Source of the DNA: Oceanispirochaeta sp. | GTDB taxonomy: Bacteria; Spirochaetota; Spirochaetia; DSM-2461 | Direction: 5' to 3' | Length of the DNA stretch: 54,642 bases | Assembly: GCF_027859075.1 (NCBI RefSeq) | Contig: NZ_JAQIBL010000094.1 | Span: forward strand, 1-54,642 | Program-made: the position numbers and the translations under genes | Shown here: positions 1-54,642 of the stretch, in pieces | Layout: every line of letters begins with the position of its first letter | Numbering within the stretch: the first letter of the stretch is position 1 | Notes under the pieces: model-generated | Seen by the model: the letters and a program-made list of their open reading frames with translations, nothing else | The model's database searches: none | Told to the model about the DNA's origin: nothing

Positions 1-21
1 TTATTTATAATTCAAACAAAA

Positions 22-1341
22 TCAGCAACACTTTCCAAATCCGCAGGCTCGGGCGTACATCCCTGCCACATCCCGTATCCGGCTGATGATCAGATCCTCG
101 GCGGTCAGCTTGATCTTTCCTTCCTGTACCGCATTGTACTGGTTGGGCATATACTGGCTGAGGAGTGACAGGGAAATTCCATGATCATTCAGATTCTTTT
201 TCAGAAGTTCCACAGAGGATTTTAGTTCGGCCTGGGGCCAGTAGTAGCGGCTCCGGTCACTGAAGCTGTATTTCAGTTTGAAGTACTGCTGTTCCTCATT
301 TCCGGGGTAATACTTTTTCCAGTATCCCGGATTGTCCATCATGACTTTTTCAAGGGTTTCCCGCAGACCGGAAAGTTTGATTCCCTTCTGTCCCAGCAGT
401 TCTTTCTCCATGTCTTCCAGGGCAAAGAGAGCCTCTCTGAAAGCAAAGGTCAGCCAGGGACCGACCTTGAGGATGCAGTAATGATCCTTGACCAGCTGAG
501 ACAGCCCCGTTTCACTCTGATAGTCGGTAGAGTGGGCCTCGTAAACAAACTGGTCATCCCCGTCAATCAGGGCACTCAGATCTGATGCGGCAGCGCTGTC
601 GTAATGAAAAACCTGATCGTCACCGAACTCCACACCGGGCTGGACAACCAGACCAATGACCCGTTTCCAGGCACTCTGCAGGCCCTGGGCATCAAAGGCG
701 GCTCTGGTGACGGCCATTGTGTTTTTCGCATCTGCTGCGGATGTGGGAGTGACGGTTTCTTCCTCTTCCTGAGCCCCCCCGGGAATGGGAACTTCCGTTC
801 CGATCACATAGATGATGTCCGATTCACCTCCGAAGGATTCAGCGTATGTTTTTTCCGCCACGGCGCAGAGTTCTGCGGCCCGGGAGGAGACAATTTCGTC
901 TGCCAGAGGTTTGTGCCTGTCCCCCGCGTCATCGGCACAGAACATGGAGGCATCCAGGTGGATCTTCTTATAACCGGCCTTGACGTAGGCGGCAATCAGA
1001 TCACGGGCCTTAGCCATGGCTTTTTCTGCCGGCTCACTCTGCCAGGCATTGGGTCCCAGGTGGTCGCCCCCCAGAAGAACCTTTTCAAAGGAAAAACCTG
1101 TTTCACCCGCCAGGCCCTGGACATAACTGACAAATTCGGCAGGGACCATGCCGGTATAACCGCCGAACTGGTCTACCTGGTTGCTGGTGGATTCGATCAG
1201 GACGATGGAACCGTCATCCTTTGCCTGAAGCATACAGGCTTTGATGACATCCGGATGGGCGGAACAGACAGAGTAGAGTCCCGTACTTTTACCGGCCTTA
1301 TTGTCTTTCATAAGCTGAAGGAATTCACTTGTTGCACTCAT
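22..1341 (-). CDS. GatZ/KbaZ-family protein (tagatose-bisphosphate aldolase subunit or tagatose-6-P epimerase)
   Basis: The 439-residue protein matches E. coli GatZ/KbaZ along its whole length, including the N-terminal SVCSAHP and ESTSNQV(D)QFGGYTGM blocks, GGDHLGPN, KIHLDASM, VIGTEVP(I)PGG, VQPGVEF, YEAHSTDYQ and the late YWKKYY and RYYWP motifs. In E. coli this subunit supports the catalytic class II aldolase GatY/KbaY. Some family members act alone as 4-epimerases on tagatose or fructose (phosphate). No GatY partner lies in this window, so an epimerase role, or an aldolase encoded elsewhere, are both open. It is the last gene of the kinase-dehydrogenase-GatZ unit and is separated from the dehydrogenase by a palindrome-rich spacer. 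The ATG has AGGAG nine bases upstream. Family assignment is sure; the exact reaction is not. Confidence 0.9.
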   Translation of the reverse strand: MSATSEFLQLMKDNKAGKSTGLYSVCSAHPDVIKACMLQAKDDGSIVLIESTSNQVDQFGGYTGMVPAEFVSYVQGLAGETGFSFEKVLLGGDHLGPNAWQSEPAEKAMAKARDLIAAYVKAGYKKIHLDASMFCADDAGDRHKPLADEIVSSRAAELCAVAEKTYAESFGGESDIIYVIGTEVPIPGGAQEEEETVTPTSAADAKNTMAVTRAAFDAQGLQSAWKRVIGLVVQPGVEFGDDQVFHYDSAAASDLSALIDGDDQFVYEAHSTDYQSETGLSQLVKDHYCILKVGPWLTFAFREALFALEDMEKELLGQKGIKLSGLRETLEKVMMDNPGYWKKYYPGNEEQQYFKLKYSFSDRSRYYWPQAELKSSVELLKKNLNDHGISLSLLSQYMPNQYNAVQEGKIKLTAEDLIISRIRDVAGMYARACGFGKCC

Positions 1342-1366
1342 TATAAAATACTCCTATTTTCTATGT

Positions 1367-1551
1367 GCCAGACCCTTAGGCCCTTAGGCCTTTCCACGAT
1401 AATCACCAGGGCAATGTTATTGCCCTGGTAGCGCCAGACCCTTAGGCCTTACCACGATAATCACCAGGGCAATGTTATAGCCCTGGTAGCGCCAAGGATA
1501 GTAGCGACAATGTCCCTGCCGGACCGGCGATAGCCGGAAACAGTAGGCAGG
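1367..1551. repeat. Palindrome-rich intergenic repeat (two tandem units plus nested hairpins)
   Basis: Two imperfect direct repeats of roughly 60 bases (1367-1430 and 1433-1490) each hold an inverted repeat. In the first, ACCAGGGCAA pairs with TTGCCCTGGT across a five-base loop; in the second an eight-base-pair form remains. They are followed by a nested structure at 1515-1551: CCTGCC...GGCAGG around CCGGC-gata-GCCGG. A short GCCCG/CGGGC palindrome lies just after, at about 1574. There is no T-run typical of a terminator after the stems. The block lies between two co-directional genes and looks like an intergenic palindromic repeat or a structured RNA spacer. Confidence 0.7.
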
Positions 1552-1590
1552 ATCAGACATTACAGCGGATAGCCCGCCCGGGCGCACAAA

Positions 1591-2637
1591 TTATTTTGAA
1601 CAGTCGAAAAGGATTTTCCCTTTCACCGCACCTGGTTTTAAGAGGTCGGCAAGCGCATCGGCAGCCTGACTCAGGGGAATCTTCCGGTCTATAAGCGGCT
1701 CTGTTTTGACCAGGTTTTTGCTGAAGAGGTAATTGGCCATCTCCCATTCCCAACCGGGAAAGGGGGCGGAGTAATTCATCCAGGAACCGGTGACAATAAT
1801 CTCCTTGCGGTTGATGTTTTCAAACTCGTGAGGCTGCAGGGTCACAGGTTTATGGGGAGTTCCGATAAACATGACCGTCCCCTTGGGGGCAGCCAGATCC
1901 AGACAGAGGATCTCGGTGATGGGGACTCCGCCCGTTTCCAGGCAGACTTCATATCCGATTCCATTCGTAAAGCCCATGGCTTCGTCTTTGAAGCCCTCGT
2001 TCATGGTGTTCAGGCAGAGGTCGGCTCCCAGTTCTTTAGCCAGTTCCAGACGACTTTCATCGATGTCGAATACGGTAACTTTCCGGGCACCCATGGCTCT
2101 GACGCACTGAAGAGCCAGAAGGCCGATGGTTCCCATACCTGTGATGGCCACATCCTTGCCGCCTTCGAATTTCATGATGTTCAAGGCATGGAGGGCGACG
2201 GTAATGGGTTCAAAAAAGGCGCCCTCTGTGTAGCTGACTGCATCGGGAAGCACAACGGCATTTTCCCAGGGCATGGTGACGTATTCTGACCAGCCTCCCT
2301 GGATGCGGGAGCCGATGAACTTGTAACCTTTAGAGAGGGAGTAGTTCCCTTTCTGGCTCTGGGGATCATTGCGATCGGGGATGAGGGGAACACAGGCGAT
2401 GCGGTCTCCTACTTTTCTTTCCGAGACAGCTTCTCCCAGAGCGACAATCTCTCCGGAAAACTCATGTCCCAGAACGATGGGGTAAAAATGGGCTCCACCG
2501 TGAATGGTCCGGGGTATGTCTGACCCGCAGAGTCCTGATTCTTTTACCTTGACCAGGACCTCCCCGGCTTGAGCCTCGGGTTTTTCCCAGTCTTCATAAC
2601 GTATGTCATTGTCTCCGTACAGTACTGCTGCTTTCAT
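1591..2637 (-). CDS. GatD-like zinc-dependent polyol (phosphate) dehydrogenase
   Basis: This 348-residue medium-chain dehydrogenase is closest in motif to galactitol-1-phosphate 5-dehydrogenase. It has the GLCGSD motif (Cys37) and a GHEFSG motif (His58, Glu59) for the catalytic zinc, and a Rossmann GMGTIG motif for NAD(P). The sequence around GGAHFYPIVLGHEFSG is nearly that of E. coli GatD. The four cysteines that bind the structural zinc in GatD are all replaced at the same spacing (Asp88, Asp91, Ser94, Ser102), so the structural zinc is probably absent. It likely oxidises a hexitol or hexitol phosphate to a ketose. The ATG has an AAGGAG box four bases upstream. It lies 56 bases after the kinase gene, in the same direction. 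Confidence 0.88.
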   Translation of the reverse strand: MKAAVLYGDNDIRYEDWEKPEAQAGEVLVKVKESGLCGSDIPRTIHGGAHFYPIVLGHEFSGEIVALGEAVSERKVGDRIACVPLIPDRNDPQSQKGNYSLSKGYKFIGSRIQGGWSEYVTMPWENAVVLPDAVSYTEGAFFEPITVALHALNIMKFEGGKDVAITGMGTIGLLALQCVRAMGARKVTVFDIDESRLELAKELGADLCLNTMNEGFKDEAMGFTNGIGYEVCLETGGVPITEILCLDLAAPKGTVMFIGTPHKPVTLQPHEFENINRKEIIVTGSWMNYSAPFPGWEWEMANYLFSKNLVKTEPLIDRKIPLSQAADALADLLKPGAVKGKILFDCSK

Positions 2638-2693
2638 ATCTCTCCTTCCTGCGGAAGACTCTGCTTCCGGGTATAAACTCTATTTCGATTCAG

Positions 2694-4193
2694 TTATGAC
2701 TGAAATTTTTCTCTTATCTCATCCAGTTCTTTGTAAACAGGTCCGACTGCCTTATATAGATTTACAAACGCTTTAAACAGGGCATTGTAATACCCGGAAC
2801 GCTCCGTATCGGGAGTGTGGGATCCACGGACAGTCTGTATCGCCAGAGCGCTGTCAAAATCGGGATACAGCCCCACACCCACGGCAATCATGATGGCCGT
2901 CCCCAGGGGGGCTACATCCATTTCGCCGGGGAGAATGATGGTTTTCTCAAGGATATCCGAAAAGATCTGCGTCCAGATGGGGCTGTTGGCGCAGCCTCCG
3001 GTCATGACGATTTCATCGATGGTATACCCCTTTTCCTCCATCAGACGGAAGACGTTGCGCACCCCCATGGCGATTCCTTCCATGATCATGCGGATCATGG
3101 CCTTCCGGCTGGTATCGGGGTTCATCCCGAAGGCCGCAGCCCGGGAGTGAGGATCCCAGAGGGGTGCTCTCTGACCGACCATATAGGGCAGATAGAGCAG
3201 AACATCCTCCAGATAACCCGCCTCTTCGGCCAGACGGTCAATTTCTGCAAAGTCTTCTTCTTCGATAAGGGATTTGAACCAGCGCAGACCGGCTCCACCG
3301 TAGTCCACTCCCCCGTTCACCAGATAGAGACCAGGGACAGCATGGTGGTAATTCAGCATGGTCGGGTCAGAGGGAACCGAGGCCACACAGGCTCCGGCAT
3401 TGGTGGCTGTCCCCGCCGAGATGTAGGCCTGACCGTCGTGGCGCAGGCCCAGTCCCAGGGTGGCCGAGACATTGTCCATGGCTCCCGCGATGACAGGGGT
3501 GCCCTCTTTCAGCCCGATAACAGTGGCGGCTGCGGTGTTCAATCCTCCCACAACATCCGTACAGGCAAAAATTTCTGGGAGCTTGGAGCGGTCTATCCCG
3601 CTGGCAGTGATCAGTTCATCCGACCACTGACCCGTTCTTATGTCACAGAGTTGGGACATGCCGGCCTCGGACAGGTCCATGGACATGATCCCCGTCAGCC
3701 TATAGACAAGGTAACCGTTGCAGTGGAGGAAAACAGAAGTTTTATTATAGAGATCCCTTTCATTATTTTTCATCCACAATACTTTGGGAGCAAAGTTGGA
3801 AGGGTCTGAATCATTGCTGTTGATTTTTTTCTGAAGATCTCCGTAGCTGGCCCTGATCCAATCGGATTCACTTTGAGAGCGGCGGTCCAGCCAGATAAGG
3901 CCGTTTCTGAGGGGCAAACCATCTTTATCCAGGGGCAGAGCCATGCTGGACATGGAATCGGCACCGATTCCGACAATATCGACCGGATCAACTCCGCTTT
4001 TCTTCAGGATTTCAGCTGTCGTGCTGACAAGAGCCTCCCACCAGTCTTCAGGATTCTGCTCTGCCCAGCCCTGCCTGGGATAAACAGTCGGATATTCGGC
4101 CTTGGCCGAGGCGACAACTTTCAGTTTATCATCAAATAAGACCGTTTTGGTACTGGTGGTTCCCAGGTCTATACTCAGGATATATTTCGGCAT
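2694..4193 (-). CDS. FGGY-family carbohydrate kinase, xylulokinase-like
   Basis: The 499-residue protein begins with the FGGY phosphate-binding signature (SIDLGTTSTKTVLFD). It carries an AGAMDN motif holding the likely catalytic aspartate, and ends with the MTGGCANSPIWTQIFSD and APLGTAIM nucleotide-binding segments. The layout is that of xylulokinases, but the family also phosphorylates tagatose, ribulose, fuculose and others. Next to a GatD-like dehydrogenase and a GatZ-like protein, a ketohexose such as tagatose is a reasonable inferred substrate. The ATG at 4193 has AGGAG six bases upstream and is preferred over a longer frame to 4220. It has its own promoter (4264-4292) with an operator (4249-4262). 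Confidence 0.87.
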   Translation of the reverse strand: MPKYILSIDLGTTSTKTVLFDDKLKVVASAKAEYPTVYPRQGWAEQNPEDWWEALVSTTAEILKKSGVDPVDIVGIGADSMSSMALPLDKDGLPLRNGLIWLDRRSQSESDWIRASYGDLQKKINSNDSDPSNFAPKVLWMKNNERDLYNKTSVFLHCNGYLVYRLTGIMSMDLSEAGMSQLCDIRTGQWSDELITASGIDRSKLPEIFACTDVVGGLNTAAATVIGLKEGTPVIAGAMDNVSATLGLGLRHDGQAYISAGTATNAGACVASVPSDPTMLNYHHAVPGLYLVNGGVDYGGAGLRWFKSLIEEEDFAEIDRLAEEAGYLEDVLLYLPYMVGQRAPLWDPHSRAAAFGMNPDTSRKAMIRMIMEGIAMGVRNVFRLMEEKGYTIDEIVMTGGCANSPIWTQIFSDILEKTIILPGEMDVAPLGTAIMIAVGVGLYPDFDSALAIQTVRGSHTPDTERSGYYNALFKAFVNLYKAVGPVYKELDEIREKFQS

Positions 4194-4248
4194 TTCGATC
4201 TCCTGTCCCATCGGAAACAATCCGGATCAAATCCCGACGCAATCCAAT

Positions 4249-4262
4249 GTGTTTTAGAACAC
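4249..4262. promoter_or_regulatory. Operator copy 1, GTGTTTTAGAACAC
   Basis: This near-palindrome is the exact reverse complement of the site at 11074-11087. It lies immediately downstream of the -10 element of the kinase promoter, where a bound repressor would block transcription. The two sites share surrounding bases as well, so a common regulator is likely. The GntR/LacI hybrid encoded at 9988-11058, whose own promoter carries copy 2, is the best candidate. Confidence 0.75.
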
Positions 4263-4263
4263 T

Positions 4264-4292
4264 AAAATATACCATCCAAAAGTATTTGTCAA
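4264..4292 (-). promoter_or_regulatory. Sigma-70-type promoter of the kinase-gatD-gatZ unit
   Basis: On the minus strand a perfect TTGACA (4292-4287) is followed by TATATT after 15 bases, or TATTTT after 17. The promoter sits just beyond the 3' end of the LacI gene, so the three downstream genes can be transcribed independently of the importer operon. The operator follows the -10 directly. Confidence 0.7.
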
Positions 4293-4309
4293 TACTTACA
4301 GAGATGGAA

Positions 4310-5329
4310 TCAAAGGGCTCTGCTGCTCTCTCGGACGATCAGTTCCGGATTGAAGATGAGTTTTCGGGGATAGGGACAATTCTGCTTAAGGAGCTGCAGC
4401 ATCATTTCAGCCGCTTCGGCTCCCAGACGGGGAGGATTCAGATTGATCGTCGTCATGGTTGGTTGGGAAATAATGGAAAGATATGTATTATCATGGGCGA
4501 TGAGCGACAGATCATCCGGTATGGACAGATTCAACTTGCGTGCCGCTTTGATGACTCCCATGCCCAGCAGTTCATTTGATGCAAAGATGGCACTGGGGCG
4601 GAGGGGAGAATCCAGAAGGGGAAGGACCAGCTCCTCAACCCTTTCGATAGCTGTGTAATGGTCTGTATCCTCAATTTCTATGATACTTGTATATTCCGGG
4701 GGGAAACCGGCTTCTATCATTCTCTTGGTGTATATACGGTCCTTGATATCAAAAGCGACGCTATCCAACAAACCTCTGATAAAAGTAATATTTTTATGAT
4801 TCAGGGCAAAGAGGTAATCCATGGCTATTTCCATGCCCTTTCTCTGATCTACCATAACCAGATTGGAATCATCCCTGTCGGGATTTCCATTGATCAGGAC
4901 AACAGGAATGGATTTGTTCAGATCGGCATAGAGTCCCATATTTTCCTCTTTACTGCTCACATCCACAAGGATCAAACCATCCACACCCGAATCAAGATAG
5001 CGGTTGATGATGTCCCGTTCATCCTTGCCTCTGTTGATGGCACTTGAGAAATTACAGAGATACCCATCTTTCCTCATACGGATTTCCATTGTGTTCATTA
5101 TGGAACTGAAATAGGGGTTCTCCATATTGGAAACGATAACACCTATCCTATTGGATGTTCCTTTGATGAGCCCTCTTGCTGTGAGATTAGGCCGGTAGTC
5201 CATGCGGGCAATTGTATCAACCACCAGAAGCCGGGTCGCTTCTTTTACAGGATGATTGTTTAAAACTCTGGATACAGTGGCGATAGAGACACCAGCCTCC
5301 AGGGCGACGTCTTCCAGTTTAACTTTCAA
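4310..5329 (-). CDS. LacI-family transcriptional regulator
   Basis: The 339-residue protein has the N-terminal LacI helix-turn-helix (KLEDVALEAGVSIATVSRVLN) with the hinge region RPNLTARGL, followed by a periplasmic-binding-protein-like sensor domain starting at NRIGVIVSNMENPYF. Such proteins bind palindromes with a central CG and release DNA on binding a sugar. A fitting site, AAACGTTT, lies on the melA promoter (9850-9857). The start codon is TTG at 5329, with GGAG seven bases upstream; no better start exists. The gene is the last of the alpha-galactosidase/importer run and precedes the separately promoted kinase gene. Confidence 0.92.
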   Translation of the reverse strand: MKVKLEDVALEAGVSIATVSRVLNNHPVKEATRLLVVDTIARMDYRPNLTARGLIKGTSNRIGVIVSNMENPYFSSIMNTMEIRMRKDGYLCNFSSAINRGKDERDIINRYLDSGVDGLILVDVSSKEENMGLYADLNKSIPVVLINGNPDRDDSNLVMVDQRKGMEIAMDYLFALNHKNITFIRGLLDSVAFDIKDRIYTKRMIEAGFPPEYTSIIEIEDTDHYTAIERVEELVLPLLDSPLRPSAIFASNELLGMGVIKAARKLNLSIPDDLSLIAHDNTYLSIISQPTMTTINLNPPRLGAEAAEMMLQLLKQNCPYPRKLIFNPELIVRESSRAL

Positions 5330-5385
5330 AGAAAGGCTCCTTTCTTACATATGTTTCTTTGAGGCATTGAAAAACTCAAATGATA

Positions 5386-6219
5386 TTATCCCTTAACTGC
5401 ACTATCTACCATTCCTTGTATAAAATACCTCTGCAGGAAGAGGAACAGCAAGGCAATGGGCATGACGGCAATAAGTGCCGCTGCCGCCGCGGCTCCCAGA
5501 TTGGATGAGGACTGGGCAAAGAAAGTGGATACCGCCAGAGTAACAACCCTCATCCTTGGCGACTGGAGCAGAAATAATGAAAACTGATAGTCGTTCCAGA
5601 TGGCCACACCAGTCAGGATAATCACGGTGGCGGTGATAGGTTTGAGCAAAGGCAGGATGATTTTATAGAAAATTGTAAACTTGCTGCATCCATCAATCAG
5701 GGCGGCCTCATCCAGTTCTCCTGGGATTGTCCGAATAAAACTGCTATACAGGAAAATACTGATGGGCAGCTGAAATGTGACAAGAACCACAATAATACCC
5801 CAATAGGTACTGACGGCTCCCAGACGGGTCATGATGGTTACAAGAGGAACCAGCATACTCAGAGGGGGCACCATCATAACAGCCAGGACAAACTGCAGAA
5901 TTCTTTCATTGAAACGGGATCGGTTTCTGGCCAGCGGATAGGCAGCCATTCCCCCGATCATAACAATCACGGCGATGCTGGTAATGGTGATGATCAGACT
6001 GTTTTGAACAGCCAGGATAATTTTCGCTTTCTCTGCAGCATAACTGAAGTTCTTCAGATAAAACTCGGCCGGCAGAGTCCAGCGGGAAGACAAATCCGTC
6101 TTGGGCTTGAAGGCCACATTGATAGAGATAAACAGAGGGATAAAATGAAAGAACCCTATGAATATGGTCAAAACACTCCAGAGAATCTTAGAAATAAGAG
6201 ATTTTTTTCCGGTAATCAC
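5386..6219 (-). CDS. Sugar ABC transporter permease, MalG/AraQ type
   Basis: This 277-residue inner-membrane protein has six predicted hydrophobic segments and the cytoplasmic coupling loop EAALIDGCSKFTIFYKIILPLLKP, which is the EAA motif of carbohydrate importers. It starts with GTG at 6219, overlapping the stop of the first permease as GTGA, and has AGGAGG upstream. It pairs with the MalF-type permease and the binding protein. No ATPase gene is present in the cluster, so a shared MsmX-like ATPase encoded elsewhere probably energises it. Confidence 0.93.
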   Translation of the reverse strand: MITGKKSLISKILWSVLTIFIGFFHFIPLFISINVAFKPKTDLSSRWTLPAEFYLKNFSYAAEKAKIILAVQNSLIITITSIAVIVMIGGMAAYPLARNRSRFNERILQFVLAVMMVPPLSMLVPLVTIMTRLGAVSTYWGIIVVLVTFQLPISIFLYSSFIRTIPGELDEAALIDGCSKFTIFYKIILPLLKPITATVIILTGVAIWNDYQFSLFLLQSPRMRVVTLAVSTFFAQSSSNLGAAAAAALIAVMPIALLFLFLQRYFIQGMVDSAVKG

Positions 6220-7115
6220 AGGAGGACCTCCTGTCTGGCGGACAATTTCTGAATGATAAGAGTAAATAGCAGAATCATGGCAAACAGCAGAATACCCATG
6301 GTCGCCGAATATCCGGCAGACTGAGACCTGAAATAGGTATAGTCGATCAGAGTGGAAAGAGAGTGGGATGCATATCCGGGGCCGCCGTTGGTCATGGCTT
6401 TGATGGCATCAAAAAGTTTCAATCCCCCTATCAGGTTCAAGGTAATAGAAGTGATAAAGGCTGGCCTGAGAAGTGGCATGGTGATGTTGATAAACTGCTT
6501 CCAGGCATTGGCACCATCAATCTGACTGGCCTCATAATACATGGTAGGAATGGTCTGAAGACCCGCCAGATAAATAACCATGGAAATCCCGCAGAACTGT
6601 ACTGTATTGACAAAGACAATGAGACCCACCGCCCGTTTTCCTTTGGCCAGCCAGTCAACAGGGTCCATACCCAGTACAGCAAGTATATCATTCAGTGCAC
6701 CATAGCGGTACTGAAACATAAAATACCACATATAGCCCATGATGACCGGTGCAATCAGAACGGGAAGGTACACAAAGGTTCGGGCAAAGTTTCGGCCCAG
6801 GATCATTCGATTCAACAACAGAGCATAAGACAGGCCCAGAATTTGTTGAAATACAGTACTTCCAAATCCATAGATTATGGTATTCCAGGAAGCGGTATAC
6901 ATATTTTTATCCTGAAACAGATATATGAAGTTTTTAAAACCTACATAATCATAATGCTGGGAAAAACCATTCCAGTTGGTAAAGGCAATTCTGATCCCCT
7001 CAAGAAACGGATAAACGATAAAGACCGTAAACAACAGCAGCGCCGGGAGGTACATAAGGTTGGTGATATGTGGGTGTTTTGAATGGGTCCTTGATTTTTC
7101 CTGAAGCTTCTTCAT
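6216..7115 (-). CDS. Sugar ABC transporter permease, MalF/UgpA type
   Basis: The 299-residue permease has six membrane segments and an EAA loop (YEASQIDGANAWKQFINITMPLLRP). The ATG at 7115 has AAGGA eight bases upstream. A longer reading from a GTG at 7142 would run into the hairpin at 7141-7168 and is less likely. It follows the binding-protein gene in the same transcript and overlaps the second permease, as usual for CUT1 importers. Confidence 0.92.
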   Translation of the reverse strand: MKKLQEKSRTHSKHPHITNLMYLPALLLFTVFIVYPFLEGIRIAFTNWNGFSQHYDYVGFKNFIYLFQDKNMYTASWNTIIYGFGSTVFQQILGLSYALLLNRMILGRNFARTFVYLPVLIAPVIMGYMWYFMFQYRYGALNDILAVLGMDPVDWLAKGKRAVGLIVFVNTVQFCGISMVIYLAGLQTIPTMYYEASQIDGANAWKQFINITMPLLRPAFITSITLNLIGGLKLFDAIKAMTNGGPGYASHSLSTLIDYTYFRSQSAGYSATMGILLFAMILLFTLIIQKLSARQEVLL

Positions 7116-7140
7116 GCATCTTGTCCTTGAAATTGTAGTC

Positions 7141-7168
7141 ACCGGGAGAGAGGCTCCTCTCTCCCGGT
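7141..7168 (-). promoter_or_regulatory. Intercistronic RNA hairpin after the binding-protein gene
   Basis: A perfect 12-base-pair stem (ACCGGGAGAGAG with CTCTCTCCCGGT) encloses a four-base loop between the binding-protein and first permease genes. No T-run follows on the minus strand, so it is not a classical terminator. A processed-end or stability hairpin that keeps binding-protein mRNA more abundant than permease mRNA is the likely role. Confidence 0.65.
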
Positions 7169-7178
7169 AAAGGATAAC

Positions 7179-8429
7179 TTATTTATACATCCTGTTAAAA
7201 TCTTCTTTCATTTTTTCTGCGGCTTCGGTCGTACTCATGCTTTCCGAAAGGATTCCGGCTCCTGTTGAACACATGGTGTCCCACATTCCGCTGGGTAGAA
7301 AAGCTCTGTCAAAGTAAGGGAATGCCGGAGCATCGGCCCATTTTTTATAATCGGCCTTCAGTTTGCCTGTATCGCTTTCCGCATCGGTCAAACCGGCAGG
7401 GATTCCGTTGGAACCGGCAATCTTGGCAGCATTGGCCGGGATGGCAAGGAAGCTCAGGAAGGTCTTGCATGCTTCGACATTTGCTGTATCTTTCCAGATT
7501 CCAACGGTGCTTCTTTCACCTGAAATAAGACTGGGAGAGTCTCCCTCATAATAAGCAGGAACAGGGAAAAATCCAAGGTCTGCATCGGGATCAAAGGTCC
7601 AGGCTTCTGCCAGGACATAGTTACCATAGAATGTGAAAGCAGCATCGCCCACAGCCAGTGCTCTTGCAGAGTCGCTATAGGTAGATGTCAGGTTATCCAC
7701 ATTGAGGTAGCCTTTTTCATTCATTTCTTTCATAAGGCCGGCCAGAAGTTCCCATTTGGCTGTGTCAAATTTTCCGGCAACCAGATCATCACCACTGTAA
7801 TGCTTGGGATCTGTGATATAAACAGCAGGAGCAGCCCAGTCAAAGAAGTTTCCCACAGTCCAAGAGTCTTTTCCACCGATATGAACAGGTGTCACACCAA
7901 TAGCTTTAACTTTATCCATGGCGCCATAGAGGTCTTTCCATGTTTTCAGAGTTTCAACCTTGACTCCAGCTTTAGCCAGAACGGTCTTGTTATAGGCGAC
8001 ACCGGCCATATCAACATCAATAGGAAGAACATAGATGTGTCCCTTTTCATCTGTCACAACAGGCTTGATAGCTGGGTGCAGTCTGGAAGCCCATTCCTGA
8101 TCTTCCAGAGGCATCAGATACTCGCTGTAACGGAGTACAGACCAACCATGGGTCGACCACATATCAGGAAGGTCATTGGTGGCCATTTTAGATTTCATAA
8201 GAGCCTCGTAATCAGAAGTACCTGATATCAGATCAATTTTAATCGAGGGGTTGGCACTGTGGAAATCAGAAATGACTTCTTCGAAGGCGGTCGTAACCGC
8301 TTCTGTGGACTGAAAGTTCAGCATCAGGGTGAGATTGGTAGTATCAGAATCCTGCTGACCTGCTGCGAATAGAGACGTTCCTGCCACCAGACAGAAAAGG
8401 ACCAGTAAACATGTTTTTAAAATCTTCAT
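7179..8429 (-). CDS. Extracellular sugar-binding protein of the ABC importer
   Basis: The 416-residue protein has a signal peptide (MKILKTCLLVLFCLVAGTSLFA) followed by AGQQDSD, a mature end often seen in spirochaete binding proteins. No lipobox cysteine sits at the cleavage site. The rest fits solute-binding protein family 1 (MalE-like), with segments such as LPDMWSTHGWSV and the GDAAFTFYGNY block. It should capture the oligosaccharide cleaved by the adjacent alpha-galactosidase. The ATG has GGAG six bases upstream. It lies downstream of melA and upstream of the permeases. Confidence 0.93.
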   Translation of the reverse strand: MKILKTCLLVLFCLVAGTSLFAAGQQDSDTTNLTLMLNFQSTEAVTTAFEEVISDFHSANPSIKIDLISGTSDYEALMKSKMATNDLPDMWSTHGWSVLRYSEYLMPLEDQEWASRLHPAIKPVVTDEKGHIYVLPIDVDMAGVAYNKTVLAKAGVKVETLKTWKDLYGAMDKVKAIGVTPVHIGGKDSWTVGNFFDWAAPAVYITDPKHYSGDDLVAGKFDTAKWELLAGLMKEMNEKGYLNVDNLTSTYSDSARALAVGDAAFTFYGNYVLAEAWTFDPDADLGFFPVPAYYEGDSPSLISGERSTVGIWKDTANVEACKTFLSFLAIPANAAKIAGSNGIPAGLTDAESDTGKLKADYKKWADAPAFPYFDRAFLPSGMWDTMCSTGAGILSESMSTTEAAEKMKEDFNRMYK

Positions 8430-8493
8430 AAAAAACTCCTTTTTCCGGGATTTCCGGATATATTACAACCGGGACCAATTCCCGGATGAAAAC

Positions 8494-9819
8494 TTATTTA
8501 TACACAGGCAGCCATTCACTGTGAGCTTCCAGCAGATCATCACACAAGGCTATGATCTTTTCAGGAGCCAGTTCGGCAGAGGTATGGGGGTCTAACAGTG
8601 CGGCCTGATACACATGTTCTTTCTTCAATGTCATTGCCGCTTCAATGGTCGTGAGATGAACATTTATGTTGGTCTGATTCAGGGCGGCACACTGTACAGG
8701 AAGGGCTCCGGCATCTACAGGCTGAATACCGTTTCCATCAATCATGCAGGGGACCTCAACAACTGCTTCAGCAGGCAGGTTGCTAATGTAGTTCTTACTG
8801 TTCAGAACATTCCCATGGATACAGACCGGGACATCCGTGAGAAAGGCATTCATGATATCCGCCCCGTACTCTCTGGTTTTTTCATGCTGTAGAGCCTTCC
8901 CGCTCATAATTTCGGTTTTTCTTTCTTTCCACTCTTCAATCTGCCTGACACAGCGACGGGGGTATTCATCCAGAGGGATGTTAAACCGGTCAATCAGTTC
9001 AGGAACGTCATTTCTGATCCAGTAGGGCGTATATTCGCTGAAATGCTCAGAAGATTCGGTTATGTAGTAACCGAAATACTTCATCATTTCGAAACGAACC
9101 ATATCATCATGTTTTTCATCAAGGTTTTTCCGCGCCGCTCTGTTTTTTATTTCGGGGTAGAGATCCTTCTTTCCGTCCCGGATATCCAGGAGCCATGCCA
9201 TATGGTTAATTCCGGCGATTTTCCATCGGACATTATTGGCTTCCATACCCAGTTCTATCAGTAAATCGGGTACGCAGACCTGTACGGAATGACAGAGTCC
9301 TACAGTCTTAATAGAGGAATATTTCAGAACAGCGCCTGTCACAATGCTCATAGGATTGGTATAGTTCAAAAGAAGAGCATCCGGGCATACAGCTTCCATA
9401 TCACCGACTATATCCATCATCACCGGAATCGTCCTCAATCCTCTGAAGATGCCTCCGATTCCCACAGTATCTCCGATGGTCTGACGCAGGCCGTATTTTT
9501 TGGGAATTTCAAAGTCCGCTATTGTGGCCGGGTCATAACCACCCACCTGTATGGCATTGAATACAAAATCCGACTGTCCTAGAGCATCCCTCCGATTGCT
9601 GACTCCCAGAAAAGTCCTGATAAGAGCTCTGCCCGCATTGATGCTGCTGTTCAGGGATTCAAGAACAATCCTGGATTCTTCCAGCCTTACCGCATCTATA
9701 TCATACAAAGAAATATCAGCATCCTTGAGGCCTTCGAATAAAAAGGAATCCCCCATCAGGTTTTTTAAAAAGATCGTACTTCCTGCTCCCAGGAAAGTTA
9801 TCTTAGGTCTTGTTTTCAT
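8494..9819 (-). CDS. melA: Alpha-galactosidase, glycoside hydrolase family 4 (MelA-type)
   Basis: The 441-residue protein aligns with E. coli MelA from its first residues: KITFLGAGSTIF is the NAD-binding turn. GLCHSV provides the cysteine and GINHMAW the histidine that bind the metal in GH4 enzymes. GGYDPATIADFEIPKKYG and LLNYTNPM are also typical. GH4 enzymes cleave intracellularly by an oxidation-elimination route needing NAD and Mn(II). The ATG at 9819 begins the conserved domain; the frame remains open upstream to 9939, but that stretch is not conserved and contains the promoter. It is the first gene of the importer operon. Substrate: an alpha-galactoside; the aglycone is unknown. Confidence 0.92.
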   Translation of the reverse strand: MKTRPKITFLGAGSTIFLKNLMGDSFLFEGLKDADISLYDIDAVRLEESRIVLESLNSSINAGRALIRTFLGVSNRRDALGQSDFVFNAIQVGGYDPATIADFEIPKKYGLRQTIGDTVGIGGIFRGLRTIPVMMDIVGDMEAVCPDALLLNYTNPMSIVTGAVLKYSSIKTVGLCHSVQVCVPDLLIELGMEANNVRWKIAGINHMAWLLDIRDGKKDLYPEIKNRAARKNLDEKHDDMVRFEMMKYFGYYITESSEHFSEYTPYWIRNDVPELIDRFNIPLDEYPRRCVRQIEEWKERKTEIMSGKALQHEKTREYGADIMNAFLTDVPVCIHGNVLNSKNYISNLPAEAVVEVPCMIDGNGIQPVDAGALPVQCAALNQTNINVHLTTIEAAMTLKKEHVYQAALLDPHTSAELAPEKIIALCDDLLEAHSEWLPVYK

Positions 9820-9847
9820 AGACAAATAATCACCTTGTAATATTACT

Positions 9848-9861
9848 GTAAACGTTTTAAG
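9848..9861. promoter_or_regulatory. Candidate LacI-type operator at the melA promoter
   Basis: The sequence GTAAACGTTTTAAG holds the eight-base palindrome AAACGTTT with the central CG expected for LacI-family sites. It lies just downstream of the melA -10 element, around the expected transcription start. The LacI gene of the same operon is the natural partner, which would make the operon autoregulated. Only the position and symmetry support this. Confidence 0.5.
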
Positions 9862-9863
9862 TA

Positions 9864-9893
9864 ATTTTACACCTTGTTTTAAAAATCTGTCAA
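9864..9893 (-). promoter_or_regulatory. Promoter of the melA-importer operon
   Basis: On the minus strand, TTGACA (9893-9888) and TAAAAT (9869-9864) are separated by 18 bases. This gives a near-consensus sigma-70 promoter about 45 bases upstream of the melA ATG. Confidence 0.65.
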
Positions 9894-9987
9894 TGAAAAG
9901 TTTGAAGTCCCCTTGAGCCGTTCTGATCAGACTGTCCAAAAGTAAATTATTATGAGATTAAAATGTTGTATGGTAAATGTTTAAATA

Positions 9988-11058
9988 TTATGTTTTACGA
10001 ACGATCAATTCGGTGGCAACAATTTTCTGAGGGGGAACGTCTTCTCCTTTGGCCTTGAGGAGCAGCATTTTGACAGCCTGACGCCCCATCTCTTCCAGGT
10101 TCTGTTTCACCGTGGTGAGAGGAAAATATAGGGTCGTTTTATCCGTCATATCGCCATAACCCACCAGTTGTACATCCCGTCCGGTGAGGAGTCCCTGTTC
10201 CGTCAACGCTCCGATAACCCCGATGGCCTCATAGTCGTTGGCACAGAAAATGGCCTGCGGAGCCTCATGGTCTTTCAGATAGGCCGTCACCGACTCGTAA
10301 CCGCTATAGGCATCAAAATCGGTATCCAGAAAAAACAGATCCCTGTTTTCCCGAAGTCCGGCAGCTTCTGCCCCTTTTTTTATGCCTGCCAGTTTGAGGC
10401 TGGCATTGTATTGGAAATCCCGTCCCTTCAAAACCAGCAGGGAAGAGCAATGTTTATCAGAGCAGAGGTAGGACACGACAGACGCGGTAGAATCTTCATA
10501 ATCATTGACGATGGCACAGGCACCGTCCAGCTGCCACTCGACGGTGACAAAAGGAATCTGCCGGGCCGCTCTAAGGCAGGCGGTCCTCACAGAATCAAAG
10601 GCCTCTTCAATGAAAATCACCCCACCCCGGGACTTCACGACGTCTTCCAGTTCTTCTATGGTTTTCCAGTCCCATACAAGTTTATCCGTATTGAGACTGT
10701 GTAGTTTCAAGTCAATCTTCATGCTGGACAGGGCATCATAAACCCCATTGAGGATTTCCATAAAAAAGGAAAGTCTCGTAGAGGGAAGGAATATATGGAT
10801 GGCTTCGGGGATGCCCTCTTTCCGGGGGGAGATAAAGCTGCCCTTTCCGGGAAGGCTGTAGATGAGTCCCTCATTTTTAAGTTCGTTCAGAACTCTCTGG
10901 GCAGTAGCGAGAGAGACACCTGTAATCTGTACGATTTCACGAGCAGAGGGGATGTGGTCATCCTCATTCATTTCCTCATGGGTGATTCTCTCCCGGAGCT
11001 GCCTGACGATCTGCTGGTAGGGAGGAATGCTTATGGATCTGTCTACCTCAAGGGTCAT
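9988..11058 (-). CDS. GntR-LacI hybrid transcriptional regulator (AraR-like layout)
   Basis: The 356-residue protein joins an N-terminal GntR winged helix (YQQIVRQLRERI... HIPSAREIVQITGVSLATAQRVLNEL) to a C-terminal LacI-type sugar-sensing domain (from about residue 85, ending VATELIVRKT). This layout is known from the arabinose repressor AraR of Bacillus. The ATG at 11058 is chosen because ATGGAG lies nine bases upstream; the ATG at 11073 touches the operator and has no ribosome site. Its promoter carries operator copy 2 and copy 1 controls the kinase unit, so it probably represses both itself and that unit. Confidence 0.88.
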   Translation of the reverse strand: MTLEVDRSISIPPYQQIVRQLRERITHEEMNEDDHIPSAREIVQITGVSLATAQRVLNELKNEGLIYSLPGKGSFISPRKEGIPEAIHIFLPSTRLSFFMEILNGVYDALSSMKIDLKLHSLNTDKLVWDWKTIEELEDVVKSRGGVIFIEEAFDSVRTACLRAARQIPFVTVEWQLDGACAIVNDYEDSTASVVSYLCSDKHCSSLLVLKGRDFQYNASLKLAGIKKGAEAAGLRENRDLFFLDTDFDAYSGYESVTAYLKDHEAPQAIFCANDYEAIGVIGALTEQGLLTGRDVQLVGYGDMTDKTTLYFPLTTVKQNLEEMGRQAVKMLLLKAKGEDVPPQKIVATELIVRKT

Positions 11059-11073
11059 ATGATGCAACTCCAT

Positions 11074-11087
11074 GTGTTCTAAAACAC
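11074..11087. promoter_or_regulatory. Operator copy 2, GTGTTCTAAAACAC
   Basis: This is the exact reverse complement of the 14-base site at 4249-4262, placed directly after the -10 of the regulator promoter. The flanking bases (TATA, TTTA before it; CAT after it, minus strand) also match copy 1, so the conserved block extends across the promoter. Confidence 0.75.
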
Positions 11088-11090
11088 TAA

Positions 11091-11117
11091 ATTATAGGAA
11101 ATTTCTTAAAATGTCAA
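11091..11117 (-). promoter_or_regulatory. Promoter of the GntR-LacI regulator
   Basis: On the minus strand, TTGACA (11117-11112) and a perfect TATAAT (11096-11091) lie 15 bases apart. This is the same spacing and layout as the kinase promoter, and the operator follows at once. Confidence 0.65.
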
Positions 11118-11242
11118 ACAGAGAATCCATAAATCGAGAGTCCTACTTTATGGGAATATTAAAAAAGAATAGGATAAAGAAGACATTTTGGATATATTAT
11201 GAGTCAGAATACTCAATCCGATGGGAATAATCAGGAGATCAC

Positions 11243-12058
11243 ATGATTAAAAGAACAATTGCACTCTGCCTTCTCAGCACCTTTATTTCTGTCTTTATAA
11301 CTGCCCTTCCGGCAGATTCCGATATTCTCTCCTTTGACAAGATGACATCTTTCCTCAGCAGTCAACAAAAATCAGACCTACTCAACACGGGTGAGCTGAC
11401 AGAGTTTCACTTCAGCAGCTTTGATCCCCTCCTGCTTCCGGATGTAGGCATGGTCAATGAGATCCGGAGCATGGTGCTGAAGGAAGAACTGAATATGGGA
11501 ATAGAGGGGCTTTTCCTTTTTAAGGACTTTGACAGCGCCGCCTACAATGCCAATCCCGAAACGACGAAACTGGCTCTCTACAATGCCCTGCGCTCTGTCA
11601 GCACCCTGGAGGGAATCGAATACTATTCCGCCTCCCGGGAAGAAATGAGAACCCTCTTTGTAGAGTCCTGGATGATTCCCGATCTTGATTCCGCCAGGAA
11701 CAGACTTTCAGATTCTATTGTGACGACCATACCCGGCAAAGACAGTTTTTTTATCCATCAGAAAGACAAGAGCTTCGGAAGACACGAATCGGTCATGGAG
11801 TTTGTCTATTCATCACCGGTTATCTGGTCGGTGATCATCAACCAGACTCCCATGTATTACAAGGGATTCCTGAAAGCCATGAACCCTCAGCAGCTGCAGA
11901 TCCACCTTCTGGTGATGCCCACAGATCAGGGACTCCTGTTCTATGGAATCTCCGCAGCAGACACAATCAATATCAGGGCCTTCAGAGAAAAGGCTAACAA
12001 TTCTTTCTACAACAGGGTGAAGGCCCTCTATGCCTGGTACATAGGAAGAATTCAATAA
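11243..12058 (+). CDS. Secreted protein of unknown function (spirochaete type)
   Basis: The 271-residue protein has a clear N-terminal signal peptide (KRTIALCLLSTFISVFITALPA) and no lipobox, so it is exported to the periplasm or beyond. I recognise no catalytic motif. The mature part is mixed alpha/beta, with a hydrophobic WSVIINQTPMYYKGFLKAM segment and a QIHLLVMPTDQGLLFYGISAAD stretch near the end. Single-gene unit; an AGGAG-like box precedes the ATG (caggagatcacATG). It converges with slyX with only ten bases between the stops. It may belong to a domain family limited to spirochaetes, but I cannot name it with confidence. Confidence 0.75.
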   Translation: MIKRTIALCLLSTFISVFITALPADSDILSFDKMTSFLSSQQKSDLLNTGELTEFHFSSFDPLLLPDVGMVNEIRSMVLKEELNMGIEGLFLFKDFDSAAYNANPETTKLALYNALRSVSTLEGIEYYSASREEMRTLFVESWMIPDLDSARNRLSDSIVTTIPGKDSFFIHQKDKSFGRHESVMEFVYSSPVIWSVIINQTPMYYKGFLKAMNPQQLQIHLLVMPTDQGLLFYGISAADTINIRAFREKANNSFYNRVKALYAWYIGRIQ

Positions 12059-12068
12059 TTTTGGTGGA

Positions 12069-12290
12069 TCAATAATGGGGAGGCCGTTCTTCTCCCGCAT
12101 CCAGGGAGGAGACATTCATTTTCCTCTCATCCATGTCCTTCATCTTCTCTTCCAGACCGGAGATTTTCTCCTGCATTAAGTCTAATAATCGATCCTTTTT
12201 CATCAGCTGGAGGTTCATCTGCCGAAGGCTGTCTTCCAGGTACATGATCCTGCTGTCCAGGTTCACAAGTTTTTCATCACGTTCATCCAT
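12069..12290 (-). CDS. slyX: SlyX-family coiled-coil protein
   Basis: The 73-residue protein is almost wholly a coiled coil (heptads through RIMYLEDSLRQMNLQLMKKDRLLDLMQ) and ends with PPHY, the hallmark C-terminus of SlyX. The length matches E. coli SlyX (72 residues). The function of SlyX is not established. The gene is transcribed against the secreted-protein gene, with ten bases between their stop codons. Confidence 0.85.
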   Translation of the reverse strand: MDERDEKLVNLDSRIMYLEDSLRQMNLQLMKKDRLLDLMQEKISGLEEKMKDMDERKMNVSSLDAGEERPPHY

Positions 12291-12433
12291 AATCTTCCCC
12301 TCATTTCCAGGAATACTTTCATAGGCTCTTCCTTTTGAATAGCCCGAATTGCATACTACTCATAAAATTCTAAAACAACTATACTCTCATATAAAACTAA
12401 TCTTTAAGGACATTACTCTTTAGGAGGAATAAA

Positions 12434-12564
12434 TTGAGTATAAAAAATATAGCCTGGATCGGAACAGGCGTTATGGGCCGGTCTATGTGTCTCCATCTGA
12501 TGGAAAGGGTATTGGAACCCAGGGGCTTTATAAGGTCTTCGAATCCCTGAATCAGCCTGTTTGA
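12434..12564 (+). pseudogene. Deleted remnant of a 3-hydroxyisobutyrate/tartronate-semialdehyde dehydrogenase
   Basis: After a strong AGGAGG site, a TTG start opens a frame reading IAWIGTGVMGRSMCLHLM, the N-terminal NAD-binding motif of beta-hydroxyacid dehydrogenases. The match stops abruptly. In the +2 frame the sequence continues as GIGTQGLYKVFESLNQPV and a stop, which is the C-terminal end of the same family. About 250 codons between the two ends are missing and the frame shifts at the junction, so the gene is dead. It lies next to the molybdenum hydroxylase operon, to which it may once have belonged. Confidence 0.75.
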
Positions 12565-12591
12565 TCAAAGTTTGATCAAAGATTGATCAAA
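12560..12591. repeat. Three TGATCA palindromes spaced 11 bases apart
   Basis: Three copies of an 11-base unit with the core TTTGATCAAA occur in tandem (12560-12569, 12571-12580, 12583-12590). The second is perfect, and the third is shortened on one side. One-helical-turn spacing puts all three palindromes on the same DNA face. The rest of the 12291-12647 interval holds the dehydrogenase remnant and an AT-rich leader; I see no other gene there. Confidence 0.7.
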
Positions 12592-12647
12592 TGACCAATT
12601 CCTCGGTTGATTCTCCGGGAGCTTGCCATCGCTTTAATCCAACATGA

Positions 12648-13511
12648 TCAGTCTTCCGAAGCTTCCTGAATAAAAGCATCCATTAATTTGAGAGCCGTCC
12701 GTTTTCTATAAACAGCAGTGGAACGCTGATCGTCTATGGGCCGGACGGCTTTTTCATAATCCCCCCGAACATCCTTCCAGGCAGACAGCAGTTCACCCGA
12801 CTTCAATCCCGTCAGTTTCTCTTCAGATTCTTCGAGACGGACTACAACAGCGGCGACCGCCCCTAGAGACATACGGATATCTTTGATCACTCCCCGATCC
12901 TTAAGAACCCAGAAGCAGGCCGAAAGCTTGGAAAGAGCATTGGCTTTACGGGTTCCCACCTTCCGGTAGATCAGATGGCCCTTCTCTTCGCTGCGGATAA
13001 AATCCAGAGGAATCCGTACTGATTCGATCAATTCATTTTCATTCAGACTGGTCTTTCCCGGTCCGGTCACAAAGTCCCGAACAGTCATTTTTCTCGATCC
13101 ATTTTTAGAAATCAGCCGGAGACTGGCATTGGCCACAATAAGGGGAGGGAGAGAATCCGCCGCGGGGGAGGCATTCTGAATATTTCCGGCCAGAGTCGCC
13201 AGATTCCTCAGCGCCGGGGCGGCTATTTCATCCAGAGACAGTGCCAGTGAGCGGGGAATTCGTGAATCATTCAGGAGCTGATTTAGAGTCACTCCCCCGC
13301 CGATGCAGAGGTATCCCTTTTCTTCGGTCACAAACTGAAGCTCCTTCAGATGCCCGATGGTCATGACTGATGAGGGAAAATCAGCAGGAAGACTGCTCCA
13401 GTTCTCATAGCGGACCATCAGATCCGTACCGCCGGCCAGAGGGAGAACTTTCTTGCTGTTCTTAATGTCCAGAGCCTCAGAAAGACTCTCGGGATAGAAA
13501 AACTTCACCAT
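12648..13511 (-). CDS. Molybdenum hydroxylase, FAD-binding subunit (XdhB/CoxM type)
   Basis: The 287-residue protein has the two FAD motifs of this family: LAGGTDLMVR near residue 25 and TLAGNIQNASPAADSLPPL near residue 105. The C-terminal CO-dehydrogenase flavoprotein domain follows. It passes electrons from the 2Fe-2S subunit to NAD or another acceptor. Its ATG overlaps the end of the iron-sulfur gene by seven bases, so translation is coupled. It is the last gene of the three-subunit operon. Confidence 0.92.
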   Translation of the reverse strand: MVKFFYPESLSEALDIKNSKKVLPLAGGTDLMVRYENWSSLPADFPSSVMTIGHLKELQFVTEEKGYLCIGGGVTLNQLLNDSRIPRSLALSLDEIAAPALRNLATLAGNIQNASPAADSLPPLIVANASLRLISKNGSRKMTVRDFVTGPGKTSLNENELIESVRIPLDFIRSEEKGHLIYRKVGTRKANALSKLSACFWVLKDRGVIKDIRMSLGAVAAVVVRLEESEEKLTGLKSGELLSAWKDVRGDYEKAVRPIDDQRSTAVYRKRTALKLMDAFIQEASED

Positions 13512-13984
13512 AATCCCGCTCCCTTTTCTGAAGCCATCTGAACGGCCTGAACGATCTGATCATAACCGGTACAGCGGCAGAGATTTCCCGAAATTCCTTT
13601 CCGGATTTCCTCTTCACTGGGACGGGGTGCATCCTGGAGGACCGACTGGGCGGCCATGACCATACCGGGGATGCAGAATCCGCACTGCACGGCTCCCGCA
13701 TCGGCAAAGGCATCGATGATGCACTTGCCCTGTTCCGTCTCTCTGAGACCTTCGATGGTCATCAGCTCTTTTTCATGAATGGTTCCCATGGCAATCATAC
13801 AGCTGTTCACGAGTTTTCCGTTCAGCAGGATACTGCAGGCGCCGCACTCCCCTTCTCCGCAGCCTTCCTTGACCCCGGTTTCACCCAGGTCTTCCCGGAG
13901 CACATCTAATAGCCGCCTGAGAGGACTGTCCTCATACACGACATCTCTGCCGTTCAGGGTGAATCTAATCTTACCGTCCTTCAT
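13505..13984 (-). CDS. Molybdenum hydroxylase, 2Fe-2S subunit (XdhC/CoxS type)
   Basis: The 159-residue protein has a plant-ferredoxin-like cluster site (GCGEGECGACSILLNG with a later Cys) and a second cluster site (CGFCIPGM...NLCRCTGY). All eight cysteines can be read. It carries electrons between the molybdenum and FAD subunits. It overlaps the molybdenum subunit gene by 14 bases and the FAD gene by seven. Length is normal. Confidence 0.94.
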   Translation of the reverse strand: MKDGKIRFTLNGRDVVYEDSPLRRLLDVLREDLGETGVKEGCGEGECGACSILLNGKLVNSCMIAMGTIHEKELMTIEGLRETEQGKCIIDAFADAGAVQCGFCIPGMVMAAQSVLQDAPRPSEEEIRKGISGNLCRCTGYDQIVQAVQMASEKGAGLW

Positions 13985-16109
13985 CTGTCAGCTCCATCAG
14001 GGTTTCCGGAAGAACCGGCACCTCATCAATTATTGTGTCTACCGCCTGCGAAACGGCGGCCCCAAATGCCGGGGCGGCACCATCAAAAACCATCTCACCC
14101 GCCCCTTTGGCTCCAAAAGCTCCATATTCGAAGGGATTATCCACGATATCGCATTGGGTTGTAGGAAAATCCATACTGGTTGGTATCATGTAATCCGACA
14201 TGGTAGCCTGCCTGAAACGTCCCTGGGAAAATTCCAGTTTTTCAAGATAGCTGTATCCCAGAGCCTGGATCATACCGCCGATAATCTGGCCCTCCACAAT
14301 CTGACGATCGATGGGAACCCCCATCTCATAAACACCCCAGATCCCTTTGGTATTCACCTCATAGCTGAGGGGGTCCACTTCCACCTCGATCACATTCACA
14401 CCCCAGCTATAGGCGGGATAGGCGTCCCCGGTCAGGGTCTCCTGATCCCAGGGCACCATATGGGTAGGAGCTTCATAATCCTGAATGATCGACTGGTCTT
14501 CACCGCTTTTCCACTCTGCTTTCAGCCTCTTCGCCGCTTTTTGAACCAGAAAACCGACAACAGAGATGGACCGGGAGGCGACGGTTGGTCCCGAATCGGG
14601 AACGATCTCCGTATCGGGTTCTACAAAATGGACCTGATCAATGGGAATATCCAGGGCTTTGGATGCCACCTTACAGAAGGTGGTGCTGATTCCCTGGCCC
14701 ATCTCAACATTAGAACCGTAGATAAAGACCTGATCCTTTCTGTTTTTTTTCAGATAGATCCGGGCCTTGATAAGATCCCTCTCTCCGTTACCGGTGAATC
14801 CGCTTCCATGAAAAAAATAGGAAAGGCCTATGCCCCAATTGGGCCTGGTTTTATAGTCCTGATACTTTTTTTCGTATCCCGACATCTCCAGGATACGCCT
14901 TGTCATTTCAGGAAGCATGACCTCCTCATGTATTTTTCCGTCCGTACTTGTCGGATCTCCCTGCTTCATCAGATAGGGCTGCCGGAAGGCCAGGGGGTCA
15001 ATCCCCAGCGCATAGGCCAGGAAATTCATATGAGACTCCATGGCGAATATCGCCTGGGGAGCTCCAAAGCCCCGAAAGGCATCGGAAGGAGGTTTATTGG
15101 TACAAAAAACTCTGCCGCAGATACGGATATTATTGATGTTGTAAACATTACCCACAGTAAACACCGCCCGGGCCAGAACGACAGCGGAGCAGCTGGCAAA
15201 GGCACCACCATCCAGGCGCAGATCAATATCATGAGCCAGGATACGGCCATCCTTATCCAGAGCCGTCCTTATATGAATCGCACTGGGATGCCTCTTGATG
15301 GAGTAGGCCATATCCTCTTTGCGGTCCAGAACCAGTTTTATAGGTTTTTTTATCTTGCATACGGCCACCGCCAGGGGTCCAGCCAGAACATCGGGGAAGT
15401 GTTCCTTTCCACCGAAGGCTCCTCCTGTAGGAGTCTGTATGATCCTGATTTTCTCTTTATCCATGCCCAGGGCATTGACCAGTGATTTCCTGATATAGAA
15501 GGGACACTGAGCCGACGCATGAAGGATAAAAGTATCCTCCTCCCAATGAGCAAACAGACTCTGAGGTTCCATGTACACATGTTCCTGATGCCCGGTGTAA
15601 TACTCTTTTTCCAGGATGCGGTGGGCTTTCTCAAAGGGATATTCGACCTGTCCGTGATGAATATCATAGCGGGTAAACACATTGTCTTCCCCGTGCTGCA
15701 CCCCCTCCAGGAGTGCTGTCGACTCTTCCAGGGTAATGCAGGGAGTCAGTTCCCTGTATGTGATTTGAATCTGTTTGTGAAGATCCAGAATCACATCCTT
15801 TTCGGGCCCCACTACCAGAAAAATGATCTGCCCCAGATAACGGACTTCTTTATCCGCAAAAACAGGCCAGTCTTCGATGATCATATGAAGGCGGTTCACC
15901 CCCTGAATGTCGTCGGCCCCAACGATATAATAGCCCTCCGGCAGTTCAGGCAGGCTGACTGACTCAATAGTTCCTCTCGAGATGGAGCTGTAATAACACT
16001 TTCCATGAAGAGGTGAAACTGGGAACTGGTCTGCAAGATACTCCATAGTGCCTGCTGCTTTGGCAACGGCATCCTTCCGGCGCACTGAGGTACTGATTGA
16101 ATGCGGCAT
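13971..16109 (-). CDS. Molybdenum hydroxylase, molybdopterin-binding subunit (xanthine dehydrogenase family)
   Basis: The 712-residue protein has the aldehyde oxidase/xanthine dehydrogenase hammerhead domain and then the molybdopterin domain. Visible motifs are GHQEHVYMEPQ, TPTGGAFGGKE, AFRGFGAPQ, MGQGISTTF and a C-terminal GAKGAGEM with the likely active-site glutamate. It hydroxylates a purine, other N-heterocycle or aldehyde with water as oxygen source. Xanthine is the default guess, but the neighbours (GntR pair, TctCBA carboxylate importer) suggest a carboxylated or otherwise different substrate. The ATG at 16109 has GGGGGA upstream. The GntR genes lie 94 bases upstream in the same direction. 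Confidence 0.92.
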   Translation of the reverse strand: MPHSISTSVRRKDAVAKAAGTMEYLADQFPVSPLHGKCYYSSISRGTIESVSLPELPEGYYIVGADDIQGVNRLHMIIEDWPVFADKEVRYLGQIIFLVVGPEKDVILDLHKQIQITYRELTPCITLEESTALLEGVQHGEDNVFTRYDIHHGQVEYPFEKAHRILEKEYYTGHQEHVYMEPQSLFAHWEEDTFILHASAQCPFYIRKSLVNALGMDKEKIRIIQTPTGGAFGGKEHFPDVLAGPLAVAVCKIKKPIKLVLDRKEDMAYSIKRHPSAIHIRTALDKDGRILAHDIDLRLDGGAFASCSAVVLARAVFTVGNVYNINNIRICGRVFCTNKPPSDAFRGFGAPQAIFAMESHMNFLAYALGIDPLAFRQPYLMKQGDPTSTDGKIHEEVMLPEMTRRILEMSGYEKKYQDYKTRPNWGIGLSYFFHGSGFTGNGERDLIKARIYLKKNRKDQVFIYGSNVEMGQGISTTFCKVASKALDIPIDQVHFVEPDTEIVPDSGPTVASRSISVVGFLVQKAAKRLKAEWKSGEDQSIIQDYEAPTHMVPWDQETLTGDAYPAYSWGVNVIEVEVDPLSYEVNTKGIWGVYEMGVPIDRQIVEGQIIGGMIQALGYSYLEKLEFSQGRFRQATMSDYMIPTSMDFPTTQCDIVDNPFEYGAFGAKGAGEMVFDGAAPAFGAAVSQAVDTIIDEVPVLPETLMELTDEGR

Positions 16110-16203
16110 ATGATTCCCCCGATATCAGGATAAATCCTGTTTTATTTTTAAATTATCCGGTGGAGGGATTCATTTGTCTAGGAGAATAGGGAAAGGTCAT
16201 ACC

Positions 16204-16845
16204 TTAAGACTCGGGCATTTCCTTTAATCGTTCTCTTGTTTTCCAATGATGACTCATGATCAGCTGCTGCGCCTGCTCTGTATTCCCGCTGCGGATGGCT
16301 TCTACAATACTCTTGTGTTCCATCAGGGTTTCATTGGGAGAACGGATCAGTCCTTTCTGATAACAGCGCAGGATAAACTCAAAATTCCTTATAAAATCCA
16401 GAATGACCCTGTTCCCTGATATTTTAAGAATTTCTCCGTGAAATTCCTGGTCCCTTTTCTGGTATTCCAGAAATCGTTCTTCCGGCAAGGGGTATGAAAA
16501 ATCATCAAAAAGATTTAATACGCGTTTGAAACGGGGATTTTCGGGTTCTTCCATACACAGATGAAGGGCCGTACCTTCCAGACCGGCTCTGACTGCAAAA
16601 AGTTCCATCATATCCTTATTGGTAAAGATCCGGATAAAGAGGCCGGAACGGCCTTTCTGTTCAATGATTCCCTCACTGATCAGCCGGCTGACCGCTTCAT
16701 TTATAGGAGTTTGACTGACTCCGATGACGTCTGCCAAATTCTTCTTCAGAATTTTTTCTCCAGGTTCCAGATCATGGTTCAGGAGCATACGGACAATCTG
16801 GTCATACACCAGATCACCCAGGGCATCCCGGGATATTCGGCTCAT
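16204..16845 (-). CDS. GntR-family regulator with FCD domain (downstream copy)
   Basis: The 213-residue protein has an N-terminal winged helix (LADVIGVSQTPINEAVSRLISEGII) and an FCD ligand domain with metal-binding residues in the DQEFHGEIL and EHKSIVEAI motifs. It overlaps the preceding GntR gene by four bases (ATGA), so both are made from one transcript and may form a hetero-pair. Family members usually sense organic acids and bind TTGTATACAA-like palindromes, two of which lie at 17533 and 17609. Confidence 0.9.
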   Translation of the reverse strand: MSRISRDALGDLVYDQIVRMLLNHDLEPGEKILKKNLADVIGVSQTPINEAVSRLISEGIIEQKGRSGLFIRIFTNKDMMELFAVRAGLEGTALHLCMEEPENPRFKRVLNLFDDFSYPLPEERFLEYQKRDQEFHGEILKISGNRVILDFIRNFEFILRCYQKGLIRSPNETLMEHKSIVEAIRSGNTEQAQQLIMSHHWKTRERLKEMPES

Positions 16846-17489
16846 AGGTGCCTCTGCTCGAATATTCTGTTCCGGCCAATCTCTATATGCTGACGCATGG
16901 CTTCTTCGGCAGCGTCCTGATCCCCCCTGGCAATGGCATCCGCGATGGCTCTATGCCCTTCCATACTTTTTTCGCAGTCAATATGAATTTCATCCTGATT
17001 ACTGAGGCTGATTATATTATAGGAAGAAAGCATCATCTCCAGCATACTGTTCCGGCTCATGGCCATGACCTGACCGTGAAAATGATAATCCAGATCATTG
17101 AAGAGTTTACGGCTGTCGGCACAGTTAAAATCGGGGACATCTTCAATTAACATCAACAGACGTTTTTTCTCCTGGGGGCTGCCGTGTAAAGCTGCCTTCC
17201 CTGCACCCAGAGGTTCCAGACGCAGGCGGATATCAAAGAGATTCAACTCATCTTCTCTTGACAACTCACGGATGTAATACCCTCTCCGGGGCCGGCTCTC
17301 AACAAGCCATTCTTTTTCCAGTTTGGAAAAAGCGGATAAGAGAGGGGTTCTTGAAACACCCAATACTCTGGCCATCTCCTCCTGAGTGAGTTTCTGCCCG
17401 GGAACGAGCTGACGCTTCAGGATCATCTGTTTTATATTTTTATATACTTTTTCAGCTAGATCTTCTGTTTCTACTTTATATGTCTGCAT
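16842..17489 (-). CDS. GntR-family regulator with FCD domain (upstream copy)
   Basis: The 215-residue protein has the winged helix MARVLGVSRTPLLSAFSKLEKEWLV and an FCD domain (DYHFHGQVMAMSRN, EGHRAIADAI). It is only distantly similar to its neighbour, so this is not a recent duplication. The ATG at 17489 is chosen; a TTG at 17498 is possible. Neither has a clear ribosome site, and a promoter (TTGACC, 17 bases, CATAAT) ends eight bases before the ATG, which points to a leaderless or near-leaderless mRNA. Confidence 0.88.
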   Translation of the reverse strand: MQTYKVETEDLAEKVYKNIKQMILKRQLVPGQKLTQEEMARVLGVSRTPLLSAFSKLEKEWLVESRPRRGYYIRELSREDELNLFDIRLRLEPLGAGKAALHGSPQEKKRLLMLIEDVPDFNCADSRKLFNDLDYHFHGQVMAMSRNSMLEMMLSSYNIISLSNQDEIHIDCEKSMEGHRAIADAIARGDQDAAEEAMRQHIEIGRNRIFEQRHL

Positions 17490-17497
17490 AGTAGACA

Positions 17498-17526
17498 ATT
17501 ATGAATGGAAAATGATGGGAGGTCAA
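17498..17526 (-). promoter_or_regulatory. Promoter of the GntR pair
   Basis: TTGACC (17526-17521) and CATAAT (17503-17498) on the minus strand are separated by 17 bases. The -10 is only eight bases from the ATG of the first GntR gene. The palindrome at 17533-17546 lies just upstream of the -35. Confidence 0.5.
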
Positions 17527-17532
17527 TATATT

Positions 17533-17546
17533 TTTTGTATACAAAA
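17533..17546. promoter_or_regulatory. GntR/FCD-type operator 1, TTTTGTATACAAAA
   Basis: A perfect 14-base palindrome with the TTGTATACAA core typical of FCD-class GntR regulators. It lies between the divergent promoters, next to the -35 of the GntR pair. Confidence 0.75.
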
Positions 17547-17577
17547 TGGGAAAATCAAAAAAGCAGCAAAAAAAAGA

Positions 17578-17607
17578 TTGACAGGCCATGCATGTTGTGC
17601 ATAAAAT
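17578..17607 (+). promoter_or_regulatory. Promoter of the isomerase-TctCBA operon
   Basis: A perfect TTGACA (17578-17583) and TAAAAT (17602-17607) lie 18 bases apart, 31 bases upstream of the first isomerase start codon. The second GntR palindrome begins two bases after the -10. Confidence 0.7.
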
Positions 17608-17608
17608 A

Positions 17609-17618
17609 TTGTATACAA
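17609..17618. promoter_or_regulatory. GntR/FCD-type operator 2, TTGTATACAA
   Basis: A perfect ten-base palindrome placed at the expected transcription start of the isomerase-tct promoter. Its centre is 74 bases (about seven helical turns) from operator 1, which would allow looping between the two. Confidence 0.75.
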
Positions 17619-17638
17619 AATAAAGGAGGCAAAAAGAT

Positions 17639-18442
17639 TTGATTGGTATATCTCCAGCTTACTACCTGTCCCTCTTTTCAAAAAAATTCACCTTCAGCGA
17701 TATGGTAAGCAGTTTGTACCAACTTGAAGAACTTGAATATAATGCAATGCAGATTGAGGTTTTCTATCCTGAACAGCTGGAAGAATGGACCGATACAAAT
17801 TGTGAAAAACTTAAAATAGCCAGTGTTGAAAGCGGAATTAAGCTGAGTCAATTCGTAGCCCATTTCCTTCTGGACACTTTTGTATCCCCTGAGACACTAT
17901 CCTCAGAGGCAGGGTTGGCAGAAATCGAAAGAATCTCCTTATTCCTTAAACGATTTAAGCTGACCGATCTGGTCACTATCCCTCTGGGAGTTTTTCGGGG
18001 TGTTCATACAGAATCAGTTCAGTCAGATTTTGTTCAGAAGTTGTCCCGAATGAAAGATATTTTGAAAAAACAGGGTCAGAGAATGGCTGTAGAGCCCATG
18101 CCGGGAAGTCTGGGATCAGATTTGAAGATATTGAAGTCTCTGCCGGAATTGGGGCTCAACCTGGACCCTGGTCATATATTATGCAGCGGTCTTGATCCTT
18201 TTAACCTTGATGAATCTGTTATGAATCGGGTCTTCGCCACCCATCTTTGTGATAATAACGGAAGAGAGAATACTTCCGATATTCCCGGAACCTTTCACAG
18301 TAGAGAGGATTGGGGAATGTTGCTTGAGAACCTTAAAAATGCAGGTTTTCAAGGATCTTTAGATGTAGAAATTATCTGCCCGGCGGAAGAAGTTGTATCC
18401 CGATACAGGACAGGCCGGATTTTTTTAAAAAGTTTTGAGTAA
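17639..18442 (+). CDS. Sugar phosphate isomerase/epimerase-like TIM-barrel protein (hydroxypyruvate isomerase-like size)
   Basis: The 267-residue protein fits the AP-endonuclease-2/xylose-isomerase-like TIM barrel. Likely metal ligands are visible in order: Glu in AVEPMPG, Asp and His in LNLDPGH, His in ATHLCDN, and Glu in LDVEIICP. It starts with TTG at 17639, nine bases after an AGGAGG site. It is the first gene of an operon with a second TIM barrel and TctCBA, under GntR operator control. It probably isomerises or epimerises the imported compound or a product of it; the substrate cannot be read from the sequence. Confidence 0.82.
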   Translation: MIGISPAYYLSLFSKKFTFSDMVSSLYQLEELEYNAMQIEVFYPEQLEEWTDTNCEKLKIASVESGIKLSQFVAHFLLDTFVSPETLSSEAGLAEIERISLFLKRFKLTDLVTIPLGVFRGVHTESVQSDFVQKLSRMKDILKKQGQRMAVEPMPGSLGSDLKILKSLPELGLNLDPGHILCSGLDPFNLDESVMNRVFATHLCDNNGRENTSDIPGTFHSREDWGMLLENLKNAGFQGSLDVEIICPAEEVVSRYRTGRIFLKSFE

Positions 18443-18512
18443 AAATATCACATATTCAAATTAATATATTCGTTTCTGCATAATCTGCAGAAACAGGGAG
18501 AGTTAACATACA

Positions 18513-19493
18513 ATGAGTAAAAAACCAAAGTTTGCTGTAATTACCGGATTCCTGGGACAAACCCAGGACCGCTTCAGGGCATTTAATGCACCTCAGACGC
18601 TGGAAGAAAAATTCAAGATGATGAATTCAATGGAAAATGTAGACGGTTTAGAGCTGGTTTTCCCCTATGAAGTGAATGAAGCGGCAACAGTAAAACCTCT
18701 GCTGAAAAAATACGACCTGAATATGGCGGCAGTGAATGTCAACATCAAAAAAGATGATGATTTTATCCATGGGAGCATATCCCACCCCGACAAAGCCGTC
18801 CGGGACAAAGCTGTCCGCTTTATTAAGGAAGCCAAAGATTTTGCTGCTGAAGTAGGTGCCGACAAAGTGCAGTGCTGTCCCCTGGGAGACGGTTATGAGT
18901 ACAGCTTTCAATCCGATTACTCTACGAGCTGGAAAAGAATGGTAGATTGCATTGCCGAAGCGGGAGATTACAAACCTGAGATTCCCCTCTTCCTGGAATA
19001 CAAACCTAATGAAATCAGAGGGAACTGCTTCCTTGAAAACTGTTCCAAAACACTCTGCCTGCTCCACGAAATAGGGAATAAGAATATTGGAGTCACTCTG
19101 GATTACGGTCACTCCAAATATGGTGGAGAAACTCCCGCAGAAGCCCTGAGTCTTGTGGCCAACAGCCCCTTTCCCTACTACATTCACATCAATGATAATG
19201 ATGGAAAATGGGACTGGGATTATATGGTAGGTACCAACAATTTTCAGCTTTATGTTGAGTTTATCTACTACCTGAAAAGATTTGAATACAGTGATTACAT
19301 TACTTCTGACACATCTCCCACCAGATTAGATATCAAGGAGTGTTTTGAAGCCAATGCCCGTTGGACCAGCAAAATCTGGGATCTTCTGGATAATATGAAC
19401 ACGGACAAGCTGACAAAACTTCTGAATCAGACTGATTTTGTTAAAAACTGGAAATTTCTGGAAAACGAGTTGTTTTTCAGAGAAGGAAAATAA
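18513..19493 (+). CDS. Sugar phosphate isomerase/epimerase-like TIM-barrel protein (long form)
   Basis: This 326-residue protein is a second xylose-isomerase-like TIM barrel, not a copy of its neighbour. Metal-site candidates are FLEYKPNE, TLDYGHS, IHINDNDGKWDWD and the final strand YITSDTSP, where Asp stands in the place usually held by Glu. The WDWD block and the length recall ketose 3-epimerases and the rhamnose-isomerase-like group, but I cannot assign a substrate. It follows the first barrel by 70 bases and precedes tctC. Confidence 0.8.
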   Translation: MSKKPKFAVITGFLGQTQDRFRAFNAPQTLEEKFKMMNSMENVDGLELVFPYEVNEAATVKPLLKKYDLNMAAVNVNIKKDDDFIHGSISHPDKAVRDKAVRFIKEAKDFAAEVGADKVQCCPLGDGYEYSFQSDYSTSWKRMVDCIAEAGDYKPEIPLFLEYKPNEIRGNCFLENCSKTLCLLHEIGNKNIGVTLDYGHSKYGGETPAEALSLVANSPFPYYIHINDNDGKWDWDYMVGTNNFQLYVEFIYYLKRFEYSDYITSDTSPTRLDIKECFEANARWTSKIWDLLDNMNTDKLTKLLNQTDFVKNWKFLENELFFREGK

Positions 19494-19550
19494 TTGGATC
19501 TTATCTGGAAGATGCAATTCTATCCGGATAAAGTAAAACAAGTGATCTGG

Positions 19551-19568
19551 CAGACTTGTAGAAGTCTG
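19551..19568 (+). promoter_or_regulatory. RNA hairpin in the tctC leader
   Basis: CAGACTT pairs with AAGTCTG around a GTAG tetraloop, followed by an A-rich stretch and the tctC ribosome site (AAGGAG). It is a candidate 5' stabiliser of tctC mRNA. Confidence 0.5.
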
Positions 19569-19592
19569 TAAAAAATAGGAAAGGAGAATTGT

Positions 19593-20597
19593 ATGAAAAA
19601 ACTGTTTGTACTGGTTTTGTGTATGGCAGCAATGACAGGAATGGTCTTTGCTGAAGGTTCTGGTGAATATCCCGAAAGAGATATTACAAATGTTATGGTA
19701 TGGGGAGCCGGTGGTGGTACCGATACCTGCAACAGAGTAGTCATGCCCGAAATGGCCAAGGAACTGGGAGTTAACATCAATGTCGTCAACAACCCCGGTG
19801 GAGTTGCCGGTTCTGTTGGTATGGCAGCTGCATTTGCTAAGGACCCCGACGGTTACACTATCTGTGGTCTGTCCGAATCCTGTGTAACTTCAGCAGTAAT
19901 GGGCGGATTCCCTGAAAGAATGAATGTATGGGATTTCTTTATCATCGGTGGTTCACCCGACATCGTTTCTGTAACTCCCGATGCTCCCTATAACTCTATT
20001 GAAGAACTGGTTAAAGCTGCCAAAGCTAATCCCGGATCTATCAGAGCAGGTGCTTCCGGTGCCGGTTCTATTCACCACCTGAACCTTCTGGCCTTCGAAA
20101 AAGGTGCTGGTGTTGAGTTTAACTTTATTCCCTACGACGGTTCAGCCCCTGCCCAGAATGCAGCCATGACTGGAGAAATAACTCTTGTTATTACTTCTGT
20201 TGCAGAACAGGCACAGTTGATCCGTGGTGGAAAACTGAGACCTCTTGGAATGCTCGTACCTGAAGCTTTTGAACTGGGAGACACAAAGATTCCTTCTGCT
20301 TTTGATGCTTACCCCAGCATGAGCGAATTCCTGCCCATCTCTCAGGCTATCGGTTTTGCTATCCGCAAAGATGCAGATAAAAAGATCAAATCAAAACTGA
20401 CAAATGCATTTCAAGTTGCCATGAACTCTGAAGCTGTAATAGAATTCGGAAAGAAAAACTACTACATCCTCTCAGGTAAATCCGGTGCTGAAGCCAATAA
20501 AGTATTTGACAGCCTCGAATCCAACTTTGGATGGACTCTGCAAGAACTGGGAGCTGCCAAGGTAGATCCTGCTTCTCTTGGAATCCCCAAACCATAA
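19593..20597 (+). CDS. tctC: Tripartite tricarboxylate transporter substrate-binding protein TctC
   Basis: The 334-residue protein has a signal peptide (KKLFVLVLCMAAMTGMVFA) and the TctC/Bug fold, with the NNPGG loop near the start (INVVNNPGGVAGSVGM), the DGYTI motif and ASGAGSIHHLNL. Bug proteins bind carboxylates and some amides or aromatics through water-mediated contacts in that loop. It precedes tctB and tctA. Stem-loops on both sides of the gene suggest it is made in excess over the membrane subunits. Confidence 0.93.
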   Translation: MKKLFVLVLCMAAMTGMVFAEGSGEYPERDITNVMVWGAGGGTDTCNRVVMPEMAKELGVNINVVNNPGGVAGSVGMAAAFAKDPDGYTICGLSESCVTSAVMGGFPERMNVWDFFIIGGSPDIVSVTPDAPYNSIEELVKAAKANPGSIRAGASGAGSIHHLNLLAFEKGAGVEFNFIPYDGSAPAQNAAMTGEITLVITSVAEQAQLIRGGKLRPLGMLVPEAFELGDTKIPSAFDAYPSMSEFLPISQAIGFAIRKDADKKIKSKLTNAFQVAMNSEAVIEFGKKNYYILSGKSGAEANKVFDSLESNFGWTLQELGAAKVDPASLGIPKP

Positions 20598-20622
20598 TTG
20601 ATACAGTCTCAAAAAATGTTCT

Positions 20623-20686
20623 AAAAAAAAGAGCTGTTCCTGGGTGTGGAGTCCTATATAATGAGGCTCCGGGGGACAGCTTTTTT
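20623..20686 (+). terminator. Partial terminator/attenuator between tctC and tctB
   Basis: An A-run and GAGCTGTTCCTGG on the 5' side pair imperfectly with CCGGGGGACAGC and a six-T run on the 3' side, with an inner GGAG/CTCC stem. It works as a leaky terminator in principle, lowering tctB-tctA relative to tctC. It also shows that the tctB start must lie after it. Confidence 0.65.
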
Positions 20687-20714
20687 AGGACTCACAGATA
20701 AGGAAGATTTTATA

Positions 20715-21461
20715 ATGGAAGAACAAAAATTACGTCAGTATGATTTCCTGACAGCTGCATTTCTTATTTTATTCGGGATATGGGAACTCTTTGAAACATT
20801 CAAAATGCCAATGACAGACTCCTATGGAGGGGTCGAGACCGTCTGGTATGTTTCTCCGGCACTGTTTCCTCTTTTTATAGGTGCAGCCCTTATCCTCCTG
20901 GGATTTATTCTTTTGAGAAATTCTATAAAAACCGGTGGTGCAGCAGATTTCATTCATGCAATGAAAAGCATTGGTAAATCCAGAATATCGAACAAGTCCG
21001 TCCGAGTTCTGACGGTCTTGCTCGCACTTGTATCATTCGTTTATATACTGATCCCCTATATTGATTTTTTTATGAGTATTACTCTGTTTCTATTTTTTCT
21101 ATGCACTGCCTTCTATCCAGACCATGACGAATTCAGAAAGAGATTTGTCAAACATTACCTGGTGGGAATCGGGATAATTCTGATTCTGCTCATCACGGGT
21201 CTTTCAGGTGTACTGAACAGCATCCTGAAGTACAATATGGATATACTGTCTCTGATCTTCCTGATCTACCTGAATATCGTAGCTAGAAAAATGGCAAAAG
21301 GCTTTGAAATCCCCAAAAAGCTCATCCGTCAGGTGACCATAATATCATTAGTTGTACCGCTGATTCTTTGTCCTTTATTCCGATACTTCCTGCTGGTTCC
21401 CCTGCCCGTAGAAGGAGGAATCATCAAGCTGATGAACCTCGTATATTACACCATACGATAG
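20715..21461 (+). CDS. tctB: Tripartite tricarboxylate transporter small membrane subunit TctB
   Basis: The 248-residue protein has several hydrophobic segments, beginning with YDFLTAAFLILFGIWELFETF, and the general TctB layout. It is longer than typical TctB (about 150 residues), with extra C-terminal membrane segments. The ATG at 20715 has AAGGA upstream. An in-frame ATG at 20646 lies inside the attenuator hairpin and is rejected. It sits between tctC and tctA. Confidence 0.83.
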   Translation: MEEQKLRQYDFLTAAFLILFGIWELFETFKMPMTDSYGGVETVWYVSPALFPLFIGAALILLGFILLRNSIKTGGAADFIHAMKSIGKSRISNKSVRVLTVLLALVSFVYILIPYIDFFMSITLFLFFLCTAFYPDHDEFRKRFVKHYLVGIGIILILLITGLSGVLNSILKYNMDILSLIFLIYLNIVARKMAKGFEIPKKLIRQVTIISLVVPLILCPLFRYFLLVPLPVEGGIIKLMNLVYYTIR

Positions 21462-21562
21462 GTCTTTCAATTTATCGCGGTTATTTTGCTCAAGAGAGCC
21501 CCTTGGGTCACAATGAAAAATGACATCATGGGCCTTCGGAGCCTTATTAACAAGGAGATTTT

Positions 21563-23125
21563 ATGGGAGTTTTTGAACCCTTACAGATTTTTTTTATCAA
21601 CATCGGTGGGATGCTGATAAGCCCCACGATCATGCTGCTCCTCTTCTCATCGGTCATCATGGGGATTGTTTTCGGAGCGACTCCCGGTCTGACAGCCACC
21701 CTTGGAGTTGCACTGTTAACAACACTGACATACAGTATGGATACATCCACAGCCATGGTTGCCCTGATGGGAATCTATGTGGGAGGTGTCTATGGAGGTA
21801 GCTACACAGCCATTCTGGTTAATATTCCAGGAACCGCAGCATCGGCGGCTACGGCACTCGATGGTTATCCTCTGGCCTGTAAAGGCCAGGCAGGCCGTGC
21901 TCTTGGACTGACTACAACATCATCGGCTATCGGAACCTTTATCGGGATGATGTTCGTGGTGATGCTTTCACCGGTCATCTCAGCCATGGCACTTCAGTTT
22001 ACATCCTTTGAGTTCTTCCTGCTGGCCCTTTTCGGTATCGTTATCAGCGGTACCCTGACAAGCCAGGACCTGGTATACAAGGGTTGGATTGCCGGATTCT
22101 TAGGACTCTTTCTGGCTACGATCGGAAGAGATAAACTTCAATTCTATCCCCGTTTTACATTCGGGATGAGTGAACTGGAAGGCGGTCTGGACCTGGTCCC
22201 TGTATTAATCGGAGCCTTTGGAATACCCCAGATTATGAGCACCATCCGGGATAACTTTAAAATTGGAAAAACCAAAAAATTCGACAAAATTATCCCTGAT
22301 TTTAAGACAATCGCTCACAATACTCCTGCAATCATCCGTTCATCCCTGATCGGTGTTGGAATTGGATCCGTACCGGGCATCGGAGAAGATATCGCCGGAT
22401 GGGTATCCTATGGTGCCGCTAAAAAAGCAAGTAAACATCCCGAGGAATTTGGAAATGGATCTGTCGAGGCTGTTATTTCAACAGAAACAGCCAACAATTC
22501 CTGTATCGGTGGAGCAATGATCCCTCTATTGACCCTGGGTGTCCCCGGAAGTCCTCCAGCAGCCATGCTGCTGGGAGCCCTGCTGCTCCATGGAATACAG
22601 CCCGGACCCATGCTGATGATAGATCATCCCACATTCATTCTGGACATCACCGCCATTCTTCTTCTGGCCTCATTAACCATGTGGGTCTGCGGTATCCTTC
22701 TGGCCAAGCAGGTGATTAAAGTCCTGAAGATTCCTACCTCCCTTTTTATGCCTGTCATTGCAGTACTCTGTGTGATTGGTTCTTATGCTCTGGGAATACG
22801 GATCTTCAACCTCTACCTGATGCTCCCCATCGGAATCATTGCCTATTTCCTCTCAGAAATGAAGTATCCCATTGCGCCTCTGATCATCGGTGTCAGTCTG
22901 GGAGATATGTGTGACCAGAATCTGCGACGAGCCCAGATGGTATCACAGGGAAGCTTTTTACCTGTGATCACCCGCCCCGTCTCCCTGATTCTGTTCATTT
23001 TGATTCTGCTTCTCATTGCCGGTCAAATCCCGGTCTTCCAGAAACTGCAGAAACGGATAGGAAACAGAATCAACTTAATATTGAAGAAAAAATCTCCAAA
23101 AACACCGGAAGATATGAAAGACTGA
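21563..23125 (+). CDS. tctA: Tripartite tricarboxylate transporter large membrane subunit TctA
   Basis: The 520-residue protein has about twelve membrane segments and the conserved TctA signature region (GIYVGGVYGGSYTAILVNIPG, GTAASAATALDGYP), plus the late TETANNSCIGGAMIPLLTLGVPGSP motif. It forms the transport channel with TctB and uses a cation gradient. An AAGGAG site precedes the ATG. A strong terminator follows at 23148. Confidence 0.96.
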   Translation: MGVFEPLQIFFINIGGMLISPTIMLLLFSSVIMGIVFGATPGLTATLGVALLTTLTYSMDTSTAMVALMGIYVGGVYGGSYTAILVNIPGTAASAATALDGYPLACKGQAGRALGLTTTSSAIGTFIGMMFVVMLSPVISAMALQFTSFEFFLLALFGIVISGTLTSQDLVYKGWIAGFLGLFLATIGRDKLQFYPRFTFGMSELEGGLDLVPVLIGAFGIPQIMSTIRDNFKIGKTKKFDKIIPDFKTIAHNTPAIIRSSLIGVGIGSVPGIGEDIAGWVSYGAAKKASKHPEEFGNGSVEAVISTETANNSCIGGAMIPLLTLGVPGSPPAAMLLGALLLHGIQPGPMLMIDHPTFILDITAILLLASLTMWVCGILLAKQVIKVLKIPTSLFMPVIAVLCVIGSYALGIRIFNLYLMLPIGIIAYFLSEMKYPIAPLIIGVSLGDMCDQNLRRAQMVSQGSFLPVITRPVSLILFILILLLIAGQIPVFQKLQKRIGNRINLILKKKSPKTPEDMKD

Positions 23126-23147
23126 TTTCTCTCTCTCAAGTTTAATG

Positions 23148-23177
23148 AAGGCTGTTCTTAGGAGAACAGCCTTTTTT
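23148..23177 (+). terminator. Rho-independent terminator of the tct operon
   Basis: AAGGCTGTTCT and AGAACAGCCTT form an 11-base-pair stem with a TAGG loop, followed by a T-run. Confidence 0.92.
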
Positions 23178-23294
23178 GGGCACTGATCATTGCTTATTTT
23201 AATAAAAATGAATGGACAAATAACAGAGTTAGTATAGGATTAAATAAAATTATGACAGAATCCATATCAATCAGTAAATTTTGAGGAGCATCCT

Positions 23295-24224
23295 CTGAAA
23301 GAACACTACCATCTGATCCTGAATCCAGCGGCCGGCAAGGGTAAAGCCCAGGAGAAGCTGCCGGTCATTGAAAAATACTTTAAAGAGTATGGAGCGGCCT
23401 ATACCATCCACAAGACGGAAAGACCGGGTCATGCGGCTCAATTGGCAGCCTCACTGGCAGAGAATGAACACCATCACAACATAGCCATCGTCGCCGCCGG
23501 GGGGGACGGAACCTGCAACGAGGTCGTCAACGGCCTGATGAATTTCAGAAATATCATGAATGACAGTCCCCTTCCCGCCTTTGGAGTCCTGCCCATCGGC
23601 CGGGGCAATGACTTTGTCTTCGGAGCCGGAATGCCCCTGAATTTGACAAAATCCCTGGAGAATCTGATTCAGGATAAGACTGTTACACTGGATATCGGCT
23701 GGATCAGGGGCGGAAAAGCCCCGGAAGGACGTTATTTTGCCAACGGTGTGGGCATCGGCTTCGATGCCATCGTCAATGCCGAGGCCGCTAAAATCAAATG
23801 GTTTCAGGGTTATATTATTGCGGCGGTCAAAACCATCATAACCTACCCCAGGGCTCCCCAGGTAGATCTGTATTATGATGATGATATGATACAGAGCCAG
23901 GCGGCACTGATCTCCTTTATGAATGGAAAGCGTCTGGGTGGAGCCTTTATAATGGCCCCCCAGGGAGATATGTTTGATGGTTTTCTGAATCTGAACACGA
24001 CACGTCAATGCTCCAGGCGGGATATGATCTCAGCCCTCTTTGATTATCTAAAGGGAAGCCAGGGAAGGAGAGAGGATACATTTACCGCCATGGGTGAAAG
24101 ATTCCGGGTCGTGGCCCGTCAGGGCTCACTTGTGATCCATGCCGACGGTGAGACTCTGAGCACAGAAGAGGCGGAAGTGGATATCCACTGCATCCCCAGG
24201 GCATTGGAACTGATCAAAGGCTAG
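23295..24224 (+). CDS. Diacylglycerol kinase-family lipid kinase (YegS/DgkB-like), apparent CTG start
   Basis: The frame gives a 309-residue protein with the full DAGK catalytic domain: HLILNPAAGKGKA at the start, AAGGDGTCNEVVNGL, and GVLPIGRGNDF. Family members phosphorylate diacylglycerol or related lipids at the inner membrane. The conserved start lies upstream of the first ATG/GTG/TTG codon (TTG at 23442), which would delete the LILNPAAGKGKA motif. In-frame stops at 23241 and 23253 leave no standard start before the domain. A CTG at 23295 lies six bases after GAGGAG and is the best start. It is a single gene after the tct terminator. Confidence 0.85.
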   Translation: MKEHYHLILNPAAGKGKAQEKLPVIEKYFKEYGAAYTIHKTERPGHAAQLAASLAENEHHHNIAIVAAGGDGTCNEVVNGLMNFRNIMNDSPLPAFGVLPIGRGNDFVFGAGMPLNLTKSLENLIQDKTVTLDIGWIRGGKAPEGRYFANGVGIGFDAIVNAEAAKIKWFQGYIIAAVKTIITYPRAPQVDLYYDDDMIQSQAALISFMNGKRLGGAFIMAPQGDMFDGFLNLNTTRQCSRRDMISALFDYLKGSQGRREDTFTAMGERFRVVARQGSLVIHADGETLSTEEAEVDIHCIPRALELIKG

Positions 24225-24248
24225 ACGCCTCTCTGTTCCAATAATTCT

Positions 24249-24277
24249 TTGACAGCAAAGCGATTTTAATTTAGGAT
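24249..24277 (+). promoter_or_regulatory. Promoter of the vWA-lipoprotein operon
   Basis: A perfect TTGACA (24249-24254) and TAGGAT (24272-24277) lie 17 bases apart, 54 bases upstream of the lipoprotein start. Confidence 0.6.
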
Positions 24278-24331
24278 TGAATCGTTAGTTGAGCATCATT
24301 TTTGAAAATTATAGAAAAAGGCGAGGTAATC

Positions 24332-25429
24332 ATGCGATCCGATAAGAAGCAGTTTTTCCTGATCCCCCTTATCATTCTGCTTGCCCTCTCTTGTGAGCAA
24401 AAAGCTGAGAGCATAACCTCCCCGGGCATATACCTCAGCGTCATGGGTTTTAACGAAGAGATCTCCCACATGGAAATTGAAAAACTCACGGGAGATTCCC
24501 AGCTGGATTTTGAAGATTTTGTAGCCGGGTTGAAGAAAGAAACGGGAACCCTGTTGTACCGCAGCGTCGATGAAGCCCTTCAGTACATTACCTCGAATGA
24601 ATACCTACTGCCCGAAGAGCTTTCCAGTATTGCCATTATCACCTTTTCCGATGGATTGGATCAGGGTTCCGCCTTTGTGGTTGATGCCTACGATTCAGGT
24701 CCTGAATACCTCGCGGCCCTTGATGCAAAACTGGAAGAAAAGATTCACGGTGTCCCTGTCAGTGCCTACACCATCGGCTACCAGGGACTGGACAATAGTG
24801 AGGACTTTACAGGCTTCTCCACTGTGATGGATCAACTGTCCAACAGCCTCGGTGCCAACTACCTGGCCAACAACATTTCAGATCTGGAAGACCGATTCGC
24901 CCAGATGGCGAATGACCTGGACATTGTGTCCCACACCCAGAACCTGAATCTGACGATTCCCGGCAATGACAACGGCAAGCCCATCCGTTTCACCTTTGAC
25001 GGGGCGGCTGATGCGGCCAGTTCCACCGTCTATATTGACGGGGTTTTCACAGATGTGAATGGAATCAGATCCATCGCGGATCTCTCATACAGCGGATTGA
25101 CCAGCAGCACGGGTGATGCCAGTATAGGCACTCAGATTTCGCTGTCCCGCATCACCTTCCCCTTTACCAATGTGTCCCTGAAAAGCGGGTCCCTGATAAG
25201 CCTGAGCGAGATTAAACAATACTGGTATAACTCCACCAGTTCTTCCTGGATACCCAATACGGAGTTCAACCCCAACGAAGACACCGAAACAGAGACAGTG
25301 AGGAGCAGCGCCATCATCATGCTGGTTATGGACTGCAGCTCCTCCCTGGGTGCTGATGATTTTGACATCCTGAAAAGAAACGTATACAGCTTTATCAATA
25401 CCCTGTACAGGGATTACATGACCGAGTAA
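24332..25429 (+). CDS. Lipoprotein with apparently circularly permuted von Willebrand A domain
   Basis: The 365-residue protein has a lipobox (LLALSC, Cys21). The parts of a vWA domain are all present but in rotated order. A second-strand-like segment (IYLSVMGFNEEI), the MIDAS threonine region (TGTLLYRSVDEAL, residues 71-83) and the MIDAS aspartate motif (IITFSDGLD, Asp107) come first. A beta-rich middle section follows. The first strand with the DxSxS motif (MLVMDCSSS, Asp334/Ser336/Ser338) and its helix end the protein. All metal ligands are there, so a working MIDAS is possible. The ATG at 24332 has GAGG upstream. It heads a three-gene envelope operon. Ligand unknown. Confidence 0.8.
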   Translation: MRSDKKQFFLIPLIILLALSCEQKAESITSPGIYLSVMGFNEEISHMEIEKLTGDSQLDFEDFVAGLKKETGTLLYRSVDEALQYITSNEYLLPEELSSIAIITFSDGLDQGSAFVVDAYDSGPEYLAALDAKLEEKIHGVPVSAYTIGYQGLDNSEDFTGFSTVMDQLSNSLGANYLANNISDLEDRFAQMANDLDIVSHTQNLNLTIPGNDNGKPIRFTFDGAADAASSTVYIDGVFTDVNGIRSIADLSYSGLTSSTGDASIGTQISLSRITFPFTNVSLKSGSLISLSEIKQYWYNSTSSSWIPNTEFNPNEDTETETVRSSAIIMLVMDCSSSLGADDFDILKRNVYSFINTLYRDYMTE

Positions 25430-25446
25430 AGAGAAAGGAAGTACTA

Positions 25447-25785
25447 ATGAAAAAGATTCTGTTTATCCTGCTGATCATCCCCTTCTTCCTGAGCTCCTGT
25501 ACCCTTTTCGGCATTCCTGAGGTCAGGTACAGGCAAAACATGCTGGATGGAACCATTCTCCAGGGGGTAAGGTTCGACGGCGCGGTCTATGAAAAGACCT
25601 TTTATGTGGGAACCTCTACAGATTATCTGAACACCAGCACAGGGTCGGGAATCGTTGAATGCAAAATCGGAGGCTCCTGGATTATAGCTTCAGAAAACAT
25701 TCAGCTTGAGGGGGGCAAAAATTCTATTTTTATTTCCGGGACTGTCGGCGCCTTTGATGTCACCGCACAGAAGGACAAGAAATAA
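25447..25785 (+). CDS. Small lipoprotein of unknown function
   Basis: The 112-residue protein has a signal peptide ending in a lipobox (FFLSSC) and a mature part rich in short beta strands, glycine, serine and threonine (YLNTSTGSGIVECKIGGSW). I recognise no domain. It lies 17 bases after the vWA lipoprotein gene and 34 before the outer-membrane-type gene, so the three probably act together at the cell envelope. Confidence 0.75.
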   Translation: MKKILFILLIIPFFLSSCTLFGIPEVRYRQNMLDGTILQGVRFDGAVYEKTFYVGTSTDYLNTSTGSGIVECKIGGSWIIASENIQLEGGKNSIFISGTVGAFDVTAQKDKK

Positions 25786-25819
25786 TGAAATCAACGATAC
25801 GAATCCCTGGAGGATGTGA

Positions 25820-26470
25820 ATGAAAAAGATCTTGCTGCTTCTGCTCCTGGTTCTGTTCACCCTATCAATAGGTGCAAATGAAAACTGGATATATTCCGGT
25901 TTTGAATACTCAAAAATATTCGAGACCGCGAGTTTTGAAGGTATCGGATCAGAGAGGGAACTCTCTTCTATCGGAGCCAATATTTCGGGCTATTCCTTCA
26001 GTGATTTTTCCAGTGGCGGATTCTTTTTCCACTCGTCCATTCTCTTCCCCTATCATATGAAACTCACAAATGGGGACGAGGTTATCAGCCTGGGGAGAAA
26101 AGATGTGGTTTATAACTACCTCTTCAGCCTGATGGCCGGTCCCGCCTTTAAAACATCTTCCAACAGGGTGATGCAGATGTACGGCGGCCTGGGTCTTCAC
26201 GGCTCGGCTCTGCTGGTGGGCATGGGAAGTGCCTATTACGGAGAATATGTCTCTCAGAAGACCTTCAATGTCGGAGTAGGCATGGATTTGGCCGGCAAGG
26301 TCAACTTCACACCCAACTTTTACTTCTCTTTAGGGGCCATGGGAGTCTGGGATTTCTACAACTATACGGAATTGAGGGTGAACGGATATTCTGCAGAGAC
26401 CGAATTTGATAAGTTTCGTACCTTTGTCATCAACCCATTCGCCTGTTTCGGATTCAGCTGGGAATCCTGA
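25820..26470 (+). CDS. Putative outer-membrane beta-barrel protein
   Basis: The 216-residue protein has a short signal peptide (KKILLLLLLVLFTLSIGA). Its mature part has alternating hydrophobic residues and glycine/aromatic-rich strands (MQMYGGLGLHGSALLVGMG, FYFSLGAMGVWDFYNY), and ends FACFGFSWES with terminal aromatics, all typical of small outer-membrane barrels. A GGAGG site precedes the ATG. It is the last gene of the lipoprotein operon and is followed by a bidirectional terminator. Confidence 0.72.
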   Translation: MKKILLLLLLVLFTLSIGANENWIYSGFEYSKIFETASFEGIGSERELSSIGANISGYSFSDFSSGGFFFHSSILFPYHMKLTNGDEVISLGRKDVVYNYLFSLMAGPAFKTSSNRVMQMYGGLGLHGSALLVGMGSAYYGEYVSQKTFNVGVGMDLAGKVNFTPNFYFSLGAMGVWDFYNYTELRVNGYSAETEFDKFRTFVINPFACFGFSWES

Positions 26471-26481
26471 TCTGCCCGAAC

Positions 26482-26519
26482 AAAAAAAAGCTGCCCTTAT
26501 TAAAAGGCAGCTTTTTTTT
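26482..26519. terminator. Bidirectional terminator between the envelope operon and the histone gene
   Basis: AAAAAAAGCTGCC and GGCAGCTTTTTTT form a stem with A- and T-runs on both flanks, so it can end transcription from either side. Confidence 0.88.
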
Positions 26520-26554
26520 GTTGGTTAAAGATTTGATTGCACTGGAATCGCTGT

Positions 26555-26740
26555 TTAGAAGTCTTTTTCCTGAACAGTTTTTCTTTTATCATTCTTTGCT
26601 TTTTCAATAGCGGAGTCACACATTTCTCTGATTTTGTCTGAGAGAACATCAATCACTTTAGCGGAACATTTCAGATCACCATTGCTCTTGATGTAGTTTT
26701 TAACCTTAGATGATACCACCAGGGTTTCTTTTTCAGCCAT
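26555..26740 (-). CDS. Bacterial histone-fold DNA-binding protein
   Basis: The 61-residue basic protein reads as one histone fold: helix 1 (SSKVKNYIKS), a long helix 2 (VIDVLSDKIREMCDSAIEKAKND) and the short helix 3. The RKTVQEKDF end matches the RKT-x4-D signature of archaeal histones (GRKTIKAEDI). Size and sequence resemble the histones described in Bdellovibrio (Bd0055) and Leptospira. It should dimerise and bind or bend DNA. The ATG has an AAGGAG site six bases upstream and an extended -10 (TGGTAGAAT) before that. It is a monocistronic gene with its own terminator, as expected for an abundant chromatin protein. Confidence 0.88.
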   Translation of the reverse strand: MAEKETLVVSSKVKNYIKSNGDLKCSAKVIDVLSDKIREMCDSAIEKAKNDKRKTVQEKDF

Positions 26741-26772
26741 AAATTGCTCCTTATGCCAATTAGTTGAGGCCT

Positions 26773-26781
26773 ATTCTACCA
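26773..26781 (-). promoter_or_regulatory. Extended -10 promoter of the histone gene
   Basis: On the minus strand TGGTAGAAT gives an extended -10 element. No good -35 is visible at the expected distance. The histone ATG lies 32 bases downstream. Confidence 0.4.
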
Positions 26782-26888
26782 CAGGTACAGCTAGTAAATA
26801 AATAGAAAAACGCAAAGCGCTGGAAAAAAAAGCACTCTTAGAATAATATATTCCTGTTATTTCTTCTTTTTGAACCTGGAGGATCGAT

Positions 26889-28091
26889 TTGAAACAGTTT
26901 TTCCTGATTTTGATACTGGCCATTCCTATGACATTAATCCCTCTGACTGCGGAGGAAACCGGTGATACCCTGAAATGTTACCTCCTGACCGTTGGTCCGG
27001 GAAAAGAACTCTACCTCTGGTTCGGCCATACAGGGATCATCATCGAAGAGGCAGACAAGTCCCGTTTTTATGATTTTGGCAATTTTTCATTCAAGGCCGA
27101 CCATTTCTACCGGAACTTCGCCATGGGAAGACTCATATATCTGAAAATCGGAGTCTCCGCCAAGGCCTATCTGAACTACATTGTCACTGAAGACAGAGAT
27201 GTCACCCTGCAGCAGCTGAATATCTCCAGAGAGAAGATACTTGAAATGAAAGAAGAACTGGAAAGGAATACCCTTCCGGGAAATAATACCTACCTGTATC
27301 ACCATTATCTGGATAATTGCTCCACCCGTCCCCGGGATATAATTGACAAGGTCCTGGATGGGCAATTGAAAGAGGCCACCAACCGGAAGGCAGACGCCAG
27401 CTTCCGCAGCAGCTTCAGGCGCTTTACCAGTCATAGCTTCTTTCCCGACTGGCTGCTGTCCCTTCTTCAGGGTAGAACCATAGACGGCCCCATAACCTAC
27501 TGGGACACAATGTTCCTGCCGGATGAACTGATGAAGCATCTGGACACACTGATGGTTACAAGCGATGAGGGCCTTGAAGCGGCAGTTCAGAATAAAAAGA
27601 TTCTGGCAAAATCCTCACAGGGCAGAACCATTCCGGCCCAGCCTCCCCTCTCGGGAGTACCCGCTCTATTGTATGGTCTGGCCGCCGGGTTCATCCTGAT
27701 GATGCTTCAAAGGTTCTCTTTAGAACGCAAGGGGAAAGCCGCCCGCAGTGCCGCTCTCCTGTTCTTCCTGATTCTCACAGTGATCAGCCTCTTCGGCCTG
27801 ATTGTATGGTTTATCTCTTTCTTCACTGACCATCTGGTGGCCCGTCAGAACATCAACGTCATGATGTTTCATCCCCTGTATCTTGTTCCAGGGTTTTTCC
27901 TGCTGAAACAGTCGGGGAAGAGACTCTTAAGATTCTGGCAGATTCAGGGAGGAGTCTGGATCCTGATGGTAATTATGAATACAGCATTTTTTCATCAAGA
28001 GAACCTGATAACAGTCCTGTTCTTTCTCCCCTTCCTGGCCTGCCAGCTCTTTATTCTGAAAAAGCCGACTTATTCAACCCAGCCGGCCTGA
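26889..28091 (+). CDS. DUF4105 (Lnb-type) membrane protein, possible lipoprotein N-acyltransferase
   Basis: The 400-residue protein has an N-terminal signal/anchor, a DUF4105 domain with WFGHTGI (His) and HHYLDNCSTRPRD (Cys) as the likely papain-like catalytic pair, and four hydrophobic segments in the C-terminal third (from about residue 255). DUF4105 proteins of Bacteroides have been shown to N-acylate lipoproteins (Lnb). Whether this one does the same or another envelope reaction is inference. It starts with TTG at 26889, six bases after GGAGG. The lipoprotein operon lies just upstream on the same strand, beyond the histone gene. Confidence 0.8.
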   Translation: MKQFFLILILAIPMTLIPLTAEETGDTLKCYLLTVGPGKELYLWFGHTGIIIEEADKSRFYDFGNFSFKADHFYRNFAMGRLIYLKIGVSAKAYLNYIVTEDRDVTLQQLNISREKILEMKEELERNTLPGNNTYLYHHYLDNCSTRPRDIIDKVLDGQLKEATNRKADASFRSSFRRFTSHSFFPDWLLSLLQGRTIDGPITYWDTMFLPDELMKHLDTLMVTSDEGLEAAVQNKKILAKSSQGRTIPAQPPLSGVPALLYGLAAGFILMMLQRFSLERKGKAARSAALLFFLILTVISLFGLIVWFISFFTDHLVARQNINVMMFHPLYLVPGFFLLKQSGKRLLRFWQIQGGVWILMVIMNTAFFHQENLITVLFFLPFLACQLFILKKPTYSTQPA

Positions 28092-28110
28092 TCAGGAAAA
28101 AAGGATTCTT

Positions 28111-31068
28111 TTATTGAGGCAGGTCGATCCGGTTATCCTTCAATCCCGGCCACCGGGCTGCCGCCTTATCCAGTTTTTCAGGATGAGCCATGACCGAAAC
28201 AGAGTCATCATCCCAATGGGACAGGAGTTCCCGGCTGGCCTCCTGCAGGTCCACAGACCGGCAGCTCATAAGATCATCCCGTTTCCTCTGTCTGAGTTCA
28301 TCACTGATAAGATACAGCTGCCTCTTAAGGACGATCATGCTCTTTTCTGAGGGCGAAACCGGCCTCATTTCTTTTCCCACCACCGAGATGAGTGATTTTT
28401 CAAGCTCCCCTTCATCCTCAAAATCAGTAAATTCCTCCAGGCTCTCTTTAAAGGCAATCAGGGTGTTCTCCACCTCAGGGTCTCTATAGGTTGCAAATGT
28501 AAAGATCTGATCTAAACCGGAATGAGTACTGAAGGCACCGTAGGCACCGCCTTTCATTCTGATTTTTTCCCAGAGGGGGCCTGTTTTCAGAAGGTGGCTC
28601 AGTAAAATCTGAGAGGCCACTTTTCTGTCCAGAAGGGAGACACCCCGGATGGCTTTCCCGACAAACCCTATCAGAGCAGGAATTCCCAGGCCTTCAGCCT
28701 TCAACAGGGAAGAGTCTGTTGAGGATGCGGCAAGTTCATCCATCAAGGGGCTCAGCACAGGACCTGTTGCTGTCAATTCTGGAAGTGTATCCTTCCAGAA
28801 AGCAGACATGACTGTCCCCGACTCCTTCAGGACCGATTCATCCATGGTCAGGCTGAGAGTCAGATTCGACAGGGAAAAGACCCGGTCCCGGATACCTTTC
28901 ATCAGAGAGGCCAGCTCGGGCATCCTGTGTTTCTGCTGCACCAGGGATTCCAGAAACTGCACCTGTCCAATCCCGAACATTTTGTCTTCAAGCCGGGCAG
29001 AGCTGCTGAAACGGCTGTTGGCCCGGAGCATCACATAGGCGTGACCCCCGGGAACCAGAGAGGATTTCATATCATTCCAAAGCTCCACCAGAATCTGCTC
29101 CATCCGTGTATGATTATCAAAATCTGCCTGAGCCAGGAGAGAAGCCGCCAGATCCAGGGCCTCCTGCCGCTGACCTTCCAGCATTTTGAGCCGGACATAC
29201 AGATAGGTCTCAGGTTTTTCAAAAGGCTCATCTCCCACCTTATGGCCCGCCTCCACAGACACTCCTAATCCACCGGTTTTCATAGAGAGGTCTCTCGTGA
29301 TCACATCATAGGGGACTCCTGGTAAACCTGTACCGGTCAGGAGTTTGGTAAAGAGAGGCAGGAAGGGATACAGGTCATCCTCCAGCCCTGCCAGTGAAAA
29401 TGCCATGTCGTTGTAGAGGATTCCGTTTGTAAACACACCCTGACTCAGCAGGGTGGCCGATCCCAGAGGGCTGATATCAAAGTCCAGGAGATTCACTTTA
29501 ACCGGGATATCGCTCCTCTGGAGGAAGGGTACGCCCCCCTCATCCTCGAGTTCCTGAAAGTCCTTGAGGGACTGATTCTTCTGTTCCAGTTCTAATCGCT
29601 CCTCTTCACTCATGGAGGCCTGAAGGGTCTCCAGTTCTGTTATCAGTGCTTCTTCCTGTTTTTTACCCATCAGTGGGTCAGGTTTGATTGTCACCAGGGA
29701 CCAGTGAGGATTGTCCAGAATCCACTCTTTCAGAATCGATTCAAAGTAACCTTTTTGCCCTGACTTTTCCCGGACTTCTTTCATGACCGGATCAAAACGG
29801 AGGGAAGACACCGGGGGCATGTCATAATTCCAGCCCTTCATGATCTTCCTTAGAAGTCTGATTCCGAAGGGACCGCCCCCCTTCACCTCTCTGGCACGGA
29901 ACTCGACAAGGCGCATACAGCTCTCTTTTAAATCCTCGTCAAATCCCTTTGCACTCAGATCCGCCAGGGTGGTAAACACGAGGTTCTTCAGAGCCTCCGC
30001 CTTAGGGGGATCAGTTCCTCTGAGAGCCACCGAAAAAACGGCTTCATTGAGATCAAAATCCACACCGCTCACAGGAGACAGGTCCTCTCCCAATCCTGAT
30101 TCCAGAAGAGCCTTGTGCAGGGGGGCTCCGGCATTACCCATCAGCATTTCGGTCAGAATGGACATGCTCAGGGAACGGACAGGATCATCGGGGGCAAAGA
30201 TTTTCCAGTTGAGTGAGATGGTACTCTTGTTTTCCCCTGTGTCATCCTCTCCCAGAGGCCAGGTCTTTTCTAAGATCCGGGGCTCAGTCCAGGATTTCTG
30301 GAGAGGTACAAATGAATCGACCTTCTTTGCCTGGAACTCTCCAAGAAAACGGGAATCCAGAAAGGACAGAATTTTTTCGGAAGGAATATTCCCATATAGA
30401 AAGATCTTGCAGTTTGAGGGGTGATACCAGGCCTTATGAAAGTCGACAAACTCTTCATAACTGAGGGAAGGAATAGACTCGGGCTCCCCCCCGGAATCCA
30501 CACCATAGGGATTATCAGGAAAAAGAGAACGGATGCACCACTCGCTGGCAATGCCCTCCTGGGAGGAGTAGTTCCCCTTCATCTCATTGTAGACAATTCC
30601 TGTGCGCACCAGCCGTCCCTGATCATCCCATTCCAGACGATGTCCCTCCTGTCTGAAAACCTCTTCATTCAGATTGGGAAAAAAGACGGCATCCCCGTAC
30701 ACGTCCATCAGATTAAAATAATCTTTTTCCAGAACACTGGCGGCAGGATAAAGGGTCTTATCCGGATAGGTCATGGCATTGAGGAAGGTATTCACACTCC
30801 CTTTCATCATGGAAAGAAAGGGATCCTTAACGGGAAATTTTTTGGATCCGCAGAGAACCGAGTGTTCCAGAATATGAGCGACTCCGCTGCTGTCTGCCGG
30901 AGGCGTTCTGAAGTTGAAGGAAAAAAGGTTCTCCTCATCATCATTCAGCACATGATAAATCTGGCAGCCTGACTGTATATGTTCAAAGAGGTACCCTTGG
31001 CCCCTGTACTCATCGAGCTCATCTGTACTGATGTGTTTGAAGCTTGCGGGATAATTCGGTTTTGACAT
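28111..31068 (-). CDS. M16C metallopeptidase (presequence protease/insulinase family)
   Basis: The 985-residue protein has the inverted zinc motif HILEH followed by the downstream glutamate region (YNEMKGNYSS), and the four-domain length of PreP-type proteases. These enzymes enclose and degrade small peptides in a closed chamber. There is no signal peptide, so it is cytoplasmic. The ATG has GGAG ten bases upstream. It converges with the DUF4105 gene with 19 bases between. Confidence 0.94.
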   Translation of the reverse strand: MSKPNYPASFKHISTDELDEYRGQGYLFEHIQSGCQIYHVLNDDEENLFSFNFRTPPADSSGVAHILEHSVLCGSKKFPVKDPFLSMMKGSVNTFLNAMTYPDKTLYPAASVLEKDYFNLMDVYGDAVFFPNLNEEVFRQEGHRLEWDDQGRLVRTGIVYNEMKGNYSSQEGIASEWCIRSLFPDNPYGVDSGGEPESIPSLSYEEFVDFHKAWYHPSNCKIFLYGNIPSEKILSFLDSRFLGEFQAKKVDSFVPLQKSWTEPRILEKTWPLGEDDTGENKSTISLNWKIFAPDDPVRSLSMSILTEMLMGNAGAPLHKALLESGLGEDLSPVSGVDFDLNEAVFSVALRGTDPPKAEALKNLVFTTLADLSAKGFDEDLKESCMRLVEFRAREVKGGGPFGIRLLRKIMKGWNYDMPPVSSLRFDPVMKEVREKSGQKGYFESILKEWILDNPHWSLVTIKPDPLMGKKQEEALITELETLQASMSEEERLELEQKNQSLKDFQELEDEGGVPFLQRSDIPVKVNLLDFDISPLGSATLLSQGVFTNGILYNDMAFSLAGLEDDLYPFLPLFTKLLTGTGLPGVPYDVITRDLSMKTGGLGVSVEAGHKVGDEPFEKPETYLYVRLKMLEGQRQEALDLAASLLAQADFDNHTRMEQILVELWNDMKSSLVPGGHAYVMLRANSRFSSSARLEDKMFGIGQVQFLESLVQQKHRMPELASLMKGIRDRVFSLSNLTLSLTMDESVLKESGTVMSAFWKDTLPELTATGPVLSPLMDELAASSTDSSLLKAEGLGIPALIGFVGKAIRGVSLLDRKVASQILLSHLLKTGPLWEKIRMKGGAYGAFSTHSGLDQIFTFATYRDPEVENTLIAFKESLEEFTDFEDEGELEKSLISVVGKEMRPVSPSEKSMIVLKRQLYLISDELRQRKRDDLMSCRSVDLQEASRELLSHWDDDSVSVMAHPEKLDKAAARWPGLKDNRIDLPQ

Positions 31069-31173
31069 GTATTTTTATCTCCTATTGTACCAATATAATC
31101 ATATTTCACAGGAGAGGACAGGATTCTTTACTGGAAGGATACAGTTCGAAGGGAAAGATGGAACTGAAAAAAG

Positions 31174-31611
31174 CTAACTGGTTTTCTGGTGGGATTCTTT
31201 TTCATTGACAATGCGGCTGACAGGTCCCCGCCATTTAAAGACAGGGCCGAAACTGGTCACATTGAAATAACCCGAATCACTCAGAATCGCGGCGGCACGT
31301 CCTGACTGCAGGGGAGACCGGCCGTATACGACCATATTGATAAATAAATTATCCGTCGGCAGGAACGAGCTCAGTTGTCCGTAGGGAACATTGATAGCCG
31401 TCGGGATATGCCCTTTCTGAAACTCCGCCTTGGAACGTACATCAATCAGAAAGTACTCATATTGATCCTGACTGATTAATACCTGAAGAGAACTATTCAG
31501 AGACAGATTATTCCGCTTGTCCCTGTTTCTTCTGATGCGGTAGAAAGGGACCAGTAAGGCAACAACACCCACGGCTATTATGATTATGACATACTTTAAC
31601 ACCTGAACCAT
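31174..31611 (-). CDS. Membrane-anchored rhodanese-like protein, catalytically inactive
   Basis: The 145-residue protein has one N-terminal membrane helix (VLKYVIIIIAVGVVALLVPF) and a rhodanese domain (FLIDVRSKAEFQKGHIPTAINVPYG). At the active-site loop the sequence is VVYGRSPLQSGRA; the catalytic cysteine expected after VVY is Gly. It therefore cannot carry out sulfur transfer by the usual route and may serve as a binding or sensing domain. It is a single gene between the M16 protease and rpsU, on the same strand. Confidence 0.82.
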   Translation of the reverse strand: MVQVLKYVIIIIAVGVVALLVPFYRIRRNRDKRNNLSLNSSLQVLISQDQYEYFLIDVRSKAEFQKGHIPTAINVPYGQLSSFLPTDNLFINMVVYGRSPLQSGRAAAILSDSGYFNVTSFGPVFKWRGPVSRIVNEKESHQKTS

Positions 31612-31671
31612 GTGTTTATTCTAACATGGAAGGATTATTTTGGGAATGTGAATAGATATTTCAAAAGGGCG

Positions 31672-31699
31672 TAAAAAAAGAGGTCCAAATGGACCTCTT
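31672..31699 (-). terminator. Terminator of rpsU
   Basis: GAGGTCCA and TGGACCTC form a tight stem; on the minus strand a seven-T run follows. Confidence 0.93.
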
Positions 31700-31713
31700 C
31701 GCGATTTAAGTGA

Positions 31714-31920
31714 TTATCTCCGGGTAGTCTCAGTCTTCCTGAGTTTCTTAGCCTGTTTTCTGATCATGGCTTTCTTCTTCCGGTTTTTAATAGTGGAGGG
31801 TTTTTCAAAGTATTCCCGTTTTTTCCATTCCCGGATAATACCTTCCTTTTCCACCATACGCTTGAACCGTTTGATAGCTTTTTCCAGGGGCTCGTCGTCA
31901 CTAATTCTTATGTTGGCGAT
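31714..31920 (-). CDS. rpsU: Ribosomal protein S21, apparent AUC start codon
   Basis: The frame gives 68 residues with the S21 signature: [40 protein letters not shown] and a basic tail. S21 belongs to the small ribosomal subunit and helps initiation on the mRNA 5' region. The codon at the expected Met position is ATC (31920-31918). A strong GGAGGTGAT site lies five bases upstream, and an in-frame TGA three codons before the ATC excludes an upstream start. The first standard ATG would remove 21 conserved residues. AUC is a rare start policed by IF3, as is AUU in infC. It lies 29 bases after the LytM peptidase gene and is followed by a terminator. Confidence 0.9.
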
Positions 31921-31949
31921 ATTGAATCACCTCCCTTGTTCTTTTAGAC

Positions 31950-32897
31950 TTACTCTACAGTATCGTTCATTATGGTCAATATTTCATCTTTGTCAATAAG
32001 AGGAAGTGTAAGATATCTCTCAGGGTTAACAGGAATTGTGTTCACTCTGAGTTCCCAGTGCAGATGGGGTCCTGTAACCAGACCTGTTGAGCCAACAGTT
32101 CCCAGAATTTCTCCCTGAGAAACCCAATCTCCCGGTTCAACATCAATGCGGTCCATGTGGTAATAAAGGGAGTAGACTCCCGGCAGATGCTCCAGAACCA
32201 CCGTCCATCCGGTCAGGATCCTGTCTTCCGCCATGACGACGGCTCCCTCGAGGGGTGCCATAATTTCTGTTCCCGTATCGGCGGCCATATCCATCCCGGT
32301 ATGGAGAGAATTAGCGGTTCCGCCATCCTTATACAGATAGGTTCTTCTGTCGCCATACCAGGAGGTTATGATAAACTCTTTCACAGGGGGTAAAAACACA
32401 GCTACAGGATGAATAGAACCCTTGGAAAGCTTGTTCAAAAGGGCCCACAATCTTCGGGATTGATCTCTCTTTTCAGCGGAGTCATCCGTTCTTAGAGTGC
32501 TCATATCCTTGTTCAAAGGGATATCTTCCGATCTAAAATCCCTGGCTCTTATCAGCACAGGCTGTTCATACACAGAGAAGCCTTTGGAATTTCTGATTTC
32601 TGCCCGCAACTGGTAGGTTCCGGATTCCATATCAGAAGCAAGGCCCATTAGGCCTATATAATCAGAACCCGTCCCTTCTTCCAGCTCAAAGGCGAGGCCT
32701 TGAGCGTTGGAACGCACGACCCCATTCTCATCTTTCAGTATAAAAAGGATTTCATCATCAGGACTTCCCTGATGCACAAGGACGGTCAGAATATCACCCG
32801 GTGAGGCATGAGGAGTCGAAAGGAGAGTCTGGGCAGCGATGGAGACATGACAAAACAGGAGAAACAGCAGGCTGGGGAAAATCAGTAGTTTTTTCAA
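31950..32897 (-). CDS. M23 (LytM) family metallopeptidase
   Basis: The 315-residue protein has a signal peptide (KKLLIFPSLLFLLFCHVSIAA), a beta-rich N-terminal region and a C-terminal LytM domain. The zinc ligands are complete: His and Asp in HTGMD, and HxH in HLHWEL. It should cut peptidoglycan cross-bridges or activate amidases in the periplasm. It overlaps recJ by four bases, so the two are co-transcribed. Confidence 0.92.
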   Translation of the reverse strand: MKKLLIFPSLLFLLFCHVSIAAQTLLSTPHASPGDILTVLVHQGSPDDEILFILKDENGVVRSNAQGLAFELEEGTGSDYIGLMGLASDMESGTYQLRAEIRNSKGFSVYEQPVLIRARDFRSEDIPLNKDMSTLRTDDSAEKRDQSRRLWALLNKLSKGSIHPVAVFLPPVKEFIITSWYGDRRTYLYKDGGTANSLHTGMDMAADTGTEIMAPLEGAVVMAEDRILTGWTVVLEHLPGVYSLYYHMDRIDVEPGDWVSQGEILGTVGSTGLVTGPHLHWELRVNTIPVNPERYLTLPLIDKDEILTIMNDTVE

Positions 32898-34996
32898 TTG
32901 GCAGGCTCCATATCGATCACTGTTATCTGTAAGGATTCACGGTTCATATAATAGTTTCGACTTACATGATACAGCAGATTAACCCTGTTGTCAGGACTCA
33001 TGTATTCCTTAAAATTTTCTGCACCGTTCCAGTAGAGAGCTGGAAATTTAGAGGATTCCGAGGACAGGAGGAATTTCAGATGGTTCTGAGGTTCCTTGCC
33101 TATGAGTTCGGATTTTTCAATCAAGAGATTCCTGCTGAAAAACAAGAGCGGTCTGAATCCTTCCCCATAGGGTCCCAGTCGGCCGACCATCTCCCAGAGT
33201 TCAGGATTTAGATACTCTCCGGGAATTTCCGCGTCCACATCGGGTATATCTTCGGCGATTTCGGGTTTCCAGGTTCTGCAGAATTCTCCCAGCTTTCGGA
33301 CAAAGAGTTCTTCCTTCGATCCCTCCATGCTGAACCCGGCGGCGCAATCATGCCCTCCGAAGTCAACAAAAAGATCTGCATGGGCGTGGAGAAGAGGCTG
33401 AATGGAACAGCCCCTGGGGCTGCGGATAGAGCCGGACAGGCTGCCGTCTTCCTGCCGGGACAGGATCAGGGAGGGGACAGAAAAGGTGTTTACCATCTTT
33501 GCGGCCAGAATCCCGGTGATCCCCCGGGGTATTTGCAGTGACCGGACCATGATCAGCTTGTTGTGAAGGCTTTCCTGGCTGCCGCGGGCTTCTTCCAGGG
33601 CACTGTCCCAGAGGGAATCTCCCAGTTTCTTCCGCTCCTGGTTCAGATCATGAAGGGCATCGGCAAGGCTGGTTCTGACAGCCTCATCCTGCGTGATGAA
33701 AAGTTCCACCGCCTTATCGGCCTGTCCCATCCTCCCGGAAGAGTTGATCCAGGGAGACACCATCCAGGAGACATCATTGGTTTCGAGTGGTTTCCCCAGC
33801 AGCCTCTGCCGGATAAACAGTTCCCTCAGCCCAGGTCTGACCGCCTTGCCCAGGAGAGTCATCCCTCTTTTGACCAGAATCCGGTTCTCATCCACCAGGG
33901 GCATAAGATCCGCCAGGGTTCCCAGAGCCACCAGGTCAAGGGCTTTCTCAAAGGGTTCAAAGGCTCCCGTATATCGTTTGAGCATCAAACCGGAGAACAG
34001 GTGAAGGAAGGCCTCTCCATTATCGGGAGCCTTATCACCGTACCGGGCCAGACGGCTCTTATCCCGGAGAGTCTGAAAATCCATCCCCTTTAAACCCGGA
34101 AAATCAAGGCAGATTTCATCGGCAATATCACTGATGTGGAGTTCAGCGGATTTGCCGAAGACCTGATCCAGCAAATCCTGCTGGGAGGGTAGATCATAAC
34201 TGAACAGGGGCCAGCCTTTCAGGCTTTCTGCCAGCTCCTCGAGGGGAATTTCCTCACTGAGGGAATAGACCTTCCGGCTGGTCTCCACCAGGTTGATATA
34301 TTTGTAAATTTCCAACTGGTTTTTCTCTTTGTTGATATAAAAGAAACAGTACTCATGACCGTAGAGTTCTGTTCTTGAAAAACAGAGAGCCCAGATGAGT
34401 TTGGATACAACCGCACAGCCCGCCAGGCCTTCGAAGGGATAGGAGTCATCCTGAACCTTGGGATTGATGATGCATAGGGCATCGGGGAGCTTCTCCGCTC
34501 TTGGATTGTGATGGTCCAGTATGATCACATCGATTCCCAGCTCTCCCGCCAGGGCAACCTCTTTGAAGTCAGAAATCCCGCAGTCCACACAGAAAATAAG
34601 GGTTCCATCCCGGGAGGCAAAATCCCTGATAACATCAGGATTCAGTCCGTAGGCTTCCTCTCCCGTAGGGACTTTCCATTCTGCATTGATTCCTGCATCC
34701 GCCAGGGCCTCAATGAGGAGGATCGTCGAGGTGATCCCATCCACATCACGGTCTCCGCAGATAATCACATGCTCTTTTTCTTCCGCTGCCATCTGAATTC
34801 TGTCTATCGCATCCGACATATGACGAAAGAGGAAGGGATTATGAAGGTAACGAAAATCATCTTCCAGAAAGAAGCGGCTTTCCTCCAGGTTAAAACCTCT
34901 CCGCACCAGGATGGAAGCCTGAAGCAGGTTCATTCCGGTTTTATCAGAGAGCTGACGGACACGGCCGCCTTCTATATCTTTTTTAGTCCATTTCAT
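32894..34996 (-). CDS. recJ: Single-stranded-DNA 5'-3' exonuclease RecJ
   Basis: The 700-residue protein has the DHH phosphoesterase motifs in order: ICGDRDVDGITS, FCVDCGIS and the LDHHNP signature. A DHHA1 domain with GGHDCAAGF follows, then the OB-like C-terminal part. RecJ works in RecF-pathway recombination, mismatch and base-excision repair; recO is encoded two genes upstream. It is somewhat longer than typical (about 570 residues), with an insert around residues 230-300. Confidence 0.93.
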   Translation of the reverse strand: MKWTKKDIEGGRVRQLSDKTGMNLLQASILVRRGFNLEESRFFLEDDFRYLHNPFLFRHMSDAIDRIQMAAEEKEHVIICGDRDVDGITSTILLIEALADAGINAEWKVPTGEEAYGLNPDVIRDFASRDGTLIFCVDCGISDFKEVALAGELGIDVIILDHHNPRAEKLPDALCIINPKVQDDSYPFEGLAGCAVVSKLIWALCFSRTELYGHEYCFFYINKEKNQLEIYKYINLVETSRKVYSLSEEIPLEELAESLKGWPLFSYDLPSQQDLLDQVFGKSAELHISDIADEICLDFPGLKGMDFQTLRDKSRLARYGDKAPDNGEAFLHLFSGLMLKRYTGAFEPFEKALDLVALGTLADLMPLVDENRILVKRGMTLLGKAVRPGLRELFIRQRLLGKPLETNDVSWMVSPWINSSGRMGQADKAVELFITQDEAVRTSLADALHDLNQERKKLGDSLWDSALEEARGSQESLHNKLIMVRSLQIPRGITGILAAKMVNTFSVPSLILSRQEDGSLSGSIRSPRGCSIQPLLHAHADLFVDFGGHDCAAGFSMEGSKEELFVRKLGEFCRTWKPEIAEDIPDVDAEIPGEYLNPELWEMVGRLGPYGEGFRPLLFFSRNLLIEKSELIGKEPQNHLKFLLSSESSKFPALYWNGAENFKEYMSPDNRVNLLYHVSRNYYMNRESLQITVIDMEPAN

Positions 34997-35003
34997 ACTT
35001 ATT

Positions 35004-36314
35004 TTACCATTCTCCGACTTCTTTCAGGATAAGGGACTCCGGAGTCATCGGGTCCGGTGAGATGATGACAGCCTCTTCAAGAGAGGCGAGGGCCTGACAG
35101 GCCTCCTTTTCATTCAAGGCAAAAATCTCACAGAGAAGATCCCCGTTGACTACCGAGTCTCCCCTTTTTTTATTAAAATGCAATCCTGTATGAGGCTGCA
35201 CCGGATCATCCGCCTTGTTCCGGCCGACTCCCAGACCCAGGGCGCACATACCGATTTTAAAGGCATTGATTTCATGAATGACTCCCTCCCGGGGAGCCCG
35301 GAATTCTACTTTAAAAGGGGCTCGCCATCTTCCCGCATGATCCAGAAACCAGTCCCAGTCAGCCCCCTGAGCAATCATGTTTTCCCGGAACCTGTCTGCT
35401 CCTTCTCCGTTTCTTATTTTCTGCCGGCACATGTCCATGGCCTCGTCAGGGTCTCTGCAGATTCCTGCAGTCAGAAGCATCCGGGAGCAGAGAGCCAGGG
35501 TCACTTCCATCAGGTCATCAGGACCGTCACCCTGCAGGCTGTTCCATGATTCTTCCACTTCCAGAAAGTTACCGACCATATTGCCCAGTGGCTCTTCCAT
35601 GGCGGTAATGAGGGCGATGACCCTGCGGCCCATGCTCTTCCCCGTATTCACCAGGGATTCGGCCAGGATTTCCGCATCCTTCAGGGTTTTCATGAAGGCT
35701 CCGGAACCGCATTTTACATCAAAGACAAGGGATTGAGCCCCTTCGGCCAGTTTTTTGCTGAGGATACTGGCTGTGATCAGAGGAATGGATTCCACCGTAG
35801 CCGTGACATCACGGAGGGCGTACATTTTTCTGTCTGCCGGCACGACTTCTGCGGTCTGTCCAATAACCGCATACCCGGCGCGTCCTATGATTCTCTTCAA
35901 CTCACCTTGAGAGGCATTGATGGTATAACCTTTGACCGATTCCAGTTTATCCAGGGTTCCCCCGGTGTGTCCCAGGGCACGGCCGCTCATCATAGGGACC
36001 TGAGCACCGCAGGCCGCCGCCAGAGGCGCCAGGATCAGGGATGTTTTATCGCCCACACCGCCGGTGGAATGCTTGTCCACCAAAGGTCCTGCCAGGTCTG
36101 AGAGATCCATCACCTTGCCTGATTCCATCATCAGCCGGGTGAGGAGGCCCGTCTCTTCTGCATTCATTCCCTGAAAGTAAACGGCCATAAGCCAGGCGCT
36201 GACCTGGTAATCGGGGATGTCTCCGGAGACAGAACCATTAATAAAAAAACGGAGTTCCTCCTCTGTTAGAGCCGCTCCGTCACGTTTTTTCATGATGATA
36301 TCAACGATGCGCAT
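35004..36314 (-). CDS. Pyrimidine-nucleoside phosphorylase
   Basis: The 436-residue protein has the family signature SGRALGHTGGTLDKLES and the phosphate-binding VDKHSTGGVGDKTS. It splits uridine, thymidine or deoxyuridine into base and (deoxy)ribose-1-phosphate. The ATG at 36314 has GGGAG upstream and begins the conserved MRIVDIIMKKRDG; a longer frame to 36437 is not conserved. It lies between recO and recJ on the same strand, seven bases from recJ. Confidence 0.94.
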   Translation of the reverse strand: MRIVDIIMKKRDGAALTEEELRFFINGSVSGDIPDYQVSAWLMAVYFQGMNAEETGLLTRLMMESGKVMDLSDLAGPLVDKHSTGGVGDKTSLILAPLAAACGAQVPMMSGRALGHTGGTLDKLESVKGYTINASQGELKRIIGRAGYAVIGQTAEVVPADRKMYALRDVTATVESIPLITASILSKKLAEGAQSLVFDVKCGSGAFMKTLKDAEILAESLVNTGKSMGRRVIALITAMEEPLGNMVGNFLEVEESWNSLQGDGPDDLMEVTLALCSRMLLTAGICRDPDEAMDMCRQKIRNGEGADRFRENMIAQGADWDWFLDHAGRWRAPFKVEFRAPREGVIHEINAFKIGMCALGLGVGRNKADDPVQPHTGLHFNKKRGDSVVNGDLLCEIFALNEKEACQALASLEEAVIISPDPMTPESLILKEVGEW

Positions 36315-36482
36315 CCTGTTACTCCCTTGAATTAAAAATACCCTACAATCGCCCCTTCTGTCAGCCCTTGAATTGGACCCTGTACAAAGGACTGTATTCC
36401 GCCTCCCGGGTTTCAAGGCAAGAAAGAGTCGTTTCATACCTCATATTTTGATGCATCCATGCCCACGACTTCAATATTATCC

Positions 36483-37223
36483 TTATTGAAAAATTATTTT
36501 GAGGGATTCCTGATCCATTTTCAACCTGACAATAGACCTCAATATGGTCATAATGTAGGCCGTCAAACTTTCAAGGGTATCTGAATCCACCTCGGGTAGC
36601 ACTTTTTTCTCCATCACGGCTTCCAGGAAGATTCGGGCAGAAGCTGTGAGCAGAGGCAGACTGTCGATGCGGCAGCGGGAGCAGACAACCATTCCTTCGC
36701 CGGAATAACAGACTGCTTTAGTCGGGGGGGCGGGTCTGCCGCAGCGGGAACAGCGGTTTGTTTCAGGCTGAATGCCTTCCAGTGCCAGATAATCCCAGAG
36801 GGATCTCAGGAAGATTCCCGGAACCATCGCGCCCTCGGCGTTGCTGAGATTTCTGAACAGGTTTTCTGACATATTAAAGAAATCCTGGCTTCCTCCTCCC
36901 GCATAAGTCTGTATAATCAGGTCCGACCAGAACAGGGCGGCATAATATTTATTCAGATGAGTATGGAAACTATCCCGGCTTTCAAGGCATTCTCCCTCTT
37001 TCAGACGCCACAGCTTTTTAACCGGATCATAATAGAGGTCCCCGCGACAGAGGGAAAAGGGCTGAATCAAGGCCCTCTGAGCCCCCGACTTTTTTCCTTT
37101 CACACCGAAAACCGCAATGCGGATCAATCCCTGTCCGGCACTCAGAATAAGAACAAGTTTATGGTTTTCACCCATATCAGAGGATTTTAATGGAATATAA
37201 TTTTCTTTAATCAGTCGATTCAT
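36483..37223 (-). CDS. recO: DNA repair protein RecO
   Basis: The 246-residue protein has an N-terminal OB-fold segment, a helical middle and a zinc finger (CSRCGRP ... CSRCR). RecO loads RecA onto SSB-coated DNA together with RecR. Length and order of domains are normal. It is the first gene of the recO-pdp-recJ-LytM-rpsU run on the minus strand and is divergent from lon. Confidence 0.88.
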   Translation of the reverse strand: MNRLIKENYIPLKSSDMGENHKLVLILSAGQGLIRIAVFGVKGKKSGAQRALIQPFSLCRGDLYYDPVKKLWRLKEGECLESRDSFHTHLNKYYAALFWSDLIIQTYAGGGSQDFFNMSENLFRNLSNAEGAMVPGIFLRSLWDYLALEGIQPETNRCSRCGRPAPPTKAVCYSGEGMVVCSRCRIDSLPLLTASARIFLEAVMEKKVLPEVDSDTLESLTAYIMTILRSIVRLKMDQESLKIIFQ

Positions 37224-37386
37224 AGTCCTGTTTTAGTATAGGTTAAAGGATCGCCCGGGAAAAGAGAGAAATGTCTTGCCTTTAAGGGCCCGAAATTTTA
37301 AATTCTATAAGAGTACATTCCGGATGGCATCAGCTTGCCCGCTCCAGAGAACAAGTACTGTTATCAGGAACACATAGAGGTATGCC

Positions 37387-39732
37387 ATGTCAGATAATGA
37401 GATCATCGTAGCGGAGAAGGCCTTGCCGGAAAAACTGTTTATTGTCCCCCTTTTGGGTAAGCCGATTTTTCCAGGGATCTTTACACCCATCATGATCACG
37501 TCCAATGAAGATATTGAAATTGTGAATCAGGCAATGGAAAATGATAAAGTCATCGGTCTGATCTTACTCAAAGAAGAAGATGAATCAGCCACAGGTCCCG
37601 ACGATATATTCCAGATAGGAACAGCCGCCAAAATCGTCAAGAAAATCAATCTTCCCGATGGTGGAGTGAATATATTCATTTCAACGGTGAAGCGGTTTAA
37701 AATCAGGAAGTTCTTTACCAGCGAAGCTCCTCTGATTGCGGCAGTAGACTATCTGAATGACATCATCGGAAAAGAACAGAAGGATGAGTTAAAAGCCCTG
37801 ACACGTTCGGTCATCTCTGAGATGAAACATATATCCGAAGACAATCCTCTCTTTTCAGAAGAAATGCGCCTGAATATGGTCAATATCGATAATCCCGGCA
37901 AGATTGCCGACTTTATAACTTCCATCCTGAATATAGACAGGGTGCAGCAGCAGCAGATTCTTGAAGAGCTGGATGTACGGGCCCGAATGGAAAAGGTTCT
38001 TGTTTTTATCAAAAAGGAACAAGACCTTCTGCGGATTCAGAAAAAGATTGCCAGCCAGATCAACGAAAAGATTGAAAAAAGCCAGAGAGAATACTTCCTG
38101 AGAGAAGAGATCAAGGCCATTAAAAAAGAACTGGGTGAACCGGTAGATTCAAAATCCAGTGAGTACATCAAGTTCAAGGATGTGGTGGACAAACTTAATT
38201 TTGAAGGTGAGATCAAGGAGCAGGTAGAGCGGGAACTGGAAAAGTTTGCCCTCATGGACCCCTCCTCTTCCGAATATATTGTGACACGGAACTATCTTGA
38301 AACAATCGTCAACCTTCCCTGGAAGGAACCCAAGCCCGATGTGATCGACATGATCAAAGGAGAAAGAATTCTCAACCATGACCATTACGGTCTGGACGAT
38401 GTCAAAGAAAGGATTCTCGAATACCTGGCTGTCCGTAAGCTGAAAAATGACTCCAAAGGCTCCATCATCATTCTGGTGGGACCTCCGGGAGTTGGAAAAA
38501 CCTCCATTGGTAAATCCGTGGCCCGTGCTCTGGGCAGGAAGTTTTTCCGCTTTTCAGTGGGAGGCATGAGGGATGAGGCCGAGATCAAGGGTCACCGGAG
38601 AACATATGTGGGCGCCATGCCCGGCAAAATCATACAGGGTCTCAAAATTGTCAAGAACAAAGCTCCCGTGTTTATGATCGATGAGATTGATAAACTGGGT
38701 CAGTCCTATCAGGGGGACCCATCTTCCGCCCTGCTGGAAGTATTGGACCCGGAACAGAACATAGCCTTCAGGGATCACTACCTGGATCTTCCTTTTGACC
38801 TGTCCCATATACTGTTCATCGCCACGGCAAACACCCTGGACAGCATCCCACGTCCCCTGCTGGACAGAATGGAAATCATCAGGCTCTCGGGATATATCAC
38901 CGATGAAAAGATCGAGATTGCCAAAAAGTATCTGATTCCCAAGTCTTTGAAAAAGCACGGACTCATCAAGGGACAAATCAGCTACAACAAGACAGCCCTG
39001 AGGAGCATTATTGATGGATACGCCCGGGAAGCCGGAGTCAGAACCCTTGAGAAATGCATTGATAAAATAAACAGAAAGGCGGCCAGGAAAATCGTAATGG
39101 GGGCCGAAGAGCTTCCTATTAAAGTTGCCAGAGATAAACTGGAAAGCTATCTGAAACAGCCCTTCTTCCGGGATGACGAGATCAAACAGATCAGCCTTCC
39201 GGGAATGACCCTGGGCTTAGCCTGGACCAGCATGGGCGGCGACACCCTCATCATCGAAGCCATCAATGTCCCCGGAAAGGGAGGTCTCCAGCTGACCGGC
39301 CAGATGGGGGATGTGATGAAGGAATCTGCGGCCATTGCCTTCAGCCGTGTGAAGCAGATTGCCAGCATATATGGGGTTAAGCAGGAGTTTTTTGACAAGA
39401 ATATAATTCATCTTCATATTCCCGAGGGAGCCACACCCAAAGACGGACCCTCTGCGGGAATCACCATGGCCACGGCCATCCTGTCACTGGCCATGGCTAA
39501 GGTAATAAAGAAAAACCTGGCCATGACGGGTGAACTGTCTCTGACAGGAAAAGTGCTGCCCATCGGCGGGCTGAAAGAAAAAACCATTGCCGCCCAGCGG
39601 AATAAGGTGAAGGACATCATCATCCCCAAACCCAACGAGCGGGACCTGGACGAGATTCCCGAATACATCCGCAAAGGAATCACCTTTCACCCTGTAGAAA
39701 CACTGAAGGACGTTCTTGATCTCGTTTTTTAA
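37387..39732 (+). CDS. lon: ATP-dependent protease Lon
   Basis: The 781-residue protein has the N-terminal LON substrate domain, coiled-coil linker, AAA domain (Walker A GPPGVGKTS, Walker B VFMIDEID) and the C-terminal Ser/Lys protease domain (Ser in KDGPSAG, Lys in GGLKEKTIAA). It degrades damaged and regulatory proteins in the cytoplasm. AGAGG precedes the ATG. A possible promoter (TTGCCT, 17 bases, TAAATT) ends at 37304. It is a single gene. Confidence 0.97.
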   Translation: MSDNEIIVAEKALPEKLFIVPLLGKPIFPGIFTPIMITSNEDIEIVNQAMENDKVIGLILLKEEDESATGPDDIFQIGTAAKIVKKINLPDGGVNIFISTVKRFKIRKFFTSEAPLIAAVDYLNDIIGKEQKDELKALTRSVISEMKHISEDNPLFSEEMRLNMVNIDNPGKIADFITSILNIDRVQQQQILEELDVRARMEKVLVFIKKEQDLLRIQKKIASQINEKIEKSQREYFLREEIKAIKKELGEPVDSKSSEYIKFKDVVDKLNFEGEIKEQVERELEKFALMDPSSSEYIVTRNYLETIVNLPWKEPKPDVIDMIKGERILNHDHYGLDDVKERILEYLAVRKLKNDSKGSIIILVGPPGVGKTSIGKSVARALGRKFFRFSVGGMRDEAEIKGHRRTYVGAMPGKIIQGLKIVKNKAPVFMIDEIDKLGQSYQGDPSSALLEVLDPEQNIAFRDHYLDLPFDLSHILFIATANTLDSIPRPLLDRMEIIRLSGYITDEKIEIAKKYLIPKSLKKHGLIKGQISYNKTALRSIIDGYAREAGVRTLEKCIDKINRKAARKIVMGAEELPIKVARDKLESYLKQPFFRDDEIKQISLPGMTLGLAWTSMGGDTLIIEAINVPGKGGLQLTGQMGDVMKESAAIAFSRVKQIASIYGVKQEFFDKNIIHLHIPEGATPKDGPSAGITMATAILSLAMAKVIKKNLAMTGELSLTGKVLPIGGLKEKTIAAQRNKVKDIIIPKPNERDLDEIPEYIRKGITFHPVETLKDVLDLVF

Positions 39733-39744
39733 GGAATCAGAGAA

Positions 39745-40848
39745 TTATAAAAGCTCTTTCAGCTCTTTGTTCACAGTCATGACAGAAAACTGGGTAGGAT
39801 CAAAGTCTCCTACCCAGGAGAAATCTTCCTTCAGATCCTGAGAAGCAGAAGGATTCAATGATGCCAGGAGCATCCTGAACCCCTCGGGTCCACCACAGTC
39901 TTCGGGTGGACAGGCTCCCTCTCCTGCCAGGCATTCCAGCACATAGCCGGTTTGCTCCTTCTCAGGAGATTCCACTTTTTCCACAATGATCTTGTGATAC
40001 CAGGACTCGGCGAGATCATAATAATAGTGCAGCAAATCATCCTCTTCTTCCAGAAGGCTCAGCAAGAGGCATTCTTCCTCGGGCAGAACGGGCTGGTCTT
40101 CGCTGCCGGGATGCCCCCAGAATTGCCCGGCCTGTTCAAACCGGTGGTTGTACAGGTCCCACCAACCCATGGATTTTTGCAGGACCGCATGAAATTGAGC
40201 CAGAGTCATCTGGCCGGAAACCCGAATACGCCGCCACACAGTTCCAGGCAGATCAGAGAGTGTTATTTTCAGTGTCAGAATAGAATCTGACCTTACATGC
40301 TCATGAGAAACGGGAGGATGAAGAATTTCGTCAATCCTCTCCATGATTCGGATCAGGACTTCTTCGCTCTGCTGTATCAGGAAGTCCAGCTCTCCCAGAG
40401 ATTCGGGATTCTCTTCAGAGGGATGGTTCACACGATTCAGAAGATTCTGAACAAATTGAAGCAGTTCATCCATTTCACGCAGAACTTCCAGGATTCCTTT
40501 CTGCTCATTCTGCTCCTTCTCCTGAAGGAAGTCGTTCAACTGCATCCAGCGGTCAAAAAGAGTCAAAAGCCGTAATCTTAAGGGGGCGACAATTTCGTCG
40601 TCATCGCGATCAAACTGGGCCTTCTGGAGCTTAAAGAGATCAAAAATCAGCTGCTCAAATAAGAGTGGTGCATTTTCTCCGGGAGGAACCGATCCCGCCA
40701 GAGTGTAGATTCTCGTGGTGAGATCAGCATAACCTTCTCCACGACCGGCTAGATCCTCCCTGATGAGGGCTTCTACAAGGGGATGGGCAAAGGGAAGATC
40801 CATGGCTTTTAAATATCCGTTCAATTGATCCAGTTTTTCATCGTCCAT
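39745..40848 (-). CDS. pRiA4b ORF-3-like domain protein
   Basis: The 367-residue protein has an acidic, helical N-terminal region and a C-terminal half fitting the plasmid pRiA4b ORF-3-like domain: LKITLSDLPGTVWRRIRV, SMGWWDLYNHRFE, the YYYDLAESWYHKI block and the ACPPEDCGGPEGF motif. The function of this widespread domain is unknown. The ATG at 40848 has AAGGAG seven bases upstream, better than a longer frame to 40875. It converges on lon with twelve bases between. Confidence 0.83.
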   Translation of the reverse strand: MDDEKLDQLNGYLKAMDLPFAHPLVEALIREDLAGRGEGYADLTTRIYTLAGSVPPGENAPLLFEQLIFDLFKLQKAQFDRDDDEIVAPLRLRLLTLFDRWMQLNDFLQEKEQNEQKGILEVLREMDELLQFVQNLLNRVNHPSEENPESLGELDFLIQQSEEVLIRIMERIDEILHPPVSHEHVRSDSILTLKITLSDLPGTVWRRIRVSGQMTLAQFHAVLQKSMGWWDLYNHRFEQAGQFWGHPGSEDQPVLPEEECLLLSLLEEEDDLLHYYYDLAESWYHKIIVEKVESPEKEQTGYVLECLAGEGACPPEDCGGPEGFRMLLASLNPSASQDLKEDFSWVGDFDPTQFSVMTVNKELKELL

Positions 40849-40987
40849 AAAGATACTCCTTGACAGCTGAGGCAATCACTTCTGCCGATCACACAAGCGA
40901 TCGGATCAGTAAAAAATGGCTTGTGTTTTAACAGCGCTACAATATACACTGTAGTTCTTTTTAAACACAATCCAAGGAAACAAGCTT

Positions 40988-42436
40988 ATGCCTTTTATCA
41001 TATTCATTCTCCTCTTTTTTCTCCTTCTTTTCATCCGTTATTTTAAGCTGAATGGAAAAGATTCCCCGACCACAGCAGCTCCCCGGGAGAATCACTCTGC
41101 TGGATTTCCTGAAAAGCTGTCCACCCTCATTCAGATTCCAACTGTTTCCTGGACAGATCAGGACAAAGTTGATACGAATCTTCTGGTCAAATTTCAGGAT
41201 GAACTGGTCAGACTGTTCCCTCTTGTTCATAAACATCTGGAACGGGAGGTTCCCGATCCCTATGGGATTGTCTATCAGTGGACCGGGACCCATCCGGAGG
41301 AAGAACCGATCCTCTTTCTGGCCCACTACGATGTCGTCCCGGCGGAGGAACAGGGGGATGAAAACTGGCAGAAATCTCCCTTTGGCGGAATCATCGAAAA
41401 GGAGATACTCTGGGGCAGGGGAACCCTGGATATCAAGTCTCAGCTGGCCTTTCTGATGGAAACGGCGGAAACACTGCTCCAGGAAGGATTCAGCCCCCGA
41501 CGCACCCTCTATTTTGCCTTTGGGGGAGATGAAGAGATTTCCGGAGCCAGGGGTGCTCAGAAACTGGCAATGAAATTCAAAGAGAGGGGATTGAGATTCG
41601 CCATGATCATGGATGAGGGAGGAGTCATTGCCCGGAATATGCTGAGTTTTCTGGGAGACAAACCGGCAGCCCTTATTGGTCTGGCGGAAAAGGGATATGT
41701 CACCTTTAAAATCACCGCAAAGGGAGAAAGCGGCCACTCCTCCATGCCTCCTGCAGCCGGTACGGTCATAGCCACTCTGGCCAGAGGAATTACAAGGATA
41801 GGAGACAGGCGTCACCCTTCCCTTCTCACTCCCCAGATTAGAGGGATGCTTGAGGGATTTGTCCCCTGGGTCTCTCTTCCTCTGGGACTCGTCTTTGCCA
41901 ATATCTGGTTCTTCAACCCCCTCATCCGGCTGATCTTTTCCGGCAGCAGGAGTACGGACAGCCTGATCAGAACAACCCAGGCTGTAACTGTAGTCCAAGG
42001 GGGAGAGCAGGAAAACATCATTCCCGGAGAGGCCGGCTGCCTGGTAAATCACCGGATTCTGCCTGGAAATACAATTGAATCCATCAAAAAAAGGTATATG
42101 AGAAAACTCAAAGGTCTGAACCTCACCATGGAAGATGCAGGCAACTGGCCCTCGAACAACCCGATTGAACCGGAAAAAGGAGAAAATCGGGGGTTTAACT
42201 GGATCAGGGAAGCCCTCCAGGAAAGCCATCCCGAGGCTGTGGCCGTTCCCTTCCTGGTCAACGGTTCAACCGACTCCAAGTACTACAAGGATCTGACAGG
42301 TCAGATCGTCCGCTTTACCCCCCTGATTCTGAATCAGGAAGATATCAACTCCATTCATGGAGTCAATGAAAAGGTTAGTCTTGAAAATCTGGAGAGAGGC
42401 CTCCAATTTTACCGATCTCTCTTTGTAAAATTATAG
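40988..42436 (+). CDS. M20 family metallopeptidase (CPS1/PM20D1-like), membrane-anchored
   Basis: The 482-residue protein has an N-terminal membrane anchor (FIIFILLFFLLLFIRYF) and the M20 dimetal site: LAHYDVVP, GRGTLDIK and GGDEEISG with the catalytic Glu. The GHSSMPP dimerisation-domain start follows. The closest layout is the carboxypeptidase S/PM20D1 group, which cleaves dipeptides or N-acyl amino acids. It lies 27 bases before the YfcC carrier gene, so the carrier may move its substrate or product. Confidence 0.9.
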   Translation: MPFIIFILLFFLLLFIRYFKLNGKDSPTTAAPRENHSAGFPEKLSTLIQIPTVSWTDQDKVDTNLLVKFQDELVRLFPLVHKHLEREVPDPYGIVYQWTGTHPEEEPILFLAHYDVVPAEEQGDENWQKSPFGGIIEKEILWGRGTLDIKSQLAFLMETAETLLQEGFSPRRTLYFAFGGDEEISGARGAQKLAMKFKERGLRFAMIMDEGGVIARNMLSFLGDKPAALIGLAEKGYVTFKITAKGESGHSSMPPAAGTVIATLARGITRIGDRRHPSLLTPQIRGMLEGFVPWVSLPLGLVFANIWFFNPLIRLIFSGSRSTDSLIRTTQAVTVVQGGEQENIIPGEAGCLVNHRILPGNTIESIKKRYMRKLKGLNLTMEDAGNWPSNNPIEPEKGENRGFNWIREALQESHPEAVAVPFLVNGSTDSKYYKDLTGQIVRFTPLILNQEDINSIHGVNEKVSLENLERGLQFYRSLFVKL

Positions 42437-42463
42437 AATGACACAACCCTAAGGAAACATGCC

Positions 42464-43933
42464 ATGAGCAACCAAGACAAAGATGAATCTATGCTGAAAA
42501 TAGGGCTGAAACCCTTCCTTACCGCCTTCGGGATACTCTTTATCCTGATCATGGTATCGGGATTCCTTACCCGCTGGATTCCAGCCGGAAACTATGAACG
42601 CATCCTGGAAGAGGGACGGCTGAAAGTCGTAGCCGATTCCTTCGCCTATGTTGAATCTGCCGGTTATCCCGTCTGGCGCTGGTTTACCGCACCGGTCGAG
42701 GTCATCTGGGGGGACAACTGGCTGATGGTCCTCGTCCTCTCCCTGTTTATGGTCTTTCTGGGCGGCTCTTTTACGGTTCTCGAAAAAGGCGGTGTCATGC
42801 AGGAGCTCCTCGCAGGAACGGTGCGCCGTTTCAAAGACCGCAAATATGTCTTCATGGCCATTATAATCTTTGTCATGATGTTTCTGGCCGCTTTTGTCGG
42901 GGTCTATGAAGGACTGGTCCCTCTCATCGTCATCATTGTCCCCCTGGCTCTGGCACTGGGATGGGATTCTCTCACCGGCCTGGGAATGAGTCTTCTGGCC
43001 CTGAGCTTTGGGTTTGCCGCAGCCGTCACCAATCCCTTTACCATAGCGGTGGCCCAGAAACTGTCGGGCCTCCCCCTCTTTTCGGGAGCCTGGTTCAGAA
43101 TTCTATTCTTTATTGCCGTCTACATTATCTGTTTCCTCTCCGTCAGGGGTTATGCCAAAAAGATTGACAAAAACCCGAAATCGTCTGCGGTGTATGAGGC
43201 GGACAAGGTTCTAAAGGAACGGTTTTCACTTGAAAAGGTACTTCAGGCAGGCAACGAAGCCAGTCCGGCCAAGGTCAAGGCGGCTCTGTTTTTCGGCATC
43301 TGTCTGGGAGTGGCCATCGTTTTTATGATTCTTGCCGGAATCATTCCCGGGATACCCTCGGACGCAGCCTTCCCGACAGTCGCCCTCCTCTTTCTTATCG
43401 GAGGAACCGGAGCGGGCATCATTGTGGGCTATAAGGGAATGGAACTCCTGAGGATTCTGATCTCGGGAGCCATGAACATGATGCCGGGGATCGTCCTGAT
43501 TCTCATGGCCATGAGCGTTCCTCACATCATGACCCGGGGACAGGTCATGGATACCATCCTCTATCATGCCAGCGAAATGATCAGCGGAACCAATCCCTAC
43601 ATCGCGGCATTCTATATCTATGTGCTCACCCTCTTTCTGAACTTCTTCATCAGCAGCGCCTCTGCCAAGGCCTTTCTTGTCATGCCTATCATCGCCCCCC
43701 TGGCCGACCTGGTGGGACTGACCCGTCAGACAGCGGTGTTTGCCTTTGATATGGGAGACGGATTTTCGAATATGATCTTTCCGACCAATGCCCTGCTGCT
43801 CATCGGCCTCAGTTTCACCGTTGTCAGTTATCCCCAATGGATAAGATGGACCTGGAAGATGCAATTGGCCATTGCCGGTATTTCTATGGTCTTTCTGATG
43901 GGTGCTGTAGCCATAGGGTTTGGACCGTTTTAA
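42464..43933 (+). CDS. YfcC-family membrane carrier
   Basis: The 489-residue protein has about twelve membrane segments and the YfcC/C4-dicarboxylate anaerobic carrier motifs: GGSFTVLEKGGVM, FVGVYEGLVPLIVIIVPLALALGWD, SFGFAAAVTNPFTIAVAQ and FFISSASAKAFLVMPIIAPLADL. Members move amino acids, dicarboxylates or peptides-like compounds; substrate here unknown. AAGGA lies upstream of the ATG. It is co-directional and close to the M20 peptidase gene. Confidence 0.9.
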   Translation: MSNQDKDESMLKIGLKPFLTAFGILFILIMVSGFLTRWIPAGNYERILEEGRLKVVADSFAYVESAGYPVWRWFTAPVEVIWGDNWLMVLVLSLFMVFLGGSFTVLEKGGVMQELLAGTVRRFKDRKYVFMAIIIFVMMFLAAFVGVYEGLVPLIVIIVPLALALGWDSLTGLGMSLLALSFGFAAAVTNPFTIAVAQKLSGLPLFSGAWFRILFFIAVYIICFLSVRGYAKKIDKNPKSSAVYEADKVLKERFSLEKVLQAGNEASPAKVKAALFFGICLGVAIVFMILAGIIPGIPSDAAFPTVALLFLIGGTGAGIIVGYKGMELLRILISGAMNMMPGIVLILMAMSVPHIMTRGQVMDTILYHASEMISGTNPYIAAFYIYVLTLFLNFFISSASAKAFLVMPIIAPLADLVGLTRQTAVFAFDMGDGFSNMIFPTNALLLIGLSFTVVSYPQWIRWTWKMQLAIAGISMVFLMGAVAIGFGPF

Positions 43934-43934
43934 A

Positions 43935-44441
43935 ATGGAATTTCAGGAAGTGACTGTTAATGACCTGATGCAAAAGGGATATAGCTATCTCTTAACAGAA
44001 CCGGAGGGACAAAACTTTCATCCTGATTTTAAGCCGGAACTCACCCCGAAAGAAATGCTGTCCCTGGGTGTCTTCGGGGGGAAATATATGACCGACTGCA
44101 GGAGTGAGTTTCCCTCAGACTGGTTTGAGAAGGCAAGACTCTCCCCGGGTGGTCATCTCCCCCAGCTCAATTACTTTGCTGTCAACGCCTCCCAAAGCCT
44201 GAAGATCTGGCAGTCAAAAGGCTGGATCTATCCGGAAGATCCAAGGGGCTGGTTTCAATGGTACTGCCGTTACTATCGGGGAAGAAGAATCGGTGATGAT
44301 GACCGCCAGATAAAACGCTGGCGCCTCATTACCCGGCATGCCGCCCAAATCCGGAAAAACTGTGCCTATCGGGACCTCTCCTGCCGGCCGAAACAAAGGC
44401 AGGCTTTGATGAATTGGGCCTATGACAGCAGAAGATTCTAA
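43935..44441 (+). CDS. Conserved protein of unknown function (WFQWYCRYYxGRR family)
   Basis: The 168-residue protein is rich in tryptophan and arginine, with blocks FGGKYMTDC, NYFAVNASQSLKIWQSKGWI, DPRGWFQWYCRYYRGRR, DDRQIKRW and RPKQRQALMNWAYDSR. I recognise this as a conserved bacterial (and plant) family without known function. No signal peptide or membrane segment. The ATG at 43935 lies one base after the YfcC stop; an alternative TTG at 43920 would overlap it. No clear ribosome site, so translation may be coupled to YfcC. Confidence 0.75.
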   Translation: MEFQEVTVNDLMQKGYSYLLTEPEGQNFHPDFKPELTPKEMLSLGVFGGKYMTDCRSEFPSDWFEKARLSPGGHLPQLNYFAVNASQSLKIWQSKGWIYPEDPRGWFQWYCRYYRGRRIGDDDRQIKRWRLITRHAAQIRKNCAYRDLSCRPKQRQALMNWAYDSRRF

Positions 44442-44445
44442 CAGA

Positions 44446-45402
44446 TTATCTTTTATTCAAGACACCCCTTTCCTCAAATCCCGCAGGGGAGCCGGAAATG
44501 GTCCTCAGACCTCCTTCACTATTTTTGAAATCAATCACTATATCCGAGTTCACACTCTCCTTAATCACCTGGCTCATGGCCCCTTTTGCGGGAGCCTTGA
44601 GAGAACCGCCCTCTTTGCCCTCCACCCGGCAGCTTAGGGACTCCTTCCCGTCAGTCAATGTGAAACTACCTTTCCCGATCCCCTGAAAATCCAGGGATGA
44701 AATCCGCCAGCGGTTCCATGTACCAAAGACTCTTGTCTGTCCTCGATTATGAAAAAACCCCAAAAACCCGGTAAAGCAGATGGGTCCCAGAGGAATCAGG
44801 GCCACAGCCAGCATAAAAGAAGTATCGGGTTCATCAAAATTATTGCACTGAAGCCAGATATAGGACGAGGGGAAATTCCACCCCCAGTCTTTCTCTATAT
44901 ACCCCAGGCCCTCTGTAAAATCGATCTTTTGCTGATTAAACAGGAGTTCTCCCTTGATAAAATGATTCATCGACAGAACATCGTGCCGGCATTCCATACC
45001 CGGAATATAAGAAAACCAACCCATAATTCCGGGGTTTGAGAATGATCGGGGAAAGGAAAGGGACTGCTCATATTGAAGATCTCCCGAAACCTGCAGATCC
45101 TTCTCATCAATCCTGATACGGCAGCCCTCCTGTGAGAACAGGGAATCTCCCAGTCTGATGGAAAAATGTTTCCGGTCGGCCTCAAAGGATTCCAGGGGGT
45201 AGCTGCAATACCAGGTTTGACCGCTGATTCCATCGATGACCTGAATAAAGCAATGATTTCCCTCCCGGGACAGGGAAACACCCGGAATAAATGAAAGGAC
45301 CCGGGATTTGTCAGAACTGACATGTTTGAGGTACCAGCCCTCAAAATAGAATTTTCTTTTAAACTTCCCCTGGAAAGGGGCTGGATTTAGAAATGATTTC
45401 AT
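44446..45402 (-). CDS. Tocopherol-cyclase-like domain protein
   Basis: The 318-residue protein begins with KRKFYFEGWYLKHVS and contains GLGYIEKDWGWNFPSSYIWLQCN, the typical beta-barrel motifs of the tocopherol-cyclase-like family (two lipocalin-like halves). Plant members cyclise phytylquinols. Bacterial heterotrophs carry homologues of unknown role, and I do not claim cyclase activity. The ATG at 45402 has AAGG nine bases upstream; the longer frame to 45468 is not conserved. It converges with the preceding gene and is divergent from the chemotaxis receptor. Confidence 0.82.
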   Translation of the reverse strand: MKSFLNPAPFQGKFKRKFYFEGWYLKHVSSDKSRVLSFIPGVSLSREGNHCFIQVIDGISGQTWYCSYPLESFEADRKHFSIRLGDSLFSQEGCRIRIDEKDLQVSGDLQYEQSLSFPRSFSNPGIMGWFSYIPGMECRHDVLSMNHFIKGELLFNQQKIDFTEGLGYIEKDWGWNFPSSYIWLQCNNFDEPDTSFMLAVALIPLGPICFTGFLGFFHNRGQTRVFGTWNRWRISSLDFQGIGKGSFTLTDGKESLSCRVEGKEGGSLKAPAKGAMSQVIKESVNSDIVIDFKNSEGGLRTISGSPAGFEERGVLNKR

Positions 45403-45586
45403 GATCTTCAACCTTGATGTAAAATTATGCTCATTTAGAGGAAACAATTTCCTACATTCCCGTAGCATTTACCGGTTTTTCCTTTTAGACTGAGTGCAAA
45501 CATTGATTAACTATCTTCAGCATATACAAAAAATACCATATGATTTTAAAATTAACGCAAAAAAAATATTATATAATGGATAGATT

Positions 45587-47482
45587 ATGAAACTTAGAAC
45601 ACAATTACTTCTCAATACCTTTTTCGTGATAATCCTGTTTATCCTCTCCTATGCAGTCATCATCATTGAATTACAAAAGGTTCAGAAACTTCAGTCTCTT
45701 TCCGAATCTGCTATCAGACTGCAAATTGCAGGCCGAGACTTCCATATCAGTACCAACCAGGTTTTTATGGAACGGAATGAGTTTTCCATACTGATCAAGA
45801 ACTGGAAAGAAAAATCAAATCAATTTGAACTCACCCTGAAAGACCTGATCAATCAGAGTGCCCGAATAAACCTCCCCGATGAAATCATTTCGTCTCTGGA
45901 TTCCCTGTCCAACAGTGCTTCTGCTCAAAAGGCATACAGGGACCCCTTTGAAGAATCCACCCGCATGATACTCGAAGATTCGAAGCTTTCCTCTAAAGTT
46001 CAATTCAGTGGTCTCCACGGATACTTCCTAAGCCGCAGCCCTGATGAAGATCCAGGGTGGCAGCTTCTCCTTGGAGATTTGGAAAAGAATGTGGAAAATG
46101 TATACAAAGGCTACAGCACTCTGAACAACAGCCTGACAAACCTTACAAACCGTCTGGATTCCTATCAGTCAGAATTAATTCAGCGTGATGCCCTGTTTCT
46201 TTTTCTCATGATTCTTCTTATTACATCATTCAGTATCATCTATGTCATCCTTTTCAGTCAGAAGCTTTCACAGAATTTCACTCACCTGGAAGCCACAATG
46301 AAACACCTGGCGGATAGAGACCTCACAATTTCTACCGATTTAAAAGGCAGCCGGGAAGTGGTGGCATTGGGATCTCATATCAATGGAGTAGCAGAATCCT
46401 TTAAAAGTTTCATTCAGGAAGTCAACCAGGTTTCTGATCAGACCATCTGCCTCCAGGACACACTGGCTGCGGGAACAGCCGAAACCCTGGCGGCCCTGCA
46501 GCAGATCACAAAAACCATTGATGTTCTGGAAAAGACAATTGCCACGATGGAAGGGGATACAGACAAGACAGAAGAATCGGTGCATTCCATCTCCCTTCAG
46601 ATACAGCATCTGAACGAAAACATTAACAATCAATACACCCTGATCCAGTCAAACTTGAGCGCTAATGAGCAAATATCCGCCTCCGTGATCAGCATCAGCA
46701 GGCTGGCGGAACAGGGAAATGAAAAGTCCTCCGTCATGGTTGGAAAGCTTATTGAGGGAGAAGATCTGGTCGAGTCCTCTCACAACATTATCATGAAGGT
46801 CTCAAATACAATCCAGGAAGTCATGGCCGTGACAGGGATCATCAACGAAATTTCTGATCAAACCAATATTCTCTCTATGAATGCCTCCATTGAATCGGCC
46901 CATGCCGGAGAAGCGGGAAAGGGTTTTGCAGTAGTGGCGGAAGAAATCCGGAATCTGGCTGAATCGACCTCTGAAAACTCCCATCAGATTGACGAAACCC
47001 TGAAAAAAGTCTCCCTCCAGATAGACGAAGCACTCAAGGCAAGTACAGAGAGTTATAAATCCGTAGGGTACCTGAAGGAAGGCCTCACAGATCTGTCGGG
47101 ATCTCTGATTGAAATTAATCAAGGCATGAGCGAATTATCGGCAGCCAGCAGAGAAATTGTTCATTCATCACAGACCCTGAATTCTATCACCGTCAGCATC
47201 AGTGATTCGTCTCAGCAGATTCAGGGTAAGGCGGATGACATCGGGAATGCCGTATCTACCATGAAAAGCGGAACGGAAAATGTATCTCACAGCATCAGAG
47301 AGATTGGTGACGGAAGCCGTGAAATCACAAAAACAATGATTGATGTTCATAAGGTCAGCGAAGAAAACAAAGAAGGGTTGAGCCGTCTGAATGACGTCGT
47401 TCACAGCTTCAAAATCAATGACCCGGCCCCCCAGGAATGCGTAGAAAACGAAGCATTTATGGAACTGGACACAGAATCCTGA
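45587..47482 (+). CDS. Methyl-accepting chemotaxis protein
   Basis: The 631-residue receptor has an N-terminal membrane helix (residues 8-28), a helical periplasmic sensor of about 170 residues, a second membrane helix ([21 protein letters not shown]), a HAMP region and the long coiled-coil signalling domain. The hairpin tip reads [39 protein letters not shown], slightly off the usual consensus. There is no C-terminal CheR-docking pentapeptide. The sensor looks like a four-helix bundle; ligand unknown. A TATAAT lies nine bases before the ATG and no ribosome site is seen, so the mRNA may be leaderless. Confidence 0.94.
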
Positions 47483-47498
47483 GTCTGGAAGAACCCAC

Positions 47499-47527
47499 TT
47501 GAACAATGGGGGAAATTGGGTTAACCT
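47499..47527 (+). promoter_or_regulatory. Candidate promoter of the birA-bioY-ecfAT operon
   Basis: TTGAAC (47499-47504) and TAACCT (47522-47527) lie 17 bases apart. The -10 coincides with the left half of the BirA operator. Transcription would start only a few bases before the birA ATG. Confidence 0.4.
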
Positions 47528-47548
47528 AGTTCAACATTTATGGTTAAC
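47520..47548. promoter_or_regulatory. BirA operator (biotin box)
   Basis: GTTAACC, 15 bases, GGTTAAC is the classic BirA operator arrangement (two inverted half-sites separated by 14-16 bases). The right half-site includes the last base of the birA start codon. BirA-biotinyl-AMP bound here would shut down its own gene and the biotin importer genes behind it. Confidence 0.85.
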
Positions 47549-48343
47549 ACAACAAAGATTGAGATACTGAATCAACTGAAAGACTCAACCCTGTGGCACT
47601 CGGGCGAACAGATCAGCCGGGAAATGGGAATCAGCCGTGTGGCTGTGTGGAAACAGATCAAGTCACTCAGCGAGCAGGGTTATCCCATTGAATCCAGCCC
47701 CAGGGGATATCGAATAATCCAGGAGAAGGACACTTTGTCCGCCCTGGAATTCAAACCGGATTCAGGCATTCTCTACTATGACGAGCTGAACTCAACCATG
47801 AATGAAGCGCAGCTTCAGATCATCCGTCAGCCCGGGGAAGTCAAAAACTTTCTGATTTTGGCAGATCATCAATCCGGCGGGGTCGGCAGGGATCAACAGA
47901 GCTGGGACTCCCCCAGCGGTGGAATCTACCTGACCTTTGTTACCAGGAATGTTTTTGACAGGAAGGAAGTTCCCCTTATGAAAAAGCGGGGGATTCTCAC
48001 AGTCCTGAAGACCCTGGCAGAACTGAAGATACCGGATCTCAGCTATTCCCCTGCGGGAGATCTGTTTTTGGGGAAGAAAAAAGGAGCCGGTGTACTGGAA
48101 GAATACCAGGTCAGAGGGAACAAGGTTCAATGGTTTGCCCTGGGACTGGGGCTTCACCTCAATGACAGCCCGGAAAAGACAGACACCATGACCTCGGTTC
48201 TGAAACACTCGGGAAAGATCTTTCACCGAGCCGACATTGTCCGTATATTGAAAAAGAACTGGGAATCATCCCTGACACTGAAGGCCGCCAGGGTGGAAGA
48301 ACAACTGGGAGACTATCCGCAGAGGCACTCTCCAGTCGAATAA
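47540..48343 (+). CDS. BirA-like biotin repressor with degenerate ligase site
   Basis: The 267-residue protein has a BirA-type N-terminal winged helix (GEQISREMGISRVAVWKQIKSL) and a biotin-ligase-like central domain. Several ligase motifs are eroded. GRGRRGRxW reads GVGRDQQSW, KWPND reads SYSPAGD, and the GxGxNxN end motif reads GLGLHLN. The arginine and lysine matching E. coli Arg118 and Lys183 seem kept (GVGR; KKGAGVL). It may therefore be a repressor with weak or no ligase activity. Its operator spans its own start codon, and it is followed by bioY, ecfA and ecfT, the genes it should control. Confidence 0.82.
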   Translation: MVNTTKIEILNQLKDSTLWHSGEQISREMGISRVAVWKQIKSLSEQGYPIESSPRGYRIIQEKDTLSALEFKPDSGILYYDELNSTMNEAQLQIIRQPGEVKNFLILADHQSGGVGRDQQSWDSPSGGIYLTFVTRNVFDRKEVPLMKKRGILTVLKTLAELKIPDLSYSPAGDLFLGKKKGAGVLEEYQVRGNKVQWFALGLGLHLNDSPEKTDTMTSVLKHSGKIFHRADIVRILKKNWESSLTLKAARVEEQLGDYPQRHSPVE

Positions 48344-48366
48344 TCACCAAGCTATAGGAGACTTAA

Positions 48367-48933
48367 ATGTCAAAACAATTAATAAGAAGGACGGTCCTCA
48401 CAGCTGTTTTTACGGCTCTTATCGCCGCCAGTTCTCTCTTCGTCCTTCCCGTCGGGCCGGTACCAGTGGTCATGACGACCCTCTTCGTGGTTCTCAGTGG
48501 AATGCTCGGAGGTCCCTGGATCGGTTTGTCCAGTGTTATTACCTACCTCCTTCTGGGTATCATCGGTCTTCCTGTATTTGCAGGCGGTACCGCCGGTCTC
48601 GCCAAGGTGATGGGGCCAACAGGTGGTTTTCTCATCGGTTATATCCTGGCAGCTCTGGCAGGAGGATTACTCTTTCATCCAAAAGAAGGCGGCTCCAGAG
48701 GGATGACAATGGTTCTGGCTGCCCTGTCGGCATTGATTGCGGGGGCCCTTATTTATGTTCCAGGTCTGCCCTGGCTCAAATACAGCCTCTCCATGGACTG
48801 GGCGACAGCGATAAAGGCGGGACTCCTTCCCTTTATTCCCGGATTTTTGATCAAGACCGCTGCAGCAACAGCACTGGCATTCTCCATGAAAGACAGATTC
48901 CGTGATTTTCTGAAATCCGGAGAAGAAGAATAA
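48367..48933 (+). CDS. bioY: Biotin transporter substrate-binding subunit BioY
   Basis: The 188-residue membrane protein has six hydrophobic segments and the BioY signatures LPVGPVPVVMTTLFVVLSG and GGTAGLAKVMGPTGGFLIGY. It is the S component that binds biotin and docks on the EcfA-EcfT module encoded by the next two genes. AGGAG precedes the ATG. Confidence 0.95.
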   Translation: MSKQLIRRTVLTAVFTALIAASSLFVLPVGPVPVVMTTLFVVLSGMLGGPWIGLSSVITYLLLGIIGLPVFAGGTAGLAKVMGPTGGFLIGYILAALAGGLLFHPKEGGSRGMTMVLAALSALIAGALIYVPGLPWLKYSLSMDWATAIKAGLLPFIPGFLIKTAAATALAFSMKDRFRDFLKSGEEE

Positions 48934-48934
48934 T

Positions 48935-49681
48935 TTGCTTGAAGTCAAAGGACTGAACCGGAGCTATGGCTCCGCCGGGAAAGTACTGAACAATATTAAC
49001 CTCCGATTTCAAGACGGAAGTTTTACTATTATTGCCGGACCCAACGGCTCCGGGAAGACTCAATTGATGAGGCATCTGAATGGACTCCTCAAACCCCAAT
49101 CCGGTCAGATCCTGCTGGATGAAACAGACATACAGAAGAATCTGATGGAAGTCAGGCGGCAGATCGGCCTGGTATTTCAGAATGCAGACAGCCAGATTGT
49201 CGGGCAGACAGTCGCCTCGGATATTGCCTTTGGTCCGGAAAACCTCAGGTGGTCCCGGGAGAAGATCAACCTGAAGGTCGAAAAAATACTCCAGGAATTA
49301 TCCATCACAGAATTGAAGAATAGAAGACCCCACACCCTCTCAGGAGGAGAAAAAAGACGCTGTGTCCTGGCGGCCGTTCTCGTCATGGATCCAAGGATCA
49401 TCGTATTGGATGAACCCTTTACCGGTTTGGACCGTCAGGGTGTTGAAGATGTCCTGAAGGACATAACCCGTCTTCACAGGGAAGGTAAGACCATCATACT
49501 CATCACTCATGATCTTGAAAAATCCCTGGCCCATTGTGACAGACTGATCCTGATGGACCGGGGATGTATTCAGAAAGAAGGTCCTCCCGGGGATCTGCTT
49601 TCTGAACTCGAGAATTTCGGGATCAGAAAGCCCTGGGGTCCTGATAGAAGCATTGAGAGTATGACTTGGCTGAGGTCATGA
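48935..49681 (+). CDS. ECF transporter ATPase (BioM/EcfA)
   Basis: The 248-residue ATPase has Walker A (GPNGSGKTQ), the Q-loop (GLVFQNADSQIVG, typical of ECF ATPases), the LSGGEKRR signature, Walker B (IIVLDEPF) and the switch His (ITHD). It starts with TTG at 48935, two bases after the BioY stop. With only one ATPase gene, the module would use a homodimer, as BioMNY does. It overlaps ecfT by four bases. Confidence 0.94.
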   Translation: MLEVKGLNRSYGSAGKVLNNINLRFQDGSFTIIAGPNGSGKTQLMRHLNGLLKPQSGQILLDETDIQKNLMEVRRQIGLVFQNADSQIVGQTVASDIAFGPENLRWSREKINLKVEKILQELSITELKNRRPHTLSGGEKRRCVLAAVLVMDPRIIVLDEPFTGLDRQGVEDVLKDITRLHREGKTIILITHDLEKSLAHCDRLILMDRGCIQKEGPPGDLLSELENFGIRKPWGPDRSIESMTWLRS

Positions 49682-50442
49682 TTTTTCATTTCAACCCGGG
49701 AGAATCCCCGCTCCACAGAACAGATGTCAGGGTCAAACTAATCGGCATGATCAGCCTCAGTCTCCTTCTGCTGTCGGTGAGTGTATTCAGACTTGTATCT
49801 TTACTCCCCTTTTTGCTGACTCTTCATATTTCTATCCGGAAAGAAAGCGGAAAGACTGAGATATCCCCCCTATTGATGATCATGCCGTTGATTATTTTTA
49901 CAGGGAATTTCCTGTCACTGGGATCTACCGGCAGAGGACTCCTGTTCTTTGCTCTCGAAACCGCCCTGTTGCGAACATTTCGCTTTGTATTCATCCTCTG
50001 GATGGCCCATCTTTTCACGATCTCGACGGACCCCATGACCATAACACCGGCGTTATACGGTTTTCTCAAGTACATCCCCCTCCTGCCTGCCGCAAGGCTC
50101 AGCACCCAGATGGGCCTGTCCCTCACCCTGATACCTCTGATGCTGGATGAAATGACCGAAATCCGGGATGCCATGAGATCCAGATGCGGGTGGAGTCCCC
50201 TGCGGCCCTTGAAGAATATTTTTCATATGGGTCTTCCTCTGCTGGACGGGGTCCTGGCAAAAGCCGAGTCACTGTCGGATGCCATGGAATCCAGACTGTA
50301 TAACGAAGAGGCAACAGAACCTGAGGGACTCTCTAATTCTTCCACCCTGGTTCATACATTGATTCTTTTTGTCCTGATTCTTTTCATACTATTAACAGAG
50401 AGATTGATAAAAGCAGATTACGGTCTTATACGGTTTTACTGA
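49678..50442 (+). CDS. ECF transporter transmembrane coupling protein (BioN/EcfT)
   Basis: The 254-residue membrane protein has several hydrophobic segments and the EcfT coupling region (MLDEMTEIRDAMRSRCGWSPLRPL), with the A-x-R-S/G-type helix that contacts the ATPases. The ATG at 49678 overlaps the ATPase stop (ATGA). It completes the BioY-EcfA-EcfT importer. Confidence 0.92.
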   Translation: MIFHFNPGESPLHRTDVRVKLIGMISLSLLLLSVSVFRLVSLLPFLLTLHISIRKESGKTEISPLLMIMPLIIFTGNFLSLGSTGRGLLFFALETALLRTFRFVFILWMAHLFTISTDPMTITPALYGFLKYIPLLPAARLSTQMGLSLTLIPLMLDEMTEIRDAMRSRCGWSPLRPLKNIFHMGLPLLDGVLAKAESLSDAMESRLYNEEATEPEGLSNSSTLVHTLILFVLILFILLTERLIKADYGLIRFY

Positions 50443-50483
50443 TTAACAGACCCTGGACCTTGCATTAAATCCTACATATATGT

Positions 50484-52061
50484 ATGATCGTCTTTATGTC
50501 AGAAGAAGCCCTCAACTCAAAGCATTACAGAAGAAAAATCAAAGAATTAACTCTCCTATTCGAAATCAGTCAGATCCTGGATCAGGATATGAATCTGAAA
50601 GAGGTCATCACTCCCCTCCTGGAACCACTGGCCGAGAATATCGGCATGGAAAGGGGAACCATTACCCTGCTGAACCGTAAAACCGGAAAGATCTCCATTG
50701 AAGCCGCCTATGGACTCTCGGATGAAGAGAAAACAAAGGGCAACTACAAAATCGGAGAGGGTGTCACAGGGAAGGTTGTCCAATCCGGACAGCCCATGAT
50801 CATACCGGATATTAAATCAGAACCGTCCTTCCTGGACAGAACCGGTGCCAGAAAAAGTAAAAGCAGAAAAACATCCTTCATCTGTGTCCCCATTAAAAGC
50901 GGAAACGAAGTGATCGGAGCCTTCAGCGTCGATAGACCCAATCTGGATTCATCCATGGATCTGGAAGAGGATGTCCAGCTACTAACCATTGTTGCCAGTA
51001 TGATTGCCAGAGCCGTCAAGCTGAGGCAGCACTCTGAAGAGGAAAAGCAGAAACTTCTGGAAGAGAACACACGCCTTCAAAATGAACTGAAAGACCGTTT
51101 CCAGCCGGATAATATGATTGGTAACTCCCAGGCCATGCAGGAGGTCTTCGACCTGATCGCCCAGGTTTCAAAAAGCGAAGCTACTGTCATGATCAGGGGT
51201 GAAAGCGGCACCGGGAAGGAATTGGTTGCCCATGCCATCCACTACAACAGCCTCCGGGCGGAGAAACCTTTTATCAAGGTGAACTGCGCCGCTCTGCCGG
51301 AGAGTGTCATAGAAAGTGAACTCTTCGGACATGAGAAAGGAGCCTTTACAGGAGCCTTTGCGACCCGAAAAGGCCGCTTTGAAATGGCTGATGGGGGAAC
51401 CATCTTTCTAGATGAAATTGGGGATATCTCAGCCATGACCCAGATCAAACTTCTCCGAGTCCTACAGGAACGAGAAATAGAACGAGTCGGCGGCACCCAG
51501 ACAATAAAAATCAATGTCCGCATTATCGCAGCTACCAACCGGAACCTGGAAAAAGAAATTTTAACAGGAACCTTCCGGGAAGACCTCTATTACAGACTCA
51601 ATGTGTTCCCCATTCACATACCGCCCTTGAGGGAGAGAAAAACAGATCTGATGCTGCTGGGCGACTTTTTTACCGAAAAATATAGTCAGAAAAACCGAAA
51701 ACAGGTGAAAAGGATCTCCAGTTCAGCCATCGATCTTTTAATGAGCTACCATTGGCCGGGGAATGTCAGGGAACTTGAAAACTGTATTGAACGAGCCGTG
51801 CTCCTCAGTACGGATCAGGTCATCCATGCCTATCATCTCCCCCCCAGCCTGCAATCAGCCGAGTCTTCAGATACAGACCTGCACACCACATTGCTCCAGT
51901 CTGTAGAGAATCTTGAAAAGGAGCTCATTAAAGAAGCCTTGAAATCCAACCGGGGCAATATGGCCAAAGCCGCCAGAAAGCTTGATATTACCGAAAGAAT
52001 CATGGGACTGCGGGTGAAAAGATATGATATCGATTACCGGAAATATCGCACAAATATGTAG
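50484..52061 (+). CDS. NifA-like sigma-54-dependent transcriptional activator
   Basis: The 525-residue protein has an N-terminal GAF domain (about 20-180) and a sigma-54-interacting AAA domain (Walker A GESGTGKE, the GAFTGA loop, [10 protein letters not shown]). It ends with a Fis-type HTH ([27 protein letters not shown]), an arrangement and ending like NifA. It should activate sigma-54 promoters. The nearest one, for amtB-PII, begins 152 bases after this gene. A palindrome at 52077-52092 could be its enhancer. A second ATG 12 bases in is also possible as start. Confidence 0.92.
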
Positions 52062-52076
52062 GATCGAAACATTATA

Positions 52077-52092
52077 GTTACATTTTCGTAAC
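52077..52092. promoter_or_regulatory. Candidate upstream activator site GTTAC-N6-GTAAC
   Basis: An inverted repeat with five-base arms lies about 125 bases upstream of the sigma-54 promoter, a usual enhancer distance. It does not match the classical NifA site (TGT-N10-ACA), so the assignment to the neighbouring activator is tentative. Confidence 0.35.
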
Positions 52093-52119
52093 ATCGCACA
52101 ACCCTTTTATTTTATGATT

Positions 52120-52150
52120 AAAGAGATCTCCCGGGAGATCTCTTTTTTTT
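52120..52150 (+). terminator. Terminator of the NifA-like gene
   Basis: A perfect 26-base palindrome (AAAGAGATCTCCC and its complement) is followed by a T-run. Confidence 0.93.
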
Positions 52151-52212
52151 GAATCTTTTATATTCTTCCATTCAATAGAATTATTTTATTTTTTTCAGAA
52201 GACACCCCATGT

Positions 52213-52228
52213 TGGCACAAGTCCTGCA
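52213..52228 (+). promoter_or_regulatory. Sigma-54 promoter of amtB-PII
   Basis: TGGCACAAGTCCTGCA has the GG and GC elements at the exact -24/-12 spacing; only one base (C for T before TGC) departs from the consensus. It lies 40 bases upstream of the amtB ATG. Confidence 0.8.
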
Positions 52229-52268
52229 ATAGAGATTGTCAGAACACAAAACAGGAGAGGTATCCTAA

Positions 52269-53579
52269 ATGAAAAAGAACAGGAAGATTCTAATCTTCAC
52301 AATTCTGGCATTATTACTCAGCGTCAGCGTCCATGCTGATGAACTTACAGACACCCTGGATCTTTATTCAGCAGCATTTGACGCCATCTGGCTTCTCATT
52401 AGCGGGGCATTGGTATTCTTTATGCAGGCTGGATTCGCCATGGTTGAAACAGGGCTTACAAGAGCCAAAAACGCAGGCAATATCATCATGAAAAACCTGA
52501 TGGACTTTTCTGCAGGTGCCATTCTTTACTGGGCCGTCGGTTGGGGACTCATGTATGGAGAGTCTTTTAACGGGCTTTTTGGAACTTCAGACTTTTTTCT
52601 AGCCAGCGGCGATACAATGAACTGGTTCTTTCAGGTTGTGTTTGCAGCAACAGCCGCCACCATTGTTTCCGGAGCCATGGCAGAAAGAACAAAGTTTTCT
52701 TCCTACCTGATCTACAGTGTTGTCATATCCGGTTTGATTTACCCCATATCAGGTCACTGGATATGGAACGGCGGCTGGTTAAGTGCCATGGGTTTTCATG
52801 ACTTTGCCGGTTCAACCGTAGTTCACTCAGTTGGTGCCTGGGCAGCTCTGATGGGTGCCATCACCCTCGGTCCAAGAATCGGAAAATATGTCAAGGTAGA
52901 CGGAAAGATCAGTGTCAAAGCCATCATGGGTCACAACATGCCCCTGGCAGCCCTGGGTGTTTTCATCCTGTGGTTCGGCTGGTACGGTTTCAATGCAGGA
53001 TCTACCCTGTCCGGTACCGATTTGAGCATGACAGATGTAGCCGTAACAACGACCCTTTCTGCAGCAGCTGGTGCCATCACAGCGATGTTTACAACCTGGA
53101 TCATCAGCGGCAAACCCGATGTATCCATGTCACTCAATGGTGCTCTGGCTGGACTGGTTGGTATTACTGCCCCCTGTTGGGTTGTCAGCCCCGGTGCTGC
53201 AATAATCATAGGTCTGGTTTCCGGTATACTGGTAGTCGCATCTGTTGAGTTTATCGACAAGAAACTGCACATTGACGATCCTGTCGGTGCCATTTCCGTA
53301 CACGGTGTATGCGGTGCGTGGGGAACCCTGGCAGTTGGTATCTTCGGAGACATCGAAATGATCGGTTCCGGACTGACCAGGGGCGGACAAATCGGTGTAC
53401 AGGCTCTTGGTGTGGTAGCCGTATTCCTATGGGTTACCATTACTTCAGGACTTCTGTTCTTCATTATTAAAAAGACTATAGGCTTGAGAGTCAGTGCTGA
53501 AGAGGAATTGAAGGGATTGGATATAGCAGAACACGGAACCGAATCCTATGCGGGATTCCAGATTTTCCAGAATATCTAA
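52269..53579 (+). CDS. amtB: Ammonium transporter AmtB
   Basis: The 436-residue protein has a cleavable signal peptide (ending VHA), eleven membrane segments and the Amt signatures GALVFFMQAGFAMVETG, SGHWIWNGGWL, DFAGSTVVHSVGAWAALMG and the late SVHGVCGAWGT with pore histidines. It conducts ammonium into the cell. AGGAGAGG precedes the ATG. It is co-transcribed with the PII gene 24 bases downstream, the usual amtB-glnK pairing, from a sigma-54 promoter. Confidence 0.97.
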   Translation: MKKNRKILIFTILALLLSVSVHADELTDTLDLYSAAFDAIWLLISGALVFFMQAGFAMVETGLTRAKNAGNIIMKNLMDFSAGAILYWAVGWGLMYGESFNGLFGTSDFFLASGDTMNWFFQVVFAATAATIVSGAMAERTKFSSYLIYSVVISGLIYPISGHWIWNGGWLSAMGFHDFAGSTVVHSVGAWAALMGAITLGPRIGKYVKVDGKISVKAIMGHNMPLAALGVFILWFGWYGFNAGSTLSGTDLSMTDVAVTTTLSAAAGAITAMFTTWIISGKPDVSMSLNGALAGLVGITAPCWVVSPGAAIIIGLVSGILVVASVEFIDKKLHIDDPVGAISVHGVCGAWGTLAVGIFGDIEMIGSGLTRGGQIGVQALGVVAVFLWVTITSGLLFFIIKKTIGLRVSAEEELKGLDIAEHGTESYAGFQIFQNI

Positions 53580-53603
53580 AGCTAAGGACAGGAGGCCATA
53601 CAT

Positions 53604-53945
53604 ATGAAATTGATAGTCGCATATATTCAGCCTGAAAAACTGAATGCAGTAAAACAGGAATTATTCAAAGATGAAATCCACAAGATTTCAGTGACAAACG
53701 CCATGGGATGCGGGCAGCAGATGGGTTACACTGAAACCTACCGTGGTGTCGATATGGAAGTGAACCTGCTCAAAAAGGTCCGTATTGAAATCGCAGTAAC
53801 AACTGCCTTCGTACAGCCCACAATTGATGCCATCATCCGTGGTGCCAGAACAGGAGAGATCGGCGATGGAAAGATTTTTATCCTTCCCATCGAAGAAGCC
53901 ATCCGTATCAGAAGCGGAGAAAAAGGGGACGCCGCCATCGGCTGA
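53604..53945 (+). CDS. Nitrogen regulatory protein PII (GlnB/GlnK family)
   Basis: The 113-residue protein has the PII fold with the T-loop (GYTETYRGVDMEVNLLKKV), the B-loop (TGEIGDGKIF) and a C-loop with RIRSGE. At position 51, the tyrosine uridylylated in proteobacterial PII, there is Met. It is therefore probably not controlled by GlnD-type uridylylation, but only by ATP/ADP and 2-oxoglutarate. Its location after amtB suggests a GlnK role: plugging AmtB when ammonium is high. AGGAGG precedes the ATG. Confidence 0.95.
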   Translation: MKLIVAYIQPEKLNAVKQELFKDEIHKISVTNAMGCGQQMGYTETYRGVDMEVNLLKKVRIEIAVTTAFVQPTIDAIIRGARTGEIGDGKIFILPIEEAIRIRSGEKGDAAIG

Positions 53946-53973
53946 TCCCAGCTCTATCCTTTGATTTAACACC

Positions 53974-54001
53974 AGACCCGGCTGACCGCCGGGTCTTTTT
54001 A
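53974..54001 (+). terminator. Terminator of amtB-PII
   Basis: AGACCCGGC and GCCGGGTCT form a nine-base-pair stem with a short loop, followed by TTTTAT. Confidence 0.92.
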
Positions 54002-54067
54002 TTTGTAAACTGATATTAGATTATGCAATTCGGATAACACATAGAAATGCTGTTATTATGAAATTCA

Positions 54068-54469
54068 TTATAATGGACTACGTACCCTGATCTGCCTCAT
54101 TTGCGCTACATGGAGATATACCATTGTCGTCTGCACATTACTGTGGCCCAGAAGTTCTTTAATACTTTTCACATCCACTCCAGCCTCCAGAAGATGGGTT
54201 GCTAAGGAATGGCGCAGGCAGTGGCATGTTATGCGTCCTGAAAGACCTGCTTTTAAGACAGCATAGGATTGTTTTACAGTAGCCGGATGTTGCTCCCACC
54301 GTATCAGAAAATCCAGGATTCTTTTTCCAGGTTCAATGTCAGAATGCTTCCTGGAATAATCTATATAGAGTTCCAATATCCTAGTATAACTCTTAATAGT
54401 CCTGGGACTGTAATTTCTTATCTTCATTGCCGTTACAAACTGATTGACCAGCGAATGTTCATTACTCAT
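54068..54469 (-). pseudogene. Internally deleted tyrosine recombinase (phage integrase family)
   Basis: The 133-residue frame starts with a core-binding (SAM-like) domain ([25 protein letters not shown]) and then jumps at about residue 75 to the end of the catalytic domain. [39 protein letters not shown] holds the second Arg-His, the LGH histidine and the catalytic tyrosine. The first catalytic Arg and the beta-hairpin Lys region (about 130 residues) are missing although the frame is intact. It cannot be an active recombinase. It marks an old mobile element at the window edge. In the 54470-54642 tail I see no gene. Confidence 0.8.
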
Positions 54470-54642
54470 AGGCTAACACTCCCTGGCTGTTATTACGCAA
54501 TTCCTTAATCCAGGAATTCAAACACAAGCTTTGACTTCAGCCCCAGGAACTGATAACATCAATAATAAAACGAAATTCACATAAAAGAAGTTAGATGCAA
54601 TACACCGAAAAACATTATTCAAAAAAGGGGACAGTTTAAATG

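Follow-up and report, generated by a model that had tools for sequence, protein, structure and literature searches.

A small histone of predicted bacterial-dimer (HBb) type in an uncultured spirochaete

A stretch of 54,642 nucleotides from Oceanispirochaeta sp. (contig NZ_JAQIBL010000094.1, positions 1 to 54,642), referred to here as the window, carries a real, strongly conserved gene for a small histone of an uncultured spirochaete. By its diagnostic residues, the product is assigned to the alpha3-truncated bacterial-dimer class, the type represented by HBb (Bd0055) of Bdellovibrio bacteriovorus, and not to the tetrameric class of Leptospira. We hold it quite probable that this bacterial-dimer histone acts as an abundant nucleoid-associated protein. 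By analogy with HBb, its likely role would be that of a non-specific DNA-bending protein working alongside HU.

Identification and conservation of the histone gene

An earlier note on this DNA, made from the sequence alone, had described a bacterial histone in a spirochaete with a transcription unit of its own, and that description is supported by Pfam, phmmer, the predicted fold, and the features of the gene unit (Table 1). The ORF lies where the note placed it, initiates with ATG on the minus strand at 26555-26740, and encodes the 61-residue protein MAEKETLVVSSKVKNYIKSNGDLKCSAKVIDVLSDKIREMCDSAIEKAKNDKRKTVQEKDF. Residues 29-60 match Pfam family PF00808 (CBF/NF-Y and archaeal histone) at 22.1 bits, against a curated cut-off of 21.4, and this is the sole PF00808 match of the genome. 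The NCBIfam archaeal histone model scores the protein at 25.4, under its cut-off of 50. Among proteins of solved structure, phmmer ranks Bd0055/HBb of Bdellovibrio best (8fvx, 8cmp; E 1.3e-11), followed by HLp of Leptospira perolatii (9qt0; E 2.5e-10), with HTkC also found (9f2c; E 3.6e-4) and archaeal histone A showing marginal similarity (E 0.2). The RKT...D signature that the note had read in the sequence is present as R53, K54, T55, and D60, all four invariant in a 57-row alignment in which M1, L7, S11, K12, K14, I17, L33, S34, and A48 are invariant as well.

Table 1. Features of the histone gene unit and its divergent neighbor, in window coordinates.
Feature	Position	Strand	Evidence
Histone CDS, 61 aa, predicted bacterial-dimer (HBb) type	26555..26740	-	ORF, Pfam, phmmer, alignment, dN/dS, Foldseek
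Shine-Dalgarno AAGGAG, 6 nt before ATG	26747..26752	-	Sequence; invariant in 6 genus species
Extended -10 element TGGTAGAAT (TG, one base, TAGAAT)	26773..26781	-	Sequence; TGRTAGAAT in 6/6 genus species
Conserved AT tract TCTATTTATTT at about -35, without a good match to the -35 consensus	26796..26806	-	10/11 bases invariant in 6 genus species
Bidirectional intrinsic terminator common to two convergent genes	about 26480..26521	.	Fold -30 kcal/mol, z -7.9
Lnb-like membrane protein gene (PF13387 + PF25221), divergent from histone gene	26889..28091	+	Domains; pairing in relatives

The gene is under strong purifying selection, with pairwise dN/dS values of 0.015-0.055 at dS 0.4-1.0 within the genus. 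The genome collection contains 60 loci encoding relatives, from 97% down to about 49% identical, and the closest of these all carry Spirochaetales or Spirochaetaceae labels. Of 25 genomes sampled from the family to which the window belongs, 24 have the histone, and the one exception is a genome 77% complete. A search of phage sequences found no histone homologue, and a search of plasmids found just distant archaeal proteins annotated DUF1931, at 34.5% identity. One histone of bacterial-dimer type, 68% identical, sits on a contig labeled Nitrosovibrio (Pseudomonadota; L048:4983-5183), as a result of either horizontal transfer or mis-binning of that contig.

Predicted fold and assignment to the bacterial-dimer class

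An AlphaFold2 monomer model built on the 57-row alignment is of moderate confidence only (mean pLDDT 80.8, pTM 0.56). It places helices at residues 5-21 and 27-50 and has no alpha3 of four residues or more; the chain terminates one residue past D60. A Foldseek search of the PDB returns HBb first (8fvx, TM 0.77, E 4.3e-4), then HLp, with a TM-score similar to that of HBb, then HTkC, and then eukaryotic histones. The earlier note had said that a prediction lacking the histone fold would count against it; the monomer model does contain that fold, with HBb, HLp, and HTkC its best PDB matches. Its description of a complete single histone fold holds in part: a histone fold is predicted, but, as in HBb, alpha3 is cut short. 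This truncation, together with the shortened alpha2, agrees with the published definition of alpha3-truncated histones (PMC11390915). Archaeal nucleosomal histones are defined by full-length alpha2 and alpha3 and a four-helix-bundle tetramer interface, and here alpha3 is truncated. The window histone shares the histone fold and the RKT...D loop with proteins of the HMfA/HMfB type, but differs from them in its shorter alpha2, its one-turn alpha3, and its marginal sequence similarity.

The question of class then lies between HBb and the face-to-face (FtF) histones, such as HLp and HTkC. Structures and simulations of HBb identify its DNA contacts as T8, S9, K10, K12, K16, N22, T23, S24, K52, T53, and R57 (PMC11317129). 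The alignment with HBb is gap-free, and a window residue number equals the HBb number plus two, so that the corresponding residues are S10, S11, K12, K14, K18, K24, C25, S26, K54, T55, and K59. Apart from the changes of N22 to K24 and T23 to C25, both in the DNA-contacting loop, every contact residue is kept or conservatively replaced; S11, K12, K14, and T55 are invariant across 73 rows. The RD clamp, R53-D60, is retained, and D51 corresponds to HBb D49, a residue that adds to the clamp. With HBb (PDB 8FVX, 8CMP, 9EZZ, 9F0E) the window histone thus shares its length, the truncated alpha3, the short alpha2, the RKT...D motif, the D-R-D salt-bridge residues, nearly all DNA-contact residues, and a Cys in alpha2; the two differ in that 29 of 56 aligned residues are identical (52%), and in that HBb N22-T23 of loop L1, R57, and I59 are K24-C25, K59, and F61.

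FtF histones tetramerize through residues R49, N53, and R55 in HLp numbering (PMC12701072). These correspond to K47, D51, and R53 in the window histone, so that R55 alone is kept. Features expected of the bacterial-dimer class are all present, namely the RKTxxxxD motif (R53, K54, T55, D60), the alpha1 lysines (K12, K14, K18), and residues other than the FtF dimer-dimer Arg and Asn in late alpha2 (K47, D51). With two of the three FtF tetramer residues missing and HBb D49 conserved as D51, the histone is assigned to the bacterial-dimer class. HLp and the histone of L. interrogans (FtF, PDB 9QT0) share with it the phylum, the alpha3-truncated fold, and the RD clamp, but differ at R49 and N53. The likeness to both Bdellovibrio and Leptospira histones claimed in the earlier note is real, since both are matched, but the classes differ and Bd0055/HBb is the closer.

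The class itself is not new, although the earlier note had implied novelty. Schwab et al. defined bacterial-dimer histones in 2024 and listed class Spirochaetia of the Spirochaetota among the main holders (PMC11390915), and a NAR 2024 paper reported the HBb contact residues conserved in Spirochaetota (PMC11317129); the class of the window histone was therefore already known.

A lineage-specific cysteine

Two cysteines occur in the protein, and the earlier note had suggested that they might make extra contacts. Cys41 corresponds to HBb C39, and 64 of 73 sequences have Cys at this position. Cys25 (codon 26666-26668) aligns with HBb T23, the DNA-contacting L1 position, where the 73 histones compared have Cys (47), Thr (23), or Val (3), and within this set Cys is confined to spirochaetes. 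Judged from these sequences, Cys25 marks a Spirochaetia lineage, a detail new here. The residue changes six times on a gene tree that is built from 61 columns and poorly resolved, and one origin is still compatible with that tree. A Spirochaetia-specific variant in which the Cys that replaces the L1 contact Thr would let oxidation, metal binding, or cross-linking of its thiol tune DNA binding seems to us highly improbable.

Gene unit and neighborhood

The stand-alone unit with an extended -10 and a strong ribosome site that had been claimed was found; both elements are conserved across the six genus species aligned, and the ribosome site forms an invariant block in that upstream alignment. The AT tract TCTATTTATTT putatively takes a role at the -35 position. 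The histone promoter was missed by a scan for consensus promoters, since it lacks a good -35 at the usual distance. The terminator that the earlier note had described proved to be bidirectional: the hairpin is flanked on either side by A and T tracts and terminates both the histone gene and its convergent neighbor at 25820-26470. Relatives also have a hairpin and T-run 3' of the histone gene. Within the window, Rfam and tRNA scans gave no matches.

Scored with the window ORFs as background, the synonymous codons of the histone gene give a log2 odds of 0.14. None of the 26 other ORFs of the window that were tested scores as high (-0.35 to 0.13; null p 0.0002), and the value falls within the range of the S10-operon ribosomal proteins encoded in this genome (-0.07 to 0.18). 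Such ribosomal-protein-like codon usage agrees with high expression.

In most of the nearest relatives the histone gene is paired with the Lnb-like gene, usually followed by genes for an M16 (M16/PreP-like) peptidase and a rhodanese. Elsewhere in the window, a complete tripartite tricarboxylate transporter, TctC-TctB-TctA, is encoded at 19593-23125 (+).

Histone and HU across the phylum

Sampling of 392 genomes of the phylum found 43 with a histone matching the histone profile used and 371 with an HU-family domain. Because FtF-type sequences (L099, for example) match the profile too, the 43 carriers are a mixture of both histone classes. All 18 sampled histone carriers of class Spirochaetia have HU-family domains, a detail new here, and the window genome has eight HU/IHF-family domains. 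Several of the latter occur in adjacent pairs, some within open frames of roughly 300-400 codons (G000:C345, C346, C112). Leptospira, by comparison, is reported to lack HU (PMC12701072). Given the eight domains of the window genome, the window histone is more probably a partner of HU than a substitute for it. Four genomes of the phylum outside class Spirochaetia have a histone but no detected HU-family domain (G121, G125 with histone L098, G133 with histone L096, and G137), and are candidates for histone-only nucleoids.

Proposed role and alternatives

By analogy with HBb, two chains would pair head-to-tail through helix alpha2. The dimer would grip the DNA backbone with the start of alpha1 (S10, S11, K12, K14, K18) and with paired loops L1 (K24-A27) and L2 (K54 and T55, with K59), and would bend DNA without sequence preference, beside HU. 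Counted against this explanation are the replacement of both L1 residues, HBb N22 and T23, and the moderate confidence of the monomer model. Models of HBb itself disagree in the literature, DNA bending being proposed as against end-on coating (PMC11390915, PMC11317129). The histone may also be a minor partner, given the eight HU/IHF-family domains.

That the protein is instead a tetrameric FtF histone, wrapping about 60 bp of DNA in the manner of Leptospira HLp, would be suggested by the shared phylum, by the rank of HLp as second-best solved relative, and by its similar TM-score, but we regard this as unlikely, since R49 and N53 have become K47 and D51, HBb D49 is retained, and HBb outscores HLp by sequence. 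Leptospira-type identity was rejected on the diagnostic residues K47 and D51. A local or regulatory function, directed at the divergent Lnb-like envelope gene or at redox sensing through Cys25, would fit the gene pairing in most nearest relatives, the lineage specificity of Cys25, and a genome whose eight HU/IHF domains might already suffice for packaging. We consider such a function very unlikely in place of a general nucleoid role: the conserved residues are those that in HBb touch the DNA backbone, not bases; codon usage is of ribosomal type; and the Lnb-like neighbor was undetected beside the histone in many more distant carriers. The source assembly, in 364 contigs with an estimated 2% contamination, gives some reason to think of a contaminant or a chance ORF, a reading of negligible probability. 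The gene and its promoter recur in all five other sampled species of the genus, one of them a 4.01-Mb single-contig genome, its neighbors are unchanged in the three genus species checked, and dN/dS is far below 1; contamination and chance are ruled out on these grounds.

The bacterial-dimer histone of this clade provides a well-conserved third test case, a bending-type histone beside HU, in the phylum of Leptospira, which is reported to have a wrapping-type histone and no HU (PMC12701072). The clade thereby offers a way to study the division of labor between histones and HU, and the substitution of one for the other.
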